A stretch of DNA of 64,000 nt, taken from the NCBI GenBank assembly GCA_947095585.1, contig OX352764.1:76804816-76868815 (forward strand), in the 5' to 3' direction. Made by a program: the position numbers and the translations under genes. Of this stretch, positions 1-64,000 are shown piece after piece. Under the pieces are notes generated by a model that did not search any database, was not told the DNA's origin, and saw only the letters and a list, made by a program, of their open reading frames with translations. Source of the stretch: Nephrocerus scutellatus (lineage: Eukaryota; Arthropoda; Insecta; Diptera; Pipunculidae). The number at the start of each line of letters is the position of its first letter. Position 1 is the stretch's first letter.

Positions 1-300
1 ATTCACGGGGTTGTCTCTTTTCAATGGCTGTCAAACACAAATTAAATGACGAAGCTTGCTCAAAATTTGACAGTAGTTTATTAACAGATGGCAGTTGACG
101 GGAGAAGTGTTGCATTTAAAGTTACTCCGCGGAAAATTTAAAAAGCCACCGACTTATCAAACTGCCCTCGTATTATCCGTTATTTATCACTGCATTTGGT
201 TAGGTCTTTAGCTGTTCTATATTAAGGGTATTGCCACTGATTCCTATACATACTGTATAATATACTATATTTAAAAAAAAAAAAAGATAATTGTAATGGT

Positions 301-448
301 ACTTCAGTGTACTCTATTCATTGCAATAATACAAACTAGTTTACCTGTACAACATTCGATCCGAGTACACTGAATGCACTTAGTTAACTTTTAGCACTCA
401 CATAATAACTAACATTTATTTGAGGCAATGAATAGAGTACACTGAAGT
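301..448. repeat. Perfect 24-bp inverted repeat, 100-bp loop
   Basis: The arms 301-324 and 425-448 are exact reverse complements (left arm begins ACTTCAGTGTACTC). A partial third copy, GAGTACACTGAATGC, lies in the loop at about 363-377. This could be a tiny MITE or a hairpin; I see no clear target duplication, and the flanks are AT-rich with no gene. Confidence 0.75.
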
Positions 449-589
449 TCTGTACTCTATTGAAGAGAGCAAATGAATGTATTCATCAAGACCTCTAGTA
501 CATATACCAAGTAGTTAAAAAGTTTTATGTAACTGTTTTATGTATCGCTTTTGTGTTACATAATTTCTAGTTCAAACCAGATTCGTCTT

Positions 590-800
590 TGCTCATGCGA
601 GCTAGTCAATTGACCCGAGATAGTTAAAGGATTGCACTTCTTCAAATTCACGCTGAACAATTTTAATAAAGAGATAAATATTGGATATTCTGCTTAGGTT
701 TTTAAAAACTATGAAAATATCATATGTGTAAGTCAGTATCTGTATGGATTGTTCTTCTCGCAGTTACATCAGAGTCTCGGATGACTTCTTCAAAATCAGG
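590..800 (-). pseudogene. RTE-like LINE reverse-transcriptase remnant
   Basis: On the minus strand this matches, in the same order, sequences at about 26540-26760 and 33820-34090 (for example GACCCGAGATAGTTAAAGGA near 613). Those copies sit between the YADD region and the thumb of an RTE-like reverse transcriptase. No open frame survives, so it is identified only by shared repeat text. Confidence 0.5.
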
Positions 801-1780
801 TTAAAGAGGATGCAAGCCAACACCAAGTTAAAGAGGTGCAAGCCAACACCAGGTTAAAGAGGGTGCAAGCCATTCCATCCCTTTGTCGGAGCCCTTGTCC
901 GTCGTGTCAGTTTGTCGTGTCGTGATGCCGACTTCTCTTAAGCTAAGGTTTCCTAAGAAAGCGGTGCCATTATCTAGCGACCGTAATATGTTATAGTGCG
1001 GCGACCGTAAAAAAACGGCCGTCTTTGCGGTGGTCACAGATGTCAACTTAGAAGACGGAGAATAGACAAAAGCGGTGGAGAATAAATGAGCTAGACATTA
1101 TTAGTATATTTGGAAGATAAGATGTCATCAGAAGAAGAAAATTATCGTTTGGAGTAGAATAAGATCCTTCAAAATTGTACTACAGTGGGTGCATTTAAAA
1201 TTTTAGTGCGTCCTCATCTACACTGCAGTCTTCGATGGTCTAATTCGCGTTTGCGCATATTTTTATTTGAAAATCTTCACCGCCGTTCGTAAAAAAACGT
1301 TGAACAATTATTTGTCACCGCTATGAAGGCCGTCAAGAAAGTAGCGGAACCGCTATTTGAAGTTACGCTCACACTCAACGCTGTCTAGGAAACCAGCGCT
1401 TAATTTCTACCATGGCTATACTATCATTGGTGGCTTAAGTCTATTAACAGATGGTATAGTAATGCTTAAAAGTCTAGACATTTTCCAATAATAGTCTAAG
1501 TGTGAAAATCTGAGCAGTTGTTAAATTGCCTACGATAAAGCCACACCGGTATGGACTAATAATCCCTTTAGCGTATCGGTATGCGGTGCTGTTTTGAAGA
1601 ATAGAGACGAAAATATTATACTTAGTACTAAATAACGTTACACCAATAATATAGCTGCAGGTTGTTATATCTCCCTTCTTATGTATTGCCTCATCGCTAG
1701 TCTAGTGGCATTACTTCTTCTTCCCATACTTCGCTATTATTCGTGATTAACTTAGTGTAGTGCAGGTCCTTCTGATCTCA
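801..1780. other. No recognisable gene
   Basis: It holds a short imperfect duplication at about 805-870 (GGTTAAAGAG...GCAAGCCA repeated three times) and a 72-codon minus-strand ORF (828-1046) without a recognisable domain. The rest is anonymous. Confidence 0.5.
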
Positions 1781-1965
1781 TTACATTCGCTGGAATACTA
1801 TGAGATCCTAAAGACATATTCTTTTTTAGCCAATTAATCGCCCTGATAAGATCATCCATGCTTGGTCTAGACAGTATAGTGTGGTCGTCTCTTGTTAGTG
1901 GAGCCACCAATTTCTGAGTTGCGTATTTTGCAACTCACGAAAGTGATCTTTTCATCACTCCAAGA
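1780..1965 (-). pseudogene. RTE-like LINE linker/RT N-terminal fragment
   Basis: Text such as TATAGTGTGGTCGTC (about 1877) recurs at about 23550 in another copy, where it encodes the stretch just before the NKAPGYDGIP motif of an RTE-like reverse transcriptase on the minus strand. It directly abuts a plus-strand CR1-like fragment, so one element probably inserted into the other. Confidence 0.45.
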
Positions 1966-1979
1966 TGTTTTCACTTCTC

Positions 1980-2770
1980 TTATACGGTTGGGAATTTAAC
2001 TCTTGAAAAACATAATGATGTCTTCTGTCGTCTAAGAGTAATATAAAGCCCAAACCTTTATCCATGAATGGATCCTGCATCAACGAAACTGAATAACTCG
2101 CAATACTCGGTATGTGTATCAACAACAGGTTTCGTTGGAATGACCACATATTCACCATCGCTAAGAATGCTGCAAAATTTTTAGGTTTCCTATAACGGCG
2201 TAAGATGTACTTCACTCCTTCAGATCTGGCTACTACTTACAAGGCACAACGTCATTCGCCCTAAAGTTCAATGCAACTGTATTGTCTTGGCAATTGCCCC
2301 TTAGACCACATTATTATTTCTACAGAATTCAGAACCGCGCGATAAAACTTATTGGTGACGCAAATATCGCGAATACAATCGAATCGCTTGATCATCGTAG
2401 GAATGTTTCCTGCTTGTCACTTTTTTATCGCTTTTTCTTAAAGCGGCGTTCAAAAGAAATATCCAGATACATCCCGCCTATCCTCCAACCCATCCTCAAT
2501 ACCTGTGTCAAAACTCGGACCAACGGGTCTACCATTAGGCCTATCTTCGGATGTACAAACTAATTCAGAGATTCCTTCTTAATCCGCACAATAATTATGT
2601 GAAATAAACTGCCCGTCTCCGTGTTTCCGCATTTGTATGATCTGCAGTCATTTAAGACACATGTGCATAGGCATCTCACCTTTTTCTCTCCACAATTTCC
2701 TAACGCCCAGCCCGTGCTAAGCATTATAAGGGTACAAACCTCTTAAGCGTGTGTACATTATAACAAAAAA
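1980..2770 (+). pseudogene. CR1-like LINE, reverse-transcriptase 3' end
   Basis: Read on the plus strand, the fragment holds the RT thumb and C-terminal region of a CR1/Jockey-group non-LTR retrotransposon: 'AILGMCINNRFRWNDHIF', then 'RRKMYFTPSDLATTYK', then from 2282 an open 93-codon run with 'RIQNRAIKLIGDANIA' and 'LDHRRNVSCLSLFYRFF', and a decayed tail ending near 2750 ('SIIRVQTS'). In-frame stops and frameshifts break it and the 5' part is missing. A second copy of the same family lies on the minus strand at 34500-35110. An antisense ORF at 1955-2215 is only its shadow. The family call rests on the RNRAI(K/R)LI and HRR...SLFYR signatures; assignment within CR1/Jockey is inference. Confidence 0.8.
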
Positions 2771-2975
2771 AATCAACCCATAAAAATTAAAATTCTTTTA
2801 AATTTATTTTATTTTAGCTCACAAATGTGTGCAAATTGTGAACCGGGTTAGTTAGGAAAAATTAATATTAGAGCCCCTTCACTTCAAAAATTTTACAAAA
2901 ACTGTTGTCACCAGAGATACACATGCCCGATCGGTTCCAAATTCCAATAGTAACATTCGAAGAGGGCTATAGGGT
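2770..2975. repeat. Fold-back-family monomer, diverged copy
   Basis: AACCCATAAAAATTAAAATT (about 2775) and the following 'gagccccttcacttcaaaaattttacaaaa' type text recur at about 57975-58100. This is a monomer of the ~120-bp repeat family, here next to the larger fold-back element. Confidence 0.65.
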
Positions 2976-4190
2976 ATTTTTAAATTCTCTATATTAACTT
3001 CACTTGCCCGTGGCTGGCTGGCTGGCTGGCCAAATCTTGTAATCAATTTTTAACCCACTTCCTAAAGCCCGATTTTATTCAAATTTGGCACACATGTATA
3101 TCTCTCATGACAACACTTTCTATTAATTTGAGGCCCCTCGGGCCGCGGGGTCGGGAGGCTCCCATACAAATATTTTACAAAATTTACCCGATTTTATTTA
3201 AATTTTGTACACATGTGTGTCTTCGATGGAAAACACTTTTTATAAAAATTTGGAGCGATCGGCCCAATATACAATTTTGAAATATCGCTATATCGCAACA
3301 GATCACGGCAAAGTATGAGCTCTGTGCTTTGTGAACAGCGCTGTTCGCTGCCGCTGCGGCATTTGGTGGATGATTTTGCCACAAAACAAAAATGTTTTTT
3401 TGAATAAAATTAAGCACATCTCGGTCGTCAGGGCCCGATCACTACAAAAAATTTACAAAACGTTTTGTCCATCAGAAATACACATGTCTTTAAAATTTGA
3501 AGAAAATTCTGGCAAATTTTTTAAAAATTTATATGGGCACACCTCGGGCCTCAGAGCTCGATCACTCCAAAACTGCCACAAAAAAAGTTTTGTCCATCGG
3601 AAAATCGGGCTTATTTTTAAAAAAATGTATATGGTCACCCCCTGGGCCTCAGTGCCCGTTCACTCCAAAAATGTTAAAAAAAAGTTATTCTATCGGAGAT
3701 ACACATGTGTATAAAATTTAAAGAAAATAGGGCCTATTTTTAAAAAAATTATTTGAGTACCCCTCAGCCTTCTGGGCCCTTTCACTCCAAAAATTTTACA
3801 AAAAGTGTTGTCTATCGGAGATACATATGTGTATAAAATTTGAAGGAAATCGGGTTAATTTTTAAAAAAAAATTATGGGGCCCCACGACCCCGGAGCCCG
3901 GAGTCTCCACAATTATTATAAAAAGTTTTGTCCATCGGAGATACCTATGTTTATAAAATTTGAAGAAAATCGGGTAAATTTTGTAAACTATTTGTATGGG
4001 AGCCCCCGACCCCGAGGCCGGAGAGTCCCAAATTAATAGAAAGTGTTGTCACCGAAGATACTAATGTGTGCAAAAATTCAATGAAATCGGGCGTTAGGAA
4101 GTGGGTTAAAAATTAATCGCAAGATTGCACGACAAACAAACAAACACACGTACGCGCTAAATTAATATAGAGAATTTAAAAAGGGTAGAC
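2975..4190. mobile_element. Fold-back element of ~120-bp monomers
   Basis: The ends are inverted repeats: the left end reads TTTTTAAATTCTCTATATTA (about 2978) and the right end TATAGAGAATTTAAAAAG (about 4170). Inside each end lie matching inverted blocks (AACCCACTTCCTAA near 3053; TTAGGAAGTGGGTT near 4095). Between them, monomers run antisense on the left (about 3060-3400) and sense on the right (about 3420-4080), with the landmark CACATGTGT recurring at about 3482, 3703, 3825, 3946 and 4062, a period near 120 bp. The right arm is longer than the left. Overlapping ORFs here (such as 3331-3714) are composed of the monomers and show no domain. It resembles fold-back or satellite-carrying MITE elements; no transposase is present, so it would be non-autonomous. 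A stretch at 3260-3400 near the centre (AGATCACGGCAAAGT) recurs at about 21105. Confidence 0.8.
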
Positions 4191-4500
4191 ATGTTGATTC
4201 GAATCTGATTCGTGGATGGAGTTTTTCGCTTTTGGAAATCCGGGGGTCTATCGCCATCGGAAGATATCCTGGAAACGTTGTGGCTATTTTTACGAGCAGA
4301 TCTTGCACTCTCTCTATAACTCGTCCATTCTCATTAGTATTCTCGTATAAACTTAAAATGACAATGTACTGTCTGAATTATTTTTGCGTTCATATCCCGC
4401 AAAGAATTTTTAACATCATACTGAGCGCATACAACATAGAGTTTCCATTTGACTAATCTAAATAAGTCTTCTTTTCATCGTCTGGGGATTCAGCCGGTTA
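4190..4500 (-). pseudogene. RTE-like LINE endonuclease fragment
   Basis: On the minus strand this is homologous to 27440-27900, the endonuclease part of the better preserved RTE-like copy. Shared text includes the CATCGTCTGGGGATTC stretch near 4475 (the HAPTEDSPDDEK region) and the region around 4320-4380. No continuous frame remains. Confidence 0.6.
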
Positions 4501-7500
4501 CAATATTGTTCCCAATTAAATTAAAAGAACAGTAAAGTCAACATTGTATGTTGTGATTACTTTAATGAAAAAAGACACAGCTCAAACAACAACTTAATGT
4601 ACCAGCGTTTTGTGTGTGCTTAGCTGAACAGCTGCCACTAACGATCCCATGTCTCAATGTTTGTTTATGAAGCGACCACCCTCGTTAATAACAAGTAATA
4701 ATAAGGGGTCATTTGACATTATGTGTCACTTGGTCAGCCGGACTAATTGCCAAGTAAACATGAAAGGAATTCTAACTCGTAAGATGGTAAGTGGTCACGT
4801 CAATCTGCTGCCAAGGAACATTTCACCCGCATATTAAACTAATTGAGAAGAGTACACAGACAGAACACAGCAATCCAACTGACAAATGACAGGAGGAAAA
4901 AACTTAAAAGAGGGAAAAACTTGAACTGCATTTGATATATTGTCGCATCTACACATGGAGCAAATTGTACATAAACCTAAAGACAACTCAATTTCCACTT
5001 CAATTTGTCTGCTGTCACTTGTAATTGAGTTTAATTTTCTCCCCAATATCAAATTATTGGGTAGGGCAGCGAAGACAACTAAAACGAGAAATCTAGAAAA
5101 GGGGTATTTGGGTCTCTGCACTCAATCGAATGCATTGAGTTTCTTAACCAGTCAGTCTGATGGTATGTTTCCGGACTGGTAAATAAAGTTGCAGGAATCT
5201 TTAATAATTTGGAAAGACTTTCAGTACCTCAGCTGGTATCTTCATTAGACTTAGCTTTTGCAAATCTAATGCAACATCTAGCTCTTGCACAAATCAAAAA
5301 ATCAAACGCTGGCAGATTTATTCGCGCTACTTAAAAAACTTTACTCTCAGTTATCTCATCTGTCATCAACACGCACACTCGCTCGAGATCTTACAAAAAT
5401 TCGCGCACGAACTCAGATTTGCATGCCAGTGTGAATGCCGCATAAGGAAAAATCTAAAACTTAACATAAATAATGCTGGGCCTTTCATATTTTTTGTGGT
5501 GTTGTCTATGCTTTCACATAAACATATCTACGGAAAACAAAGAATCCAACTGGCAACATAATCGATAACACCCAACAATAATGAGAAGTAATTAATTAGG
5601 TCATTTCCAACGCCATACAATGTCATGTCCTGAACAAAAGATAAGGATCAGCGCTTCATGGTTTTTTGCTATTCCCCCAGTCACTGTGCTAGACTAATTG
5701 CGCGACAACATGGCAACACTACAGCTTTTTTTTTTGAAATTTTCATTGTGGCACAGGTCGACTGTGAAATTTCGACTCAATAGCTCTTTTGCCTTTTGGT
5801 TGCTGCAAATTGTGTTGAACATATTTTTAGTTTTGCTCTTTTTGTAGAAAATGTTATCAACAATTATAGTTGTCCTATCGTTCCCGTTGGTTATCCAAGG
5901 AGCATAAATGCGGTAAATAAATTGAATACATTTATCATTTTAATTAGTTCATCCGTCTTTGTTCGTTCGTCGCGTTGGTGGCTCTCGCTGGATGTCTTCG
6001 ATAGTTACAGAGAGAGTATAAGAGAAGGTGTATTTCAAGCATGGTTTCAAGTTTATGTAACCTCTATCATTTAGTCTTCACCCTGTCTTGAAGTGTCCCA
6101 AGTAGCAACTGGCATCGTTCCTGAGACAGACATTTAGACAAACAGCACCTTGGCACGGATCGCCGGAACTGATGGCTCTACGAGCACTACAAACCACTTT
6201 CCTACGCTTTTTCATCATCATTGTGCAGGAAGTTCTGTAATGTGTATTCTTGTCAGTCTCTGCCTGCACCATGTTTTGTCTTTAGCGGTGCATTCATTGC
6301 CAGAGGATGCAACCAAAAAATTAATTACCCCAATGACCGCTGACAATTGGTCATTTGTTTTTCGTTGGTTGATTTGTGTGAATATTTACTACATCGCTAA
6401 CATAGCAAATGATATCGACTCAGAGGCTGTCAGTAGAGCCCGGTTGACAGAAAGGCAAGGAACAACGTTTAAAAATAGCAACACAGCAACCGGCGGCATG
6501 TTACACAAATTTCAACCATGTCGCCCATTAGTTATGTGCGCGCCGCATTTGAATTTGCAGTTTACGTTGCGACACGTCGAAGGGAGCAGGCAAAATATGC
6601 ACGACTGTTCGTTGACCATTTTGACGGGACCGTCTGATGTTTCTAAATGTAAAGTGCTCTAGGTTATTTTATGTGGTAGGCATAAGTGTGACATGCAGAT
6701 GGATATTCCGATTTTGCCGGTGATGGTGCTACTCAACATTTTCTTTAAAAACTGACAATGAGCATGGTGATTTCTCGACTTACGAGTACGATGTTTTTAG
6801 TTCAGGGATTTACTTTTCAAAAGATGTTACCTCATATTTACTCCATATTGAGTCCCTTTGTAGATGCATTTTCTAATTTTTATGAAATTTCAACTTAAAA
6901 AGGTTAACTATGAAATATAATATTTGAGAAAGATCGCGAGTATAGGGTTAGGATTTTTTTTAAATAAAAAAAAATCATCATCATATGTCGTGTTTTAGGA
7001 AGTCGATTAAATATTGATCGGAAAATTTTATGACACAAAAACACATCCGGACGCGAGGATGAGATGGTATATAGAGAATTTAAAAAGGTCGTTTTTGGGG
7101 TATAACAACCTGTTGACGTAAATACTAAATCTAATCTTAACATTTCTCCGCGTTCTTCTAAAAATAATTTTAGCAAAATAATTATGAAGACAGAAATTCC
7201 GATCTTAGGTTATGCTGCGAGCATCACATCATTTCAGCTCACATTTAAGAAGCAAAGTAAAGCTCTATTGTACACAGAATGCAGAATTGCGAAGACTACT
7301 CCGCTTCATATCATATCAAGGCATCAATTTAGACATCTCATTATGCTTTGCCAATGTTAAGTTGGATATGTGTTGTCACATCTTCGCGGTAGATTTAGTT
7401 CATTATCGCGGTACATTGAAATTTACGACGAAATATGCTACAATGTCTGGTATATAGATTTGCAGGCGGAATGTCCTAAGGAAAATGCTACATTGTTGCA

Positions 7501-8040
7501 CAGTCAGTCAAGATGAGAATTATAAAGTATCTTTACTATAATGGATCACGAAGAAAAACAAAGTTTATTCCATGGATAATTAACTAGCAGCTACATTTTA
7601 TTGGATGGAACTAAGAATAATTTCGTTAATTTATAGTTAATTTCTTGGTACATAATATGAGCCAGACTATAATTTCGAAATGGGTTTAGCAGTCACATTC
7701 TGAGTACTTTCGTTTCCGGTGTATGACAAAGTAAAAATAAGGAAGAGTTTAATTTAACGTTATATCCGTCCATACGTCCATCAAACCATCGGAAATAGAA
7801 AAACTGAAAGATAGAATTGTTAAAAAATTGTATTTAAAAAGTGAGGCACGCCGGATGGTATTGTCTGTTACCCTTCTAGCAACATGGTAAATTACAAGTA
7901 CGTTACATGAGTCTGACAAGTAACCCAATGCATCCAGATACAGAAATGCCTCAGGTGGTATATATCCACTCTAATGTTTTTCTAAAGTACCCACGATTAG
8001 GATAGAATGCTCCCTAAATAAAGTAGTTTTCTATATCGGC
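4500..8040. other. Anonymous DNA, no supported gene
   Basis: The longest ORF is 6150-6662 (+, 170 codons). It starts with ATG but shows no domain, membrane segment or repeat I recognise, and no splice or homology support. Other ORFs (4834-5121, 5796-6074, 7212-7457) look like chance frames. A short relic of the fold-back-family terminus (TATAGAGAATTTAAAAAGG) lies at about 7069-7087. Confidence 0.5.
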
Positions 8041-8297
8041 TGACCGAGCTTATAAGATCAAGAGTGCCACTGTCAATTATAGATAGTCCGGAGTCATCCA
8101 GGAGTTTTTTATTAGACACATATAATGTCTAAAATCATAATTTTAGCTTCTGTACATATGAATACACGCTCTAAGGCATTTCCTCTCGAAAGCGCGGAAT
8201 TCCATATATTAGGGGCTAATATTCCGTCATATTGGACACCCATCAGAATTGGTCGTACAAGTGCCTGGTAACAAACAATTTTCCCATCACTTCTCAA
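8040..8297 (-). pseudogene. Possible LINE RT thumb remnant
   Basis: The 61-codon minus-strand ORF 8297-8112 contains 'YQALVRPILMGVQYDGI', resembling the LxRPxLxYG motif that marks the thumb of non-LTR reverse transcriptases. It is followed by a putative C-terminal tail with stops. The family cannot be determined, and the resemblance is short. Confidence 0.4.
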
Positions 8298-8341
8298 GGT
8301 TTTTCTCCAATTATATTGTGAAAATAATTAAAATTTTTCTT

Positions 8342-9508
8342 TTTAACAGGGTCTTTTAGGTACAGGTGTATGGCAGCCCATCGACAAGGAAAAGGATTAA
8401 AGCCGGAGTTCCCCAAGGCTCCAGACTTGGACCAGTCCTATTTAGCATTTTCACGGCGGATCAAACCACCAATGCAGCCGGAACAAGGACCATGCTTTTC
8501 GCGGATGACTCCATCACCTATGCCGTTTCCCGCTCTCCTGAGTTAGCTGCCCGAAGAATGGAGAAACACCTCCGAAATCTTTGGGAGTACTACCTGAAGT
8601 GGGGACTGAAGATTAACGCCAACAAAACGGAACTCGTCTGCTTCCGAGTACCAGCAACCGAAACAAAGATAAGATAAATCGCAAGCAGGTGCAGAGCCTT
8701 AAAAATCACCCTTCCGGATAACACGACAATAAACACCAAGTCAGAGACTAAGTACCTGGAAATCAACTTTACTGAGAGGCTCAAGTTTAACTCTCACATC
8801 GAAAAAACAATGAAAAAAGAGAACTACGCTCTTCATTTGGTGCACCCGCTACTAAGAAGATGAAACGGACTGTCCAACAACACCAGGCTGCTCATCTACA
8901 AGCAGCTCATCAGGCCAGTGATAACGTATGGTTATCCCATATGGTTCACCGTCTCACCAACAACGATGAAGAAGATCTCCCTTTTTGAAAGGAAGGTACT
9001 AAGGATCTGTACAGGACTCTGGAGGGTGCCACACAGCTATAAGTTTGTGTCGACTGCAAGACTCTACGAAGCAGCAGGTCTGCTGCCAATAACAGATCAC
9101 TTGTTTCAAATGGCGAGAAAATTCGTCGACGGATTGAAAACTCATCCAAGTCCTGAGATGCAAGGACTGAGAAGCGAAGAAATCGAGCCAAGTCACCGGT
9201 ACATACACAACATTACAGAGGCTGAAGATCGCCCTCTTTATACCCCCTCTAATATTTTTTTTCATTTTTATTTTATTTTAGAATTTATTGTTTAAAATTA
9301 AATTGCTTTAAATATAACATGTAGTAGATTAAGTAGTCAAAAATATTGTTTAATTATAAGCAATACGAACAAAAGACAATGTAAATACGTCGGGCCCCTA
9401 TTGTTGAGCCGACACTTATTAATAATACTTATAAGTTTAGTTTTAAGTCAAAGTTGTATATTTCTTAAATGTTAATTAAAATATCTTAATCTCCGACTAA
9501 AAAAATCA
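8342..9508 (+). pseudogene. LINE 3' fragment: RT palm-thumb and tail
   Basis: A 5'-truncated non-LTR retrotransposon. In one frame from 8366 to the stop at 9295 it encodes 'AGVPQGSRLGPVLFSIF' (RT motif 4), 'MLFADDSITYA' (catalytic FADD), 'KWGLKINANKTELVCF', then 'KYLEINFTERLKFNSHI' and 'LIYKQLIRPVITYGYPIWF' with 'FERKVLRICTGLWR'. Only two in-frame stops interrupt it (TAA at about 8675, TGA at about 8861), so it is relatively young. The AT-rich 3' UTR runs to a short A-run near 9500, where it meets the minus-strand LOA-like element tail to tail. The motif set fits the Jockey/I group; I cannot place the clade. Confidence 0.85.
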
Positions 9509-12010
9509 CTTCTCAAGTAGCGTGAGTAAAAGAGCTTTCAAGACACAGAAATGCTGCTCTTGCTTTTTCTACCGCCCGTTTTACATGTTCATTGTAGTAC
9601 AAGAATTTATTCAAATGAACATCTTAATAGCGCAGCACATTCTTTGTTGAGATTTGATAACTATTTGCACCAGATATTTGCAACTTTTTCCAATTGCATC
9701 ATAGATCGTGATTTCCGCGTCTTAAAGGTTTCATCTTAAGGTTCCATGTTTCGCAGTTTGCCCAAAATTCATTGAATTTACCTTGAGCCTTCTTTGAATT
9801 TCTTCAATTTTTGAGCCGTGTGCGTACAGTATGATGTCATCAGCATAAGCAAGGGTTGCATCCTTATCCCTAAGTACATCAGCAATATATATATTGAACA
9901 GGATTGGTGCTGTTACTGTACCCTGTGGCAGACCGTTAGCGATATTGAATATTTTATGTGTCGTATTACTTTAGTATCCTTTACCACAAATTTCTTCCGG
10001 CATGCCATTGATATAATCATTTTGATTAAATTATGTGGAGAGTCATATCTAATAATTTTATAAATTAGCGCGTCGGTCGAAATCGAGTCGAAGGCTTTAT
10101 CGATGTCCACTAGGCAGGCAGCAGGCAGATGCCAGTTGACATCTGAGATCAATTTAGGTACAGCGTACACCGTCGAGTGGTTTCTTTTAAACCCAAACTG
10201 GTTTCACGGTATAACCTCCTTTTCGCACGCGGTCAAAATTGACATACCAATAACCACTTCCAGAACTTTCCCAATATCAAAAATGAGACTAATAGACCTG
10301 TCTTTCTTTCTTTATTATTTATTATTGGAAATACCCTCGATGTTTTCCAACAATTCTGGAAGTATTGAGTATTAAGTAAGTTGTTAAAAATAACGTAGTA
10401 TTTCCGTATGATTTCAACCGGAAGATGTTTCAACACAATATTTGGAAAGCTGTCTAAGCCTGTTGAAGGCTTTTTGTTTAGTTTCTTGAAAATGACTGTG
10501 AGTTCGGTTAACGTTCAAGCAAGTACTTATCTGTCAGTCACTTCGTCGGATTTAAGGTCATCAGAAAAATTCAAAAAAAAATCAGAATAAGTGTTAAGAT
10601 TGCGAAATCTTCTTCTCTCACTATCTCATCAGAACTACTGGCGCGAGTTTCTATTTGGTGCACCATTTTAAAGAGGGATCCAATAATGCAAAGTTGTGGT
10701 TGATGATTGGTGTCGTTCGTCTATCAAGCCCTGCTAGGGAAATGAGAAACTCTGAATTTGTTGGAATTTTCAATTCAGCGACAGCGACAAAGCTACGAGG
10801 CTTAAAAGTTTAGGAGACATGTGTCTCGAATCTGCTCTTATTATATTTTCAGCACATTGCCTGCAGTACTTGTTGACGCTGTTTCGGAATTGCTGTTCAA
10901 AAATAGTTTTAAAATTTCTCAAGAGGGATTTCAGTCTTATTAATTCGTTATTGCTCGGTACATCAAGAAATAGACGTCGTATTCATTTGCGTGATTAGAA
11001 AACTTTTGTGATTCTGAACAGTACGAATTTCACGGCTTAGATAGTAGTCCCAAGAACTCTTGCTCTTGATTTTTGGGACTGTTGAGTTGATACTCGCGAG
11101 GATCACCGAATTCAGTCTGCAATTATCACATTCGTCGTTAGTAAGATTCCGGTTGTTATGAATTTCAGAAGAGGAAATACGAAGAGAATGCAGACTCTTA
11201 AAGCCTTTCGAACCTGTTCTAGTCAGTGTTCCCAAAATTTAATTTAGGAATTTCTGTTTGGGTTGCGAGGGCGAATAATGATTTGTCAGCAAGTGAAGCT
11301 ACCACTAATATTGCGTTGTGGTCGCTATCATATACGGTAATAGCGGGATCTTATTTTCGAAAACCGTTCTTACATGCAGTCACGCATCTGCAAGACAGAG
11401 ATCAAGATATCAATTTCCAGAAGAATAACTGGGTGTAACGGGGCTGTACAATTTCAACTGTTCAGCTGTTGAGTCCAACCAAGCCTAATGTTTCGCGTTT
11501 AGATCTCCCGCTAGAATGAAATAGTTATTTAGACTATATAAGCCCAATGTATCAAATAATTTCTCGAGCTCGACGTTTAATAAGTTTTCTTCTGGCGGCG
11601 CATATTCATATATAATATGAAGAAAACTCTTAATTCAAAGTAGCAGCGAAATAATAGTCGTCTCTAGACATTTAAAACAAGCAATATCGCCTTTATATAT
11701 TTTTTTAAGACTTAGTGGTTTCCTAATGAGTACCGCAGGTCCACCACCACGAATCGAGTCCTTTCTGTCAGTTCGTACAAAGTCGTAGTCTCTAAATTCT
11801 TGCTTGTGTTTAGCGTTTAGCTTTGTCTCTGATGGAACAAGTATGTCAGATATGTGGTCTGTCACGAAGCGCAGAAAGTCACCCCGTCTAGCAACGGAGA
11901 TAATGGAATTGACATTTAGGGCACTTATTCTGAGTGCTCCGCCACACAGCCTAGATATTCAAATAGCGTAGAATATTTACAACGGCCGTAATTTGACCTG
12001 TTTTTTCGGC
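9500..12010 (-). pseudogene. LOA/Bilbo-like LINE ORF2 (endonuclease + RT)
   Basis: Decayed ORF2 of a LOA/Bilbo-like element, read on the minus strand in pieces. About 11865-11480: apurinic-type endonuclease ('VPSETKLNAKHKQEFRDYDF', 'IRGGGPAVLIRK', then 'FILAGDLNAKH'). About 11235-10960: endonuclease-RT linker ('SSWDYYLSREIRTVQNHKSF'). About 10436-10233: RT N-terminus ('MLKHLPVEIIRKYY', 'CWKTSRVFPI'). About 10170-9913: RT palm ('ACLVDIDKAFDSIS' with the first catalytic Asp). About 9905-9800: a broken 'YADD' region. About 9760-9500: tail. Several stops and frameshifts are present. The RNase H domain that LOA elements carry is not visible, so the 3' end is probably truncated. The order endonuclease-RT is intact, so this is one old copy and not a mosaic. 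Confidence 0.8.
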
Positions 12011-12119
12011 TACGATCTTGGCTGAATTGTTTACTTTATTCTCCAAGCTTTAGCTTGAAGAATTTGAAACCGTTTGTGAGCCACTGGCGTTTCTGACCTT
12101 GTCGGAAAACGTGACTCCT

Positions 12120-13140
12120 GTTTGACCAACATTTTCAATCAAATTATTTTTTTGGCCTTTTTTTTGTTGGGCTGTCTTTTTCTTTCATTGGAGTAGCTCG
12201 TGAAGATTTTTGTATACCTCACAGCCACGCCAGGAGGCTTGATATCCAATTTTGTGGCAAAGCACACAGAACAACTGTTCATTGCTAGTATCTTTTTGAG
12301 CGAGGCACTCTCCTGGCCCATTTGATTTTTGGCATTTCACGCACCTGAATTCCATTCCATTTGAAGAAGTATATCAGAACCATTGGCAACGGTGACATTG
12401 CAGGATATCAATTCTTCGAATTTTTTCGAAGGTCACTACATGACCCCGGACGTACCTTATATTTCACAGGTTTTGTACTTTGCTTTCTGTAGATAGCTGG
12501 ACAACAATAATTGACAGGGTTCTGTTCTCGCGTTTAGAACGCGAGGTTAGATACCCGGATGATTTTTGCAAAATATAGATATTCTTGGTTATTTTTTAAT
12601 TCTTCCAAGACTTCTTCTGGAGTGTGTCCGAAATTGAGTCCATTTTTTATTTTTTCAACGTCATTTTGTTAATTTTTGAATTTAAAATAATTTTATTTTG
12701 ATTTATTTTTTTTAAATGAAACTTTCCTTTCCCGATCACATCGTTGAAGATGTCATTATTTTTTTTGCTGTCATCTTTTAAAAATTTTATTGAATGAGGT
12801 TTTTTTCGTCCCACTGTATTTTTGTTGCTGTATTTAATGTTTTTGTTCCACTGTTCTCTAAGTATTTAGAAACTACTATTCTGCTCTTTACTGTACTGTA
12901 GCGTTATTTTGTGTTTTTTGCTGTAAGTTCTGTTTCTATTTTTGTTGTTGCTGCTATTAGCGTTGAATATTCAACGTTTATTTCTAATTCGCAGCCTAGT
13001 ATTGCGAAACTGTTATTTGTTGAAATGGAGTTCGTTATTGGGCTATTACATGTTGTTCTAGAATCACTTTTTCCTTTTATTTCTGGTGATTTACATATTT
13101 CCATTTCTTTTTTTTATATCTTTAATTACTCGCTTTAGTA
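12120..13140 (-). pseudogene. LOA-like LINE ORF1 (gag-like, zinc knuckle)
   Basis: Upstream of ORF2 on the same strand. The minus strand near 12350-12160 encodes 'FRCVKCQKSNGPGECLAQ' followed by 'LFCVLCHKIGYQASWRGC' and 'EVYKNL', a paired zinc-knuckle (CCHC-like) module typical of ORF1 gag-like proteins of I/LOA/Jockey elements. A lysine/glutamine-rich tail follows. Farther upstream (13104-12904) a 66-codon polar open stretch is probably the ORF1 N-terminus. Frameshifts separate the pieces. Confidence 0.7.
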
Positions 13141-13249
13141 CCTTGACTACATTCCATTACTTTGAGTAGAACGACATAGGCGTAAATGCTTCGTTATCCC
13201 CCATTCGATGAGACGAAGACAGTTTGGATATTTTGATATTCTTTTGATA

Positions 13250-13480
13250 TGTATTTTAATAAATTAAGTCTTTATCTTATATCGGTGACAATACTTTCTT
13301 TTAAAATTTGGAAGTGATCGGGTCCCGGATTCATGGGGCTCCCATACAAATTTAAAATAAAAATTACCCGATTTTTTTCAAATTTTACACACATGTGTAT
13401 ACCCAATAAACAATACTTTTTCTAAAATTTGGTAGTGATCGGGCCCCGGGTTCGGCCGCAACCCGATATTTATACATTTT
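13250..13480. repeat. Fold-back-family monomers (antisense)
   Basis: Two antisense monomers: AATTTGGTAGTGATCGGGCC and ACACATGTGTATA text match the family at 2975-4190. The piece is cut off at about 13480, where unrelated DNA begins. Confidence 0.7.
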
Positions 13481-13980
13481 TTTAAATATCATATAGTGGC
13501 AACAGATACCGTCGTCATCAATATACATTACTCCGACTCACACAATCATTATTAATGCCAATTCACAAAGTTACCATGATTGTGCGTAATAGTATAAAAG
13601 TCAAATCGATTATGAGCATTACATTTCATCTTTAAGTAATATGTATGTATTTTGTTTACTAATGTTTCTTTCCAATTGCACAAACCGTATCCGAAACCAT
13701 TCCCATAGGTTAGCTTTCAAAGTGACAGAGTTTTCGAGGTGAACGAGGTGAACGAGGTGAGTGCCCGATTGCCGACGGGTAGCAAAGTAACTTTATCGGT
13801 TACAAAACAAAGGTACATAAAATCAAACCGTACTCCGGGCACAGTTCGCAAATGCAACGTTAAACTGAAACCACGAGAGAGAAATCTTAGCCCACAAATG
13901 AACCCAGGAAATGAAACGAGACATAAATGTTTTATGCTTAATTCAATTTACTTACTAATTTACTGAATTGTATTTTTGCT
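13480..13980. other. Unrecognised stretch between repeat pieces
   Basis: It separates two fragments of the fold-back family. It contains a small direct repeat (GAACGAGGT three times with variation at about 13732-13760) and a 75-codon plus-strand ORF (13739-13966) without a recognisable domain. Confidence 0.45.
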
Positions 13981-14329
13981 TTGTGCAAATTTTATAAACA
14001 TGTGTATCTCCGATGGACGACACTTTTTGTAAAAATTTTGGAGACCCCAGACCCCGGGGTCGTGAGGCTCCATACAATTTTTTTTACAAAAATTAACCCA
14101 ATTTTTTCAAATTTTATTTAAAATTAGCCCGATTTGCATCAAATTTTCAATACATGTTTATCTCCGATGACTTCCTATTGAAATTTGGAAGTGATCGGGC
14201 CCCAAGGTCGTGGGCTGTCATACAAATTTTTTACACATGTGTAAAAATTTTGAAGTAAAGGGTCTGTAATATTCATTTTTTCCAAATTAACAAACTTTGC
14301 ACACATATGTATCTCCTTTTAGAGAATTT
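13980..14329. repeat. Fold-back-family monomers, split by a LINE
   Basis: Antisense monomers (CATGTGTATCTCCGATGG near 14000). The unit breaks off at TTTTAGAGAATTT (14317-14329) and resumes with AGAATTTACATGAAAATT at 15343, as shown by comparison with 57990-58010. The Jockey-like LINE between them is therefore an insertion. Confidence 0.75.
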
Positions 14330-15342
14330 TTTTTTATTGAAACGTAATAAATTTATGGTCTACATTTCATAACACTGCAACTACTTGATTTGATATAGAA
14401 ATAATTCATTCTACAAAATAACACATACAGATATATACAGATATTAGTTTTAGCTGCCAGCAATTAGATCATGTGGTTTGATGCGCTTCAGTCTTCAAGT
14501 AAGTCTGGTTGTATCGGTGAGTTTTACTGCTTCCTGATTTATATGTTGCCTCAGCCTTCAATTATTTACTGTTGCATGCTCTTTAATTGTTTCTTCAACT
14601 GTCTTCAACTTGACTTTAAGGTCGCGATGTATATCTGAGTTCCTAACGTACCATGGTGCCTTGGATTATTTCGATGTTATTTTTGGCCGTACATCCCCAT
14701 AGTTGTATTCCGTATGTCCATACGGGTCTTAGTAATTGTTTATATAGTAATAATTTATGATGAGTAGACAGACACGATCTGTTACCAATAAGCCAATAAA
14801 GTTTTCTAAGTTTGATTTTAAGCTCTTCACTTTTCTTTTTTATATGTTCCTTCCATTTTAGTTTCGTATCTAAGTTCATTCCGAGATACTTCGCTGTGTT
14901 CGAGTAGGGAACTTCCCTTCCTGAGATAGTAATCGGGATCTGTTGAATCTTTTTGTTCGTGAAATCGACGTGAACAAATTTAGTAATTTTGAAATGTATT
15001 CGCCATTTCTCAGTCCAACTTACTAGATCGTCTACAGAATTTTGAAGGATTCTAGTTGATACTAATTCACTTTTTTCGACTACAAGTATCACGGTGTCGT
15101 CGGCAAATGTAGCTACTGTACTGTTTGGAGGGACTGGTATGTCATTTGTAAAAAGCACATATAGGATTGGCCCTAATATACTTCCTTGTGGCACTCCAGC
15201 TTTAATTTCTTTAAGGTGGGAATAAGTTTGATACGAAAGTATCTTCCTGAGAGATAAGACTCCAGTATTGCCGTATATTCTTTGGGGAAGAGTAGCTTAA
15301 GTTTAAAAAGTAATCCTTTATGCCAAACCTTATCAAACGCAT
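14330..15342 (-). mobile_element. Jockey-like LINE, 5'-truncated, with 7-bp TSD
   Basis: AGAATTT at 14323-14329 and 15343-15349 is the target duplication; the 3' poly-A end is at 14330 and the element is cut at 15342. Minus-strand coding: 'LESYLSGRYFRIK', a frameshift, then an open run 15194-14643 with 'QGSILGPILYVLFTNDIP' (RT motif 4), 'VATFADDTVIL' (catalytic FADD), 'AKYLGMNLDTKLKWKEHI' and 'LLRPVWTYGIQLWGC'. After another one-base shift comes the tail 'RNSDIHRDLK...', a signature of Jockey-clade ORF2 C-termini. Few lesions, so fairly recent. A second, older copy lies at 48110-50745. Confidence 0.88.
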
Positions 15343-15544
15343 AGAATTTACATGAAAATTACATGAATTTTTATGGGTTGTTTTTTATTTTCGTGTTAAT
15401 TCACTCTCCTAAACTTTTGGAGTGTTTTTGTTGTTGTTCCACTTTGTAGTTGTTTAAAGCTCACTTAGCACTAAGCAAACTCTACTTTTGTGTTGTCGGC
15501 TTGACTGCGCTCACGCGACTTTTTCTCTACACGGAAAAAAATGT

Positions 15545-16085
15545 GGCCTAAATTTAATGTTTTTGTAATTAATATTATGGAATTTATGCCTTGATCTGGA
15601 CCTTATGTATTTACAACCTTATTTTAATGAATGCCGACATAATTAGAAGGTTAAAATCTTTATAACAATTCAAGGCAAATGCTGTCTTGTTTTAAGGAAT
15701 TTAGTTTAAATTTCATGTTATAGGGTAATAGATTAAGGTTTCAAAATATATGAATTAAGGAAAAAAAACATAAATTTTTGGAATATTAACCTTTAAATTA
15801 TAAAATGATTCATTAAATTAAGGAAAAAGTTTCCATTAATTTAGAATCATTTCATTGGAGTTTAAGTAATTTTTCCTAAATTTTATGTCACAGATAACAA
15901 CAATTTAGTACTTATTGATTGAAATTAGCATGGGATCTAGGTATGGCACATTAAATTGAGGTCATAAATATACTTGTTTCAAGGTTTCTTTCATAAAAAA
16001 TACTGCTTTCAAATTGAAATAAAAATCGTTATACGAGTATATTTGTATGTTAATTATATTTAAAATAAATATATGTTATAAAATA
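15545..16085. repeat. Subterminal region with TTAAGG motifs (3' side)
   Basis: The AT-rich stretch between the terminus and the transposase stop has repeated short motifs: TTTAAGGAATTTAG (about 15693), ATTAAGGTTTC (about 15731), GAATTAAGGAAAAA (about 15754) and AAATTAAGGAAAAAG (about 15815). EnSpm/CACTA elements commonly have arrays of short subterminal repeats that bind their proteins; that role here is inference. Confidence 0.6.
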
Positions 16086-16090
16086 CATTT

Positions 16091-18553
16091 TTAAAATAAA
16101 CATGGTTTAAAACATTCTCTTAAATCTAAATATGTATATAATGATATTGGTTTTAATTGAGTTCTACCCAATTTCACATAACTATAATCCGATTCAAGTC
16201 GTCCAACTATAAATGCCCTTAAATGCTGATCATATTTTTCAACAATTTTTGTTTGTGTAATGAAGTAAACTTCATCGCTTTTTTTAACTATGATGTCAAT
16301 AATCTTGAATAATTTATTTTCTTCTTTCTCATAAATAAAGAAATTGACTTTGTACAAAGTGTTATGAAATGTTAATGAGCTAACTAATTGAAAATAATCC
16401 GAAGTTAAATTAAGTTTTTCTGAAATAACACTAAAATACGGTTTATTGGCAAATAAGATATCATTTTCTATTTTATTGATGATTAAAGGCTGATTAAATC
16501 CAATATTTTCTAAAATCGTCAACGCAAAATTTGATAGACATTTCTTGGCTATTGATACGGGTAAATTTTTTCGCGACGAAGTGGAATTTGTGTAACATTT
16601 CATCTCTCGGTGTTTCGATTCAAATCGCATACACCAATAATAGATAGGTGGACCAGAGTTTAGGATAACTGTCGGATAATGCGATAAGATGTGGTGCTTT
16701 GGTTTTAAATTATCGTCAAATAAATTTAAATACATTTCATTATGGAGAGCTATTTTCTCTCTTAACAAATTTATTACTATCTCTGAAAAATTATCATAAA
16801 GTAATATCTCGAGAACTTCATCTAAGAGGCAAATATATTTCCATACTCTGTCATTTTGTGGTACTTTATCACCAACCAGTAACGAAAAGAACTGTAAAAA
16901 TTTTAAACTTTCACGAGCCGACATATGAAGATTTTTATTTTTCAAGTGATCGAGCTTTATCAATGGTATTCTATTTGTGCACTGTAATTCTCCATAATCA
17001 AAATATTGAATTCTATTGTTCAATTCGTTCAGAGAGAAGTATTGCTTTGCGTTAATAAAATAACCAATGGCATTTGACAAACCATACTTGATTATTCCTT
17101 CGAAACAATCATGCATAATATCTACACAATGGTTTTGAGTCACGTGGAATCCTTGCAATTTATTAAAATATGATTCAAATTTTATGCCTGATTGTTTATA
17201 ATCATTTTTAATCAAATCATCTTTATAATTTTGAATTGTCCTAAGTTTAGCATGGTCTTCATATTTATGATTATTAATTTCATCTCTCGGTACTTTGCAA
17301 AACCGGCAGAAATATTTATGACTGAATGATGGACTGAAACCTAATAAACAATTTAAACCTAAATTATCACCAACTATACTACCTAATACAAAAAAGATTT
17401 GGAACTTCTTATCTTTAATATTTATAGTTATACCTTCTTCTTCTAGTTTCTGTAATATTTGTATAAGCTTGCTTACAGTTTTATTGTAACCATATTTTTT
17501 TATTATAGCTGTTCTGACAAACATTGCTGGAAAAATGGATGACAAACTTGAGCAGTTTTGAGGAAGTGTCGGAAAGTTAAAATAAAAAGCTGCGATCGAT
17601 TGATTTCCCGCATGACTTCCTAATGCATTCCCTGTCTCGAAGTCGTCGTAATACAAATTTAAAGGAATTACGTTTTTATCTTTGAAATTTTTAGTTTTTT
17701 CTTTCCAATTTGCACCATGAAGTATGCTAGCAATGTTCGAAAATGAAGCATTATTTTCAAGCACTTTACAGTTTTCTAAAGTTTTTTCTAAAACTCCAGG
17801 CAACTCAAAAAATTTTCGAATTAAAAAATGGATGGGCATTAAAACTCCAAAAGATGTTTTTTTTTCTAGATGGGTGACCCCCTTTTTCAATACTTCAGTT
17901 ACTTCCGAATTAATAATAAAGTTTTCGGCCGGTCTATACAAATCTAAACTTTTGAGTTGCGTTAATAATAAATGCTCGCTGCTAATTTCGCAAAAAGGTT
18001 TCTGACAAATTTCGAATAAAACCTCACATTTGCTTTTCATTTCATCCACAACACAAGGCAAAATTTGAATTTTCAATTTTTTGAGAATATTAAGCATTAC
18101 AGTGTCTGAAGTTTCTTTTACAATCGTTTTTAATAGGCTAGTTGTGATATTATTTACCCCATTCAATTTGCAAACGAACTTCAATGCAATGTCGTTAATC
18201 TCTCGTTTAAACTTTGAAATGGTTTTAATTGGCGTATCGATCGTTTCAAATTTATTTTCAGTAGCGTCGACAACAATATTTATAAAACTTTCTTGGTTTG
18301 AGCAATTTTTATTTGGCTGTAAATTTGGATTTTGTTCCTGTGTTAGATCAGAAATTATAGGTTCAGCAAGTTTAAATTTTGTGCAAGAAATATAGTGGCG
18401 TTTTAGTTTACCAGCGTTGCAAAAGGTTGATAAACATTTAGCATTTGGACATTTATAATTATCTGTAGACGATTTAAATCTATGAATTATTTTTAAATGT
18501 AAAATGTATGAATCTATTTCATTACAAGAAAAGTTACAAATTTGGCAATTCAT
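16091..18553 (-). CDS. Transposase of CMC-like element (820 aa)
   Basis: An uninterrupted ATG-to-TAA frame with no intron. N-terminal zinc-finger pair: C3-C6-H19-H24 (classical C2H2) and C35-C40-H53-C57 (C2HC); probably DNA-binding. A low-complexity linker (about 60-110) and a helical region (110-290) follow. The core contains 'LNLYYDDFETGNALGSHAGN' (D303/D304), 'GDNLGLNCLLGF' (D396), a CxxC zinc site (C416, C419), 'NHCVDIMHDCFEGI' (D478, H481, D482), paired histidines H620-H621 and 'CMRFESKHREMK' (E645). I infer that D303 or D304, D396 and E645 form an RNase-H-fold DDE triad; the assignment needs a structure model. The YYDDFE and DNLGLN motifs are ones I know from uncharacterised transposon-derived proteins of fish, cnidarians and arthropods. 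Its start lies 81 bp after the accessory gene stop. No stop or frameshift, so it may be functional. Confidence 0.85.
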   Translation of the reverse strand: MNCQICNFSCNEIDSYILHLKIIHRFKSSTDNYKCPNAKCLSTFCNAGKLKRHYISCTKFKLAEPIISDLTQEQNPNLQPNKNCSNQESFINIVVDATENKFETIDTPIKTISKFKREINDIALKFVCKLNGVNNITTSLLKTIVKETSDTVMLNILKKLKIQILPCVVDEMKSKCEVLFEICQKPFCEISSEHLLLTQLKSLDLYRPAENFIINSEVTEVLKKGVTHLEKKTSFGVLMPIHFLIRKFFELPGVLEKTLENCKVLENNASFSNIASILHGANWKEKTKNFKDKNVIPLNLYYDDFETGNALGSHAGNQSIAAFYFNFPTLPQNCSSLSSIFPAMFVRTAIIKKYGYNKTVSKLIQILQKLEEEGITINIKDKKFQIFFVLGSIVGDNLGLNCLLGFSPSFSHKYFCRFCKVPRDEINNHKYEDHAKLRTIQNYKDDLIKNDYKQSGIKFESYFNKLQGFHVTQNHCVDIMHDCFEGIIKYGLSNAIGYFINAKQYFSLNELNNRIQYFDYGELQCTNRIPLIKLDHLKNKNLHMSARESLKFLQFFSLLVGDKVPQNDRVWKYICLLDEVLEILLYDNFSEIVINLLREKIALHNEMYLNLFDDNLKPKHHILSHYPTVILNSGPPIYYWCMRFESKHREMKCYTNSTSSRKNLPVSIAKKCLSNFALTILENIGFNQPLIINKIENDILFANKPYFSVISEKLNLTSDYFQLVSSLTFHNTLYKVNFFIYEKEENKLFKIIDIIVKKSDEVYFITQTKIVEKYDQHLRAFIVGRLESDYSYVKLGRTQLKPISLYTYLDLRECFKPCLF

Positions 18554-18634
18554 TTTATATTTGAATAAATGTACTTATACAAAATTAGAAAGTCATTAAA
18601 AGAAATAAAAATAATTATAAAAAATTAATCCAAA
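18554..18634 (-). promoter_or_regulatory. 81-bp AT-rich gap between the two transposon genes
   Basis: The only sequence between the accessory-gene stop (TAG at 18635-18637) and the transposase ATG (18553). It is almost pure AT with no obvious polyadenylation signal plus promoter arrangement. Options are a dicistronic mRNA, an internal promoter within the last accessory exon, or alternative splicing from upstream exons to the transposase. Confidence 0.4.
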
Positions 18635-20988
18635 CTAATTAACCAAGTTTGTCACATTCAAATCTGAAATTAATAATGCAACGTCGACGTCTGTTTTATC
18701 ACTTGGTGTTGTTATATTAAAAAAATAATGTTGTATAAACAACCAAACCTTGTAACATTCGGTGGAATATTGTAAATTCAATGCGAAATGAATTTTAAAT
18801 GTAACTGAAATGCACTCTACGATATGTTTAAAACAATAATATATTTGGTCGTAACAAACCGCAAATTTGTTTTCCTCAGATTTGTTCAAAATTACAATGA
18901 ATGGTTGCAGATTAAGCCCGAATTCATTATAAATATCTCTTCTTTTTTTAATTTCTTCTTGTATGTTGGTTACATCATTGTTTAGTTCTAAAAATAAGGA
19001 ATTTATGGAGTCTAGAATAGACACTTTCCAAATTTTCTTGTCCTTCCGAATGAGCCGCGCTGAAGGTTTCAGTAAGTAACTTAATGCCTTTAGTACCACC
19101 AAATTTCTTGAATCTAAAAATAAGGAGAAAAATATCACATTTAAATAATGTTTGTTATTCCTTGCTAGATTTTATTGTAGACGAAACTTCTCGATCATCA
19201 AGATTGCAATTTTATTTAACAAAAAGTATATATTTAATTTATATAAAAGTATATTTATTTAATGAAAAATGATTTAAACAAATTATATGTTAAAAATTAA
19301 GTCTGGGTTTACCATCATTTTTATGTTCACTTGTAAGTTTTTCGAGAACTGCTTTATCTTTGATTCTAATGGTCATTATTGGAATAATTTTCTCTAGGAA
19401 GCTGTTCCATTTTTTCGGTACACAAAATTCCTTACCGGGATATAACATTTTAAATTCGAGATCAATCTAATAGTAAAACATATTTTAGTTGTTTTTATAG
19501 TTGGTTAATTCCAAAACTTCGCTTACAAGTCTGAAAGCGTCTGGATTCCTATAAATTATCCAATTTTTATAAAAAGTTTGCGCATTAAATTGTTGTTCGA
19601 AGAGTTCTTGCTGGCGACCCTTAAATGTGTTTTGAAATTTAATTTCTACGGTACTCCAAGGTACGTCCATGCACTGTAACCACTCTTTGTCCTGTTCAAA
19701 TTCTTCATTTTTTACATAATCCACGATTGTCGAATCAATGGGACCCTGCTTACTATCTTCTTCTATAAAAATAAAATAAGAAAATAGAAATGTAAACACA
19801 AGAATAACCAACTTGTTATAGTACCTTTTGATTTTGAGTGACCTATTTTATTTCGTTTTGGCTCACCAAAGTAACCAATCTTATTAAGTTTCGGGGACTC
19901 GTTCCGATATTTATTATAAAGTTTTCCTGTAGGTCTTTTTTTTTGGACATGATGGAAGTACCAATCCTAAAACGAATAAAAATAAAATGAAATCTTAATG
20001 TTTTTTCTCGCCATTACATAGCAGTATCTTTACTTTTTTTTCTCCGCAAAAGGTGTTTGCGATATCGCCGGCAATTCTATCAAAATCATCGTAGTTCATA
20101 GCTATGTTATGTGTGTAATGAAATTCTAATATTTGTTCGATCAACAATTTTCGTTCTACATCATCCAATTTAGGGGGGTTTGACGAACCGTAGCATTTCC
20201 AAATTTTTCTGCCCTTATCAGTCTCCAAAAAATTTTTCAAATTCTGAAATAAAAAATAGTTTTAGTTGCGAACATATTTGTGGAACAAACTACCATACAA
20301 AACACGTTGTTTCATTTTCAATGGGGATTCCAGAATCTCTCGATGTGGGTGGTGTTGCCCGGTCGCAACGGATGGTTTCTAACCAACTGTTCACTGAACT
20401 GGTTAATGATTTGGTGCTCCCGCTTAATAATTCTACTTCTATATTAAGTCCCTAATGAAAGGTTATAAAAAATACAATTCTTTAAAACAATTCCCCAATT
20501 ATCATCTTAAAAATAACTACATTTAGTTTTCGCCAATCAACAATTTTTCTTCTAAGTCGAATTTTGTGGCATTGATCGCTCTGAAGCGGAAACATTTTTT
20601 CTAATTCCAGTTCTGATAAGGCCTCTAAATCGGATAATTGGTCATAACCGGCTTCTGTAAGAGGGACGATAAATGTAATTGCATAAATAAATGTGATAGT
20701 AATAGCTTTACCTTCAAATTTTTCACGTAAATAATAAAGGTCCCATTCGTAAAGTAGTTGTTGGACTTCGTTCATATCGAGTACATCACTTGTGATGTCC
20801 AGACAAATTAAACCTTCTTGTGGTTCTTGCTCATCAATAAATACAAGTGGGTTATTCTCCAAATCTTCACATTGATTATTTGAAATAAATAAATCATCTA
20901 AGATACAATTAAACACGATTAAGTTAAGTTAAGTTCTTAAATTGGGGTTGAGTATTCAATTTAATTCACCTTTCAAATTTGTAGACAT
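18635..20988 (-). CDS. SAM-domain accessory protein of the transposon (9 exons)
   Basis: Exons I infer on the minus strand: 20988-20970, 20897-20712, 20654-20521, 20451-20299, 20243-20034, 19966-19825, 19762-19527, 19466-19313 and 19113-18635. Every junction has GT...AG, all phases agree, and the total of 1713 nt encodes 570 residues plus a stop. Introns are 72, 57, 69, 55, 67, 62, 60 and 199 bp. The ATG at 20988 gives 'MSTNLK' before the first intron. Residues about 50-112 look like a SAM domain ('LLYEWDLYYLREKFEEAGYD', 'LEALSELELEKMFPL', 'GxR-like RLRRKIVDW'), a protein-interaction fold. Residues about 180-260 form a conserved-looking block ('VERKLLIEQILEF', 'DFDRIAGDIANTFCGEKK', 'GKLYNKYRN') that I have seen in other SAM-containing transposon accessory proteins; its function is unknown to me. 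The C-terminal 210 residues are helical with no domain recognised. Probably a partner of the adjacent transposase. Confidence 0.75.
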
Positions 20989-21054
20989 TTTACCGCAATT
21001 TTTGTGTACGATGCACTTTATTTATTAAATTAAGAATCACTCTTCTGAAAATAT

Positions 21055-21290
21055 AACAATAGAACATATACAATTTTTAAATATCGCTACATCGCATCAG
21101 ATCACGGCAAAGTCTGAGCTCTGTGCTTTGTGGGCATCGCTGTTCGCTGCCGCTGCGTCATTTAGCGAATGATTGTGCCACAAAACGAGCACGCAGTGTG
21201 TGTGTGTGTATCCCCGATTAGAGAATTTACAAGAAAAATTTTAATTTTTATTGGTTGTTTTTTTTATTTTACGTTTATACGAGCACGTGT
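21055..21290. repeat. Fold-back-family fragment nested in the transposon
   Basis: AGATCACGGCAAAGT, GCTCTGTGCTTTGTG and the GCTGTTCGCTGCCGCTGCG stretch (about 21105-21155) match 3300-3360. TTAGAGAATTTAC (about 21219) and 'tttttattggttg' match the unit end at 15343-15375. It lies in the 5' flank of the accessory gene, so it either inserted after transposition or carries promoter-like sequence. Confidence 0.7.
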
Positions 21291-22546
21291 TAAAAAGCCG
21301 CATTACCATTAATTTTTTGTTGAAAATTTGCTGAGGCAAAATTATAAGATGAATAAAATATGTCGCACTAAATTCTATTACGCGTTGCTTCTTGTGGTTG
21401 ATGTATACTATTTAAGTGAAGTAAACTACCAATCCTTAAATCACAATTTATTTTTATCACCAGTTTATATTAGAAATTTAAAACGATTCAACACAACACA
21501 ATTTGAAAGCTGAATATTATATCCATTCGGTTTTCAAACAACGCTTAAAGAAATATTGAAAAGAACCTGTTACGCCATGTTCTCGCATGTTCTTGTTACG
21601 CCAATAGACATCAATAAAAAATCAAAATAAAACTAAGTTTACTTATTACCCCGATAGTTATAATGCATACACACTTACATATTAGGTGCTCGTTTAACAA
21701 TAACTGCACTTTTTTTATTATAAAAATAAATTCCAAAACTATTAATTTTTGGTTTCACTTTTCACTTCTTATGCATATGATTGCCGCAATACGAATGACA
21801 ATGACGCGAAAAACTTTGCGAATATTTTACCACGTACTAAAAATGAATTTAATGAAAGAAGCCTTAATACAAGGAAAATATCACAGTTTTGATGTATGTA
21901 AAATAATGTTACATAAAATTAATGATTAATATTCATTAATTATAGGAATGGGATAAAACCAATACATTTAAAGCAAAATTATTTTATAAATCCATACATT
22001 TAATAAATTTTTTGTTGATTTTATATATCAATTATTTTCTATAAAACGGTTTCTTATTCATTTGATTGTTATTAGGAGGTTTTAGAGTCATTTTAGACCT
22101 GGTAAAATATACACTTATGATACCAGATGACAACAATACTTTGTTTGTAGTAGTTTGTGAGTCGTTTTTGGTATTAATTAAGATTCCTAAAAATAATATT
22201 TTAAAATCTTAAAATTAATGTATGATTTAGGTTTAAAATCAAGGCAAATAGATTCCTATATATAATGATTAAGCCGCTACATAAGTTTAGTGATAAATTG
22301 ACTTACATTTATGCCTAATTCCTTAAAACTAAGACAATTGCTTATAAATTGGTCCTAATTTAAGGAATTTTAAGAACCTTAAATTTATGGAAAATATTGT
22401 GGTTTTTTATGTTCGGTTTTCTTTAAATTTGATAGATTTTGTCATTGATTTTTGGAAAGCTAAATTTGTTTGCCTTATTTCAAGGAAATTTACAATTCTG
22501 TAAAACAAGGACAGCGGTTCATAGAATTAAGGCAGCATATTTTTTT
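21290..22546. other. 5' noncoding and subterminal part of the transposon
   Basis: Small ORFs (21328-21513, 21663-21929) show no domain. The outer part carries TTAAGG-type motifs: ATTCCTTAAAACTAAG (about 22318), TTTAAGGAATTTTAAG (about 22361), ACCTTAAATTTATGG (about 22376) and GAATTAAGGCAGC (about 22524), mirroring the other end. A promoter for the accessory gene is expected between 21000 and 22500 but I cannot point to it. Confidence 0.55.
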
Positions 22547-22619
22547 CAGTGTACATACAATAACTTTAAACTTTCTGATTATATAGATACGGAGGGGATA
22601 CGGATGGTCAGTTGAAGAT

Positions 22620-22845
22620 AATCACCATCATCATCATACAAATGGGGTACGCACCAGGTATCCGCAAAAATTCTGTCCACCGGTCCCGATTTTGTGCCGA
22701 TTGTTTCCAGCCTGGCCTGGCTGTCGTGTCTCATATCTCCTATCGCAAAAGTGTCTCCGAGCAGTATTCTCTTCGCTAATTTGAACTAGGTTTACAGCTT
22801 ACTGGAACCTACCAAGCTTAATTCTGTACAAGATGTCGACATCGT
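22620..22845 (-). pseudogene. RTE-like LINE 3' end
   Basis: Minus-strand relic of the RTE-like ORF2 tail. CCACCGGTCCCGATTTTGTG (about 22679) parallels 26290-26310 and 47400-47420, where the copies encode the 'DSKSGP' stretch near the protein's end. No open frame of use remains. Confidence 0.6.
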
Positions 22846-22849
22846 ACAT

Positions 22850-23130
22850 AAATAATAATAATATTCGGCGCTACAGACCGTTGCGATTTAAGGAGTAGCT
22901 TCTCGCGACCATTTGTGTTGGGCATGTATATGTTTGCAGACAAATGGAAGGGACCTACAATTTAATGCCGGATCCGAAACTTTCCGTGACAAGTTATTAC
23001 TCTCGGACGTTTTTCAGACATTCGCCAGAGGTGGGACACCGTGAAAAATACTTTTGGTGTTATTGGAATTCGAACCAAGAACCTCCTGCTCAGAAGCCAT
23101 GCACTTATCTACTGAGCCACGTAGCCCACT
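22850..23130 (-). mobile_element. tRNA-derived SINE, copy 1
   Basis: On the minus strand the head begins with an RNA polymerase III A box (TGGCTCAGTAG) followed by a B-box-like TTGGTTCGAATTCC about 40 bp later, as in a tRNA gene. The body follows (CACGGTGTCCCACCTC...CTCGCGACC...) and the tail is (ATT)n at about 22850-22865. Copies 2 (28612-28840) and 3 (38725-39029) share head, body and ATT tail. ORFs crossing it (22944-23183) are spurious. Confidence 0.8.
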
Positions 23131-23379
23131 TCTTCCCTACATACGAGGTCAAAAATTATCCGGAATACTTTTCTCCCGATTGAGGAGGCGTTCTACTATA
23201 TTGATTGAGGGACAAATGTGGGATATTCGGCCCTCTTGATTTTGCCTGGATTTAAGCTAGACTGGTGTTAGCGTATATGGCTTTCTTGTCTTGTAGGTTA
23301 GAAATAGAGTGATGTTATAACACGATAGTTAATGGACATTGCGGTATATATTTTCCTATGTGTTAGGAGCAGGATGACT

Positions 23380-23930
23380 CTGGAGAAGGTCGTTTCTTCC
23401 TCCAATACTTTTAATACCTAAATTGTTTGGTGTTGTACGGCCCCTCCAAGTTTTACCAGCATCTATGGGATGCCATCGTATCCAGGGGCCTTATTTTTTT
23501 AGCCGATATATCGCTCGGCTAACTTTTACTAAACTCGAAGGCGGCACTATAGTGTGGTCGTCAGACTTAAGTGGAGGTTCAAATTCTTCATTTAGTTAGC
23601 CATTTAGCAACTCAGGACAGTAATCTTTCCTTCGCTCTAAGATGCCTTTATGATCGACGATCAGATTACCATCTTAAGTTTATGCAACGCGGTGTATATT
23701 ACGTCATACCGGGGACTATATGGTATATTGGTGTGATTCCTGCCTAGTTCATGCACAACCAGCACGAGATTTTTCTCGCACGCTGCTGTATTTCGCCTGT
23801 GAACTGTGATCTCATATCTTCTTTTATATTCTTCTTCGCGTCTCCATATTTCTTCTACCACCGGTATTACAGACCCTAAATTTACTCTCCCTGCATTTAG
23901 GATGACTCCTGTCACTTGACCATATTTGTT
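23380..23930 (-). pseudogene. RTE-like LINE, linker to RT N-terminus
   Basis: The minus-strand open run 23915-23661 ('VVEEIWRREEEYKRRYE') leads, after frameshifts, to 'GILERRKDYCPELLNG' and then 'SRAIYRLKNKAPGYDGIP', the pre-motif-1 region of RTE-like reverse transcriptases. A second copy of the same block is at 27419-27186. Stops and shifts break it. Confidence 0.7.
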
Positions 23931-25590
23931 TACGATCGCGAATAGCGATCAAATATTTTAAACCACATGTTGCTAAATGATTGCAATTATTTAATAATTC
24001 TTTCTAACATTAAGCATTGGTAAGAATTTTTACTCATTCATTTTACCACACTCATTCTCGGGGAAAATTTCGACACCATTAACTTTAGCTTATAATTTTG
24101 CTGATGTTGATGTCGCATAGTCTTAAATAATGTTGTCGGCTATGATTTCCAACAAAATTTTGTAGTAGAAGTCCGAATGGAACGCACAGTTGCAGGAAAA
24201 GTAATCCTAGACACGCATCTAGAAGATGATGCTAATTAATAACGAGGTTGACAGCTGCGTTGTTAGTTCACTGTCGCTCAGCATAACTATCGCGGACCCA
24301 CTCGATCAATCTTTGAGTAAACAACTTTTTGTATTTATTTTGATTGTGATTCGGATTTAACATGAGCTGCTTCACATTAAGAGGAAATTTTAAAGGCCTT
24401 TACTAGCAGTAGTAGTGGAATGGAATGGAATGGAAATGTTAATTGCGGTGTGATAATCGGCTTGGCTTTGGTGAAATTTTAGGCTACCTCCGCGATCATC
24501 AACACTCAACAGCAACCGCCACGATTCTAATTAATGTGTCTTCTGATGTTATCTATTTACTCTGAAGATTCCGTGAAAGTGGCAAGAAAGATTCATTGAA
24601 ATCAAAATAAATTCTCAAGTCGTCAGCCTGAGACGCATCGCATGAATGCTACAGTCGGTCTTGCATCTTGAAGGCGGAACAAGCACTTTATCAGGCTAGT
24701 CGTCGACAGCCAAGCCATAGTGAGATTATTTTTGATGTTTAATAGGCTGTGGATGTGTGTTTGTGTGTGCTGGCGGTAAAACTTCAAACATCACTAGGCT
24801 CCAACATCAAACGATTGCATTTCACATCAATGGAGAAGTTTCAACTACGAAAGTTAAGTAGGCAGCATCAATAAACATAAAACAGATCTTTTGTGCGTTT
24901 GTGTCTACTGGTGATCAATGATGAAGCGGTGAAATTAAAGTTGCAGCAGAAAACGCCAATGCACCGTTTCTCTGTCGTAAGGTTTTCTCGCGATCGCTTC
25001 ATATCTTACTGAGTAATTGTTCCAAATGTTCGCCGGAATCCATTCAATCTTCCACTGTGCGCCTTGAACAAAAAATAAAAACTTCTCCCCTCTCCTACAT
25101 ACACACACAATGAACACAGGGAATGGAGTAACGACAAATTGCTTTGAGATCTGTTAGATAAATAATAAATAAATAATGCGTTTGGTTTGATATAGATACA
25201 TAGGGATGTTGAGATCGTGCCACATTGGGTTTTATCTCTTTTTGAGTCGGTTTTTGAATGGATTCGGAAAAATTTATTGTTTGACAGCAGTCATTAGTTA
25301 GGAGAACATTGCGAGATTTAGACCGGCGGATGCTTTAAGCAGATTAAACCGTCTACGAAGAGTACTCTCTTGGTGGTGGTGGCCGTGGTGATTAATTGAC
25401 TTTGGATACTTTTTTAATTATAGACAACAAACGCCTTTGTTAGAAATCTTGATAAGATGGTGAATGATTGCGGTCGTCATACGTAACAAATGTAGAACAA
25501 TCCCATAATTATAATAATTAAAATTAGGGGAGAAATGACAAATGATACGCAACAATCATGACATTAATGACTAGTGAAATTTTAAATAGT
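23930..25590. other. Anonymous DNA, no supported gene
   Basis: No ORF longer than about 60 codons has any recognisable content. It includes a short GAATG-type run at about 24417-24440 and a GGTGGT run at about 25370-25392. It may be host intergenic or intronic sequence. Confidence 0.5.
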
Positions 25591-25853
25591 CATATCGGAT
25601 ACTTATAAACAGTAACGGGTGGTATGTAGATACTCGTACGTATAAGTTTTCTTGTGATTAATTTTGGCTCTATAATTGGGACTCGATCTTGGATTTCTGC
25701 AAAAAGTCTCTCGAGCTGATTTCGTGCCGTTGTCATCCAGTGTGGAATTTCCAAACTGAGTATCCCTGACCATGTTATTCTTTCAAAAAAGGATTTGCTT
25801 ACCCCGCGGTCGTGTTCCATTAATCCTTTTGCACATTTTGATCGTTTTATCAT
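25590..25853 (-). pseudogene. Unidentified 87-codon ORF, possibly element-derived
   Basis: ATG-initiated minus-strand ORF with 'NQLERLFAEIQDRVPIIEP' and basic segments. I do not recognise a domain. It sits beside LINE debris, so it may be a decayed ORF1 piece, or chance. Confidence 0.25.
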
Positions 25854-25879
25854 CGCTAATACGAGCTGGATTTATGTGC

Positions 25880-26220
25880 GGCTCTCCGACGTAATTTTTA
25901 GCTATTTCTGTTATTAAGACCTCGCAAATTCCAGTTAACAGGCCTAAAAACATAACAAGGAAGGGATGTTGAGTTATTTGCTGGCTTAAACAATATCATT
26001 CAGCTTGTCAATGAGCCCATTCGAATTCCAGACATTACAAGTCATAACGCTAATACCCTTGACTTGTTTCTTACCTCTCATCCTAACAAATACACCGTCA
26101 ATGTATTATCACCACTGGGCTCTTATAATTGCAATTTTGGGACCTACTTTATCATACTCTACAATAGGTATGTCCAAAGTCCCACTCAATGTGCCTATAA
26201 CTAGAGCACTAAATGACTTT
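25880..26220 (+). pseudogene. CR1-like LINE endonuclease C-terminal fragment
   Basis: The plus strand reads 'LNNIIQLVNEPIRIPDITSH' then 'NTLDLFLTSHPNKYTVNVLS' and 'PLGSYN', the end of an apurinic-type endonuclease domain (the usual SPLGSSDH motif is altered, losing the catalytic region). It ends abruptly where the minus-strand RTE-like element begins. It is probably the same CR1-like family as 26750-27183. Confidence 0.75.
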
Positions 26221-26224
26221 TATT

Positions 26225-26745
26225 CATAATCATATTTGGCTCTACAACCGATGTCCGGCGAGGTCCTGGCCTTCCACAAAAAAATATCTCCACCGGTCCT
26301 GATTTTGAGTCGATTTCATCCAGGTTGGCATACCCAAACTCTGGGCGTCCTAAGAGGTCATGATGCTTTTTGCTAAGCATCCAAGTCTCGGATCCATATG
26401 TAAGTACTGGTATGACCATTGTCTTATACACCAGCGGCTGTTATAGTTAAATTCCTGGATTTGAAGAGTCTCGACAGACTAAAGTAGACTTTGTTGGCTT
26501 TGGGCAAACGTGTGCTTATTTCTGGTTCCATGCTGTTATCGACTGCTACAATTGACCCGAGATAGTAAAAGGATTGCACTTCTTTAAACATGCGGGACAA
26601 ATGTTGGGTCTTCTACTCGCATTTTGTTTTGCTCTCATTTATGCACAGCCCTAGATTTCATGCCGCCTGCTCGATCTGGATGAAAGCTTTTTGAACAGCT
26701 CTTCGGTTTCTAACATCGGTGTCAATGTCGTCTACGTAAGCCAGA
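26225..26745 (-). pseudogene. RTE-like LINE, RT palm-thumb to C-terminus
   Basis: Downstream half of the RTE-like element on the minus strand. About 26745-26640: 'IQILAYVDDIDTDV' (the catalytic YADD changed to YVDD) and 'GLCINESKT'. About 26431-26201: 'MYKTMVIPVLTYGSETWML' (thumb motif), then 'YANLDEIDSKSGPVEIFF' and the CGRPGPRR tail. It is continuous with 27186-28260 but separated from it by a CR1-like insertion. Confidence 0.8.
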
Positions 26746-26749
26746 ATCT

Positions 26750-27183
26750 GAATGAACTTATAGAGAAAGGAAGTTACTAGTCCAATCGAGAAGGGTGTTA
26801 TTAATTCCATGGGCATTCATTTGCGACAAAAACGCTTGATGCCACACTCTGTCAAATGCCATGGAAATATAGAGTGCAACAACTTTACTTTCACCAAATT
26901 TGTGAATAGACAGGTTCCACTTTTCAGTGAGATCAGCCATCAGGTCACCTGTAAACCATTCTGCTGGTTTTAATACGATTGATTAGGGTTTCCATGACCT
27001 TAAAAAGTATAGATGTTAGCGCAATGGGTCGGTACGAGGAAATAGAAGACGTCCTTGGGACGACTCCAGAAGAATAAGAGAAAGGGAAAAGTCTGCGCAG
27101 TGGAAGAACAACTCTTCAAAGCTATAGCAGGAATGCCATCAGGCCCAGCAGATTCGTGAATATTGAGATCATTTATGGCGGGA
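26750..27183 (-). pseudogene. CR1-like LINE RT fragment nested in the RTE element
   Basis: The minus strand encodes 'AINDLNIHESAGPDGIPAIA' (RT start), a decayed middle, then the open run 26940-26758 with 'MADLTEKWNLSIHKFG' and 'VVALYISMAFDRVWHQAFLS' (RT motif 3; catalytic Asp of DxSKAFD changed to Tyr). This is a CR1/Jockey-type sequence, different from the RTE-like frames on both sides, so it is an insertion or patch. Confidence 0.8.
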
Positions 27184-27185
27184 CC

Positions 27186-28260
27186 TCATGTTTTAATCAG
27201 CTCCGCTGGGATACCATCTGATCCTGGAGCCTTATTATCTATGAGCCTATTTATCGCCCTGCTAACTTCGTTTATGGTGGCGGCAGTAAAGTATGATCTT
27301 AGGTCATTGGTACTAGTAGTAGCAGTACTAATGACAGTGTTTTTAAGGCATGGACATTTATATTCTACACCCGACATCTTAGCCCCACGAGGCCACGACT
27401 TACTCTCCCTGCATTTCAAAGGGCAGCCATGTTGACTCGAATCGGATTTGCGGATTCAGTCTTTCGTGATGATGCAATCCACGCTCAAAGCACCATACCA
27501 ATAAGATAGTGGTCCGAGTCGACTTTGGCACCTCGGTAGTTCGTAATGTCATCAGGTTTGGGTTGTAGTGGCGGTCTATCAACACGTGGTCTATCTGGTT
27601 GCGAGAGGCTCCATCAGGAGATACCCAGGTAGCTTTGTGGATATTTTTACGCGCAAACCTTGTACTCACAACGACCAAATTATTGCTTGATGCCATCTCT
27701 ATGACTCGTTGTCCATTGTCATTAGTGTTTACGTATAAGCTATGGGTGTCATTATACTGCCTCAATACTGACTCCCTTCATATTCCCCAGAATGAATTTT
27801 ACATCGTACTGAGGGCAGGCATGGAGTTCCCGTTTGACTGATTGAAAGAATTATTATTTTTCATCATCTGGGGAATCCTCTGTAGGGGCGTGAAGGTTTA
27901 TGAGGCTTATGTTTTTAAATCTGCCCCGCACGCGAAGGGTACTTAGCCGTTCATTTACTGCTTTAAAGCCGATAACGGTGGGTTTCATTCTTTGGCTGAC
28001 TAGAAACCCCACCCCGAGCACATGATGTCTTGCATGAAAGCTATAATATATGGCATATTCTGATTTTTGTAAGACACCATTCATCTGCCATCGCATTTCC
28101 TGAATTGCATTTATGTCAGCCATATACATATTTGGACATGGTTTCGGCTAGCTGCTGTGCAGATGGAGCTCTATACAGCTCGTCGTCGCACCAGTCAGAG
28201 GTAGTTACGGTCACCTGCAATTCTGTGTTATTCGCCCTATTCTGCTGAAGGCGGACACCC
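27186..28260 (-). pseudogene. RTE-like LINE endonuclease and RT start
   Basis: 5' half of an RTE-like ORF2. 28129-27854: endonuclease N-terminal part ('ADINAIQEMRWQMNG', catalytic Glu in QEMRW; 'GVGFLVSQRMKP', 'FKAVNERLSTLRVRGRFKN', 'INLHAPTEDSPDDEK'). 27765-27400: 'NDNGQRVIEMASSNNLVVVS', 'KNIHKATWVSPDGASRNQID', 'HVLID'. 27419-27186: 'INEVSRAINRLIDNKAPGSD', 'GIPAELIKT' (RT motif 1-2). Frameshifts divide the pieces, and the DFNAKVG and SDH motifs are damaged or lost. Many animal genomes annotate this protein type as 'craniofacial development protein 2-like'; that name is a known misannotation. Confidence 0.85.
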
Positions 28261-28611
28261 AAGTGATTTTTATTACTTTAGCGGACATATTGGCATGAAT
28301 TCCATTACGTCAATTTTCAAAAAATCGTTAAAAATGTTTCCTAATTATTAAATATTTTATTATGTCTAGCTGAATACCCGGTGTTCCCCGATCCGAAAAC
28401 TATGGATTCGACATTAATTTCGGTTTTAGATTTTTTCTAAATGTCAACACGATCCCAAAAAATATAGATTCGACACCAATAACGGTCGTTGTGGTTTATT
28501 TTAGCATGTCACCCCTTCTCAACACATTTGTAAGCAGGCTTGTTAGATTCACTTAAAGATTTAGCAAAACTAATTCAGCAACAAACCAAAGACAATAACA
28601 GTGACAATAAT
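28260..28611. other. No recognisable gene
   Basis: AT-rich. It contains two imperfect copies of a short stretch ('gattcgacattaatttcggtt' type, about 28408 and 28468) roughly 60 bp apart, suggesting a small local duplication. Confidence 0.4.
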
Positions 28612-28840
28612 GTGGGTGCCGTGGCTCTAGTGGTACGTGCGTTGAACTTCTGAGCAGTAGGTTCGAGGTTCGCATCTCAGAAACACCAGAAGTATTTTTC
28701 ACATTTCCACCTCTCGCGAATGTATGACAAACATTGTTTTCAACTCGCCTTTCGGCAAAATTATAACACGCATAGCACGAATGGCTGCGAGAAGCTAGGC
28801 CTTGGACCGCAACAGTCTGTCGCGCCAAATATTATTATTA
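28612..28840 (+). mobile_element. tRNA-derived SINE, copy 2
   Basis: A box TGGCTCTAGTGG (about 28622), then GGTTCGAGGTTCGCATC (B-box region, about 28660), body, and (ATT)n tail at about 28828-28840. It is shorter than the other copies because of an internal deletion in the body. A minus-strand ORF across it (28553-28828) is spurious. Confidence 0.8.
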
Positions 28841-30094
28841 ACAACGAATAAATCAATTAAAGGCATCAGCATTCTTCCCAGTGTACCACGACTGTCAAAG
28901 TAATTGTAATTTGTAACTGCTGTCAAAATCAAGGCTTAATTAGTAAAATTGACATACAAACAACCTGATTGATTGCCAGACATAAACGGTTTATTATTCT
29001 CTCCCGCTCTCACATACAACCACACAATACGGCCAATTGATTTCAATTGATTTAGTGCCTTGGTTATGCGATTCACAAGTCCCGATATTGTTATGGTTAT
29101 TGTTGACTGTCGTCTTAAATAGCAGTGGCACAGGCCAAAAAGTGTACGCTAAAACAATGTCACTTCACCAGCATGTTTTTTGATTTATCACCTCGTTAGG
29201 TTAAATGTCACAAAGCAACACAGTACAAGAATCCAACAGTGACACTCACTGTTTCAGTAGTTACTGACGAACTTTCTCCATTTACAATGAAATGAAATAA
29301 ATATTAATTGAAAAGAAAAATGTAATTGCGTTGATTACTTTTGATTCGAAAATATATTATGTTCCGATAGAGAGAGAGAAATTAATTTATTTATGAGGAC
29401 TTAACAATTGTTACAAATGCATAAGTAACACAATCTGCCTCTGTGCGGAATTGACGGCGAGCACTTATTTTTACATCGTCAATTGCACAAAATGAATCGA
29501 ACGAAATGTTCAATTCATGTTAAGTTGTCAAAACTGTTCAATCAAATTGTAAATTGAAATCATTCCAGCATTTCAGAGTAATCTTTCTCCGGCAAATGAC
29601 AATTGACGCAATTACAATTTTTTAAGAAGAAAAGTGGCTATGAGTCGTCGTCGTCGTCGAGTGCCTTATACTCGGTCGCTTGAACACAGATTTAACATCG
29701 ACGAACTTGTTCATTGCACTTAGATAGAAAATAACGATAACAACCGATGTTTGAATGCTTTTGAATGACGACTGAGTTTCAGTTGGAACTTAATGAAGAG
29801 ATTTGAAATCAGCCAAGGCGGGGTGTGACAACATTTCAATTTAATGTCAAGTTCTGTGGATTCTGACAGTAAATTGACTGTAATGAATGAAAAGTGTGGC
29901 TTAATCTGACGTGTTACAAACCCAAAGTTAATTGCGTTTATTTCTTGGTGAATAGACTAATTTGGCGTCTGTCAGTCAGTACTGTTATTAAATGTATGAG
30001 CGATTGTGTGTTCCATGAACGCACCAGCGAGTACTAACAATTTAAAAAGTTTTCAAGGTAAGACACAGATAGTGACTTAAGACCTTTTTGATTC
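28841..30094. other. Anonymous DNA, no supported gene
   Basis: No ORF of 60 codons or more. Features noted: GTCGTCGTCGTCG (about 29646), a GAGAGAGAG run (about 29371) and several CAATTG/AATTG-rich stretches. It could be host noncoding or regulatory DNA. Confidence 0.45.
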
Positions 30095-30265
30095 ATTATT
30101 TTATATAATTAGTGCACGCTTCAAGGGATTTGAACCTTTATGATGTCTAGGCACAGCGTGGGCTTGAAAATATTTCGATATAGGAAGGAAAGAAAGTGTT
30201 GTGGTAGGTGGGAGTTGTGTTAACGCCCGAGCTCTCACAAAGTTTAATATTCTGCTCATAAAATA
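30095..30265. repeat. 'ATTAGCGC' dispersed repeat, copy A
   Basis: Shares TATAATTAG(C/T)GCA, a TTCAAGGGATTTG box, GTGTTGTGGTAGGTGG and CGAGC(T)CTCACAAAGT with 47815-47990 and 62385-62545. On the minus strand the box reads GGTTCAAATCC, matching the tRNA B box, so a SINE origin is possible; I cannot see a convincing A box. Confidence 0.65.
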
Positions 30266-31260
30266 CACATTACCGACATTAATTTGGCAATGTTATCTAG
30301 TTTTAAGATTCAGTTTAAGGGACTTTTCACCCTTTTTTATACCTAATAACAATTAACAATTTCAGGAATAATTAATATTATATAAGAAAAGCCCAATTCT
30401 GAAAGTAACGCTTTATTGTGAATAACACCAAATTTGTACATGATTTTACTCATGTGAGACGTTGGACGAGATATTTACGATATTCACACAATATATGTTC
30501 GTTTAATGAGCCAATAAGTTGACCTTTTTTTTTGCTCTGTAGTCGATTTATTTACGAAAATGTATATTTATGTTTGTCTTGAGGGGGTCTGTGTTTTTTT
30601 TTTGTCGTGGGTGGGTCGGTGGTACACGGGAAACGGCGGAGTTATGAGGTAGTAGTGTAGGATATTGTTCTTTATTCGCTTTTATTTTGTGTTCTGTACC
30701 AGAGTTTCATTCAGAGCGACCAGTCATCTCCACAGCTCACGATTTTGAGCCGCTATAAAATTTGGAATTCCTTGTCTACCTATATCTTCAGCAAAGTCTT
30801 TATTTTTTCATTCATTTTCATATAATTGCTTTTTACCGGACCCTATAGGCCTATTTTTTAAAACATTTATTTAACTTGACTTGACCACTGTTTGTCTGTA
30901 TTTTCGACTACTGGGAGGTCTTTTTTAACCACATTTCATATGACCTAGAGAGCTGAAATTCTGCGAGTCTCTAAGTGCCAAATATCAAACGCTTGTCGCC
31001 TTTCACGTGTGGCACGTGTGATGGGAGGACATTTTTTTTCGACTACTTTGAGGTACTTTTAACAACCTTTCACATGACCAAGAGAGCTGAAAACAAGGGC
31101 AGTCAATGGAGTCTGTTTACACGTCTCTGACAAAATTTAAGAAGCAATCTCCCTTCTAGCTGAAAGTGGTTGAAGGTCGATCAGTAAACATATAGCCTTA
31201 TATCACATGCCTTAATGCATATCTTGTAAAAGAATTTTAAATTCTCTCCAGTCTAATAAA
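30265..31260. other. No recognisable gene
   Basis: Two related ~110-bp stretches at about 30900-31010 and 31030-31140 share 'cgactact..gaggt..tttt.aac', 'catatgacc.agagagctgaaa' and look like an old tandem duplication. No coding content. Confidence 0.4.
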
Positions 31261-31910
31261 ATATAAATTAATATTAGAGTTTAAAATAATGCAACCATAT
31301 TCTAAAATGGAGCGCACAGTTGTAACATATATATTTTTTAAAATACAAGGATCTTTAAACTCAACAGCGTATCACTTAAGAAAAGCCAAAGACGCCCACG
31401 CTTTTGCAGAAATATATTCAACGTGTTTACTGAAAGTTAAGCCACAGTCCATCATTATGCCTAAGTCAAAACATTGACTCAATCACTTTAGGAATAGAAA
31501 TCGTGCCAAGACTATATGTATTTGATTGCTTGAGCAGGCCTATATAAAAAGATATTGATTTGCATTTTAAATGCTTAATACACAAGAGTTTTGTATTACA
31601 CCAATCAATTAAGGTATCATGATCTTCTTGTAATATTGTCCTCCAAGCCAGAAATTGTTCTATAAAATTATACCTTACATCACCATCATTAACGATATCA
31701 TGATTGAAATTCTTTTTAAAGAATGAGGCGAAGAAATCAGAAATGGTTTCCATTGAATCCGAAGAAGAGCCTGCATAAGTCTGACCGATAGCCTAGACAT
31801 GGTTTTTTTCTTACAATTGAAGAATTTCCAAAAAGCATTTGGATTTGATTTAAGGTTCGACTCTACACGGAAAACATATTGACCATAGAGAAGTTTGCTT
31901 AAAAAATTAT
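31260..31910 (-). pseudogene. LINE remnant (linker + RT thumb), internally deleted
   Basis: Minus strand: about 31890-31760 encodes 'KSKCFLEILQL', then 31753-31466 'METISDFFASFFKKNFNHDI' (the endonuclease-RT linker; FFASFF-type motif), jumping directly to 'LQEDHDTLIDWCNTKLLCIK', normally found after the FADD motif. The catalytic palm is thus deleted. A decayed thumb follows to about 31260. It resembles CR1/Jockey-group elements with 3' ends like those at 56059 and 59320. Confidence 0.6.
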
Positions 31911-33640
31911 ATTCCCGACTTCTTCCCGACTTCCCGAAAAATTTTCTGTTTAGCTCGGAAGGGTATAACTTTAATTTCGTATGAATTTTATTTATGCAGT
32001 TTTTTAACTATGATATTTGGTATCTAACAACTCCTAGGAAACCTAAGAACTTCTTGTGATATATTTAGTTACGAGTTAATCAATGCGGAGATCGCCTTTT
32101 ATACCAATGGTTAGGAGCATTAGCTTGGGAGGCCGGTAAAGTTTTAATCGAAACTGTTAAGTTATGTTCCTTTTGAATGAAAACGAGCCAGAATCTTTGT
32201 TACGAGATGATTTGAATTCAATCAATGATTTGTTTGCTCTTGCTGTAATTTAAACTCCCACTCCGTGAAGACGTCTGGTTTTGTTGTCCTTTAAGGTTTA
32301 ACATCAATTTTCCTTAAAAAAATTAGAATGCACAAATAATATAAAAAAATTGTTAGATAAAAAAAATCGTATATAATAAAAACCACTACCAGGTCGCTTA
32401 TAATAGTATACTAATATAGCGTGTAAGTTTCTTTTTTTTCTTACTAATCATAGTTGTATATTGTTAATAATTTGGATTAAATAAATGATTAAAACAAAAA
32501 ACGTACGCGATAAATGGATGTGAATGGAAATCACCCTTTCCCAGCCATCTTATTTCGCTAATGTCTGGTATTTATATTTGGTAGAGCCACATACGAATCT
32601 GTCTTAGCACGCACAACATATCAGTTCATGCAGACATTTGAAAACATTCCAAGACTAAAAAAACAAAAACGCATTGATACCCCTTCATGCTAATAGAGCT
32701 AGTAACAACTTTGTTATTTGAATAAATAATAATAAAAACGTCATTTATGTCAACAGCAGCAATTTACGAAACCACAATGCCAGTTTAGATCCAAACTGTT
32801 GCACATTTCTAGACAATACAAAAAGAATTAAGAAATAAATTTCAATCAGTGGAAATGACTCTCGCTGGCTTGTTGTAGGACTTAAAACAACAAATTATGA
32901 TAAATTAGTTGGAAACTTATAAGCGACTAACGTCGTGTCACAAATGGGTGCGCAGTGCAGGCACTGATGCTCTTCCAAACCCCAACAACTACTCGCATCA
33001 ATAGTTACTCAGGAAAATTAACACTCCAACGGAGACCATTTCCATCGAATAAAAATCCCACAAATCAATTTACTGTTGACAAGTATGTACTGTGACGATG
33101 TCGTGGATGTCGTTTGGTCGTCGAGTGCAACTCGAGTGCAAGCAGACGTTACCATCATTAAAAAAAGGAATGTTCTTATTTTTTAAGGTTGAGAAATACC
33201 ATACAGCAAGTACCAGAATTGGCAAGTTAGATAAAAAATTTAACAAAATAACTATTCAGTCGGCTTTTGACTTGCATTAGGAATCAACGTTAGTATCCAT
33301 CCCCGGAAACGACAAAATTAAAAGATTTGCTTGATCTACAATTAACTACAAACAAAACTCTAAAAAAGTTCAATGGACTGTCATTGAACCTACTACCATT
33401 TCCACGAGAATTTTTGCTTACTTCCCCGTCTTATAATTGGAATGACTTTTTCTTGCACTAAATCTTTAAGTAAAAGTCTGCGTGTGTATTCATCATCATA
33501 TTTAACTGTATGACATAGAACCGTTACTGCTTTCCCGCAAAAAATCTCTTCTCCTGTTTTCAAGCTGTTGTCGACATCGCAGTATAGCACACGTCCTTGC
33601 GCACATACGGGGCCAACAATTATCCGTAAGACTTGCCTCT
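31910..33640. other. Anonymous DNA, no supported gene
   Basis: AT-rich. The 65-codon minus ORF 33590-33393 and the 62-codon plus ORF 33092-33280 show no recognisable domain. The region looks like host noncoding DNA. Confidence 0.4.
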
Positions 33641-34100
33641 CGAATGTGGCTTAGAGATCAGAATTATTTTTGCTAGGCACCAAGCTTTCGGATTGTCTTC
33701 TATACCAGAAGCTTGAATATCGTCGTTAAATTCCTGGATTTGAAGAGTCTTGGCAGACTATATAGGTTTTATTATCTGTAAGAAATCGTGCACGTATTTC
33801 GGGTCGATCCATACTGTTTTCGACCATACAGTTGACCCGGCATAGTTAAAAGATTGTACTGCCTCAAATTTGCGCTCTATTATCTTAACTGAGGGACCCA
33901 TGTAAGATCTTCCATTCGTAGAAGTGGCCAAAACATACTTTGTTTTTCTCCTATTAATTTCGTGCCACTCGCTCGATCTGGATGAAATTTTCTTGTAAGT
34001 CTCTTGGATATCAATATCTACTTAAGCCAGTATCTGGATAGACTTATAGAGGATTGTTTCTCTCGCCATTAAATCAGAGTCTCGCATTTTCTACAACGCT
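33640..34100 (-). pseudogene. RTE-like LINE RT fragment
   Basis: Parallel to 26440-26760: CCTGGATTTGAAGAGTCT (about 33731), GACCCGGCATAGTTAAAAGA (about 33833), CGCTCGATCTGGATGAAA (about 33969) and AGCCAGTATCTGGAT (about 34026) appear in the same order. This is the YADD-to-thumb part of the RTE-like reverse transcriptase, without an open frame. Confidence 0.65.
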
Positions 34101-34364
34101 AGGTTGGAGCGAACGTAGGTCAGCGCATCCATTTGTAGGAGTCAGATTTAGATATAGATTGAATTTGAATGGGCTTGATAGTGATCTTTACTTGGCTTAT
34201 AACATTGGTCATATTTAACCTATTTAGTTATTTCAATTTATTTCGGATCTCTCATAGCTTTATAAAGTTCTTCTCTGGCTCTGATTTAAAGTCTCTGTAG
34301 TTTTCGAGTTCAGAGCCAAAATTCTTCTCCCATGCTGTTTTCTTTCGCGGTTAACTATTTTTTC

Positions 34365-34465
34365 AAATTATCTATATTAAGTTAGCGTGCCCGTGGCTGA
34401 CTGGATGGCTGGTCAGATTTTTATTTTTATTTTTATTGAAATTTTGTATAGATGTGTATTTCCAT
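34365..34465. repeat. Fold-back-family left terminus
   Basis: TCAAATTATCTATATTAAG followed by TGCCCGTGGCTGACTGG (about 34370-34405) is the left terminus of the family, cut short after about 100 bp. Confidence 0.65.
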
Positions 34466-34499
34466 TGACAATTGACATTGATGTGGAAAGACAGAATGT

Positions 34500-35110
34500 A
34501 CGGCTGAAGACAAATCTCGGAACCTAACCAAGATCGGCTTTAGGGTAAACTGATGAGCATATAGAGTGCCACGAGTATTGCGGTTGAACGTAAAGAGAGG
34601 TGGCATGCAACTCGCTATTTCTCTTGAGCACCGCTGGTGGAAGAAGCAAAAAACAGTGAGGAACGGCAGGAAACGTTCCTGCGGTGTTCATGTTATTTCG
34701 CAATGTTTTCATCACCGATAAGTTTTCTTACACGGTAGAATACTATCTACCTGATGCAAGGTAGTTTCAGCCGCACCAGAACAGATGTGACAATGGTACT
34801 CAAGCTTAGGGCTGATAAAAGCCTTGTAGATATTAGCCAGAGCAGAGAGGAAAACATTTCGCAGCATTTTTAGCGACGGTAAATATGTGGTCATTCCAAC
34901 GAAGCTTGTCGTTAACGCTCATACCGAGAATTGCGAGATTTTCAGTTTCCACGATGCAAATGCCATTCATGGATAATGGAATGGGATTTAGGATTCGCTT
35001 AGACGACATAAGACAGGATTGGGGCTTGGAAGCGTTAAATTCTACTCGATTGTTTTCTCCTCATTTTATTATGCTATCTAGGTCAGAATTTAACGTGCCT
35101 TACATACGTA
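34500..35110 (-). pseudogene. CR1-like LINE RT 3' end (second copy)
   Basis: Minus-strand counterpart of 1980-2770. About 35000-34890: 'LAILGMSVNDKLRWNDHIFT'. 34894-34712: 'NVFLSALANIYKAFISPKLE' and 'YHCHICSGAAETTLHQVDSI'. Then a broken tail with 'FFHQRCSRE' to about 34500. Stops and shifts are present. The ORF 34885-35133 on the plus strand is its antisense. Confidence 0.75.
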
Positions 35111-38100
35111 GTTGTTTGAGTTCAACACGATAACTGGAGGAACGTTCCTCAAACTTATATGAGAAGCTGATAGGTCTGTAGTAAGCGAAAGAGTGAATTG
35201 GATTAGAAGTCACAGATAAGAGATCATTAATGAAAGAAAGACAAAGAAACGGCACAAACGTACAAACGTACACACGCTCGCTGAAAAAATTTTCATGTCC
35301 TCTGAATATAAGCTTCGCCCATCGGGCTCGCAAATACAAAAATTAATCACACCCATATCCCATAAGGATATTGCAAAACTTACAAAAATAAAAATTTTTT
35401 TTTGATTTCAGAAAACTTCCAACTTACACAATTTCAGACACCTGTCAATTATTTTTTAAATTTTTTATTATCTTGACAAAAAGACAAAGACAAAAAATAT
35501 TTTGAAAAAACCCAAAATATCATGTGTCGCTTTTCATGGCCTTAATTATTTTTTTTTTTTTATTTTCATCATCTTATTTGTCACTTCACACATTTTGTAT
35601 GGGTACGTGTTTAAATTTTTCATTTCTATTATGTGTGATAAGTGTCAACTGTAATAGAGTGTCATATGAATAGCTTAAAAAAATAATCATTATGTCATTT
35701 AAAAAAAAAAAGATTGCTCTGATCTCGCACCCTGGAACGAGTAGTTTTGCCCCATCTCGAAGACGATCGATGACGGAAAAGATGGGGAGAATATCATCGT
35801 TATGTTTTCTTTGATTAAAATGTCAGTTTTCTTCATTTATTTTGACATTAATTGACGAGGACCATAATGAGATGTTTTTGTTTTAGGTGAATGAATTTTC
35901 ACGTTCATCGTGCCTAATGAAAGGCAGCGACTCAACTTAGACACATGATGACTTGGGCTCGCCACCACAGAGACGAACACTTTAGTTATACCAACAAAAA
36001 TTTGTTTGCAATGATGAGATAAGATGCGATGAGTATTATTACGATGACGACTACACTCTTGATGTGAGTTCGTTGATTCATCTGCATCTGGTATGGGCCT
36101 CTGAGACCCTTGCAGAAATGAACTAACTGTCAGACGTAAACATTGATTAAGAGATCCCTTATATATATCTATTAAAATGCAAACTGTGTGGATGGTTCTT
36201 GTGCCCACTTCTAAAGCGTTCACACACAGTTGACTTGAAAGGCAATAAAAGCAATTCTCAAAAGTCATGAAGATCTGACACAAGTTCGGAGGCCGCTTCT
36301 GCTTCTGCGATGTGAGAGTACGAGTGAACTGATTGTCCCACATTAGTAGAATACATATTACTGGATGGTGGTGGTATGATCGTCACGGCGGCGCACAAAT
36401 CGCCTTTGTATCGGCGACAGAAACACTTGATTTCAACAACCATTTGGAACATTTCTGAAGAGATACAGCTTTATAAATGGATGAAAGAGAACATGCTGCA
36501 GGGTGTAGATATGCAGGCACAAGCAGAATGAGCTTTGTTTGTTGTGATGTTGAAGATGACATGTTGTTTGTCTGGCATTCGAGGAGGAGAAAGATTCCGC
36601 ATGTTGAATTTGGTACATCATACTGATCAAGATCGTGATGGAGATCCAGTTGAAATGCTAAGTGATGTAAGAAATTTTTGTTTTCTCCTCATGAGTGCAA
36701 GTAGACATAGTACATCCATCCATCAATCCATTCAACTATGCGGATTGCCCTCAAAAGGTCAATGCAGTGCTGATGATGATGATGCTCACATCTTGGACGT
36801 TTGTAATTTTCATCTGACTGATTATGTCAGCTTTCGAATGTAATTAATTTGCTGTGGCGTGAAAGATGTAGTGTATCTCGCTGTGTTGACATCAAGTGCT
36901 AAAGTGATGCGAAAATTAATGTGAGGTGTCAGTTAGATATTTAAGAATTTGACAGTTTATTAACATAAAGCTGTTTATAGATTGTGTTTTTCGTTATTTA
37001 ATTATTACTTATTTTTTATGTGAATAATATTTATATCAAAGAGCTCCGACTATGTAAAAAAAGTAGAACTTACGTCTCTAATATTTATAATTATTACCAG
37101 TTATAAATTAAATTATGACAGCAATTTTTCTTGTGTGAAATATATTTTCTTATGCAACGAGGAACCAATGGCTCCAATAGAGGTTTTAATTTGAAGACGA
37201 TATAGATTTAATTATAAATACTACATAATTCATTAATTCTGGCTCGTTAAATGAAATGATTTTTTTCTCTCTTACTCTCTCTCTTACCTAATATCTACAA
37301 TATTTTTAGTACTAGATACATAGTTCTAAATCTAGTAAATTGTTGATAATGTAAATTCTATTACTAAAGTAATTAATATAGGTACGTGCTAGAGGAATTT
37401 CATTGGATTCAATGAACGTAAATGTATTGTTACAAAATTTATGATTTATAGAGTTCGTAATGGATTTGGCAAATACAAACACAACAAAAGTTCGCTGATT
37501 CAAAAATTACAACTTCAATTCACAAATAGCAAGAGTTCACAAATTACCACTGGTGATTTCTTATTATTCACACAAATAATACTTTAAAATAAATCTTATA
37601 TTCACATATAAAATTGCTTGCAAGTACTCTGGGTACAAATCCAAATCATAGCTAGCTCACTGCAAAAAAGTATAGGATATTTATACTTTTATTAGTTTAT
37701 ATTCAATTTGTTCTATTAAACCGTCTAGCAAATACCAGAGCATACAGGTATTATCATATATAAAATTCACCACATAATTTTAGATACAATATTACTTATA
37801 CTGAGTCTATACATGGTGCTGTTAAGGGTACTAAAACATAATCAAGTTAACCTACGGTTAAATCAGGTTTATTTGCACGGAAATATAAATCAGAGCTGAG
37901 TTTCGTTGGTGGTATAGGTTAGGTTTGTCTGACATTTAATTTTGAGATTGGTAGAAACTACAATGCATCTTTGAAATTAACTGTACTCTACGTGTTCATG
38001 AAAACGCTATCAGTTAGCGCCGCCACATTTTTAACTCGACGAAACCATAACTCTACTCAAACTCTGTCATGAAAGCATAGTATATACTGCTTTGCTTTTC

Positions 38101-38140
38101 TTATACATTTTAAATCACTCGCCATACTACTATGAGTGGT
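35110..38140. other. Anonymous DNA, no supported gene
   Basis: Includes a 168-codon minus ORF (36343-35837) and a 102-codon plus ORF (36535-36843), both without any domain, signal peptide or repeat I recognise. Composition at 35840-36850 is less AT-rich than the surroundings, so conserved host noncoding DNA or an exon fragment cannot be excluded. The stretch 36990-38050 is strongly AT-rich. Confidence 0.4.
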
Positions 38141-38660
38141 AGGGTGGAGCGGCATAGTCGCAGAATTGATGTAAGAGATACACATGTGTTTAAAATTTGA
38201 AGAAAATCGGTTTAATTTTGAAAAAAAATTATATGGGCATACCTTGGGCCTCAGGACCCGATACTCCAGAAGTTTAAAAAAAATTGTGGTGTCCATCGGA
38301 GATACACATGTGTTTAAAATTTGAAGAAAATCGGGCTAGTTTTTAAAAATGTATATGGGCTACCCTTGGTCAGGCCCTTTCAGCAAAAAATTTTACAAAA
38401 AGTTTTGTTCATCACAGATACACATGTATATAAAATTTGAAGAATATCGGGTACATTTTTAAAAAAATTATATGGGCACCCCTCGGCCTGAGGCCCGGCG
38501 GCCCCAAATTTGAATAGAAAGTGTTGTCACCGGAAATACACATGTGTGCAAAATTTCAATAAAATCAGGCATTCGGAGTTGGGTTAAAAATTGATCACAA
38601 GATCTGACCAGTCAGCCAGACAGCCACGGACACGCGAAGTTAATAAAGAGAATTAAAAAA
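38140..38660. repeat. Fold-back-family right half (four monomers)
   Basis: Sense monomers with CACATGTGT-type landmarks at about 38180, 38305, 38423 and 38538 (period about 120 bp), then GGGTTAAAAATTGATCACAAG and the right terminus AATAAAGAGAATTAAAAAAA (about 38641). The left half is missing. The 79-codon minus ORF 38296-38057 runs from the repeat into the flank and has no domain. Confidence 0.78.
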
Positions 38661-38724
38661 AAAAACATTAACAGAAATACATCATTAGACAATATTACAG
38701 ATATAATAATAGAAAATTTAGATT

Positions 38725-39029
38725 ATAATAATATAATAATAATATATAACAATATAATAGAACGTTGCCGTCCTAGGCCTTGTTTCTCGCGACCATTCGT
38801 GTTATGCGTATTATATTTTTCCGCACAAAATGAAGGGACCTTTGATTTAATTCCGTATTCAAAAGACGTGTTGAGAAGCTTTCCGTGTCAAGTTATTACT
38901 CTCGGACGTTTGTAAGATATTCGCGATGTTGGGACCGTGAAAATACATTTTTTCTGTGTTTCTGGGGTTCGAATTTTGAACCTCGTGCTCAGAAGTGCAA
39001 CGCACTAACCACTAAGCCACGACGACCAG
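38725..39029 (-). mobile_element. tRNA-derived SINE, copy 3
   Basis: Minus strand: A box TGGCTTAGTGG (about 39017), B-box-like region (GGTTC...TTCGAACCCC), a full-length body with CTCGCGACC... and a long AT-rich tail (38690-38768) that has expanded as a TAATAT microsatellite. Confidence 0.78.
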
Positions 39030-39479
39030 ATAATTAAGATGGTTTTTTAAATTTGTTTTAAATACAATACCTCGTAATTTTAATTCTTATAATTGAGGTT
39101 CAGTTTGAATTGTTCGTATTGTAGAATTATAAAACCCCTAATATTTGTTATAGCATACAAAAAGGTATACGATGTCATTGTGGATAAGTTTATTAGATCA
39201 ATGTAAATATAAATTAAAATATATAAGTAATAATAATAATTTTTGATCCAAAACAAATGACTTAAAACTAAATTTCAGCGAACTATTTTTTGCCGTAACC
39301 AAATCAACTTCCGATCATAAATTTCACTAAGTGTGAGATAGATTATAAATCAATATGAACATTGAACATGGGTATCAATAAGGTATTGTACAATTTTTTA
39401 AGTTTCTTAATATTTATTTATTCGTGTCCTCTCTTTATATTACAGTATAATAAAGAGAACAGAAAACCCCAAGCAAACA

Positions 39480-40600
39480 AATATTGCTCCTAGAAGGATC
39501 ATAAAGCGTCAACGATCTCCTTCTAGAGCCGTCTGTTCCTCGCCAGCAGTTTGACTTCACGCCATACGCCTACTGTACGCGATTCTCTTTCGATTGATCT
39601 ACGCCACGTGTTCACTGTTTCGTCTTCCTTGAGAGTTCCATTCAAAAGCCATTTTCGTAAGGTCATTGTCGGGTTTCCACAGGGTGTGTCCTACCCATGC
39701 CATTTCCTACGCTTAATTTTGATTGGCTCATTATTTGTGTTTGGCCAAAAGATGCCACACACACGACGTAGACACTTGTTGATGAATACTTGTATTTTTT
39801 GAGAAATTATGTATTTTCCAATTCTCACAACCATATAAGATGACCGATTCAACACTAGAGTTTAAGATCTTTAGCTTGGTGCTTCTGGACATGTTATGCG
39901 CTCGCTACACTTTGTTTAACGAGTAGTAAGAAAGGCGTGTCTGGCTTAGGCGGGCTGTCACCTGCTCCCTAAGTAGCTTAATTTCTGTACGTCTTCAATG
40001 ACTATCTTTGCATTGTTGGTGATTTTGTATAACTCGCGGTTGTCGGTCGTTCCGATTCGCAGCAAATTCGTCTTTGAGAAGTTATGCCTGAGGCCAACCT
40101 GTTCACCATAATAAATCAACCTCTCGAGCTTACGCTTCATGTCTTCAAACCTATGAGTCATCATACTGATGTCGTCAGCGTAGTCATATCGTAGCCTTTT
40201 GTTTAAGCGCCAGGGAATACCGTTTGGTGCATCACAAAAAAAGTATGGGTGCGACGACACATCATTTCCTGACTTCGCTGACGGATTGCGCTGTAGACTA
40301 CATCGAGCATCCCTATCAGCTTTCGCTGCAACCTCATTTATGAAATGCCTGCTATGGTTTCTTGCCATTCTTTTTAATCTTGCTTTGGCGCGGTTATATC
40401 CCCTCTTCAGTTGTTCCTTTAGCACCGATGAGCGTTCATTTGTAAGCTGGGTTTTAAGATTGCGTCGTTCTTCGGTCTGATTCCACGTGTCATCTCTTAT
40501 CCATGGCTTTCTGTGATTTTCCACAAAATCTAATGCAACTTCTGCATCATTAATTGCAGATTGTGCAATTTGCTTTATTGAAACCCTAAAGCTTTATCCC
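39480..40600 (-). pseudogene. RTE-like LINE ORF2, internally deleted (different family)
   Basis: The minus-strand ORF 40524-39958 begins 'KPWIRDDTWNQTEERRNLKT' (endonuclease-RT linker) and 'RMARNHSRHFINEVAAKADR', then jumps to 'LRYDYADDISMMTHRFEDMK' (YADD catalytic motif intact) and 'GLRHNFSKTNLLRIGT'. RT motifs 1-4 are therefore lost, and the join near 'SSHPYFFCDAPNG' marks the deletion. Continuing in other frames to about 39480 is the C-terminal tail ('WNGMGRTHPVE'-type). This family differs from the RTE-like copies at 22.6-28.3 kb. Confidence 0.75.
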
Positions 40601-43600
40601 TAGAAAGTGGTTTAAAATATGTGATTAAACTGATAAATTAAGTGATTAACACCAGCGTATTTGGCCAACAACAGGTTGGTAGCACACTCGTGTCGGTTTA
40701 TTTGTAATGACTAACTTGCTCATGGCTTTTAAAAGGTAAGTAGGTTGACACTCCGAATATTTTTCAACGGTCGAGACTGGCTATATAGTTGTTCCACAGT
40801 TCTTGTAACCTACGTTTCCCATTTAGCTTAGCCCTTATATGTACGGTTAGAAATTGCAAGGCGTAAAAACAGTACCTGAATATATGACTATCTGAGAATA
40901 TTACAATTCTGCATTGAATTTCCTAAAAGTGTCGATAGTCTAGATATACCGGCAACAAGTTCAACCCGTCGGCATACTATAAGCTGTAACTCCACGACAC
41001 TCAGTGACAGTAACTCCATATTCCCTTACAAAATATAAGGCCCAATGACTTTCCTGGACCACATTGACATTTTTTGCAAAGTGTACTTCATAGACTCATG
41101 GACAATTTTTTGCTTTTAATTTTCCTAGGCCACGTTTATATACGTTCAAGACGTTACGAGTACGCGCCTGTCATTAAAACAAATCGGATTCGATTATTTA
41201 ATTCGATAATATTATTCGAAATTTATAAATAATGAGCTAATCAACTTTTTACCGCCCTCGTATATGTCGTATATCAACAACTAACTGCCAACCTACAAAA
41301 AAATACATTTTTCTAAAAATCGAGTTGACTGAAGCGAATTCAAGCTTTCTAAGTGCAATGTCGTCAACGATAAAGTAAACGATGCGCCATTGTTATTATC
41401 CCCAAAGGACAATTTGCGCATATCACAGATCTAAATGAATGACCACATTAATCTCGGGATAAGCAGGCGTCGAGTCAATCAACGTCCAGCCGACGTAGAA
41501 CGCCAAAGCTAGCTCCTCCCTTAGTCGAAGGACGCCCGAGGCCCGATCGAAATCGACTTGTTATTTTATTGATGCAATACGTCAAATTCTTCGACATTTG
41601 ATTCAATTTGGTTAAAATGTTTCTGTCGCCTGTTTGCGCACACATTTCAGATTTAGATACCTACCCGACCGTATTTCACTGAAATATAAACGAGCGCGAA
41701 TGGTAAAATCGTGCTTGTTAGTTGCTCCCGCTGATTTTGTTCGGGGTCGTCGTTTGAAGCCATAGTGATATGTTGCCTTTTTACGTATTCCCAGAGATTC
41801 CTGCCAGAAGCATCGGCAACCAACAGAACTATCTACAAGACGAGTACCTACAATAAATGCGCCAAAGAAAAATTGGCATTGGCACTGAGACCGGATTACA
41901 CACATAAATCCTTTTCCCTGGCCCGCCGAGACGCTGATAAAACGGACCGCGCGGTAGGTCGGTCGGTAATAGTCGCAATAGCGCAATTGAGCCAACAATT
42001 TCATGACTTTTTGATAAGAGGGAAAGGGAAGCTACTATACCTTTACGCCGCGCAGTGTGCATATTCGAGTGCAAGTCAGCATCTTTTCAACTCCTTGTCG
42101 TTGATGTTCAACGCGGCGGCGCATTACCATAGGTACGAGTACGACATTGACTTGTCTGTCTATCTTGTGGAAGGCGCTGGTATCTCCTTTTGCCCCCATC
42201 AATGCGATGGAAGTAGTCTTGGATTGTAATTGCATCATTTATTACATTTTCCTTTGAATTATATCAAACGATTAAATTATATGTTGCCGCTTTTCCTTGG
42301 GATTTTCCATGTGATATTAGTCGGGTCGGTTTCCTTGGACGGTGACTCGTTGCCTTTGCTTGCCGTCGCTTGGCTTTCTAAGTGGATCACCGAATAACGA
42401 ATGAATAAGCCACCACAAAGTGGGGTGATACACCCAAAATGTTCTTCTCTGGTTGGTTTAGCTGACATTTTTCTAAAGAGAAGAGAGAAAGAGAAAGAGT
42501 GATTAGATTAAACTACGACACTGAATAGTATTTTATCGAGGGATTTATAGATTGAAAATGACATTGGTATATCGGATTTCTTCAGGAGCGTTTTCTATTT
42601 TAAATGAGTTAGTTTGTAAAAATAAAAAATTCTTGTTTGACTCGAAAGATTTCAGAATTAAAAAGCTACAAATTTATTGCTAAGCGATCTATCGAAAACG
42701 TGTACATTTTAAAAAAAATCCAAGTGTCAATCGAACTGTATAACTGTCCCTATGGCAAAAAATATATGTGAAATCGTATCTACCATCCTTGGCAAATGGA
42801 ACCTGGCTAAGAGTTTCACAGACATACCTACCACAGTACACAATGGAGAACTCATCCTCATAGTATCATTATTATGCCTTCTTTGTACTCAGGTCAAGTG
42901 CGCTCCCGTCAAATATCGCATGCATGGATTGCTTGAATAAATTTTACATTTACATTTTACGAGTATACATCTATATCTTCCTACAACCTAACCCTCAGTA
43001 GTTACTGTGCAAGAAAATGTATTGCAATCGATTTGGAAAAATGCAATTGCATTCCCATACAGCGCTCTACGATGACGTTAGTCCTAACAGCTCTTCTATA
43101 TCTCTGTCATGCAAGGAAGATGCGGGTAATATGTGTGATTTCCCGTGCAATGGACGATGTTCAATCTGTCATTTGTCCGTCCGTTTGTTTGTGTGGCCGG
43201 TCAGAATTCGACTGTCAGTCGATTAGTTTGTTGTCGGTTGGTTGTCTTGGATTCTTGTTTTGTGCTCACCTACAACTAACTTGGTTGAGTAGTTTTGTCA
43301 AGTGTAGTGATTGGTATTAGGTTAATACAATTCTATATTCATGAGTAAAAATGAGAATTCTGCAAGGGATGATTATAGGGTAATATAAAAAATATTGAAA
43401 TTTTGTTTTTAAGTTCTGAAGTTATTTAATAATAGTAACTATGAGTCTTAAATATGTTACAAGACTCGAATATAATCGGAAGGTCGAGAACCAATTCCTT
43501 TGCTCCTAAAAAGTTTGAAAAATTCATTAAAATTCTCAGTGAATCTAAATAAATAAAAATGAAATGCTGCTCGTTTGTAAAGGCATCATTTGAGAAAGGC

Positions 43601-44340
43601 TGAACGGTTTGGCTAATTTTTTATTTTAAAATGTTTGTCATAGTCCGATTAAGGTTTATACGGTAAGAAAAATTGGAAAAGTTGCCCGGAAAATTAAAAT
43701 TCTGGTAAAACTGAAACTGCTTTCCACTTTGGAATTTTTGTATGATTCTATAGTTTTCTGGTTGGCTGAGTTGGTCAATGGGTGGAGGGGGGTCAGTTGG
43801 TGGGTGGTCAGTGGTTGAGAGGGTAGTGGTCAGGAGCTAGTTCGAACTAATATATACCTTACCTGTGATTCCTCAATGATGACGAAAACTGTTCTTGAAT
43901 GCAAACTCTTGGAAAGAAGTCAACTGGTTTTAGTTATACAATTTTTTATCTTATAAGATGCTACTAGATACTAAAAAATAAACTTTGTAAAATGTTTAAG
44001 GACAGTCAAACTACTCCTGTAGCATTGGAATCACCTTGCGTTAACTCCAAGGTTGCTCATGAATATTCAAGAATTTAATGTGAAAATAGAAATCGGTCAC
44101 CAGTATTTTTAGGTTTTAGTCCATAAAGAAATATAAGCCATTGAAGCCGCCGACAAACTTGCAAGAGTCTAACCGTCAGCTTCAACTATATTTTTTTTCA
44201 ATAAGGGTGACACATTTTTGTATGTGTGTTTCGTGCATGTTGTTAAGTTAACTCCGATTTTGTTTTGATATTTTAACCCGTCAGTGTCTACCATATAATC
44301 AGAGAAAATGCTACAACAAATTATCCAAATTTTTTATAAA
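40600..44340. other. Anonymous DNA with GC-richer island, no supported gene
   Basis: 41440-42230 is GC-richer than its surroundings and has overlapping ORFs on both strands (154 codons at 41765-42229; 130 codons at 42004-41612), none with a recognisable domain. Open frames on both strands suggest composition and not coding. A G-rich run lies at about 43787-43850 (GGGTGGAGGGGGGTCAG). The rest is anonymous. Confidence 0.4.
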
Positions 44341-44960
44341 ATTTATGAATTCTCAGCGATAAAGACAATTTTGGGCACAGCGGCTTCGTTAGTAAGCAAA
44401 ATTGTCGTATTTTAACGAGTCAGCAAACTTAAGCTCTTCGAGGAAAGACATTAACTGCTTGGTGTGAATTTCATAATGGAAGCGCATTGGTCCAATTCCT
44501 TTTTAAACTTTCTATCCGTTACGGTTAAGGAAAATCGCTACCGTGATATGCTTACTGCTTTTTGTGAGTTAAATTGGAAAAATTGTACTTGTTAGAGATA
44601 TGGTTTCAAGATAACGCCAAACAACTGGTCCAACTATCGATTTATTAAAATTAAAGCTCGGTGAATGCGTCAATTGGCCGCCTCGTTCCTCCGACTTAAC
44701 GCATTTAGTCGTTTTTCTTTGGTGCTGTGTCAAGTCAATGCTCTATTCCAATAACATTTTAGAAGCTCTCAGAGCCAACATCGAACGCAAAATATCTGCT
44801 GATTTATGCAAAAAAGTTATGGAAAATTTGGTTCAGAGCATTCACTCGTGCAATTGAGAGAGAAGATAGCATTTGCATTAGCATTTGATTGATGTTGTTT
44901 GCTGTGATCCACAATTAATTGTATACTTGAATATGAAATAAACATCAGCCTAATACCTTA
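44340..44960 (+). pseudogene. Mariner-like transposase relic
   Basis: The plus strand, across frameshifts, reads 'LTAWCEFHNGSALVQFLF' (the TVWCA region), 'NRYRDMLTAF', then 'CVNWPPRSSDLT' (the DVNWPPRSCDLTPLDFFLW block) and 'NIERKISADLCKKVMENLVQ'. The region is that of the Tc1/mariner-superfamily DDE core and C-terminus. The NAPCHT-like motif is lost and no terminal repeats are seen. It is older than the copy at 49079. Confidence 0.75.
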
Positions 44961-46955
44961 TACTCAACTCTTTTTATTAAAAAGAAAGAAATGCGTCGCC
45001 ATTTATAAAAACCTTTTACTAACTCTTATAAGAAACTTTTATAAGATTGGTTTAACTTCGCTTATAGCTATCAGTTTTACTTGCGTTCTCCAAACGGTAC
45101 TCATATTCCCTTATTATTTATAATAACATAATGAACTCTTAAGACTGCATCTATGTCGATTCTCCAGTTTATTTAACTGTAATACCTTTCACAATAGTCT
45201 CTTAAGAGTCTGCGTTCTTAGGACCGGAACCTTACTGTGGTATCAGCTGGGCTACTACGAACATATTTTTTGGTGGTCATTTTATTAATGCGCAACTTGC
45301 CAGTAATTGTAAGCATTAAAAAAATGTAAAAAAAGTAAAAAGTAAAAAAAATTAATTAACAGATTACAAAGATCGGCGGACAATTCCATCGGTTACCCTA
45401 TTATTCATAAGGAACTTTCTTGGTTGGTTCCCAGTAACTTACAGCATGCGTCAATGACTGGGAATTCCAGAGTACTCGCATAACACCTTTGCTATGTAAA
45501 CACAGCCATCCCTTGCTGTAAAAACGCATCTCAACTCTGTGTGAGTTTTAATGGACGTGCATATTTTGCTTTACATTATAATAGAAGCCACGCATCGTAA
45601 GCCAACAAACCATCCGCATATTCAACCATCCAGCCATCCAGTCGGCCAAATAATATAAATTTTGTGCAACTTTGTGAGTTACTGACTGAGTTTATTTATT
45701 TATTGAACTTGGTACTCGACAGGCTTGACTTCTTTATGGATAGCCATCAATTTATCAGCAAACGATGGATTGCAGTGCTTAAGCTATCGTCAGGTTTGTT
45801 TGTTTGTTTTTTTCTTGTGTCGCTTACCGTCATTGTAGTCGTCGATATGTGCTGCCGTCGGAATCGAATGAATGAATCAATTGGATAGCCAGGGTATGGA
45901 ACGACTACTCGTACAGTAGTAGTGGATATGCCAACAGCAGGGTGATGTATGTGTATGAAATTGGATATGTGAATGAATTTATTGGAATAGGATATAGAAT
46001 TGGATACTGGCCGATCCAGTGCGGTGGTGGAATTGATGATGCACCAGGGCTGAGACTGTTGTTGCCATATTGTGGCATTTTAGTCTTACCTGAGGGAATG
46101 CATTTACAAGAGCTTTGAGGATGCCGAGTCATTCAGCACACATAACGCATGCAGCTGGACAGACAGACAGGCAGACGGGCAAAGTGCAGATAGATGAATG
46201 GGTGTATGAAGATTTACATTGATCATGTACGTATACATCAAAGGGGGCATCTCAGTGTGCCCCCCGTTCTTCTACTTCACCACTTCAGTACAGCTATGAT
46301 GATGATGCAGGACAGGAATAATTTCAATGCAAGCGATGCTGTCTGACAGACTGACTGACTGCCAGAGAGCTGGTTTGTTGTTTGGCTATGCTTGGTGGGT
46401 GGGTGCGATGAGATGCGATCAGATGAGAGAGTGATGTTGGCATTGATTAAATTAATTCCCTCTCAGCGGATATTAATTTTGGAAAAAGACATGGTCGTTG
46501 ATTGGGATTGTGTGGAATGACGTGCAAGTAAGGCATCATTCCAGTTGTATTTATCACGCCGATGTGCATGGATGCAATTAACACATCACATGGATTTGGG
46601 TTTGGTTTTGTTTTCACTGAGTCATCATTCATCAGTACATCAGTACTATAACGGGTGCTACGTCTGATGACCGTAGTTGAAATGAATGGATTGATGGATC
46701 TACAAGCAAGAATGAGTGACGCTATCAAAATAACAGAGTTAATGCAAATAATCTTTAAGATTTTTCCCATGTTGTTGTGATGTTGCTTTGATGGTGGAAA
46801 CTTTTATTTTGTTTGAGATATGTACCTCCGACCGCATGGTAGAGTTTAAGATTTTCCGTTTGTAGTACCGTGAAGAAAATGAGATTAGGTGTGGAAAGAA
46901 AGATAAGAAAAGATTAAAAAAATTGTACGCCTATCCCACATTTCTAAGTTCAAAG
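44960..46955. other. Anonymous DNA, no supported gene
   Basis: ORF 45664-45888 (+, 74 codons) has a hydrophobic segment but no other support, and ORF 46770-46447 (-, 107 codons) no domain. Simple repeats: GACAGACAGACAGGCAGAC (about 46158) and short GAATG/GATG runs. It may be host regulatory DNA. Confidence 0.4.
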
Positions 46956-46959
46956 AACT

Positions 46960-47235
46960 AATACAATTTTTTAAATTATCTATATTAACCTCGCGTGCCC
47001 GTGTGCTTATCGTGGAATCTTGCAATCAATATTTAACCCGCTTCCCCAAAAGCCCGATTTTATTGAAACTTTGCACACATGTGTATTTCCGGTAACAACA
47101 CTTTCTATTGAAATATTGAGCAGTGCCTATTTAAATATTTTAAAAATTAACACGATTTTCTTCAAATATTATTCAAATGTGTATCTCCGATCACAATACT
47201 TTCTTTTAAAAATTGGTGCCATAGGACACATGGGT
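46960..47235. repeat. Fold-back-family left half
   Basis: Left terminus TTTTAAATTATCTATATTAA (about 46969), GCGTGCCCGTG, then antisense monomers with CACACATGTGTATTTCCGG (about 47075) and a second at about 47178. No right half follows. Confidence 0.75.
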
Positions 47236-47339
47236 TATCACGGCATCGATTCAAGAAAAATGGGTAAACAATTTTGCGGACGCCAATGGGCAAACAATTG
47301 ACTGCAGCAGAAAGGATCGAATAAGTAAACTATTACATA

Positions 47340-47800
47340 ATCATAATAATTTTTGACTCTAAAACCGATGGCATGATTTTGCCTCATGCAAAAAATCTAT
47401 CTATCGGTCCAGATTGTGAATCAATAACATAGTCAAGCTTGGCATCACTTAATACTGGGCATCCTGTTCTACTCCATACTTTCAGCATTGACTTGGGACT
47501 TGGCCGACCTAACTGTCGCGTTCTACAAATCCTATCACAAACAACTTTTTGAGCAGGATCCCCTTTCTTCATGCGAGCTAGGTGTCTGAGCTTAATTCTC
47601 TTCACGCAATCAATTGCAGTAACGCTCGTATATCTTATAATTGTAGAGTCTCCGGAATCTTCCTTCTGAATAGCAGCAGCTTGGATGTTATTGTTAAATT
47701 TCTAGATTTGAAGAGTCTTGGGAGACTAAAGTAGGCTTCGTTGGCTTTCAGCAAGCGTTCGTTCGCCATTTTCATTAGTGTTAGCGGGTGCACTTTGAAT
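47340..47800 (-). pseudogene. RTE-like LINE RT C-terminus
   Basis: The minus-strand ORF 47605-47384 reads 'KLRHLARMKKGDPAQKVV'-like (with 'RIKLRHLARM') and 'GRPSPKSMLKVW', 'SDAKLDYVIDSQSGPIDRFF', the C-terminal tail of the RTE-like family also seen at 22620 and 26225. Upstream, 47690-47760 matches 26450-26520. Confidence 0.7.
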
Positions 47801-47814
47801 GCTGTCAAATTATT

Positions 47815-47990
47815 ATTTTTTTTTTTAATATAATTAGCGCATTCTTCAAAGAATTTGCACCCTTATAACGCCTAGAAACAGCGTTGGCTTGAAATTATTG
47901 GGTTAGATAGAATGATAAGAAGTAAATAAAGTGTTGTGGTAGGTGGAGTTGACTTCACATCCGAGCACTCACAAAGTCAAAAATCTAAAA
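47815..47990. repeat. 'ATTAGCGC' dispersed repeat, copy B
   Basis: TATAATTAGCGCATTCTTCA, TTTGCACCCTTATAAC, AGTGTTGTGGTAGGTGG and CGAGCACTCACAAAGT in the same order as copies at 30095 and 62385. It is immediately downstream of the RTE-like tail. Confidence 0.65.
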
Positions 47991-48009
47991 GTTAGAAATT
48001 CTAAACTGC

Positions 48010-48070
48010 CCATAATAAATAAAATTGTAAATTCTCTAATCGGAGATACACATTTTCATATTGAACTGTT
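48010..48070. repeat. Fold-back-family unit end
   Basis: GTAAATTCTCTAATCGGAGA followed by TACACA (about 48030-48056) matches the unit at 57995-58025. Only about 50 bp remain. Confidence 0.55.
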
Positions 48071-48109
48071 ATAAAATTGACAAAATTTCCTTATACTACA
48101 ACTAGTTTA

Positions 48110-49076
48110 CACCAACGAGTAGTTTACATTTGTTATATTTACATATAAATTACTATATTAAATATTTTACATTAAATAAATACACGTTTATCTTACAGCT
48201 AGCTCGTGTGGTTTAATTCGCTATAGTCTTCGAGTAATCCCAGTTGTATCGCAAAGCTTTGCGCTTTGCTGCTTCCTGGGTTATATGTCGTCCAAATCTT
48301 CAGTGATGGGCTGTTGCAAGTTCACGGATCATTTCTTCTACAGTATTTATGTTAAGGTCGCGTTGTAAGTCGGAGTTTCTCACATACCATGGAGCATTTA
48401 CTATGCATCTTTAATACTTTGTTTTGAAAGCGCTGAATTGTTTCTGTTATTTTTTACCAGCACACCCCCAAGGTCGAATGCCGTATGTCCATACTGGTCT
48501 TAATGTTTGTTTATATATTAGTAGTTTGCTTTGTATCGACAAAACAGATTTTCTGCCAATGAGCCAATTGAGTTTTCTTAGCTTTATTAAGTTCCTCTCT
48601 TTTCTTTTTTATATGCTCCTTCCATCGTAATTAAGTATCCAGGTTTATTCCTAAGTAATTTGCTGTATTAGAATAAGGAATTTGTATCCCATTAACAATA
48701 ATTGGAATAGGTTATTAAAAATAAATATGTACGGATTTTATGCTATTTAGCTTTCAACCCCACTTTTTAGTCCAGTCCAATACAGTATTGACAGCATTCT
48801 GTAGAACTTGAGTTGATTCTATTTAATTTTTTCATACTGAGAGAATGGCTGTGTCATCAACAAACATAGTAATTGTGCAATTCGAAAAGGTTGACACGTC
48901 ATTTGTGAATAGTATTATATACATTGTTGGGCCTTGTACACTACCTTGGGGAACACCGGCTTTAATCGCTTTCAACGCAGAGTAGGCATCTTCTTGTTTT
49001 ACCCGTGAAATCTATCAGTGAGATAAGATTCTAAAATTGTTGAATATTATCTAGGAAAAAGAGTATTGAGCTTATA
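48110..49076 (-). pseudogene. Jockey-like LINE, RT thumb and 3' end
   Basis: 3' half of a Jockey-like ORF2 on the minus strand, the same family as 14330-15342. In broken frames from 49070 down: 'YKLNTLFPR', the motif-4 region, a damaged FADD region (about 48860), then 'LIGRKSVLSIQSKLLIYKQT' and 'LRPVWTYGIRPWGC' (about 48560-48460), then 'RNSDLQRDLNINTVEEMI' (about 48380-48330) and a 3' UTR to about 48110. It is interrupted at 49077 by a mariner-like element. Confidence 0.8.
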
Positions 49077-49975
49077 TAGGGTGTCCCAATAAGCGGTTCA
49101 GATTTTGCATATCGGTTATTTTGGCTCTGGCAACACTAATTTCATTCTTTCTTTGATAGAAAATCAGTATATTATTTCTAATTGACGAAATGAGTTGCTT
49201 AATGCTTCAGCAAACGTGGGAAATGTTGGAAATTTACTTCCACAACAAAGAAAATTGGTTCGAAATCGCAAGAAAATGTCGTACAAAATTTGGTGAAAAC
49301 ACGGGAATTACACCCAACGGTATCTTAAAATTTGTGCATTAAGTGCGTGATACGGACTACCTAGCCAATAATCCAACGCGTACTCGTGCTAAGTCGTATT
49401 CGTTCAGCCGCAAATATCGCCGCGGTGGCTGAAAATGTGCGCCAACGGCCGAGAACATTAATTCGTCATCGTGCATCGGAAATGAACATCAGTCGGTCTT
49501 CCATGCAACGAATTTTGCGTAAAGATCTTGGTTTGTGGCCCTAAAAAATTCAATTTGTCCACCAATTGAAGCCCCGTGGCCATTCGCTTCGATATCCATC
49601 CATCCATCCATCTCGATGGGTTTGTAAACAAACAAAATTGTCGCATTTGTGGATCGGAAAATCCACAAGGATATGTGAAGAAGCCAATTAATCCATTGCG
49701 TGTTACTGTTTGGTGCATTATTGGGCTGTATTTCTTCGAAGATATTGGTTTGGACGACCTTTGGTTCCAGCAAGATGGTGCGCCATGCCACACATTGGGC
49801 GTTACAAGAACGGACGTGCGTCAAAAATTCGATGGCCGCATTATCAGTCGAAATGGTGACGTGAATTGGCCGGCAAGGATCAGTGATTTGATTTGATTTT
49901 TATTTGTGGGGTGCCGTGAAGGACAAGTGTTATGCGGACAATCCACAAACAATTTTATATATAATTATAATTTAT
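49077..49975 (+). mobile_element. Mariner-like element inserted in the Jockey LINE
   Basis: Starts at a TA with the terminal sequence GGGTGTCCCAATAAGCGG (about 49079). Plus-strand coding in pieces: about 49196 'MLQQTWEMLEIYFHNKENWF' (helix-turn-helix region), 'RTFRPRTL'-like region near 49450, 'ISRSSMQRILRKDLG' (about 49490), 'YPSIHLDGFVNKQNCRIWG'-like text (about 49600; first Asp region in a shifted frame), 'LWFQQDGAPCHT' (about 49760), 'NGDVNWPARISDL' (about 49855), and 'LWGAVKDKCYADNPQTI' (about 49905). Several frameshifts; the C-terminal end and 3' inverted repeat are missing. Tc1/mariner superfamily. Confidence 0.8.
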
Positions 49976-50745
49976 AATTTATGCCACACTTTATCGAACG
50001 CTTGAGCGACGTCCAGGAATATTGAAGAACATATCATTTCATTTTCAAGAGCTTCTTCGACAATTTTGGTGATTCTATGTACTTCACTATCACTATAAAA
50101 CAAAGTCGCTTTCTCTGTCCCTATATCCCTATGTATGCTTAGATCTTTAAAACTACGCAACGGATTTTGATGCGGTTTTTTTTTAATAGATAGAGTGATT
50201 GAAGAGGAAGGTTTATATGTATAATAACATCCATTAAATAGTGGAGAAATACTGTTATTTTTAGGTTTCTAATGTGATGTCGTAAATAATTACATTTTTT
50301 CCGCTTACATTGCAAACGCAGGCTGAACCCTACGAGATTTATCAATTGCGGGACATAGCGTTTCTCTTTTGTTGTTGATGATTGTTGATTATCTTTTGTA
50401 TGTATATTAAAATGAATGTCTGTTTGTTTCTAATACGACATTAAAACTCAAACTGAAACTTTCACAGAATTTTAACAAGAAATCGGTAAACCACATAGTG
50501 CGAATACGATCAAGGTGGCGCTTTGTTTAGGTTTAGCTAATAGAACAGCAGTAATAAGATAAAAGCCAGGTGACTTTTTCCTCTTGAGATCTTTTTGTAT
50601 AGTAGTTTCTACTTTAAAGGGTGTAACTGGAGGAATTTCCACGAAGAGTTGCTGGATTTCCGGCCATATTCCTTAACTTTGCCATTTTTGCATTGGGTCT
50701 AAATACTTTCGTCAGATGATACTCGGCGAATATTTCTGCTTTCTC
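49976..50745 (-). pseudogene. Jockey-like LINE, RT N-terminal part
   Basis: Continuation of the element at 48110-49076 beyond the mariner insertion. 50160-49976: 'VHRITKIVEEALENEMICSS' and 'IFLDVAQAFDKVWHKL' (RT motif 3 with catalytic Asp). About 50720-50560: 'GIWPEIQQLFVEIPPVTPFK' and 'KRKKSPG' (start of RT). The SYRPISLLP block between these is not found, indicating a deletion or decay around 50170-50540. Confidence 0.7.
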
Positions 50746-50789
50746 AGAGTTGTTTTAGGCCCATGCGTTTTTTTTTTGTTTGTTTGTTT

Positions 50790-50965
50790 GACATACAACA
50801 CACGCGAAAAGGTATGTGCCATTATAAAGCTTAGCACAGCGCGTGGGCGTTAGGAAATTAGGGTAAGGAAAAGATCAGATGTCTATGCACGTTGGTCTTA
50901 AATTACATTATTAATTCAATTGGTGGGTTGTGTTGACTTTTAAAGTTTTTAGTTATTTTCCACTA
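50790..50965. repeat. Possible diverged 'ATTAGCGC' repeat copy
   Basis: Weak resemblance in order: GCCATTATAAAGCTTAGCAC, AGCGCGTGGGCGTTAGGAAAT, GGTGGGTTGTGTTGAC. It follows a T-rich, GTTT-repeat stretch. Much less certain than copies A-C. Confidence 0.35.
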
Positions 50966-52750
50966 TTAGCATTCGCTCGATTTATCGGCTGTTAGTTGGC
51001 GTAAGTTTCGATTAATTGCTTTACGCAGGCACACCAGAGAATTTAAAAATGTTCCACTCTTTAAAATAAAAATTTAAAAAAAATCGGAACTCTAATAGAT
51101 TAACCCTTGCGGAGTTCCTATTACAATAAACTGAGATCATGATTCATGGTGCGTGTTTAAAACCAGAAACATTTATGTTTTCTTATAAATACATATTTGA
51201 GTTTATTATGTCTAAATTACGTAAAACTAAAGCGAGCTACACATACAACATAAATAATCCAGAATCATAAACCAAAAAGTTAAACGCACTGAGCTTCCTC
51301 AACCAAAGTAACCATTTCCCTAATTAAGGCACATCTGTTCTGCCATAAATTTTGTACCAAACCAAAGGCGCATAAATCTGCTTGATAGGCGAAAGTAACT
51401 TCCTCCTGAAACGATGGATAGTAAAAACGAGGAAAGCCTTAAATTTTATTTTAAAATTAAACCGTTTCATTCGAACGTCAATATTTCCGCTCCGTTTTTG
51501 GATGCAATCATTTATTACCACCTCTTTACTGTGCTGCTTTGATGGTGGTGCTGCAATAAACGAAATGTGCAAACACTAAAGTGGACTGACGGTCCGGAGT
51601 GCTAGACAGACAAATAGAGATAGGTCTGAATTCTAGGCTAATTTGAGAAAATTTTATTTTCCACCCGCTGCCAAACACTGTGAATTACGTCCTGACAGTT
51701 AATTACGATTTCTTTCCTTACACTTCCTTTGCATTCGATTTATTATTCTTTGGAAATGTGTGATGGTGAGAGGGGCTATTTAAATAGTCGTACAATTTAG
51801 CAGTAGGAGCACATGCCTTCACCTAGTTTTGTACAAAAAGTTCAGTTCTATTTTCAAATTATTGACTTGGTTGGAGTTGTGGTCGAAACCAAATGCAAAT
51901 TGTGGCTTCATTGGAAAAATTAATGTGACAAGTAACAGGCACAATACAAACTGGGCAGTATTTTTTTTTTTAATTTTAAGAACGGCTGCACAAACGTTGA
52001 GATATTTATATTAGTTGCGATCGATCTGGATTACAAATTGTAAGTTGTAATTGTAGTTGAAATGGCAGGACAAGACCTTTCGGCTTTGCCTACTTTGCTT
52101 TTGGCATTTTAAGAAAATAAAAATTAAAATAGAATCTTTACACTTTTTTTCGACAGACACAGCCAATTAATCACACACATTTTCATCATCATATTTGGAT
52201 TTACAACCATGGTTCTAGCTACACTCTTTATAGAATGCTATTTACTTCCTGTCTTCTTTAGCAACAAACTGCAAATACCCCCAATTTGCCAAGAACCGAA
52301 ATATGCATCACAGTGATTCCTCATCGAATTGAAAACATTGATGATAGCGCATTGAAGTTGGGTTCGTTGTTGTTGTTTTTGTTTATGCCATTTTCGTTCA
52401 GTTTCATAGAGCTGGCTTATTGCTGCTATTACGCCAGCATGCCTGCTGCTGGTGCTATAATTTTCGTGGAAATTGAGAGCAATAGATAAGAGTAAAAACG
52501 CCAGTTAAGAGGGTAATTTACGATTTTGCTATTTTTATAACCATCTTCATGTCTATTTAGGCTATAAAAGTGTTACTTTCAAGTGAAATATCGGTTCGAG
52601 CATATGTAGCGAGTAGTAAAATGGGGTGGTGGTGGATGTCGGTTTCAAGTTATAGGATGGGAATTTGTATCTATGTGCGTGCGTATGCGAGTTTTTAAAT
52701 CGGAGAATGTTAGAATGGAGGATCTTTACGAGACATTTAACTTGGAAAAT
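50965..52750. other. Anonymous DNA, no supported gene
   Basis: The minus ORF 51572-51324 (82 codons) and plus ORF 51382-51579 overlap antisense and neither has a domain. The rest is anonymous, increasingly AT-rich toward 52740. Confidence 0.4.
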
Positions 52751-52759
52751 AGAAACAAA

Positions 52760-53480
52760 GCTATCTATTATTAATATTAATGTATATAATATAAATTAAG
52801 TAACTACCGCAATAATATTAAGAATTTTTATTCAAAATAAATAAATAAATTTTTTATTAAATTATATAAATAACCTCTAATTATTTAAAATAACTTTATC
52901 TTAAATTAAAAATAATTATATTAACTTTTAATTACACAAAATTTTTTATTATATTATATTTTATTAATAATAATTACACAATATAAATATATTTATATTT
53001 ATTTTTATAAAAAATAAAAATTTATATCAAATAAATATAAATGTATAAAATTTGAAAGAAATTTATCTATTTAAATGAAAATATTTTCTTAATATTTAGT
53101 AAGTTATTTTTAAAAATCGGAGTAAAAATTATTTTATAATAAAACTTTCGTTTATATCAAAATTAATTAAATAATCCCCTATTCTAATTTAATTTTTTTT
53201 ATCAATAATTAGTCAAAAAACTAAATTAATAACTTCTAATATAGAATTATTTTAAAATAAAATTAACTTTTAAATTAAAATTAATTTCATAATTTTTCTA
53301 TAATATATATAATATATAATAATTAATAAAAAATAAATTAATAGGTTTTAATATAAACTTTATTATAAAATAATTTATAAAAATTTGAAAATTTTTCAAA
53401 TTAATAAGATAAATTCTAATGTAAACATTATTTCAAAATAATTTATGAAAATTTTCTAATATTTTAAGATATATCTACGT
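52760..53480. other. Extremely AT-rich block, possible mitochondrial control region
   Basis: About 700 bp with very little G or C, sharply bounded. It contains degenerate repeats of about 65 bp (AAAATAATTTATAAAAATTT near 53368; AAAATAATTTATGAAAATTT near 53435). Composition and position next to a mitochondrial ND4 fragment suggest an insect A+T-rich (control) region copied to the nucleus, but no mitochondrial gene lies within it. An AT-rich satellite is the alternative. Confidence 0.45.
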
Positions 53481-53849
53481 CCTGTGTTTTTTTCTAGCAT
53501 TTAGTATGTACTAGGTTTAAATTGTTACTAACACTAGTAAAGATGATAATGTAATCAAACGTGCGTTTGGTGCGTTTACTGTTGACTTTTAGATTTTATT
53601 TAAAAATCGTCTTAGCTGCACCAAATGTATAAATTCTGAACCTATCGTCAAAAATAAAAGAAAAATAATGAATCTGGAACACATTTTAGAGTCACCATTT
53701 AAATCCGTAATCTTTCTTATCAAAAAATTGCTATTGTAATGATTGTAAAGATTGTTATTGCTTAATCCATACAATCCATAGGTACCACCCCCACCATTAG
53801 GAAAGTCGTAGGATGGATGTAGTTTTTACTGACAATCTATCCATCTTAT

Positions 53850-54295
53850 ATTAAATATTTTATTTTTATTATTTTTTTTAATTGTTTATCTATAAGATTA
53901 TTTATATTTTATTTATTTTTTAAGGAGATTAATTCCTACATTATTTCTAATTTTAGGGTGAGGATATCAACCTGAACGTCTACAAGCTGGAATGTATTTA
54001 TTATTTTATACTTTATTAGTGTCTTTACCTATATTAATTGGTATTTTTTATTTATATAATCATTTAAACACAATAAATTATTATTTAATAATAAATTTTT
54101 TGATAAATTATGATTTATTATATTTTATTATAATTTTAGCTTTTTTAGTAAAAATACCTATATTTTTAGTTCATTTATGATTGCCAAAAGCTCATGTTGA
54201 AGCCCCAGTATCAGGTTCAATAATTTTAGCTGGGATTATATTAAAATTAGGTGGATATGGATTATTACGTATTTTTCCAATTTGTGCGTCTATTC
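53850..54295 (+). pseudogene. ND4: Numt: partial mitochondrial ND4
   Basis: A nuclear copy of part of NADH dehydrogenase subunit 4. Read with the invertebrate mitochondrial code: '[20 protein letters not shown]' (about 53928; TGA read as Trp), then '[20 protein letters not shown]', '[15 protein letters not shown]' (a second TGA = Trp at about 54178) and '[20 protein letters not shown]' with '[12 protein letters not shown]'. These are the conserved central segments of ND4, part of the proton-pumping respiratory complex I. A one-base loss near 53923 shifts the frame, the 5' third is missing and the 3' end stops near 54295, where ordinary nuclear DNA resumes. Not expressed as a functional protein. 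It is near-pure mitochondrial in composition, so the transfer is not very ancient. Confidence 0.9.
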
Positions 54296-54299
54296 AAAA

Positions 54300-54990
54300 G
54301 ATCATCATATTAAACACAACTTTGTGCCTAGTTCGCAATAGGTATGAACCGGTAATTTTCAGTTATTGCTATAATTATTGTTTCTTGCTATTGCTTTATT
54401 AAGATTTGTGAGTGGTTGCAGATTTTAGATATATTGCGGGCAATTTTAGTTTTCCTTTCGTGATCGGTGGTTGCATTTATACTTGCTATGGGCGTTACAA
54501 AACCCGTTGTTAAGCTTCTTATGGCGCAAAAATTCAGGTTTTATGTAGATTAACTCAATAATAGTATACTGGTTAATACGCTTTGTAAAGAATACAATAT
54601 GCATAAATCTACCATAAGTACGATTTAATGATCGGCATTATTCAACGCTAGCAACTGTTGGTTTGCTTAATTTATAACAATACCATGAAAAAAAAAACTT
54701 CTTAAAAATCCACGTTTTTCTTGTGGACTAAAAAGGTTGAAATCTAACTGAAGTAATAACGTGTGGAGCATATTTGAACACGTATATATAAAAAAAACGT
54801 TGTTTTTCGGGTACAAACTTTCACAGTCACAGGTGTTTGGTAATAATCGCAAAAATATCTGTTTTGGCGGTCGAGCCTGTTTCAAAGTATTTTCAATTTT
54901 TCAACGCATCACTCGCCACATGCGCTATTTTGGACCTAGGCACTCACAAAATGTCAGCACCCTAGGTCGCGTGGAAAGTGGTTAAAAAGA
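54300..54990. other. No recognisable gene
   Basis: Small overlapping ORFs on both strands (54885-54667; 54761-54985) without domains. Confidence 0.4.
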
Positions 54991-55039
54991 ACCTGTTATA
55001 GAATATTACAATATGTAATCAATTTTACACTCATTAACT

Positions 55040-55200
55040 TTATAAGTAGAGAAAATTTCAGCATCGTAGATTCAATAAAATCCGTCAAAAAGCCAAACAG
55101 AAAAACAGACAAACAGACAAACAGACACCAAGAAAAACAGAAAAACAGACAAACAGCCAAACACACGGTCACGCGAAGTTAAAATAGAGAATTTAAAAAC
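55040..55200. repeat. Fold-back-family right terminus with CAGACAAA repeats
   Basis: ACAGACAAACAGACAAACAG (about 55108) and a second run, then CGGTCACGCGAAGTTAAAAT and TAGAGAATTTAAAAAC (about 55182), the right terminus of the family. The 'CAGCCACGGACACGCG' part of the terminus has expanded into a simple repeat here. Confidence 0.7.
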
Positions 55201-55494
55201 ATACTCTAAAGTTGTGACGAGAAACTGTCGAGCAAACCAAAGCTTGTAGAGCCGTTTTAAATAAATTTAAAAGAAAATATAATATAGCTCCATTTGACAA
55301 ACGAGCAAACATACAACTCAGACTAGTCCTGCTTTTTTTATATGCTACGGCCCAATAAAACTCTTGTAAGCCTTAAAGAGACTCCTCCTACCCTGTTTTC
55401 CTATTTGCTATCAAAGTTATATAATTACCTCGTTTTGAGCTCTTTGGTGTTTTACTTTTAACTTTTTTACTTTTTTTCCAAATTTCTTTACAGG

Positions 55495-56058
55495 AAAAAA
55501 AATATTTGCCTGGACATCTTCAGCAATCATTCTCCATTGAATGTCTTCACCGCTTAAGAAATGGTCCCTTTTCATTGGTAATAGTACTTCGGAGATAATT
55601 TCATTCATTCCGAGAAAAATGTGGAACCATGTTCGCTCTAGCAGCTATCCAGCTGATATCGCTTCTCGTGGTACTTCTACGTTGGTGCTGTCATCACGTG
55701 AAATATGGTGGCGAGGATCAAATTGGCTCTGGCAGGAGAGAGATCATTGGCCTGCTTCAATGACACAAGCTGAAACTTTCGAACCTCCGCAACAAGAAGG
55801 AGAAGTACATCTATCACAAAAACCTTCCTGTGTGAAATGAATTCAAGTAACACATTGGAATCACTTTTGCAACATTCGTTGAGTTGGTTAAAATGTATCC
55901 TAATCAATGCATATATTTTAGATTTATTTCGAATTGTCGCGCGGTCTCCGTCCAACGAACTTCACAGCCCTTGAGTACTCATGAAATTTCAAACTCAAAA
56001 ATCGCTCTCATAAAATACTCACAGTATTCGTTGTTTGCCGTTGAGATCAGTATTCTCG
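55495..56058 (+). pseudogene. BEL/Pao retrotransposon pol: RNase H part
   Basis: Plus-strand remnants of a BEL/Pao polyprotein: a broken RNase H stretch from about 55500, 'SEIISFIPRKMWNHVRSSSY' and 'PADIASRGTST' (about 55590-55690), 'IWWRGSNWLW' (about 55710), then in another frame 'YFRFISNCRAVSVQRTSQPL' and 'IALIKYSQYSLFA' (55884-56050), the spacer region between RNase H and integrase. Frames shift near 55840. The 5' half (LTR, gag, protease, RT) is not in the window. Split from the integrase by a LINE at 56059. Confidence 0.85.
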
Positions 56059-56410
56059 TAATATGTAAAAAGCTGTAAAAAATTTAGTATTTACCGACTC
56101 CATTGATTGCCCGGATATCTTATCCTTGTTTTATTTGTATGCTCCTGAAAGGCCTTTGCGCACTAGGGACCTTTTTTACATTACCCATTGCAACAGGAAC
56201 TTTTTGTTGAATGATCCGATTGTTAAATGTTCTGTTGCTTTCAACTCCATTTGCAATCTAATTGATTTTTCCGTGTCAAAATTAGCGTTTAAGAAACTTA
56301 TAAATGATCAATTTAGATAATAAATTTCTTGCATAATATAAATTCATGTTAATTTTAGTTTTTAAGTTTTTTTAAGTCTGTTTATATCTTAGACTAAATA
56401 AATAAATAAA
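56059..56410 (+). mobile_element. Short LINE 3' end inserted in BEL, 8-bp TSD
   Basis: TATTCTCG at 56051-56058 and 56411-56418 flanks the insertion. The insert holds the last ~60 codons of a LINE reverse transcriptase ('LRTRDLFYITHCNRNFLLND', 'FNSICNLIDFSVSKLAFKKL', stop at about 56318), a short 3' UTR and a (AAAT)n-type tail ending in AATAAATAAATAAATA. It is severely 5'-truncated, as is usual for LINE insertions. The same C-terminal type occurs at 59320-59800. Confidence 0.88.
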
Positions 56411-57233
56411 TATTCTCGGCTGAAGAAATTTTTTTTGTAACCAAGGGAATCCATCTCGATTAATTTGAAGATTTGTCATCAAATGGATTTCTCTTATCCC
56501 TTGATCGATTCCGCGTCGCGGAAAGTCAATAGAATTCTGGAGTGACAACGGTACGAATTTTCACTGTGCAGAACGCGTCAGCGGCGAAATGTTCGAACTA
56601 CTTTGCAGTCAACAACACATCCAAATCATTTCCGATCATATGTCCAGAGACAATAAAAAGTTTTATACCCTCTTTCCCTCCTCCTTTGGAGGCTTATGGG
56701 AAGCTGGTGTAAAATCCGTTAAAACGCACCTTAGATGCATCATGGGTGACCATAATCTCAATTATGAAGAGATGTTTACTCTTCTAACAAAAATCGAAGA
56801 GTTGCTAAATTCTCTCCCAATGTGGCACATATCAAATTGGGAGCCAAATGCGTTGACTCCATCCAATTTTATGATTGAACAATCTTATACGGCAGTCACA
56901 CAGCCAGATTTACCCGATACCAACTTTTCGATCAAAACTAATTGGTATGCTTTACAGGCACTTCTTCAAGGATTTTGCAAACGCTGGCATAAAGAGTACC
57001 TGACGTCACTACAACACCGACAGAAAACACATACCAATTTAAAAATTTATGACATCGTGCTTCTAAGGGTACCCAATTTGCCACCAGCTAAATGGATACT
57101 AGGACACATCATTAAAACTCATCCTAGAAAGGATAATATCGTCAGAGTGGCAACAATATGCACCAAGTTTGGCAATTATACTCGTCCCGTACTGTCAAAG
57201 CTATCGCCACTTCCTGTTGCTAAAAGATCGTAA
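56411..57233 (+). pseudogene. BEL/Pao retrotransposon pol: integrase part
   Basis: Integrase half of the BEL/Pao element. About 56430-56580 carries the core start in shifted frames; then 56589-57233 is an open 214-codon run. It shows 'SSFGGLWEAGVKSVKTHLRC' (the glutamate of the DDE triad in 'WEAGVK'), 'NYEEMFTLLTKIEELLNSLP', 'ALTPSNFMIE', 'GFCKRWHKEYLTSLQHRQKT' and the C-terminal DUF5641-type segment 'YDIVLLRVPNLPPAKWILGH' and 'RPVLSKLSPLP'. Damage lies in the first part of the catalytic core (stops near 56540); the C-terminus is intact. Confidence 0.9.
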
Positions 57234-57238
57234 CCTTT

Positions 57239-57500
57239 CAGGGGGAAGGCTGTATACTTTGAAATGTGCTACAAATTACGACCTATTTATATAATCTCTT
57301 AAATTTTTCTACAAATTGCAACCTAATGCTATTTCCATTCATATCCTCTATTTTTTTGATAAAGGCACTGTACATACTGCATATCAGTTGCATAATGGCA
57401 TTCTTGGCTTGATCTTGTTGATACGTAGTTGATTCTGTTTATTAGGAATATAAAAAAAAATCAAAAAATAAAAGTGTAATTGTAATCATTTTCATACTTG
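57239..57500 (+). mobile_element. BEL/Pao polypurine tract and 3' LTR start
   Basis: The integrase stop is followed at once by CAGGGGGAAGGC (about 57239-57250), a polypurine tract, and then TGTATACTTTG, a plausible 3' LTR start at 57251. With no 5' LTR in the window I cannot fix the LTR's end; 57500 is nominal. Confidence 0.6.
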
Positions 57501-57960
57501 GATTAATTGTAATAATTAAAAACACTAAATTAATTACTTGGATGACCACAGGTTTTTTGAACAACAAAATATGTAAATATCTACCTACATACGAGTGAAT
57601 TTGTAACTTTTGTAACTAAAAAACTAAATTTTGATATTATGATTTTGTAAATTCGTTGGTTTTTTTTTAGTTTAGAAATTTGTGAATTGGTTTTTGCAAC
57701 AAACTCATTCCCGATTTCTTTTAGTTGCGTAAATTACTCACTTTTAAAACATTACATGTCCGAATCCATTGGTTGTCAAATTTATTCTACTTTGTGGTAA
57801 TATTTAATTTTATTTAATTTTTAGAATATTCAAGAAACTAGAACCATCACTTGTTAGAAGAAATTTCCATCAATGGCTATCTATTGTGGCCTATTTTTAC
57901 CTCGTTTCATGTTAATGCAAGTGATTAGGATTTTATTTTGCTTGGGCAGATACACTGCGG
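57500..57960. other. No recognisable gene
   Basis: AT-rich; possibly includes the rest of the BEL/Pao 3' LTR. Confidence 0.4.
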
Positions 57961-57969
57961 TTCACTAGA

Positions 57970-58250
57970 AGCAACCCATAAAAATTAAAATTTTTCATGT
58001 AAATTCTCTAATAGGAGAAGCATATGTGTGTAAAGTTTGAACCGGGTTAATTTAGAAAAAAATTAATATAAGAACCCCTTCACTTCAAAATTTTTACAAA
58101 AACTGTTCTCATCGGAGATAATTGAAGAAAATATGGTTAATTTTAAAAAAAAATGTGTATGGGCACCCCTCGGGACACAGGAGCAGGACACTCTAAAAAT
58201 TTTACAAAAAGTTTTGTCAATCGGAGATACATATGTGTGACCCTCAAAAG
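57970..58250. repeat. Fold-back-family monomers
   Basis: AACCCATAAAAATTAAAATT (about 57975), AAATTCTCTAATAGGAGAAG (about 58000), then two sense monomers with GCATATGTGTG (about 58020) and ACATATGTGTG (about 58227). The second monomer breaks directly into the short tandem array at 58230. Confidence 0.72.
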
Positions 58251-58512
58251 ACCCCGAAAAGACCGTCAATATACACCCCGAAATACCACAAAAAGACCCC
58301 CAAAAGACTCATGAAGAAACCCGTAAAAGACCCCCAAAAGACTCCAAAAAATACCCCAAAAAGACAATAAAAAGACCCCCAAAAACCCTCAAAAGACCTC
58401 CAAAACACCCACAAAAGACCCTCAAAGGACTCCTCTAAAGACCCTCAAAAGACCCTCAAAAAAACCCTAAAAAGATCCTCAGAAGACCATAAAAAGACCT
58501 TCAAAAGATACC
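58235..58512. repeat. Short tandem array of AAAAGACCC units
   Basis: Roughly 25 imperfect units of about 10-11 bp (AAAAGACCCTC, AAAAGACCCCC). It lies within the repeat, between a fold-back-family monomer and GTCCTCTGGGGGGGACTC. Confidence 0.85.
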
Positions 58513-58753
58513 CGGTCCTCTGGGGGGGACTCTCCATACCATACCGAGTTTCATACAAATCGGTAGAGAAATGACAGTTCCCAAAATTTAAATGTAACAC
58601 AATAATGTGACCAATAGTGTGACTCAAAATCGCAAAACAAAATTATTTTTGATTATTATTATTTTATTTCAAATGGCTTTTCACAAGTTCACAAAACGAC
58701 CACAAACAGATTTATTGAAAGTGGGACAGGAATACGTCTGTCGGGTCAGCTAG
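58512..58753 (+). mobile_element. Helitron-like 3' terminus candidate
   Basis: Ends with a small hairpin (GACAG at 58725-58729; CTGTC at 58738-58742), then 7 bases and CTAG at 58750-58753 followed by T, the geometry of Helitron 3' ends (hairpin about 10 nt before CTRR, insertion between A and T). The stem is only 5 bp. No Rep/helicase coding is present, so it would be non-autonomous. The 5' end is not identified. Confidence 0.5.
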
Positions 58754-58759
58754 TCACAT

Positions 58760-59320
58760 ATAATATATAATTTCTTCAGAATTTTCTTAAACAAAAAAAG
58801 TTGTTGATATGTACCTATATCTAAAAGAAAAGAACGGAGCTATTTAAATTATTGTTCTCTCATTCCTTAACCTAACATTATAAACAAATTGCAATTGAAC
58901 ACTTAATGATAAACACAAACATAAGCATAAAAAATATTTTAAAAAAAATTAAAAAAAAAAATCTTTCCAATGTTTAATTTCGCGATTTCTGCGATTACAA
59001 TATGAATAAGAATTCTTGAAAAAATTTACTTATATACAATATCTTTTTTCTATTGAAAATAATAAGAGGCTTAATCCAAAAATATAACAATGTTATTAAC
59101 TGGTGTAACAAAAATGACTTACACTAAAATACAAATAAATATAGAGTCTTTACCTTGTCCAGAAAGACTTAACTAATAGTAAATGATTACTATATTAGAA
59201 AATGTATCGCTTTCTAGCTTTTGCGATTTAGGCATATACTTTGATTTAAATATAAATTTCCATCAGCACTATGAATACATTAATGCAAAAGGAACAAAAT
59301 GTTAGATGAGGTTTAGGTTA
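58760..59320. other. AT-rich, no recognisable gene
   Basis: Poly-A runs near 58930-58962. No coding content. Confidence 0.45.
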
Positions 59321-59800
59321 CGGTTTAATCGCTGTATATATCTTTGGTAAGACCTATCTTAGAATACTGTAGCATAATCATTATGCAAACTATAACCAAC
59401 GTATTGAACGTGTGAAAAAAATTTTACGTGTTTTTCAATTTGCACGATATACTTTCACTACAATCACGAAGAGAATATTTCCAAATCGTGTTCATTAGGG
59501 ATATTCTTATATACGTTACTCTGATTTATTGCATTTGATTCAGCTTTTATGCACCATCACGGTGCTTAAGCGATAGAGATATTTTGTATATTTCACATCA
59601 TAGAACCAACTAAGGTAAACATGAGCCAATAACAAATGCATGTATATCTTACATTAAATATTGCGCTGTCGTAGACATTGATGTTAATAGGGATTTATTT
59701 AAAAATAACTTGTTAAAATTGCTAACAATATCTAATAAGATTTAAGTGTATAAATTGTACATATTATATTAATATATTATAATCTCATTTTAAGTTATTT
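59320..59800 (+). pseudogene. CR1/Jockey-like LINE RT C-terminus
   Basis: The plus strand reads 'LVRPILEYCSIIIMQ' (thumb motif, about 59345), 'RREYFQIVFIRDILIYVTLI' in shifted frames, then 'VVDIDVNRDLFKNNLLKLL' (about 59672-59730) and an AT-rich 3' UTR. Stops throughout; it is related to the 56059 insertion by its C-terminal tail. Confidence 0.65.
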
Positions 59801-62230
59801 TCTTTAATATAATCTTTAAGAATATTTTCTCGGAAGATATTAAATAAAAAAAAATATTACTCTCTTTGTAAAATTTATTACAAACTGACTGGCTAGATAA
59901 ACAAAAGTATCAGAATATATTAAACAGGGTTTGTTGAGGGGGAGGGGTGACTAACCACAGTTCCTTTTTGCTTTTTAAGTCAGACTCAACTGCAGAGATT
60001 TTGCTATCAATAACGATTGACTGAGTGTTTTTCAGGGAAATCCAATGAGATCTGCTAACTTTGGAATTAAGTAAAGTTCAGGGATCACGTGCAGCTCTTC
60101 ACTAGTACTGGTACAGCTAAAATGCAAAACATGAAATATTTTACGACGTCGACGACTACACATGCTTTCCGTTTATACTGTATTTGGTCGCGCTTTCATT
60201 GTCCTCGTTCCTACATTTTATGTGGAGAGTAAAGAGTTTAGCGCACCACCCTAAACTACATTTATAAGCCATAAATATTCACCTGAAAGTTTAACGAGTA
60301 TTTGCCTACTCCAGTTTAAGCTGTGCTGAGTTTTTCGTGTACGTGAGAAGCGCCTGCCTTCTCCAAAGTAGTCCCTCTACTCAAGCACATGCATACATTT
60401 ATGTATATGCGTTTACAGACACACACATACGCACTCGTAGGCACAGTTGTAATTTATACCCCATATGTGGCATGGTAATTTGTTAAGTAGAGTTAAAATA
60501 ATTGCTCGTATTTATAATTTACACATTTGGTGAAATTTATCGCGAAAGACGAGAATTGCTGCTGCAAGTGAGGATGAATGGTTAAACCGGTCTTTTAGTA
60601 CTTTTTGGTAATGGAGCGCTGTGACTTCCTCCTGCCATCCCCCTTTACGGATTGTTACACTTTTTCCACCGTATGTGTGTGTTTGTAAGCTGGTCCACCA
60701 TTGCTTGAACTGCTCTGCTGAGGGTGGTTGTGTGGTGTGTGGTGTGTGGTATGTGCTATATGGCGCTCCGGTACCATAGGAAACTTTTTTACACTTTAAG
60801 TACTTTTCCACCTTTTCAAGTACCTCTAGATATTTACGAGTACCCATGCTGATGGAGATTTCGCGTTATTATTGCAAATTATCACGTATCACGGAATAAC
60901 GTTTAGCTTTATCGTTGCATGAGGTCCCCTGCCAAGGATTAGTTTTGCATTGTATGTCACGGTAATTTGGCATTATAACAATGGTTTGTTTGGTTTTTAT
61001 CATTTTAAAATGCTTCTAAAAGTAATGGAAATACACCAACTATTTGTCAACAAAAGATTAATAGTTATGACTTATGAACCGATGCTGTGGCCAGTTCCGT
61101 CATATTGTGTACCCAGCGAGCGCATCACTTCCCATGAGTATGTCATTGAGTCTCTATTTACTAGGAGCTAAGAACTGCTGTGGTTATAATCAAATTAAAT
61201 TCACAGAAGACTCCCATTGGATATTAACACAGTGATATTGGTCCAAAGGACACAACCACTCCAGATTTCATGTTATTTAACTTATTTAACCCCAAAAATC
61301 CCACCAAATCAGTATTCTCTTATCAAAAACGGTGCTTATTATATCTGTTTGGAGGTTTAACACATTAGAGATGTCCAAACCAAAATTGCCACCAACTAAA
61401 ATCGTAAGGTTATCGTCATAGCCAATGGCAATGTTATCTGACTTTTTTTGTTTTTGGTTAGTTATCACAGTGAGGTTGAGAGAACTTTTCCTTGTGGGTA
61501 CCTTTTGAGTTCATTTACCGCGCTCGGCATACATCTCGAATTGGGGACATCCCATCATGACCCGAACAAAGTGGCTTACTGAGTTTTGAAACCTGGCATG
61601 GCTATATAATACAGTTGCATTAAAGTTTAGGGCAAATAAAAGTCCTATGAATTGCAGCCAAAATTAAGAGAGTGAAATACTTCTTGTACCTTTTCAGGAA
61701 ACCTAAAAATTTTGCCGCGATGACGAGAACTCCAGCTTCATATGTCTTCATGACGACTTCTGTGTACCAAATACGAAACTAGCCTTTTATACTGATGGAA
61801 TGTTAATCAAACTTTATTACAATCAAATATTTAAACAAATATCATATCCAATATCCGATTACCGACTAGGCCGGCATTGTCTTCGTTCCTATTTGCCGGC
61901 ATCACAAGCATAAAAATTATCTTAGATTACTGATTTGAATACGCCTTTGTACATTTAGTTTTGAAGCAAACTGCTATGGCTAAAGTCGCGTAATAAAACG
62001 TCCCTTTCCTACTCTTCAAATAATTAAAAGAAATGTCACTACATATTGCTTTAATTGCTGTAATCCGTGATGTTCATTCTTAAAATTGTCATTTGAAAGT
62101 AATGGCTGTAACTATTCTGACCATCAATAAATCTTCTCTAGTCAAAATTTTGTTCGCCTTGCGATAGACTTCTTAGTGCCTTCAGTGGCTTATATTTTCA
62201 TTTAAGGCTTTCATTAGGCGGCTAAAAGCA
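59800..62230. other. Anonymous DNA, no supported gene
   Basis: The minus ORF 60847-60512 (111 codons, ATG start, 'YLEVLEKVEKYLKCKKVSYG', 'EQFKQWWTSLQTHTYGGKSV') is the best candidate here for a real but unrecognised exon; it has no known domain. Minus ORF 61468-61286 contains 'LTILVGGNFGLDISN', loosely like a LINE endonuclease GDFN motif. A CA/TG-rich run is at 60415-60430. Confidence 0.35.
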
Positions 62231-62269
62231 AACCTGCATCATGTTAAAGGCGCGTCCGCTACCGTTAGT

Positions 62270-62365
62270 AAGGGGTTCGAAGATGAAAATATAACTCTTG
62301 GTATCATCCAAGAGCCTTGGGTTATCAGCGGACAGATTAAAGGTCTACGGAATAGCGGAACTTAG
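62270..62365 (+). pseudogene. R1/I-type LINE ORF2 start (endonuclease)
   Basis: 'GFEDENITLGIIQEPWVISG' and 'QIKGLRNSG' on the plus strand: the catalytic Glu motif (QEPW) of an apurinic-type endonuclease. Interrupted after about 62365 by the repeat at 62385; the endonuclease continues at about 62640. Confidence 0.75.
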
Positions 62366-62384
62366 TTAATTTTTAATATTTGTA

Positions 62385-62545
62385 TGTATATAATTAGCGC
62401 AAGCTTCAAGGGATTTGCACCCTTTTAATGCATAGGCACGCGTTGTCTTGGAAATATTTGGATAAGAGAAGCAAATCGTTGTGGTGGGTGGAGTGAGTTC
62501 ACACCCGAGCATTCACAAAGTACAATATTTGGCTCATAAGCCCAC
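62385..62545. repeat. 'ATTAGCGC' dispersed repeat, copy C
   Basis: ATATAATTAGCGCAAGCTTC, GGGATTTGCACCC, CGTTGTGGTGGGTGG and CGAGCATTCACAAAGT; inserted in the LINE endonuclease region, showing the repeat is mobile. Confidence 0.7.
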
Positions 62546-62559
62546 ATTGAAAGCTCTCT

Positions 62560-64000
62560 GTCTTGATTACTTCATATATCAACTCAACCGTACATGTGAA
62601 TACAGCAGTATACGGCAACTGTATATCACATGTACAACTTCGTATCATGATTACTTGTAATCTTGATGATCGGTACCGGCCTATTTCATCGGCACGAATA
62701 TTAACTTTCTTCCAATTCATGAATTCATAACGAAACACCTGATGGGTTGAACTGGTTGAACTTGCGACCGACAGGGGAAACAAACGACATCACGTGTACC
62801 TCGACATATTTCCCCGACGATGCGAATGTGAATCATTAATTCTGGGGCAGTACTGACATCAATAGAAGGGGTGAGTGTCTTTTAGAATATGCTATTAGTT
62901 GTAATGTAGACATTTTAAATTTATTTATGAAGGAAGATAAATTGACCTCACATTCACCAGTCCATTTATCTCTAACATTTTTGAAAACTGGCATGTGTTT
63001 GACGAAGCCCCACTGTCAGACCATCAACACATTAGGTTTGAAATTCCCTGCAAACTGGCAAATGCTTTCTCTAGATATGATCCAAAGCCCACGGACTGGA
63101 ATCTGTATCGAGGACTTGTGCTCTCTAAATTAGTTATGCTTGTTACATCTATCGAGTCAATAGGGGACCTAGATGAGCAGCACAGCAATTAAATGATGTG
63201 TTGCTCACTTCCTATCATGAGAGCTGTGTCCCTAAAATTAGTTTGTGAAAACTAAAATTTTAGAAAGAAACTCTTCAACTGAACGGAGGAATATAGGTTC
63301 GCTCTCACAGAGTACAACTCAGAATTGAGTAGATCTAAACGGACCACATGGAGAAAATGCTGTGAAAAAATAAGGCACAAGATAAGGATAATTGTGTAGG
63401 TTTTCAAGAAATACCGGTGGTACCTACACGTCGGACCGTGAGGATACACTCAAAGCCTTACTTCAGGTACATTTTCCAGATTCTTCAACTCGTAGACTGT
63501 ACACGTAACTAAACCCATCTTACCAAAGGGTCTGCATTGTTAGTGGAGTAAATAGTTTATCTTGGAAAACCTTCAGTCCGGATAAACTTAAATGGGCAGT
63601 AGGCTCCTTAAAACTGCTGGGTATTACTACTTTATTAAGAACCAGCTATAACTGGGCGTACAACCCAACTACCTGGAGTAATAAGTTTAATCTTTATCCC
63701 CAATTCAAGCATTAGTCGTAGTCCTATAGACTTAAATCCTATAGACCTATAAATCTAACATAATTTGTCCTCAAAACTATGAAGAGATACATTGATGTGC
63801 TGGTTAGGTTGGAGTTCCGGCTACAGGTTTGGTCTGGTTCACAGATGGATGGAATCTAGAGTTGGGGCTGATATCTCTAGGATAGGAAATAGAAATGAGT
63901 CCACGGTTTCCCAGGCTGAGCTCGAAGGCATCGAGATCTGCGCTAAGATAAATCTTAGTAAAGGCATCAGGGGAGCAATGATATATATCCTAGGATACAA
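62560..64000 (+). pseudogene. R1/I-type LINE ORF2: endonuclease to RNase H, runs off the end
   Basis: Continuation of the LINE. About 62830-62900: 'STDINRRGECLLEYAISCNV' and 'DILNLF' (with an altered DANAHH motif just before). 62995-63192: 'FDEAPLSDHQHIRFEIPCKL' (catalytic SDH) and 'TDWNLYRGLVLSKLVMLVTS'. 63230-63780: a decayed linker and RT start ('VASGKI'-like; 'RSFKPFKSPG'-like region lost). About 63830-64000: an RNase H domain ('AELEGIEICAKINLSKGIRG' and 'AMIYIL'), with no RT palm (no YADD) in between, so most of the RT is deleted. It continues past 64000. Confidence 0.78.

Follow-up and report, generated by a model that had tools for sequence, protein, structure and literature searches.

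A complete transposon of 7,022 bp lies at positions 15530..22551 of the window, by which we mean the whole 64,000-nucleotide stretch of Nephrocerus scutellatus DNA analysed here (G000:C4:76804816-76868815, from an assembly of 613 Mb in 9 contigs). Both of its genes, encoding a transposase and a nine-exon partner, are on the minus strand, and we consider it very probable that the element is an autonomous-type DNA transposon of the CMC/CMCT group that has moved recently, with a proposed two-protein machinery. A sequence-only reading of the same DNA had placed a complete element between these limits, and they proved to be exact, as both ends recur in other copies between unrelated flanks. The left end consists of TA followed by CACGGAAAAAAATGTG and the right end, read inwards, of TA followed by CACTGAAAAAAATATG. 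In each, TA is the target-site duplication (15528..15529 and 22552..22553, read from the sequence and from the comparison of copies) and the rest is the terminal inverted repeat (15530..15545 on the plus strand and 22536..22551 on the minus strand). The two arms agree at 14 of 16 positions, as had been claimed, and the same termini are common to other copies. A mismatch immediately inside the repeat had been named as a sign against the element, and at both ends of the window copy the inverted repeat does stop after ~16 bp, with none further directly inside; the recurrence of the ends nevertheless stands, and a chance inverted repeat is ruled out by the identical ends of other copies.

The mobility of the element is evident from its complete ends, its target duplications, its near-identical copies and an identical derivative at unrelated loci. 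Searches of the genome with the left 501 bp and the right 500 bp gave at least 18 matches (seven at ~100 %) and at least 26 matches (six at 100 %), respectively, both counts being lower bounds, and 14 stretches of the genome were retrieved for the comparison of copies. Besides the window copy, there are three full-length copies, L010, L011 and L014, which are 99.986 %, 99.972 % and 99.6 % identical to it. Two further copies, L012 and L013, represent a 3,271-bp deletion derivative, are identical letter for letter, and end as the window copy does. In this derivative ~3.75 kb are missing: nearly the whole transposase gene, partner exons 7 to 9 and most of exon 6. Its two copies sit on separate contigs and differ in their flanks and in their duplications (TG and TA). 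Thus, the further 7-kb copies and derivatives with the same termini that the sequence-only reading had proposed to look for do exist, and recent activity, which it had suspected, is supported by the near-identical full-length copies and the identical deletion derivatives. The copies L015-L022 are older, diverged and partly deleted. One more copy, L009, is a left half of 3,430 bp in inverted orientation to L010 (G000:C4:97.97-97.99 Mb), the left ends of the two facing each other ~4.4 kb apart; the pair may have arisen by aberrant transposition or by a rearrangement.

A 2-bp direct repeat was present at all ten two-ended copies among the 16 copy rows compared (TA at seven, TG, TT and CA at one each). 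The other six rows lack one end, and in one of these, the copy in L016, the loss is confined to the five outermost bases on the left. TA is thus preferred as a target, not required: the TA duplication noticed earlier holds for the window copy and fails as a rule, and strict TA targeting is ruled out by the three copies with TG, TT and CA. Segmental duplication is ruled out as well, by the different flanks of the copies and by the separate 2-bp repeat around each two-ended one. Empty sites, which had also been suggested as a check, were found as paralogues for the older copy L015. Its joined flanks match three repeats in the window across the junction (30210-30097, 47951-47831 and 62490-62391; 68-75 % identical), where these have a single CA or AA at the junction and look as would be expected of empty sites.

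Among the four full-length copies, the transposase frame is intact only in the window copy. L010 and L011 have a 1-bp deletion in common in this gene, and L014 has a 2-bp insertion in it, so that three of the four frames are broken and present activity depends on the single copy known to be intact. The partner gene has kept its frame in the window copy, L010 and L011, without amino-acid changes, and is interrupted by a premature stop in L014. Most likely, the copies with broken frames and the deletion derivatives were moved in trans by an intact copy, which fits the presence of one common frameshift at two loci and of one common internal deletion at two others. An alternative for the 1-bp deletion of L010 and L011 is a sequencing error in a homopolymer.

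Both subterminal regions contain the motif T(T/C)AAGG. The left one (15530..15985) is rich in it, with six occurrences on the plus strand and one on the minus strand within 650 bp, and the right one (22239..22551) has it on both strands, with four and two, respectively, in the last 650 bp. The terminal 1,050 bp contain 18 AAGG cores vs. 7.9 expected, eight TTAAGG vs. 1.2 and four TCAAGG vs. 0.3. In 500 dinucleotide shuffles of the two ends, the observed count was never attained for any tested core, these enrichment figures being descriptive, since the motif was picked post hoc.

A dispersed genomic repeat is nested in the element upstream of the partner gene (approximately 21066..21265, plus strand), as was seen by repeat comparison. 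Parts of it occur also at window positions 3267-3387, 58018-57969, 48052-48003, 2804-2766 and 15343-15391, and in a sister element described below (L034:3958-4023). A 76-bp query from it gave 876 first-look candidates genome-wide, and many of the 40 scored were 97-100 % identical over 60-69 bp. That this stretch is a conserved promoter is ruled out: it is a dispersed repeat, and its orientation relative to the genes is reversed in the sister element. Other features of the window include a 183-aa piece of a reverse transcriptase (14643-15194, next to the left end of the element; RVT_1, E 4.5e-11) and tandem arrays at 3504-4091, 38175-38570 and 58239-58508, of which the first two are related to each other, with periods of ~98-122 bp, and the third has a GACCCCCAAAA-type unit.

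The transposase gene (16091..18553, minus strand) is a single exon and a single open frame of 820 aa without lesion, as the sequence-only reading had it. Residues 1-58 (18380..18553) form two N-terminal C2H2 fingers (C3, C6, H19, H24; C35, C40, H53), recognized already in that reading and now visible both as near-invariant columns in 82 sequences and in a structure model. In this model (pLDDT 89.5), residues 114-692 (16478..18214) would fold as a RAG1/Transib-like RNase-H core, RAG1 and Transib being the top folds in the structure comparison. Structure prediction, another check that had been proposed, thus yields a putative catalytic triad of D303 (17645-17647), D396 (17366-17368) and E645 (16619-16621), all on the minus strand. 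These three residues, as well as C416, C419, H621 and H625, are invariant in the 82-sequence alignment. Residues 689-816 (16106..16489, minus strand) are predicted to adopt a BAH fold, which appears in models of two different proteins whose input sequence sets overlap. No BAH profile of Pfam matched the window protein, nor any of five relatives scanned to E 10, and BAH is absent among the best 25 of 36 Pfam families for 54 relatives. The BAH call is structural only, the modelled fold being invisible to Pfam.

Among the same best 25 of 36 families, transposase profiles matched few of the 54 relatives (Plavaka 1/54, Transposase_21 4/54). The Transposase_21 (tnp2) matches reach up to E 0.1 and are weak (the best at 0.0022), and the window protein itself has none. 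The window transposase had no PDB matches by sequence and no NCBIfam family (nor had the sister partner described below a family there), and there were no relatives among 44 pattern matches in viral contigs, and no matches at E <= 0.001 in a viral structure library. Among the best 120 of 225 matches to the transposase, all 16 with an organism name are from insects and none is named a transposase. In agreement with the earlier statement that such proteins are known only as uncharacterised ones, the annotations of the relatives go no further than 'uncharacterised' or 'C2H2-type'.

The partner gene (18635..20988, minus strand) encodes 570 aa and has a homologue in sister families. Its nine exons (20988-20970, 20897-20712, 20654-20521, 20451-20299, 20243-20034, 19966-19825, 19762-19527, 19466-19313 and 19113-18635) all join in phase at GT-AG borders, which upholds the gene structure proposed before except for a weakness in exon 1. 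This exon is only 19 nt long, the start codon of the sister family was placed in the first long exon, and the exon 1 stretch is missing in L021 and L022, the two older copies in which neighbouring sequence survives. For exon 4, only the donor at 20298 would serve, since splicing at the following one introduces a stop. The last exon (residues 412-570; 18635..19113) is conserved, and in diverged families it lies a short distance upstream of the transposase.

The SAM domain ascribed to the partner by the sequence-only reading is at best a candidate, at about residues 44-113 in exons 2 and 3 (20521..20787, minus strand). An isolated 71-aa segment matched SAM_EPH at E 0.014, below the cut-off and behind the unrelated YiiM_3-alpha at E 0.0041. 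No SAM match was found for the whole partner in Pfam or in PDB sequences, where the segment retrieved nothing but unrelated sequences, at E 0.91 at best. For the whole partner, Pfam gave nothing better than E 0.12-0.13 and no RAG2-type match, and for its last exon no family, and two protein searches (6,985 and 92 candidates) gave no partner homologue at E <= 0.001. The partner may resemble the 'SAMD3-like' proteins of fish and cnidarians.

A sister family with the same gene order was found at two loci, L034 2778-9291 (G000:C2) and L035 2732-9245 (G000:C3). Its elements are ~6.5 kb long and 99.92 % identical between the loci, have ends of TA followed by CACTCAGAAAAAA, and are flanked by TA on both sides at both loci. 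The family itself is very young. Tandem repeats lie near both ends of these elements. The sister transposase is intact (817 aa, 33 % identical to that in the window), and the sister partner, whose seven exons were placed by hand at GT-AG borders, has 536 aa and is 26 % identical to the window partner over 520 columns (E 4e-38). Residues 158-221 of the sister partner (L034) gave a sub-threshold match to Pfam DUF4769 (E 3.3e-4), which offers a clue to relatives of the partner among host genes.

The pairing of the two genes extends to diverged loci. The transposase search, in which 55 of 127 candidates were scored, yielded 57 matches, and after removal of 17 of the own family and six second fragments 34 loci remained. 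Likewise, 95 partner matches minus 59 of the own family (>=54 % identity) left 36 at 26-38 %, 35 of them in the C-terminal part. A partner match lies upstream, on the same strand and within 3 kb, at 20 of the 34 transposase loci, vs. ~1e-4 expected per locus. In six C-terminal exon sequences, one per visible family, taken from 20 loci, the window and the sister copies, pN was lower than pS in all 15 pairs (0.28-0.51 vs. 0.66-0.91, with synonymous sites near saturation). The pairing at diverged loci together with pN < pS indicates that the two-gene layout is old and selected. The predicted nine-exon partner gene is, on the same sequence comparisons, real, because diverged relatives in the genome keep the partner just upstream of the transposase and under purifying selection.

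By the features tested, the element belongs to the CMC/CMCT group, so that the earlier description of it as two-gene and CMC-like holds, also with regard to the conserved partner. It has the C(2)C and H(3-4)H motifs between the second D and the last E (D396, C416-x2-C419, H621-x3-H625, E645), 5'-CA..TG-3' termini (CAC..GTG in the window copy, CACTC..GAGTG in the sister family), a duplication in the range of 2-5 bp (2 bp at 10/10 two-ended copies) and, according to the model, an RNase-H (DDE) transposase related to RAG1/Transib. It differs from the rest of this clade in that its named relatives are all from insects, and in its conserved upstream partner and predicted BAH-fold tail, and it is so far assigned to no named lineage. 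Chapaev and Transib make duplications of 4 and 5 bp, respectively, in contrast to the 2 bp here, and the TA duplication of ESTA is seen at only seven of ten copies. The CAC..GTG termini are not those of Plavaka, given as TGT..ACA or CATCA..TGATG in the available part of PMC12730594.

The nearest published precedent that we found is DeMarco 2006 (PMC1636069), which in its available excerpt describes animal TRC/CACTA elements (SmTRC1) with 2-bp duplications, CCC termini and alternative splicing, by which one of the transcripts contains a second ORF. It is possible, though we would not favour it, that the element is an ordinary animal EnSpm/CACTA family of this TRC type, as in Repbase, with the partner corresponding to TNPA in animals and arising from the same transcript through alternative splicing. 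The 2-bp duplications, the animal host and the presence of more than one product are shared with TRC (PMC1636069, same excerpt), and the weak Transposase_21 matches in 4/54 relatives and the ~80 bp between the partner stop and the transposase start fit this reading too. This short interval contains an AG that resembles a splice acceptor. Against it, the termini are CACGG/CACTG here and CCC in TRC, and the excerpt of PMC1636069 reports no conserved second protein. Moreover, searches of the open-licence PMC literature, partly by the starts of abstracts, gave no BAH domain in CACTA/EnSpm transposases and no BAH or SAM protein in such elements; the BAH in the part of PMC4352252 at hand concerns DNA methyltransferases.

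The partner might also be a passenger outside the transposition machinery, for instance one that interferes with host silencing, which we regard as unlikely. Related fungal elements carry accessory genes such as TET/JBP (PMC12730594, in the part available), and 14 of the 34 transposase loci are without a partner exon, as 16 of the 36 partner matches are without an adjoining transposase locus among those listed, although many unpaired loci are fragments and 55 of 127 transposase candidates were scored. Two open frames of 841 aa (C2:17769212 and C6:18724726), 32 % identical and without a partner match nearby, may be a branch of the lineage that lacks the partner. However, at all 12 loci where the transposase match starts in the first 20 residues the partner lies 23-81 bp upstream, in the same place and on the same strand, a conserved placement which fits a core component better than a passenger. 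That the element is closest to Mirage, as the sequence-only reading had proposed from its TA duplication, is highly improbable: TA at seven of ten copies and on both sides of the sister copies and the CAC termini would suit it, but Mirage has a TA-specific duplication, whereas TG, TT and CA occur at 3/10 copies, and the transposase profiles among the best 25 of 36 families for the relatives were Plavaka (1/54) and Transposase_21 (4/54).

For a recently mobile CMC/CMCT transposon with a two-protein machinery, we propose the following mechanism. The transposase would cut at the CAC/GTG ends by DDE cut-and-paste, and the free 3' ends would be joined to target DNA with a 2-bp stagger, preferably at TA. 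The N-terminal fingers, the partner, or both may bind the short terminal repeats and the T(T/C)AAGG subterminal motifs. The partner, with its possible SAM domain, may pair the ends or regulate the reaction, comparable to TNPA alongside TNPD in maize En/Spm, a 2-protein system with short terminal repeats, subterminal sites and a 3-bp duplication. The likeness to En/Spm lies in the two proteins, the short terminal repeats and the subterminal motifs, whereas the motif itself differs and no relation of the partner to TNPA was detected. The C-terminal BAH domain could tether the complex to nucleosomes, as the PHD finger does in RAG2, where it resides on the partner protein.

Tentatively, this can be extended to a distinct, insect-wide CMCT lineage with an obligate two-protein machine, in which a RAG1-fold transposase with a BAH domain would act with a SAM-type, end-pairing partner, in parallel to RAG1-RAG2 and independently of it, the window copy being a working source. 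With RAG1-RAG2 and ProtoRAG the element would have in common a RAG1-like catalytic core, a two-gene layout and a chromatin-reader-type domain in the system; it differs in that the reader-type domain is a putative BAH on the transposase, and in its 2-bp duplication. If this reading is true, catalysis would be coupled to chromatin reading, as in RAG1-RAG2.

What is known of RAG-like recombinases comes mainly from RAG1-RAG2, ProtoRAG and Transib. A very young element that combines a RAG1-like core with a fused BAH fold and comes with a conserved partner would be an experimental system for the choice of chromatin, and would let one study why a second protein is kept, making the putative roles of the partner and of the BAH domain testable. 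Additionally, our results suggest a transposase identity for a set of uncharacterised proteins of insects, among them some that carry no label other than 'C2H2-type domain-containing'.
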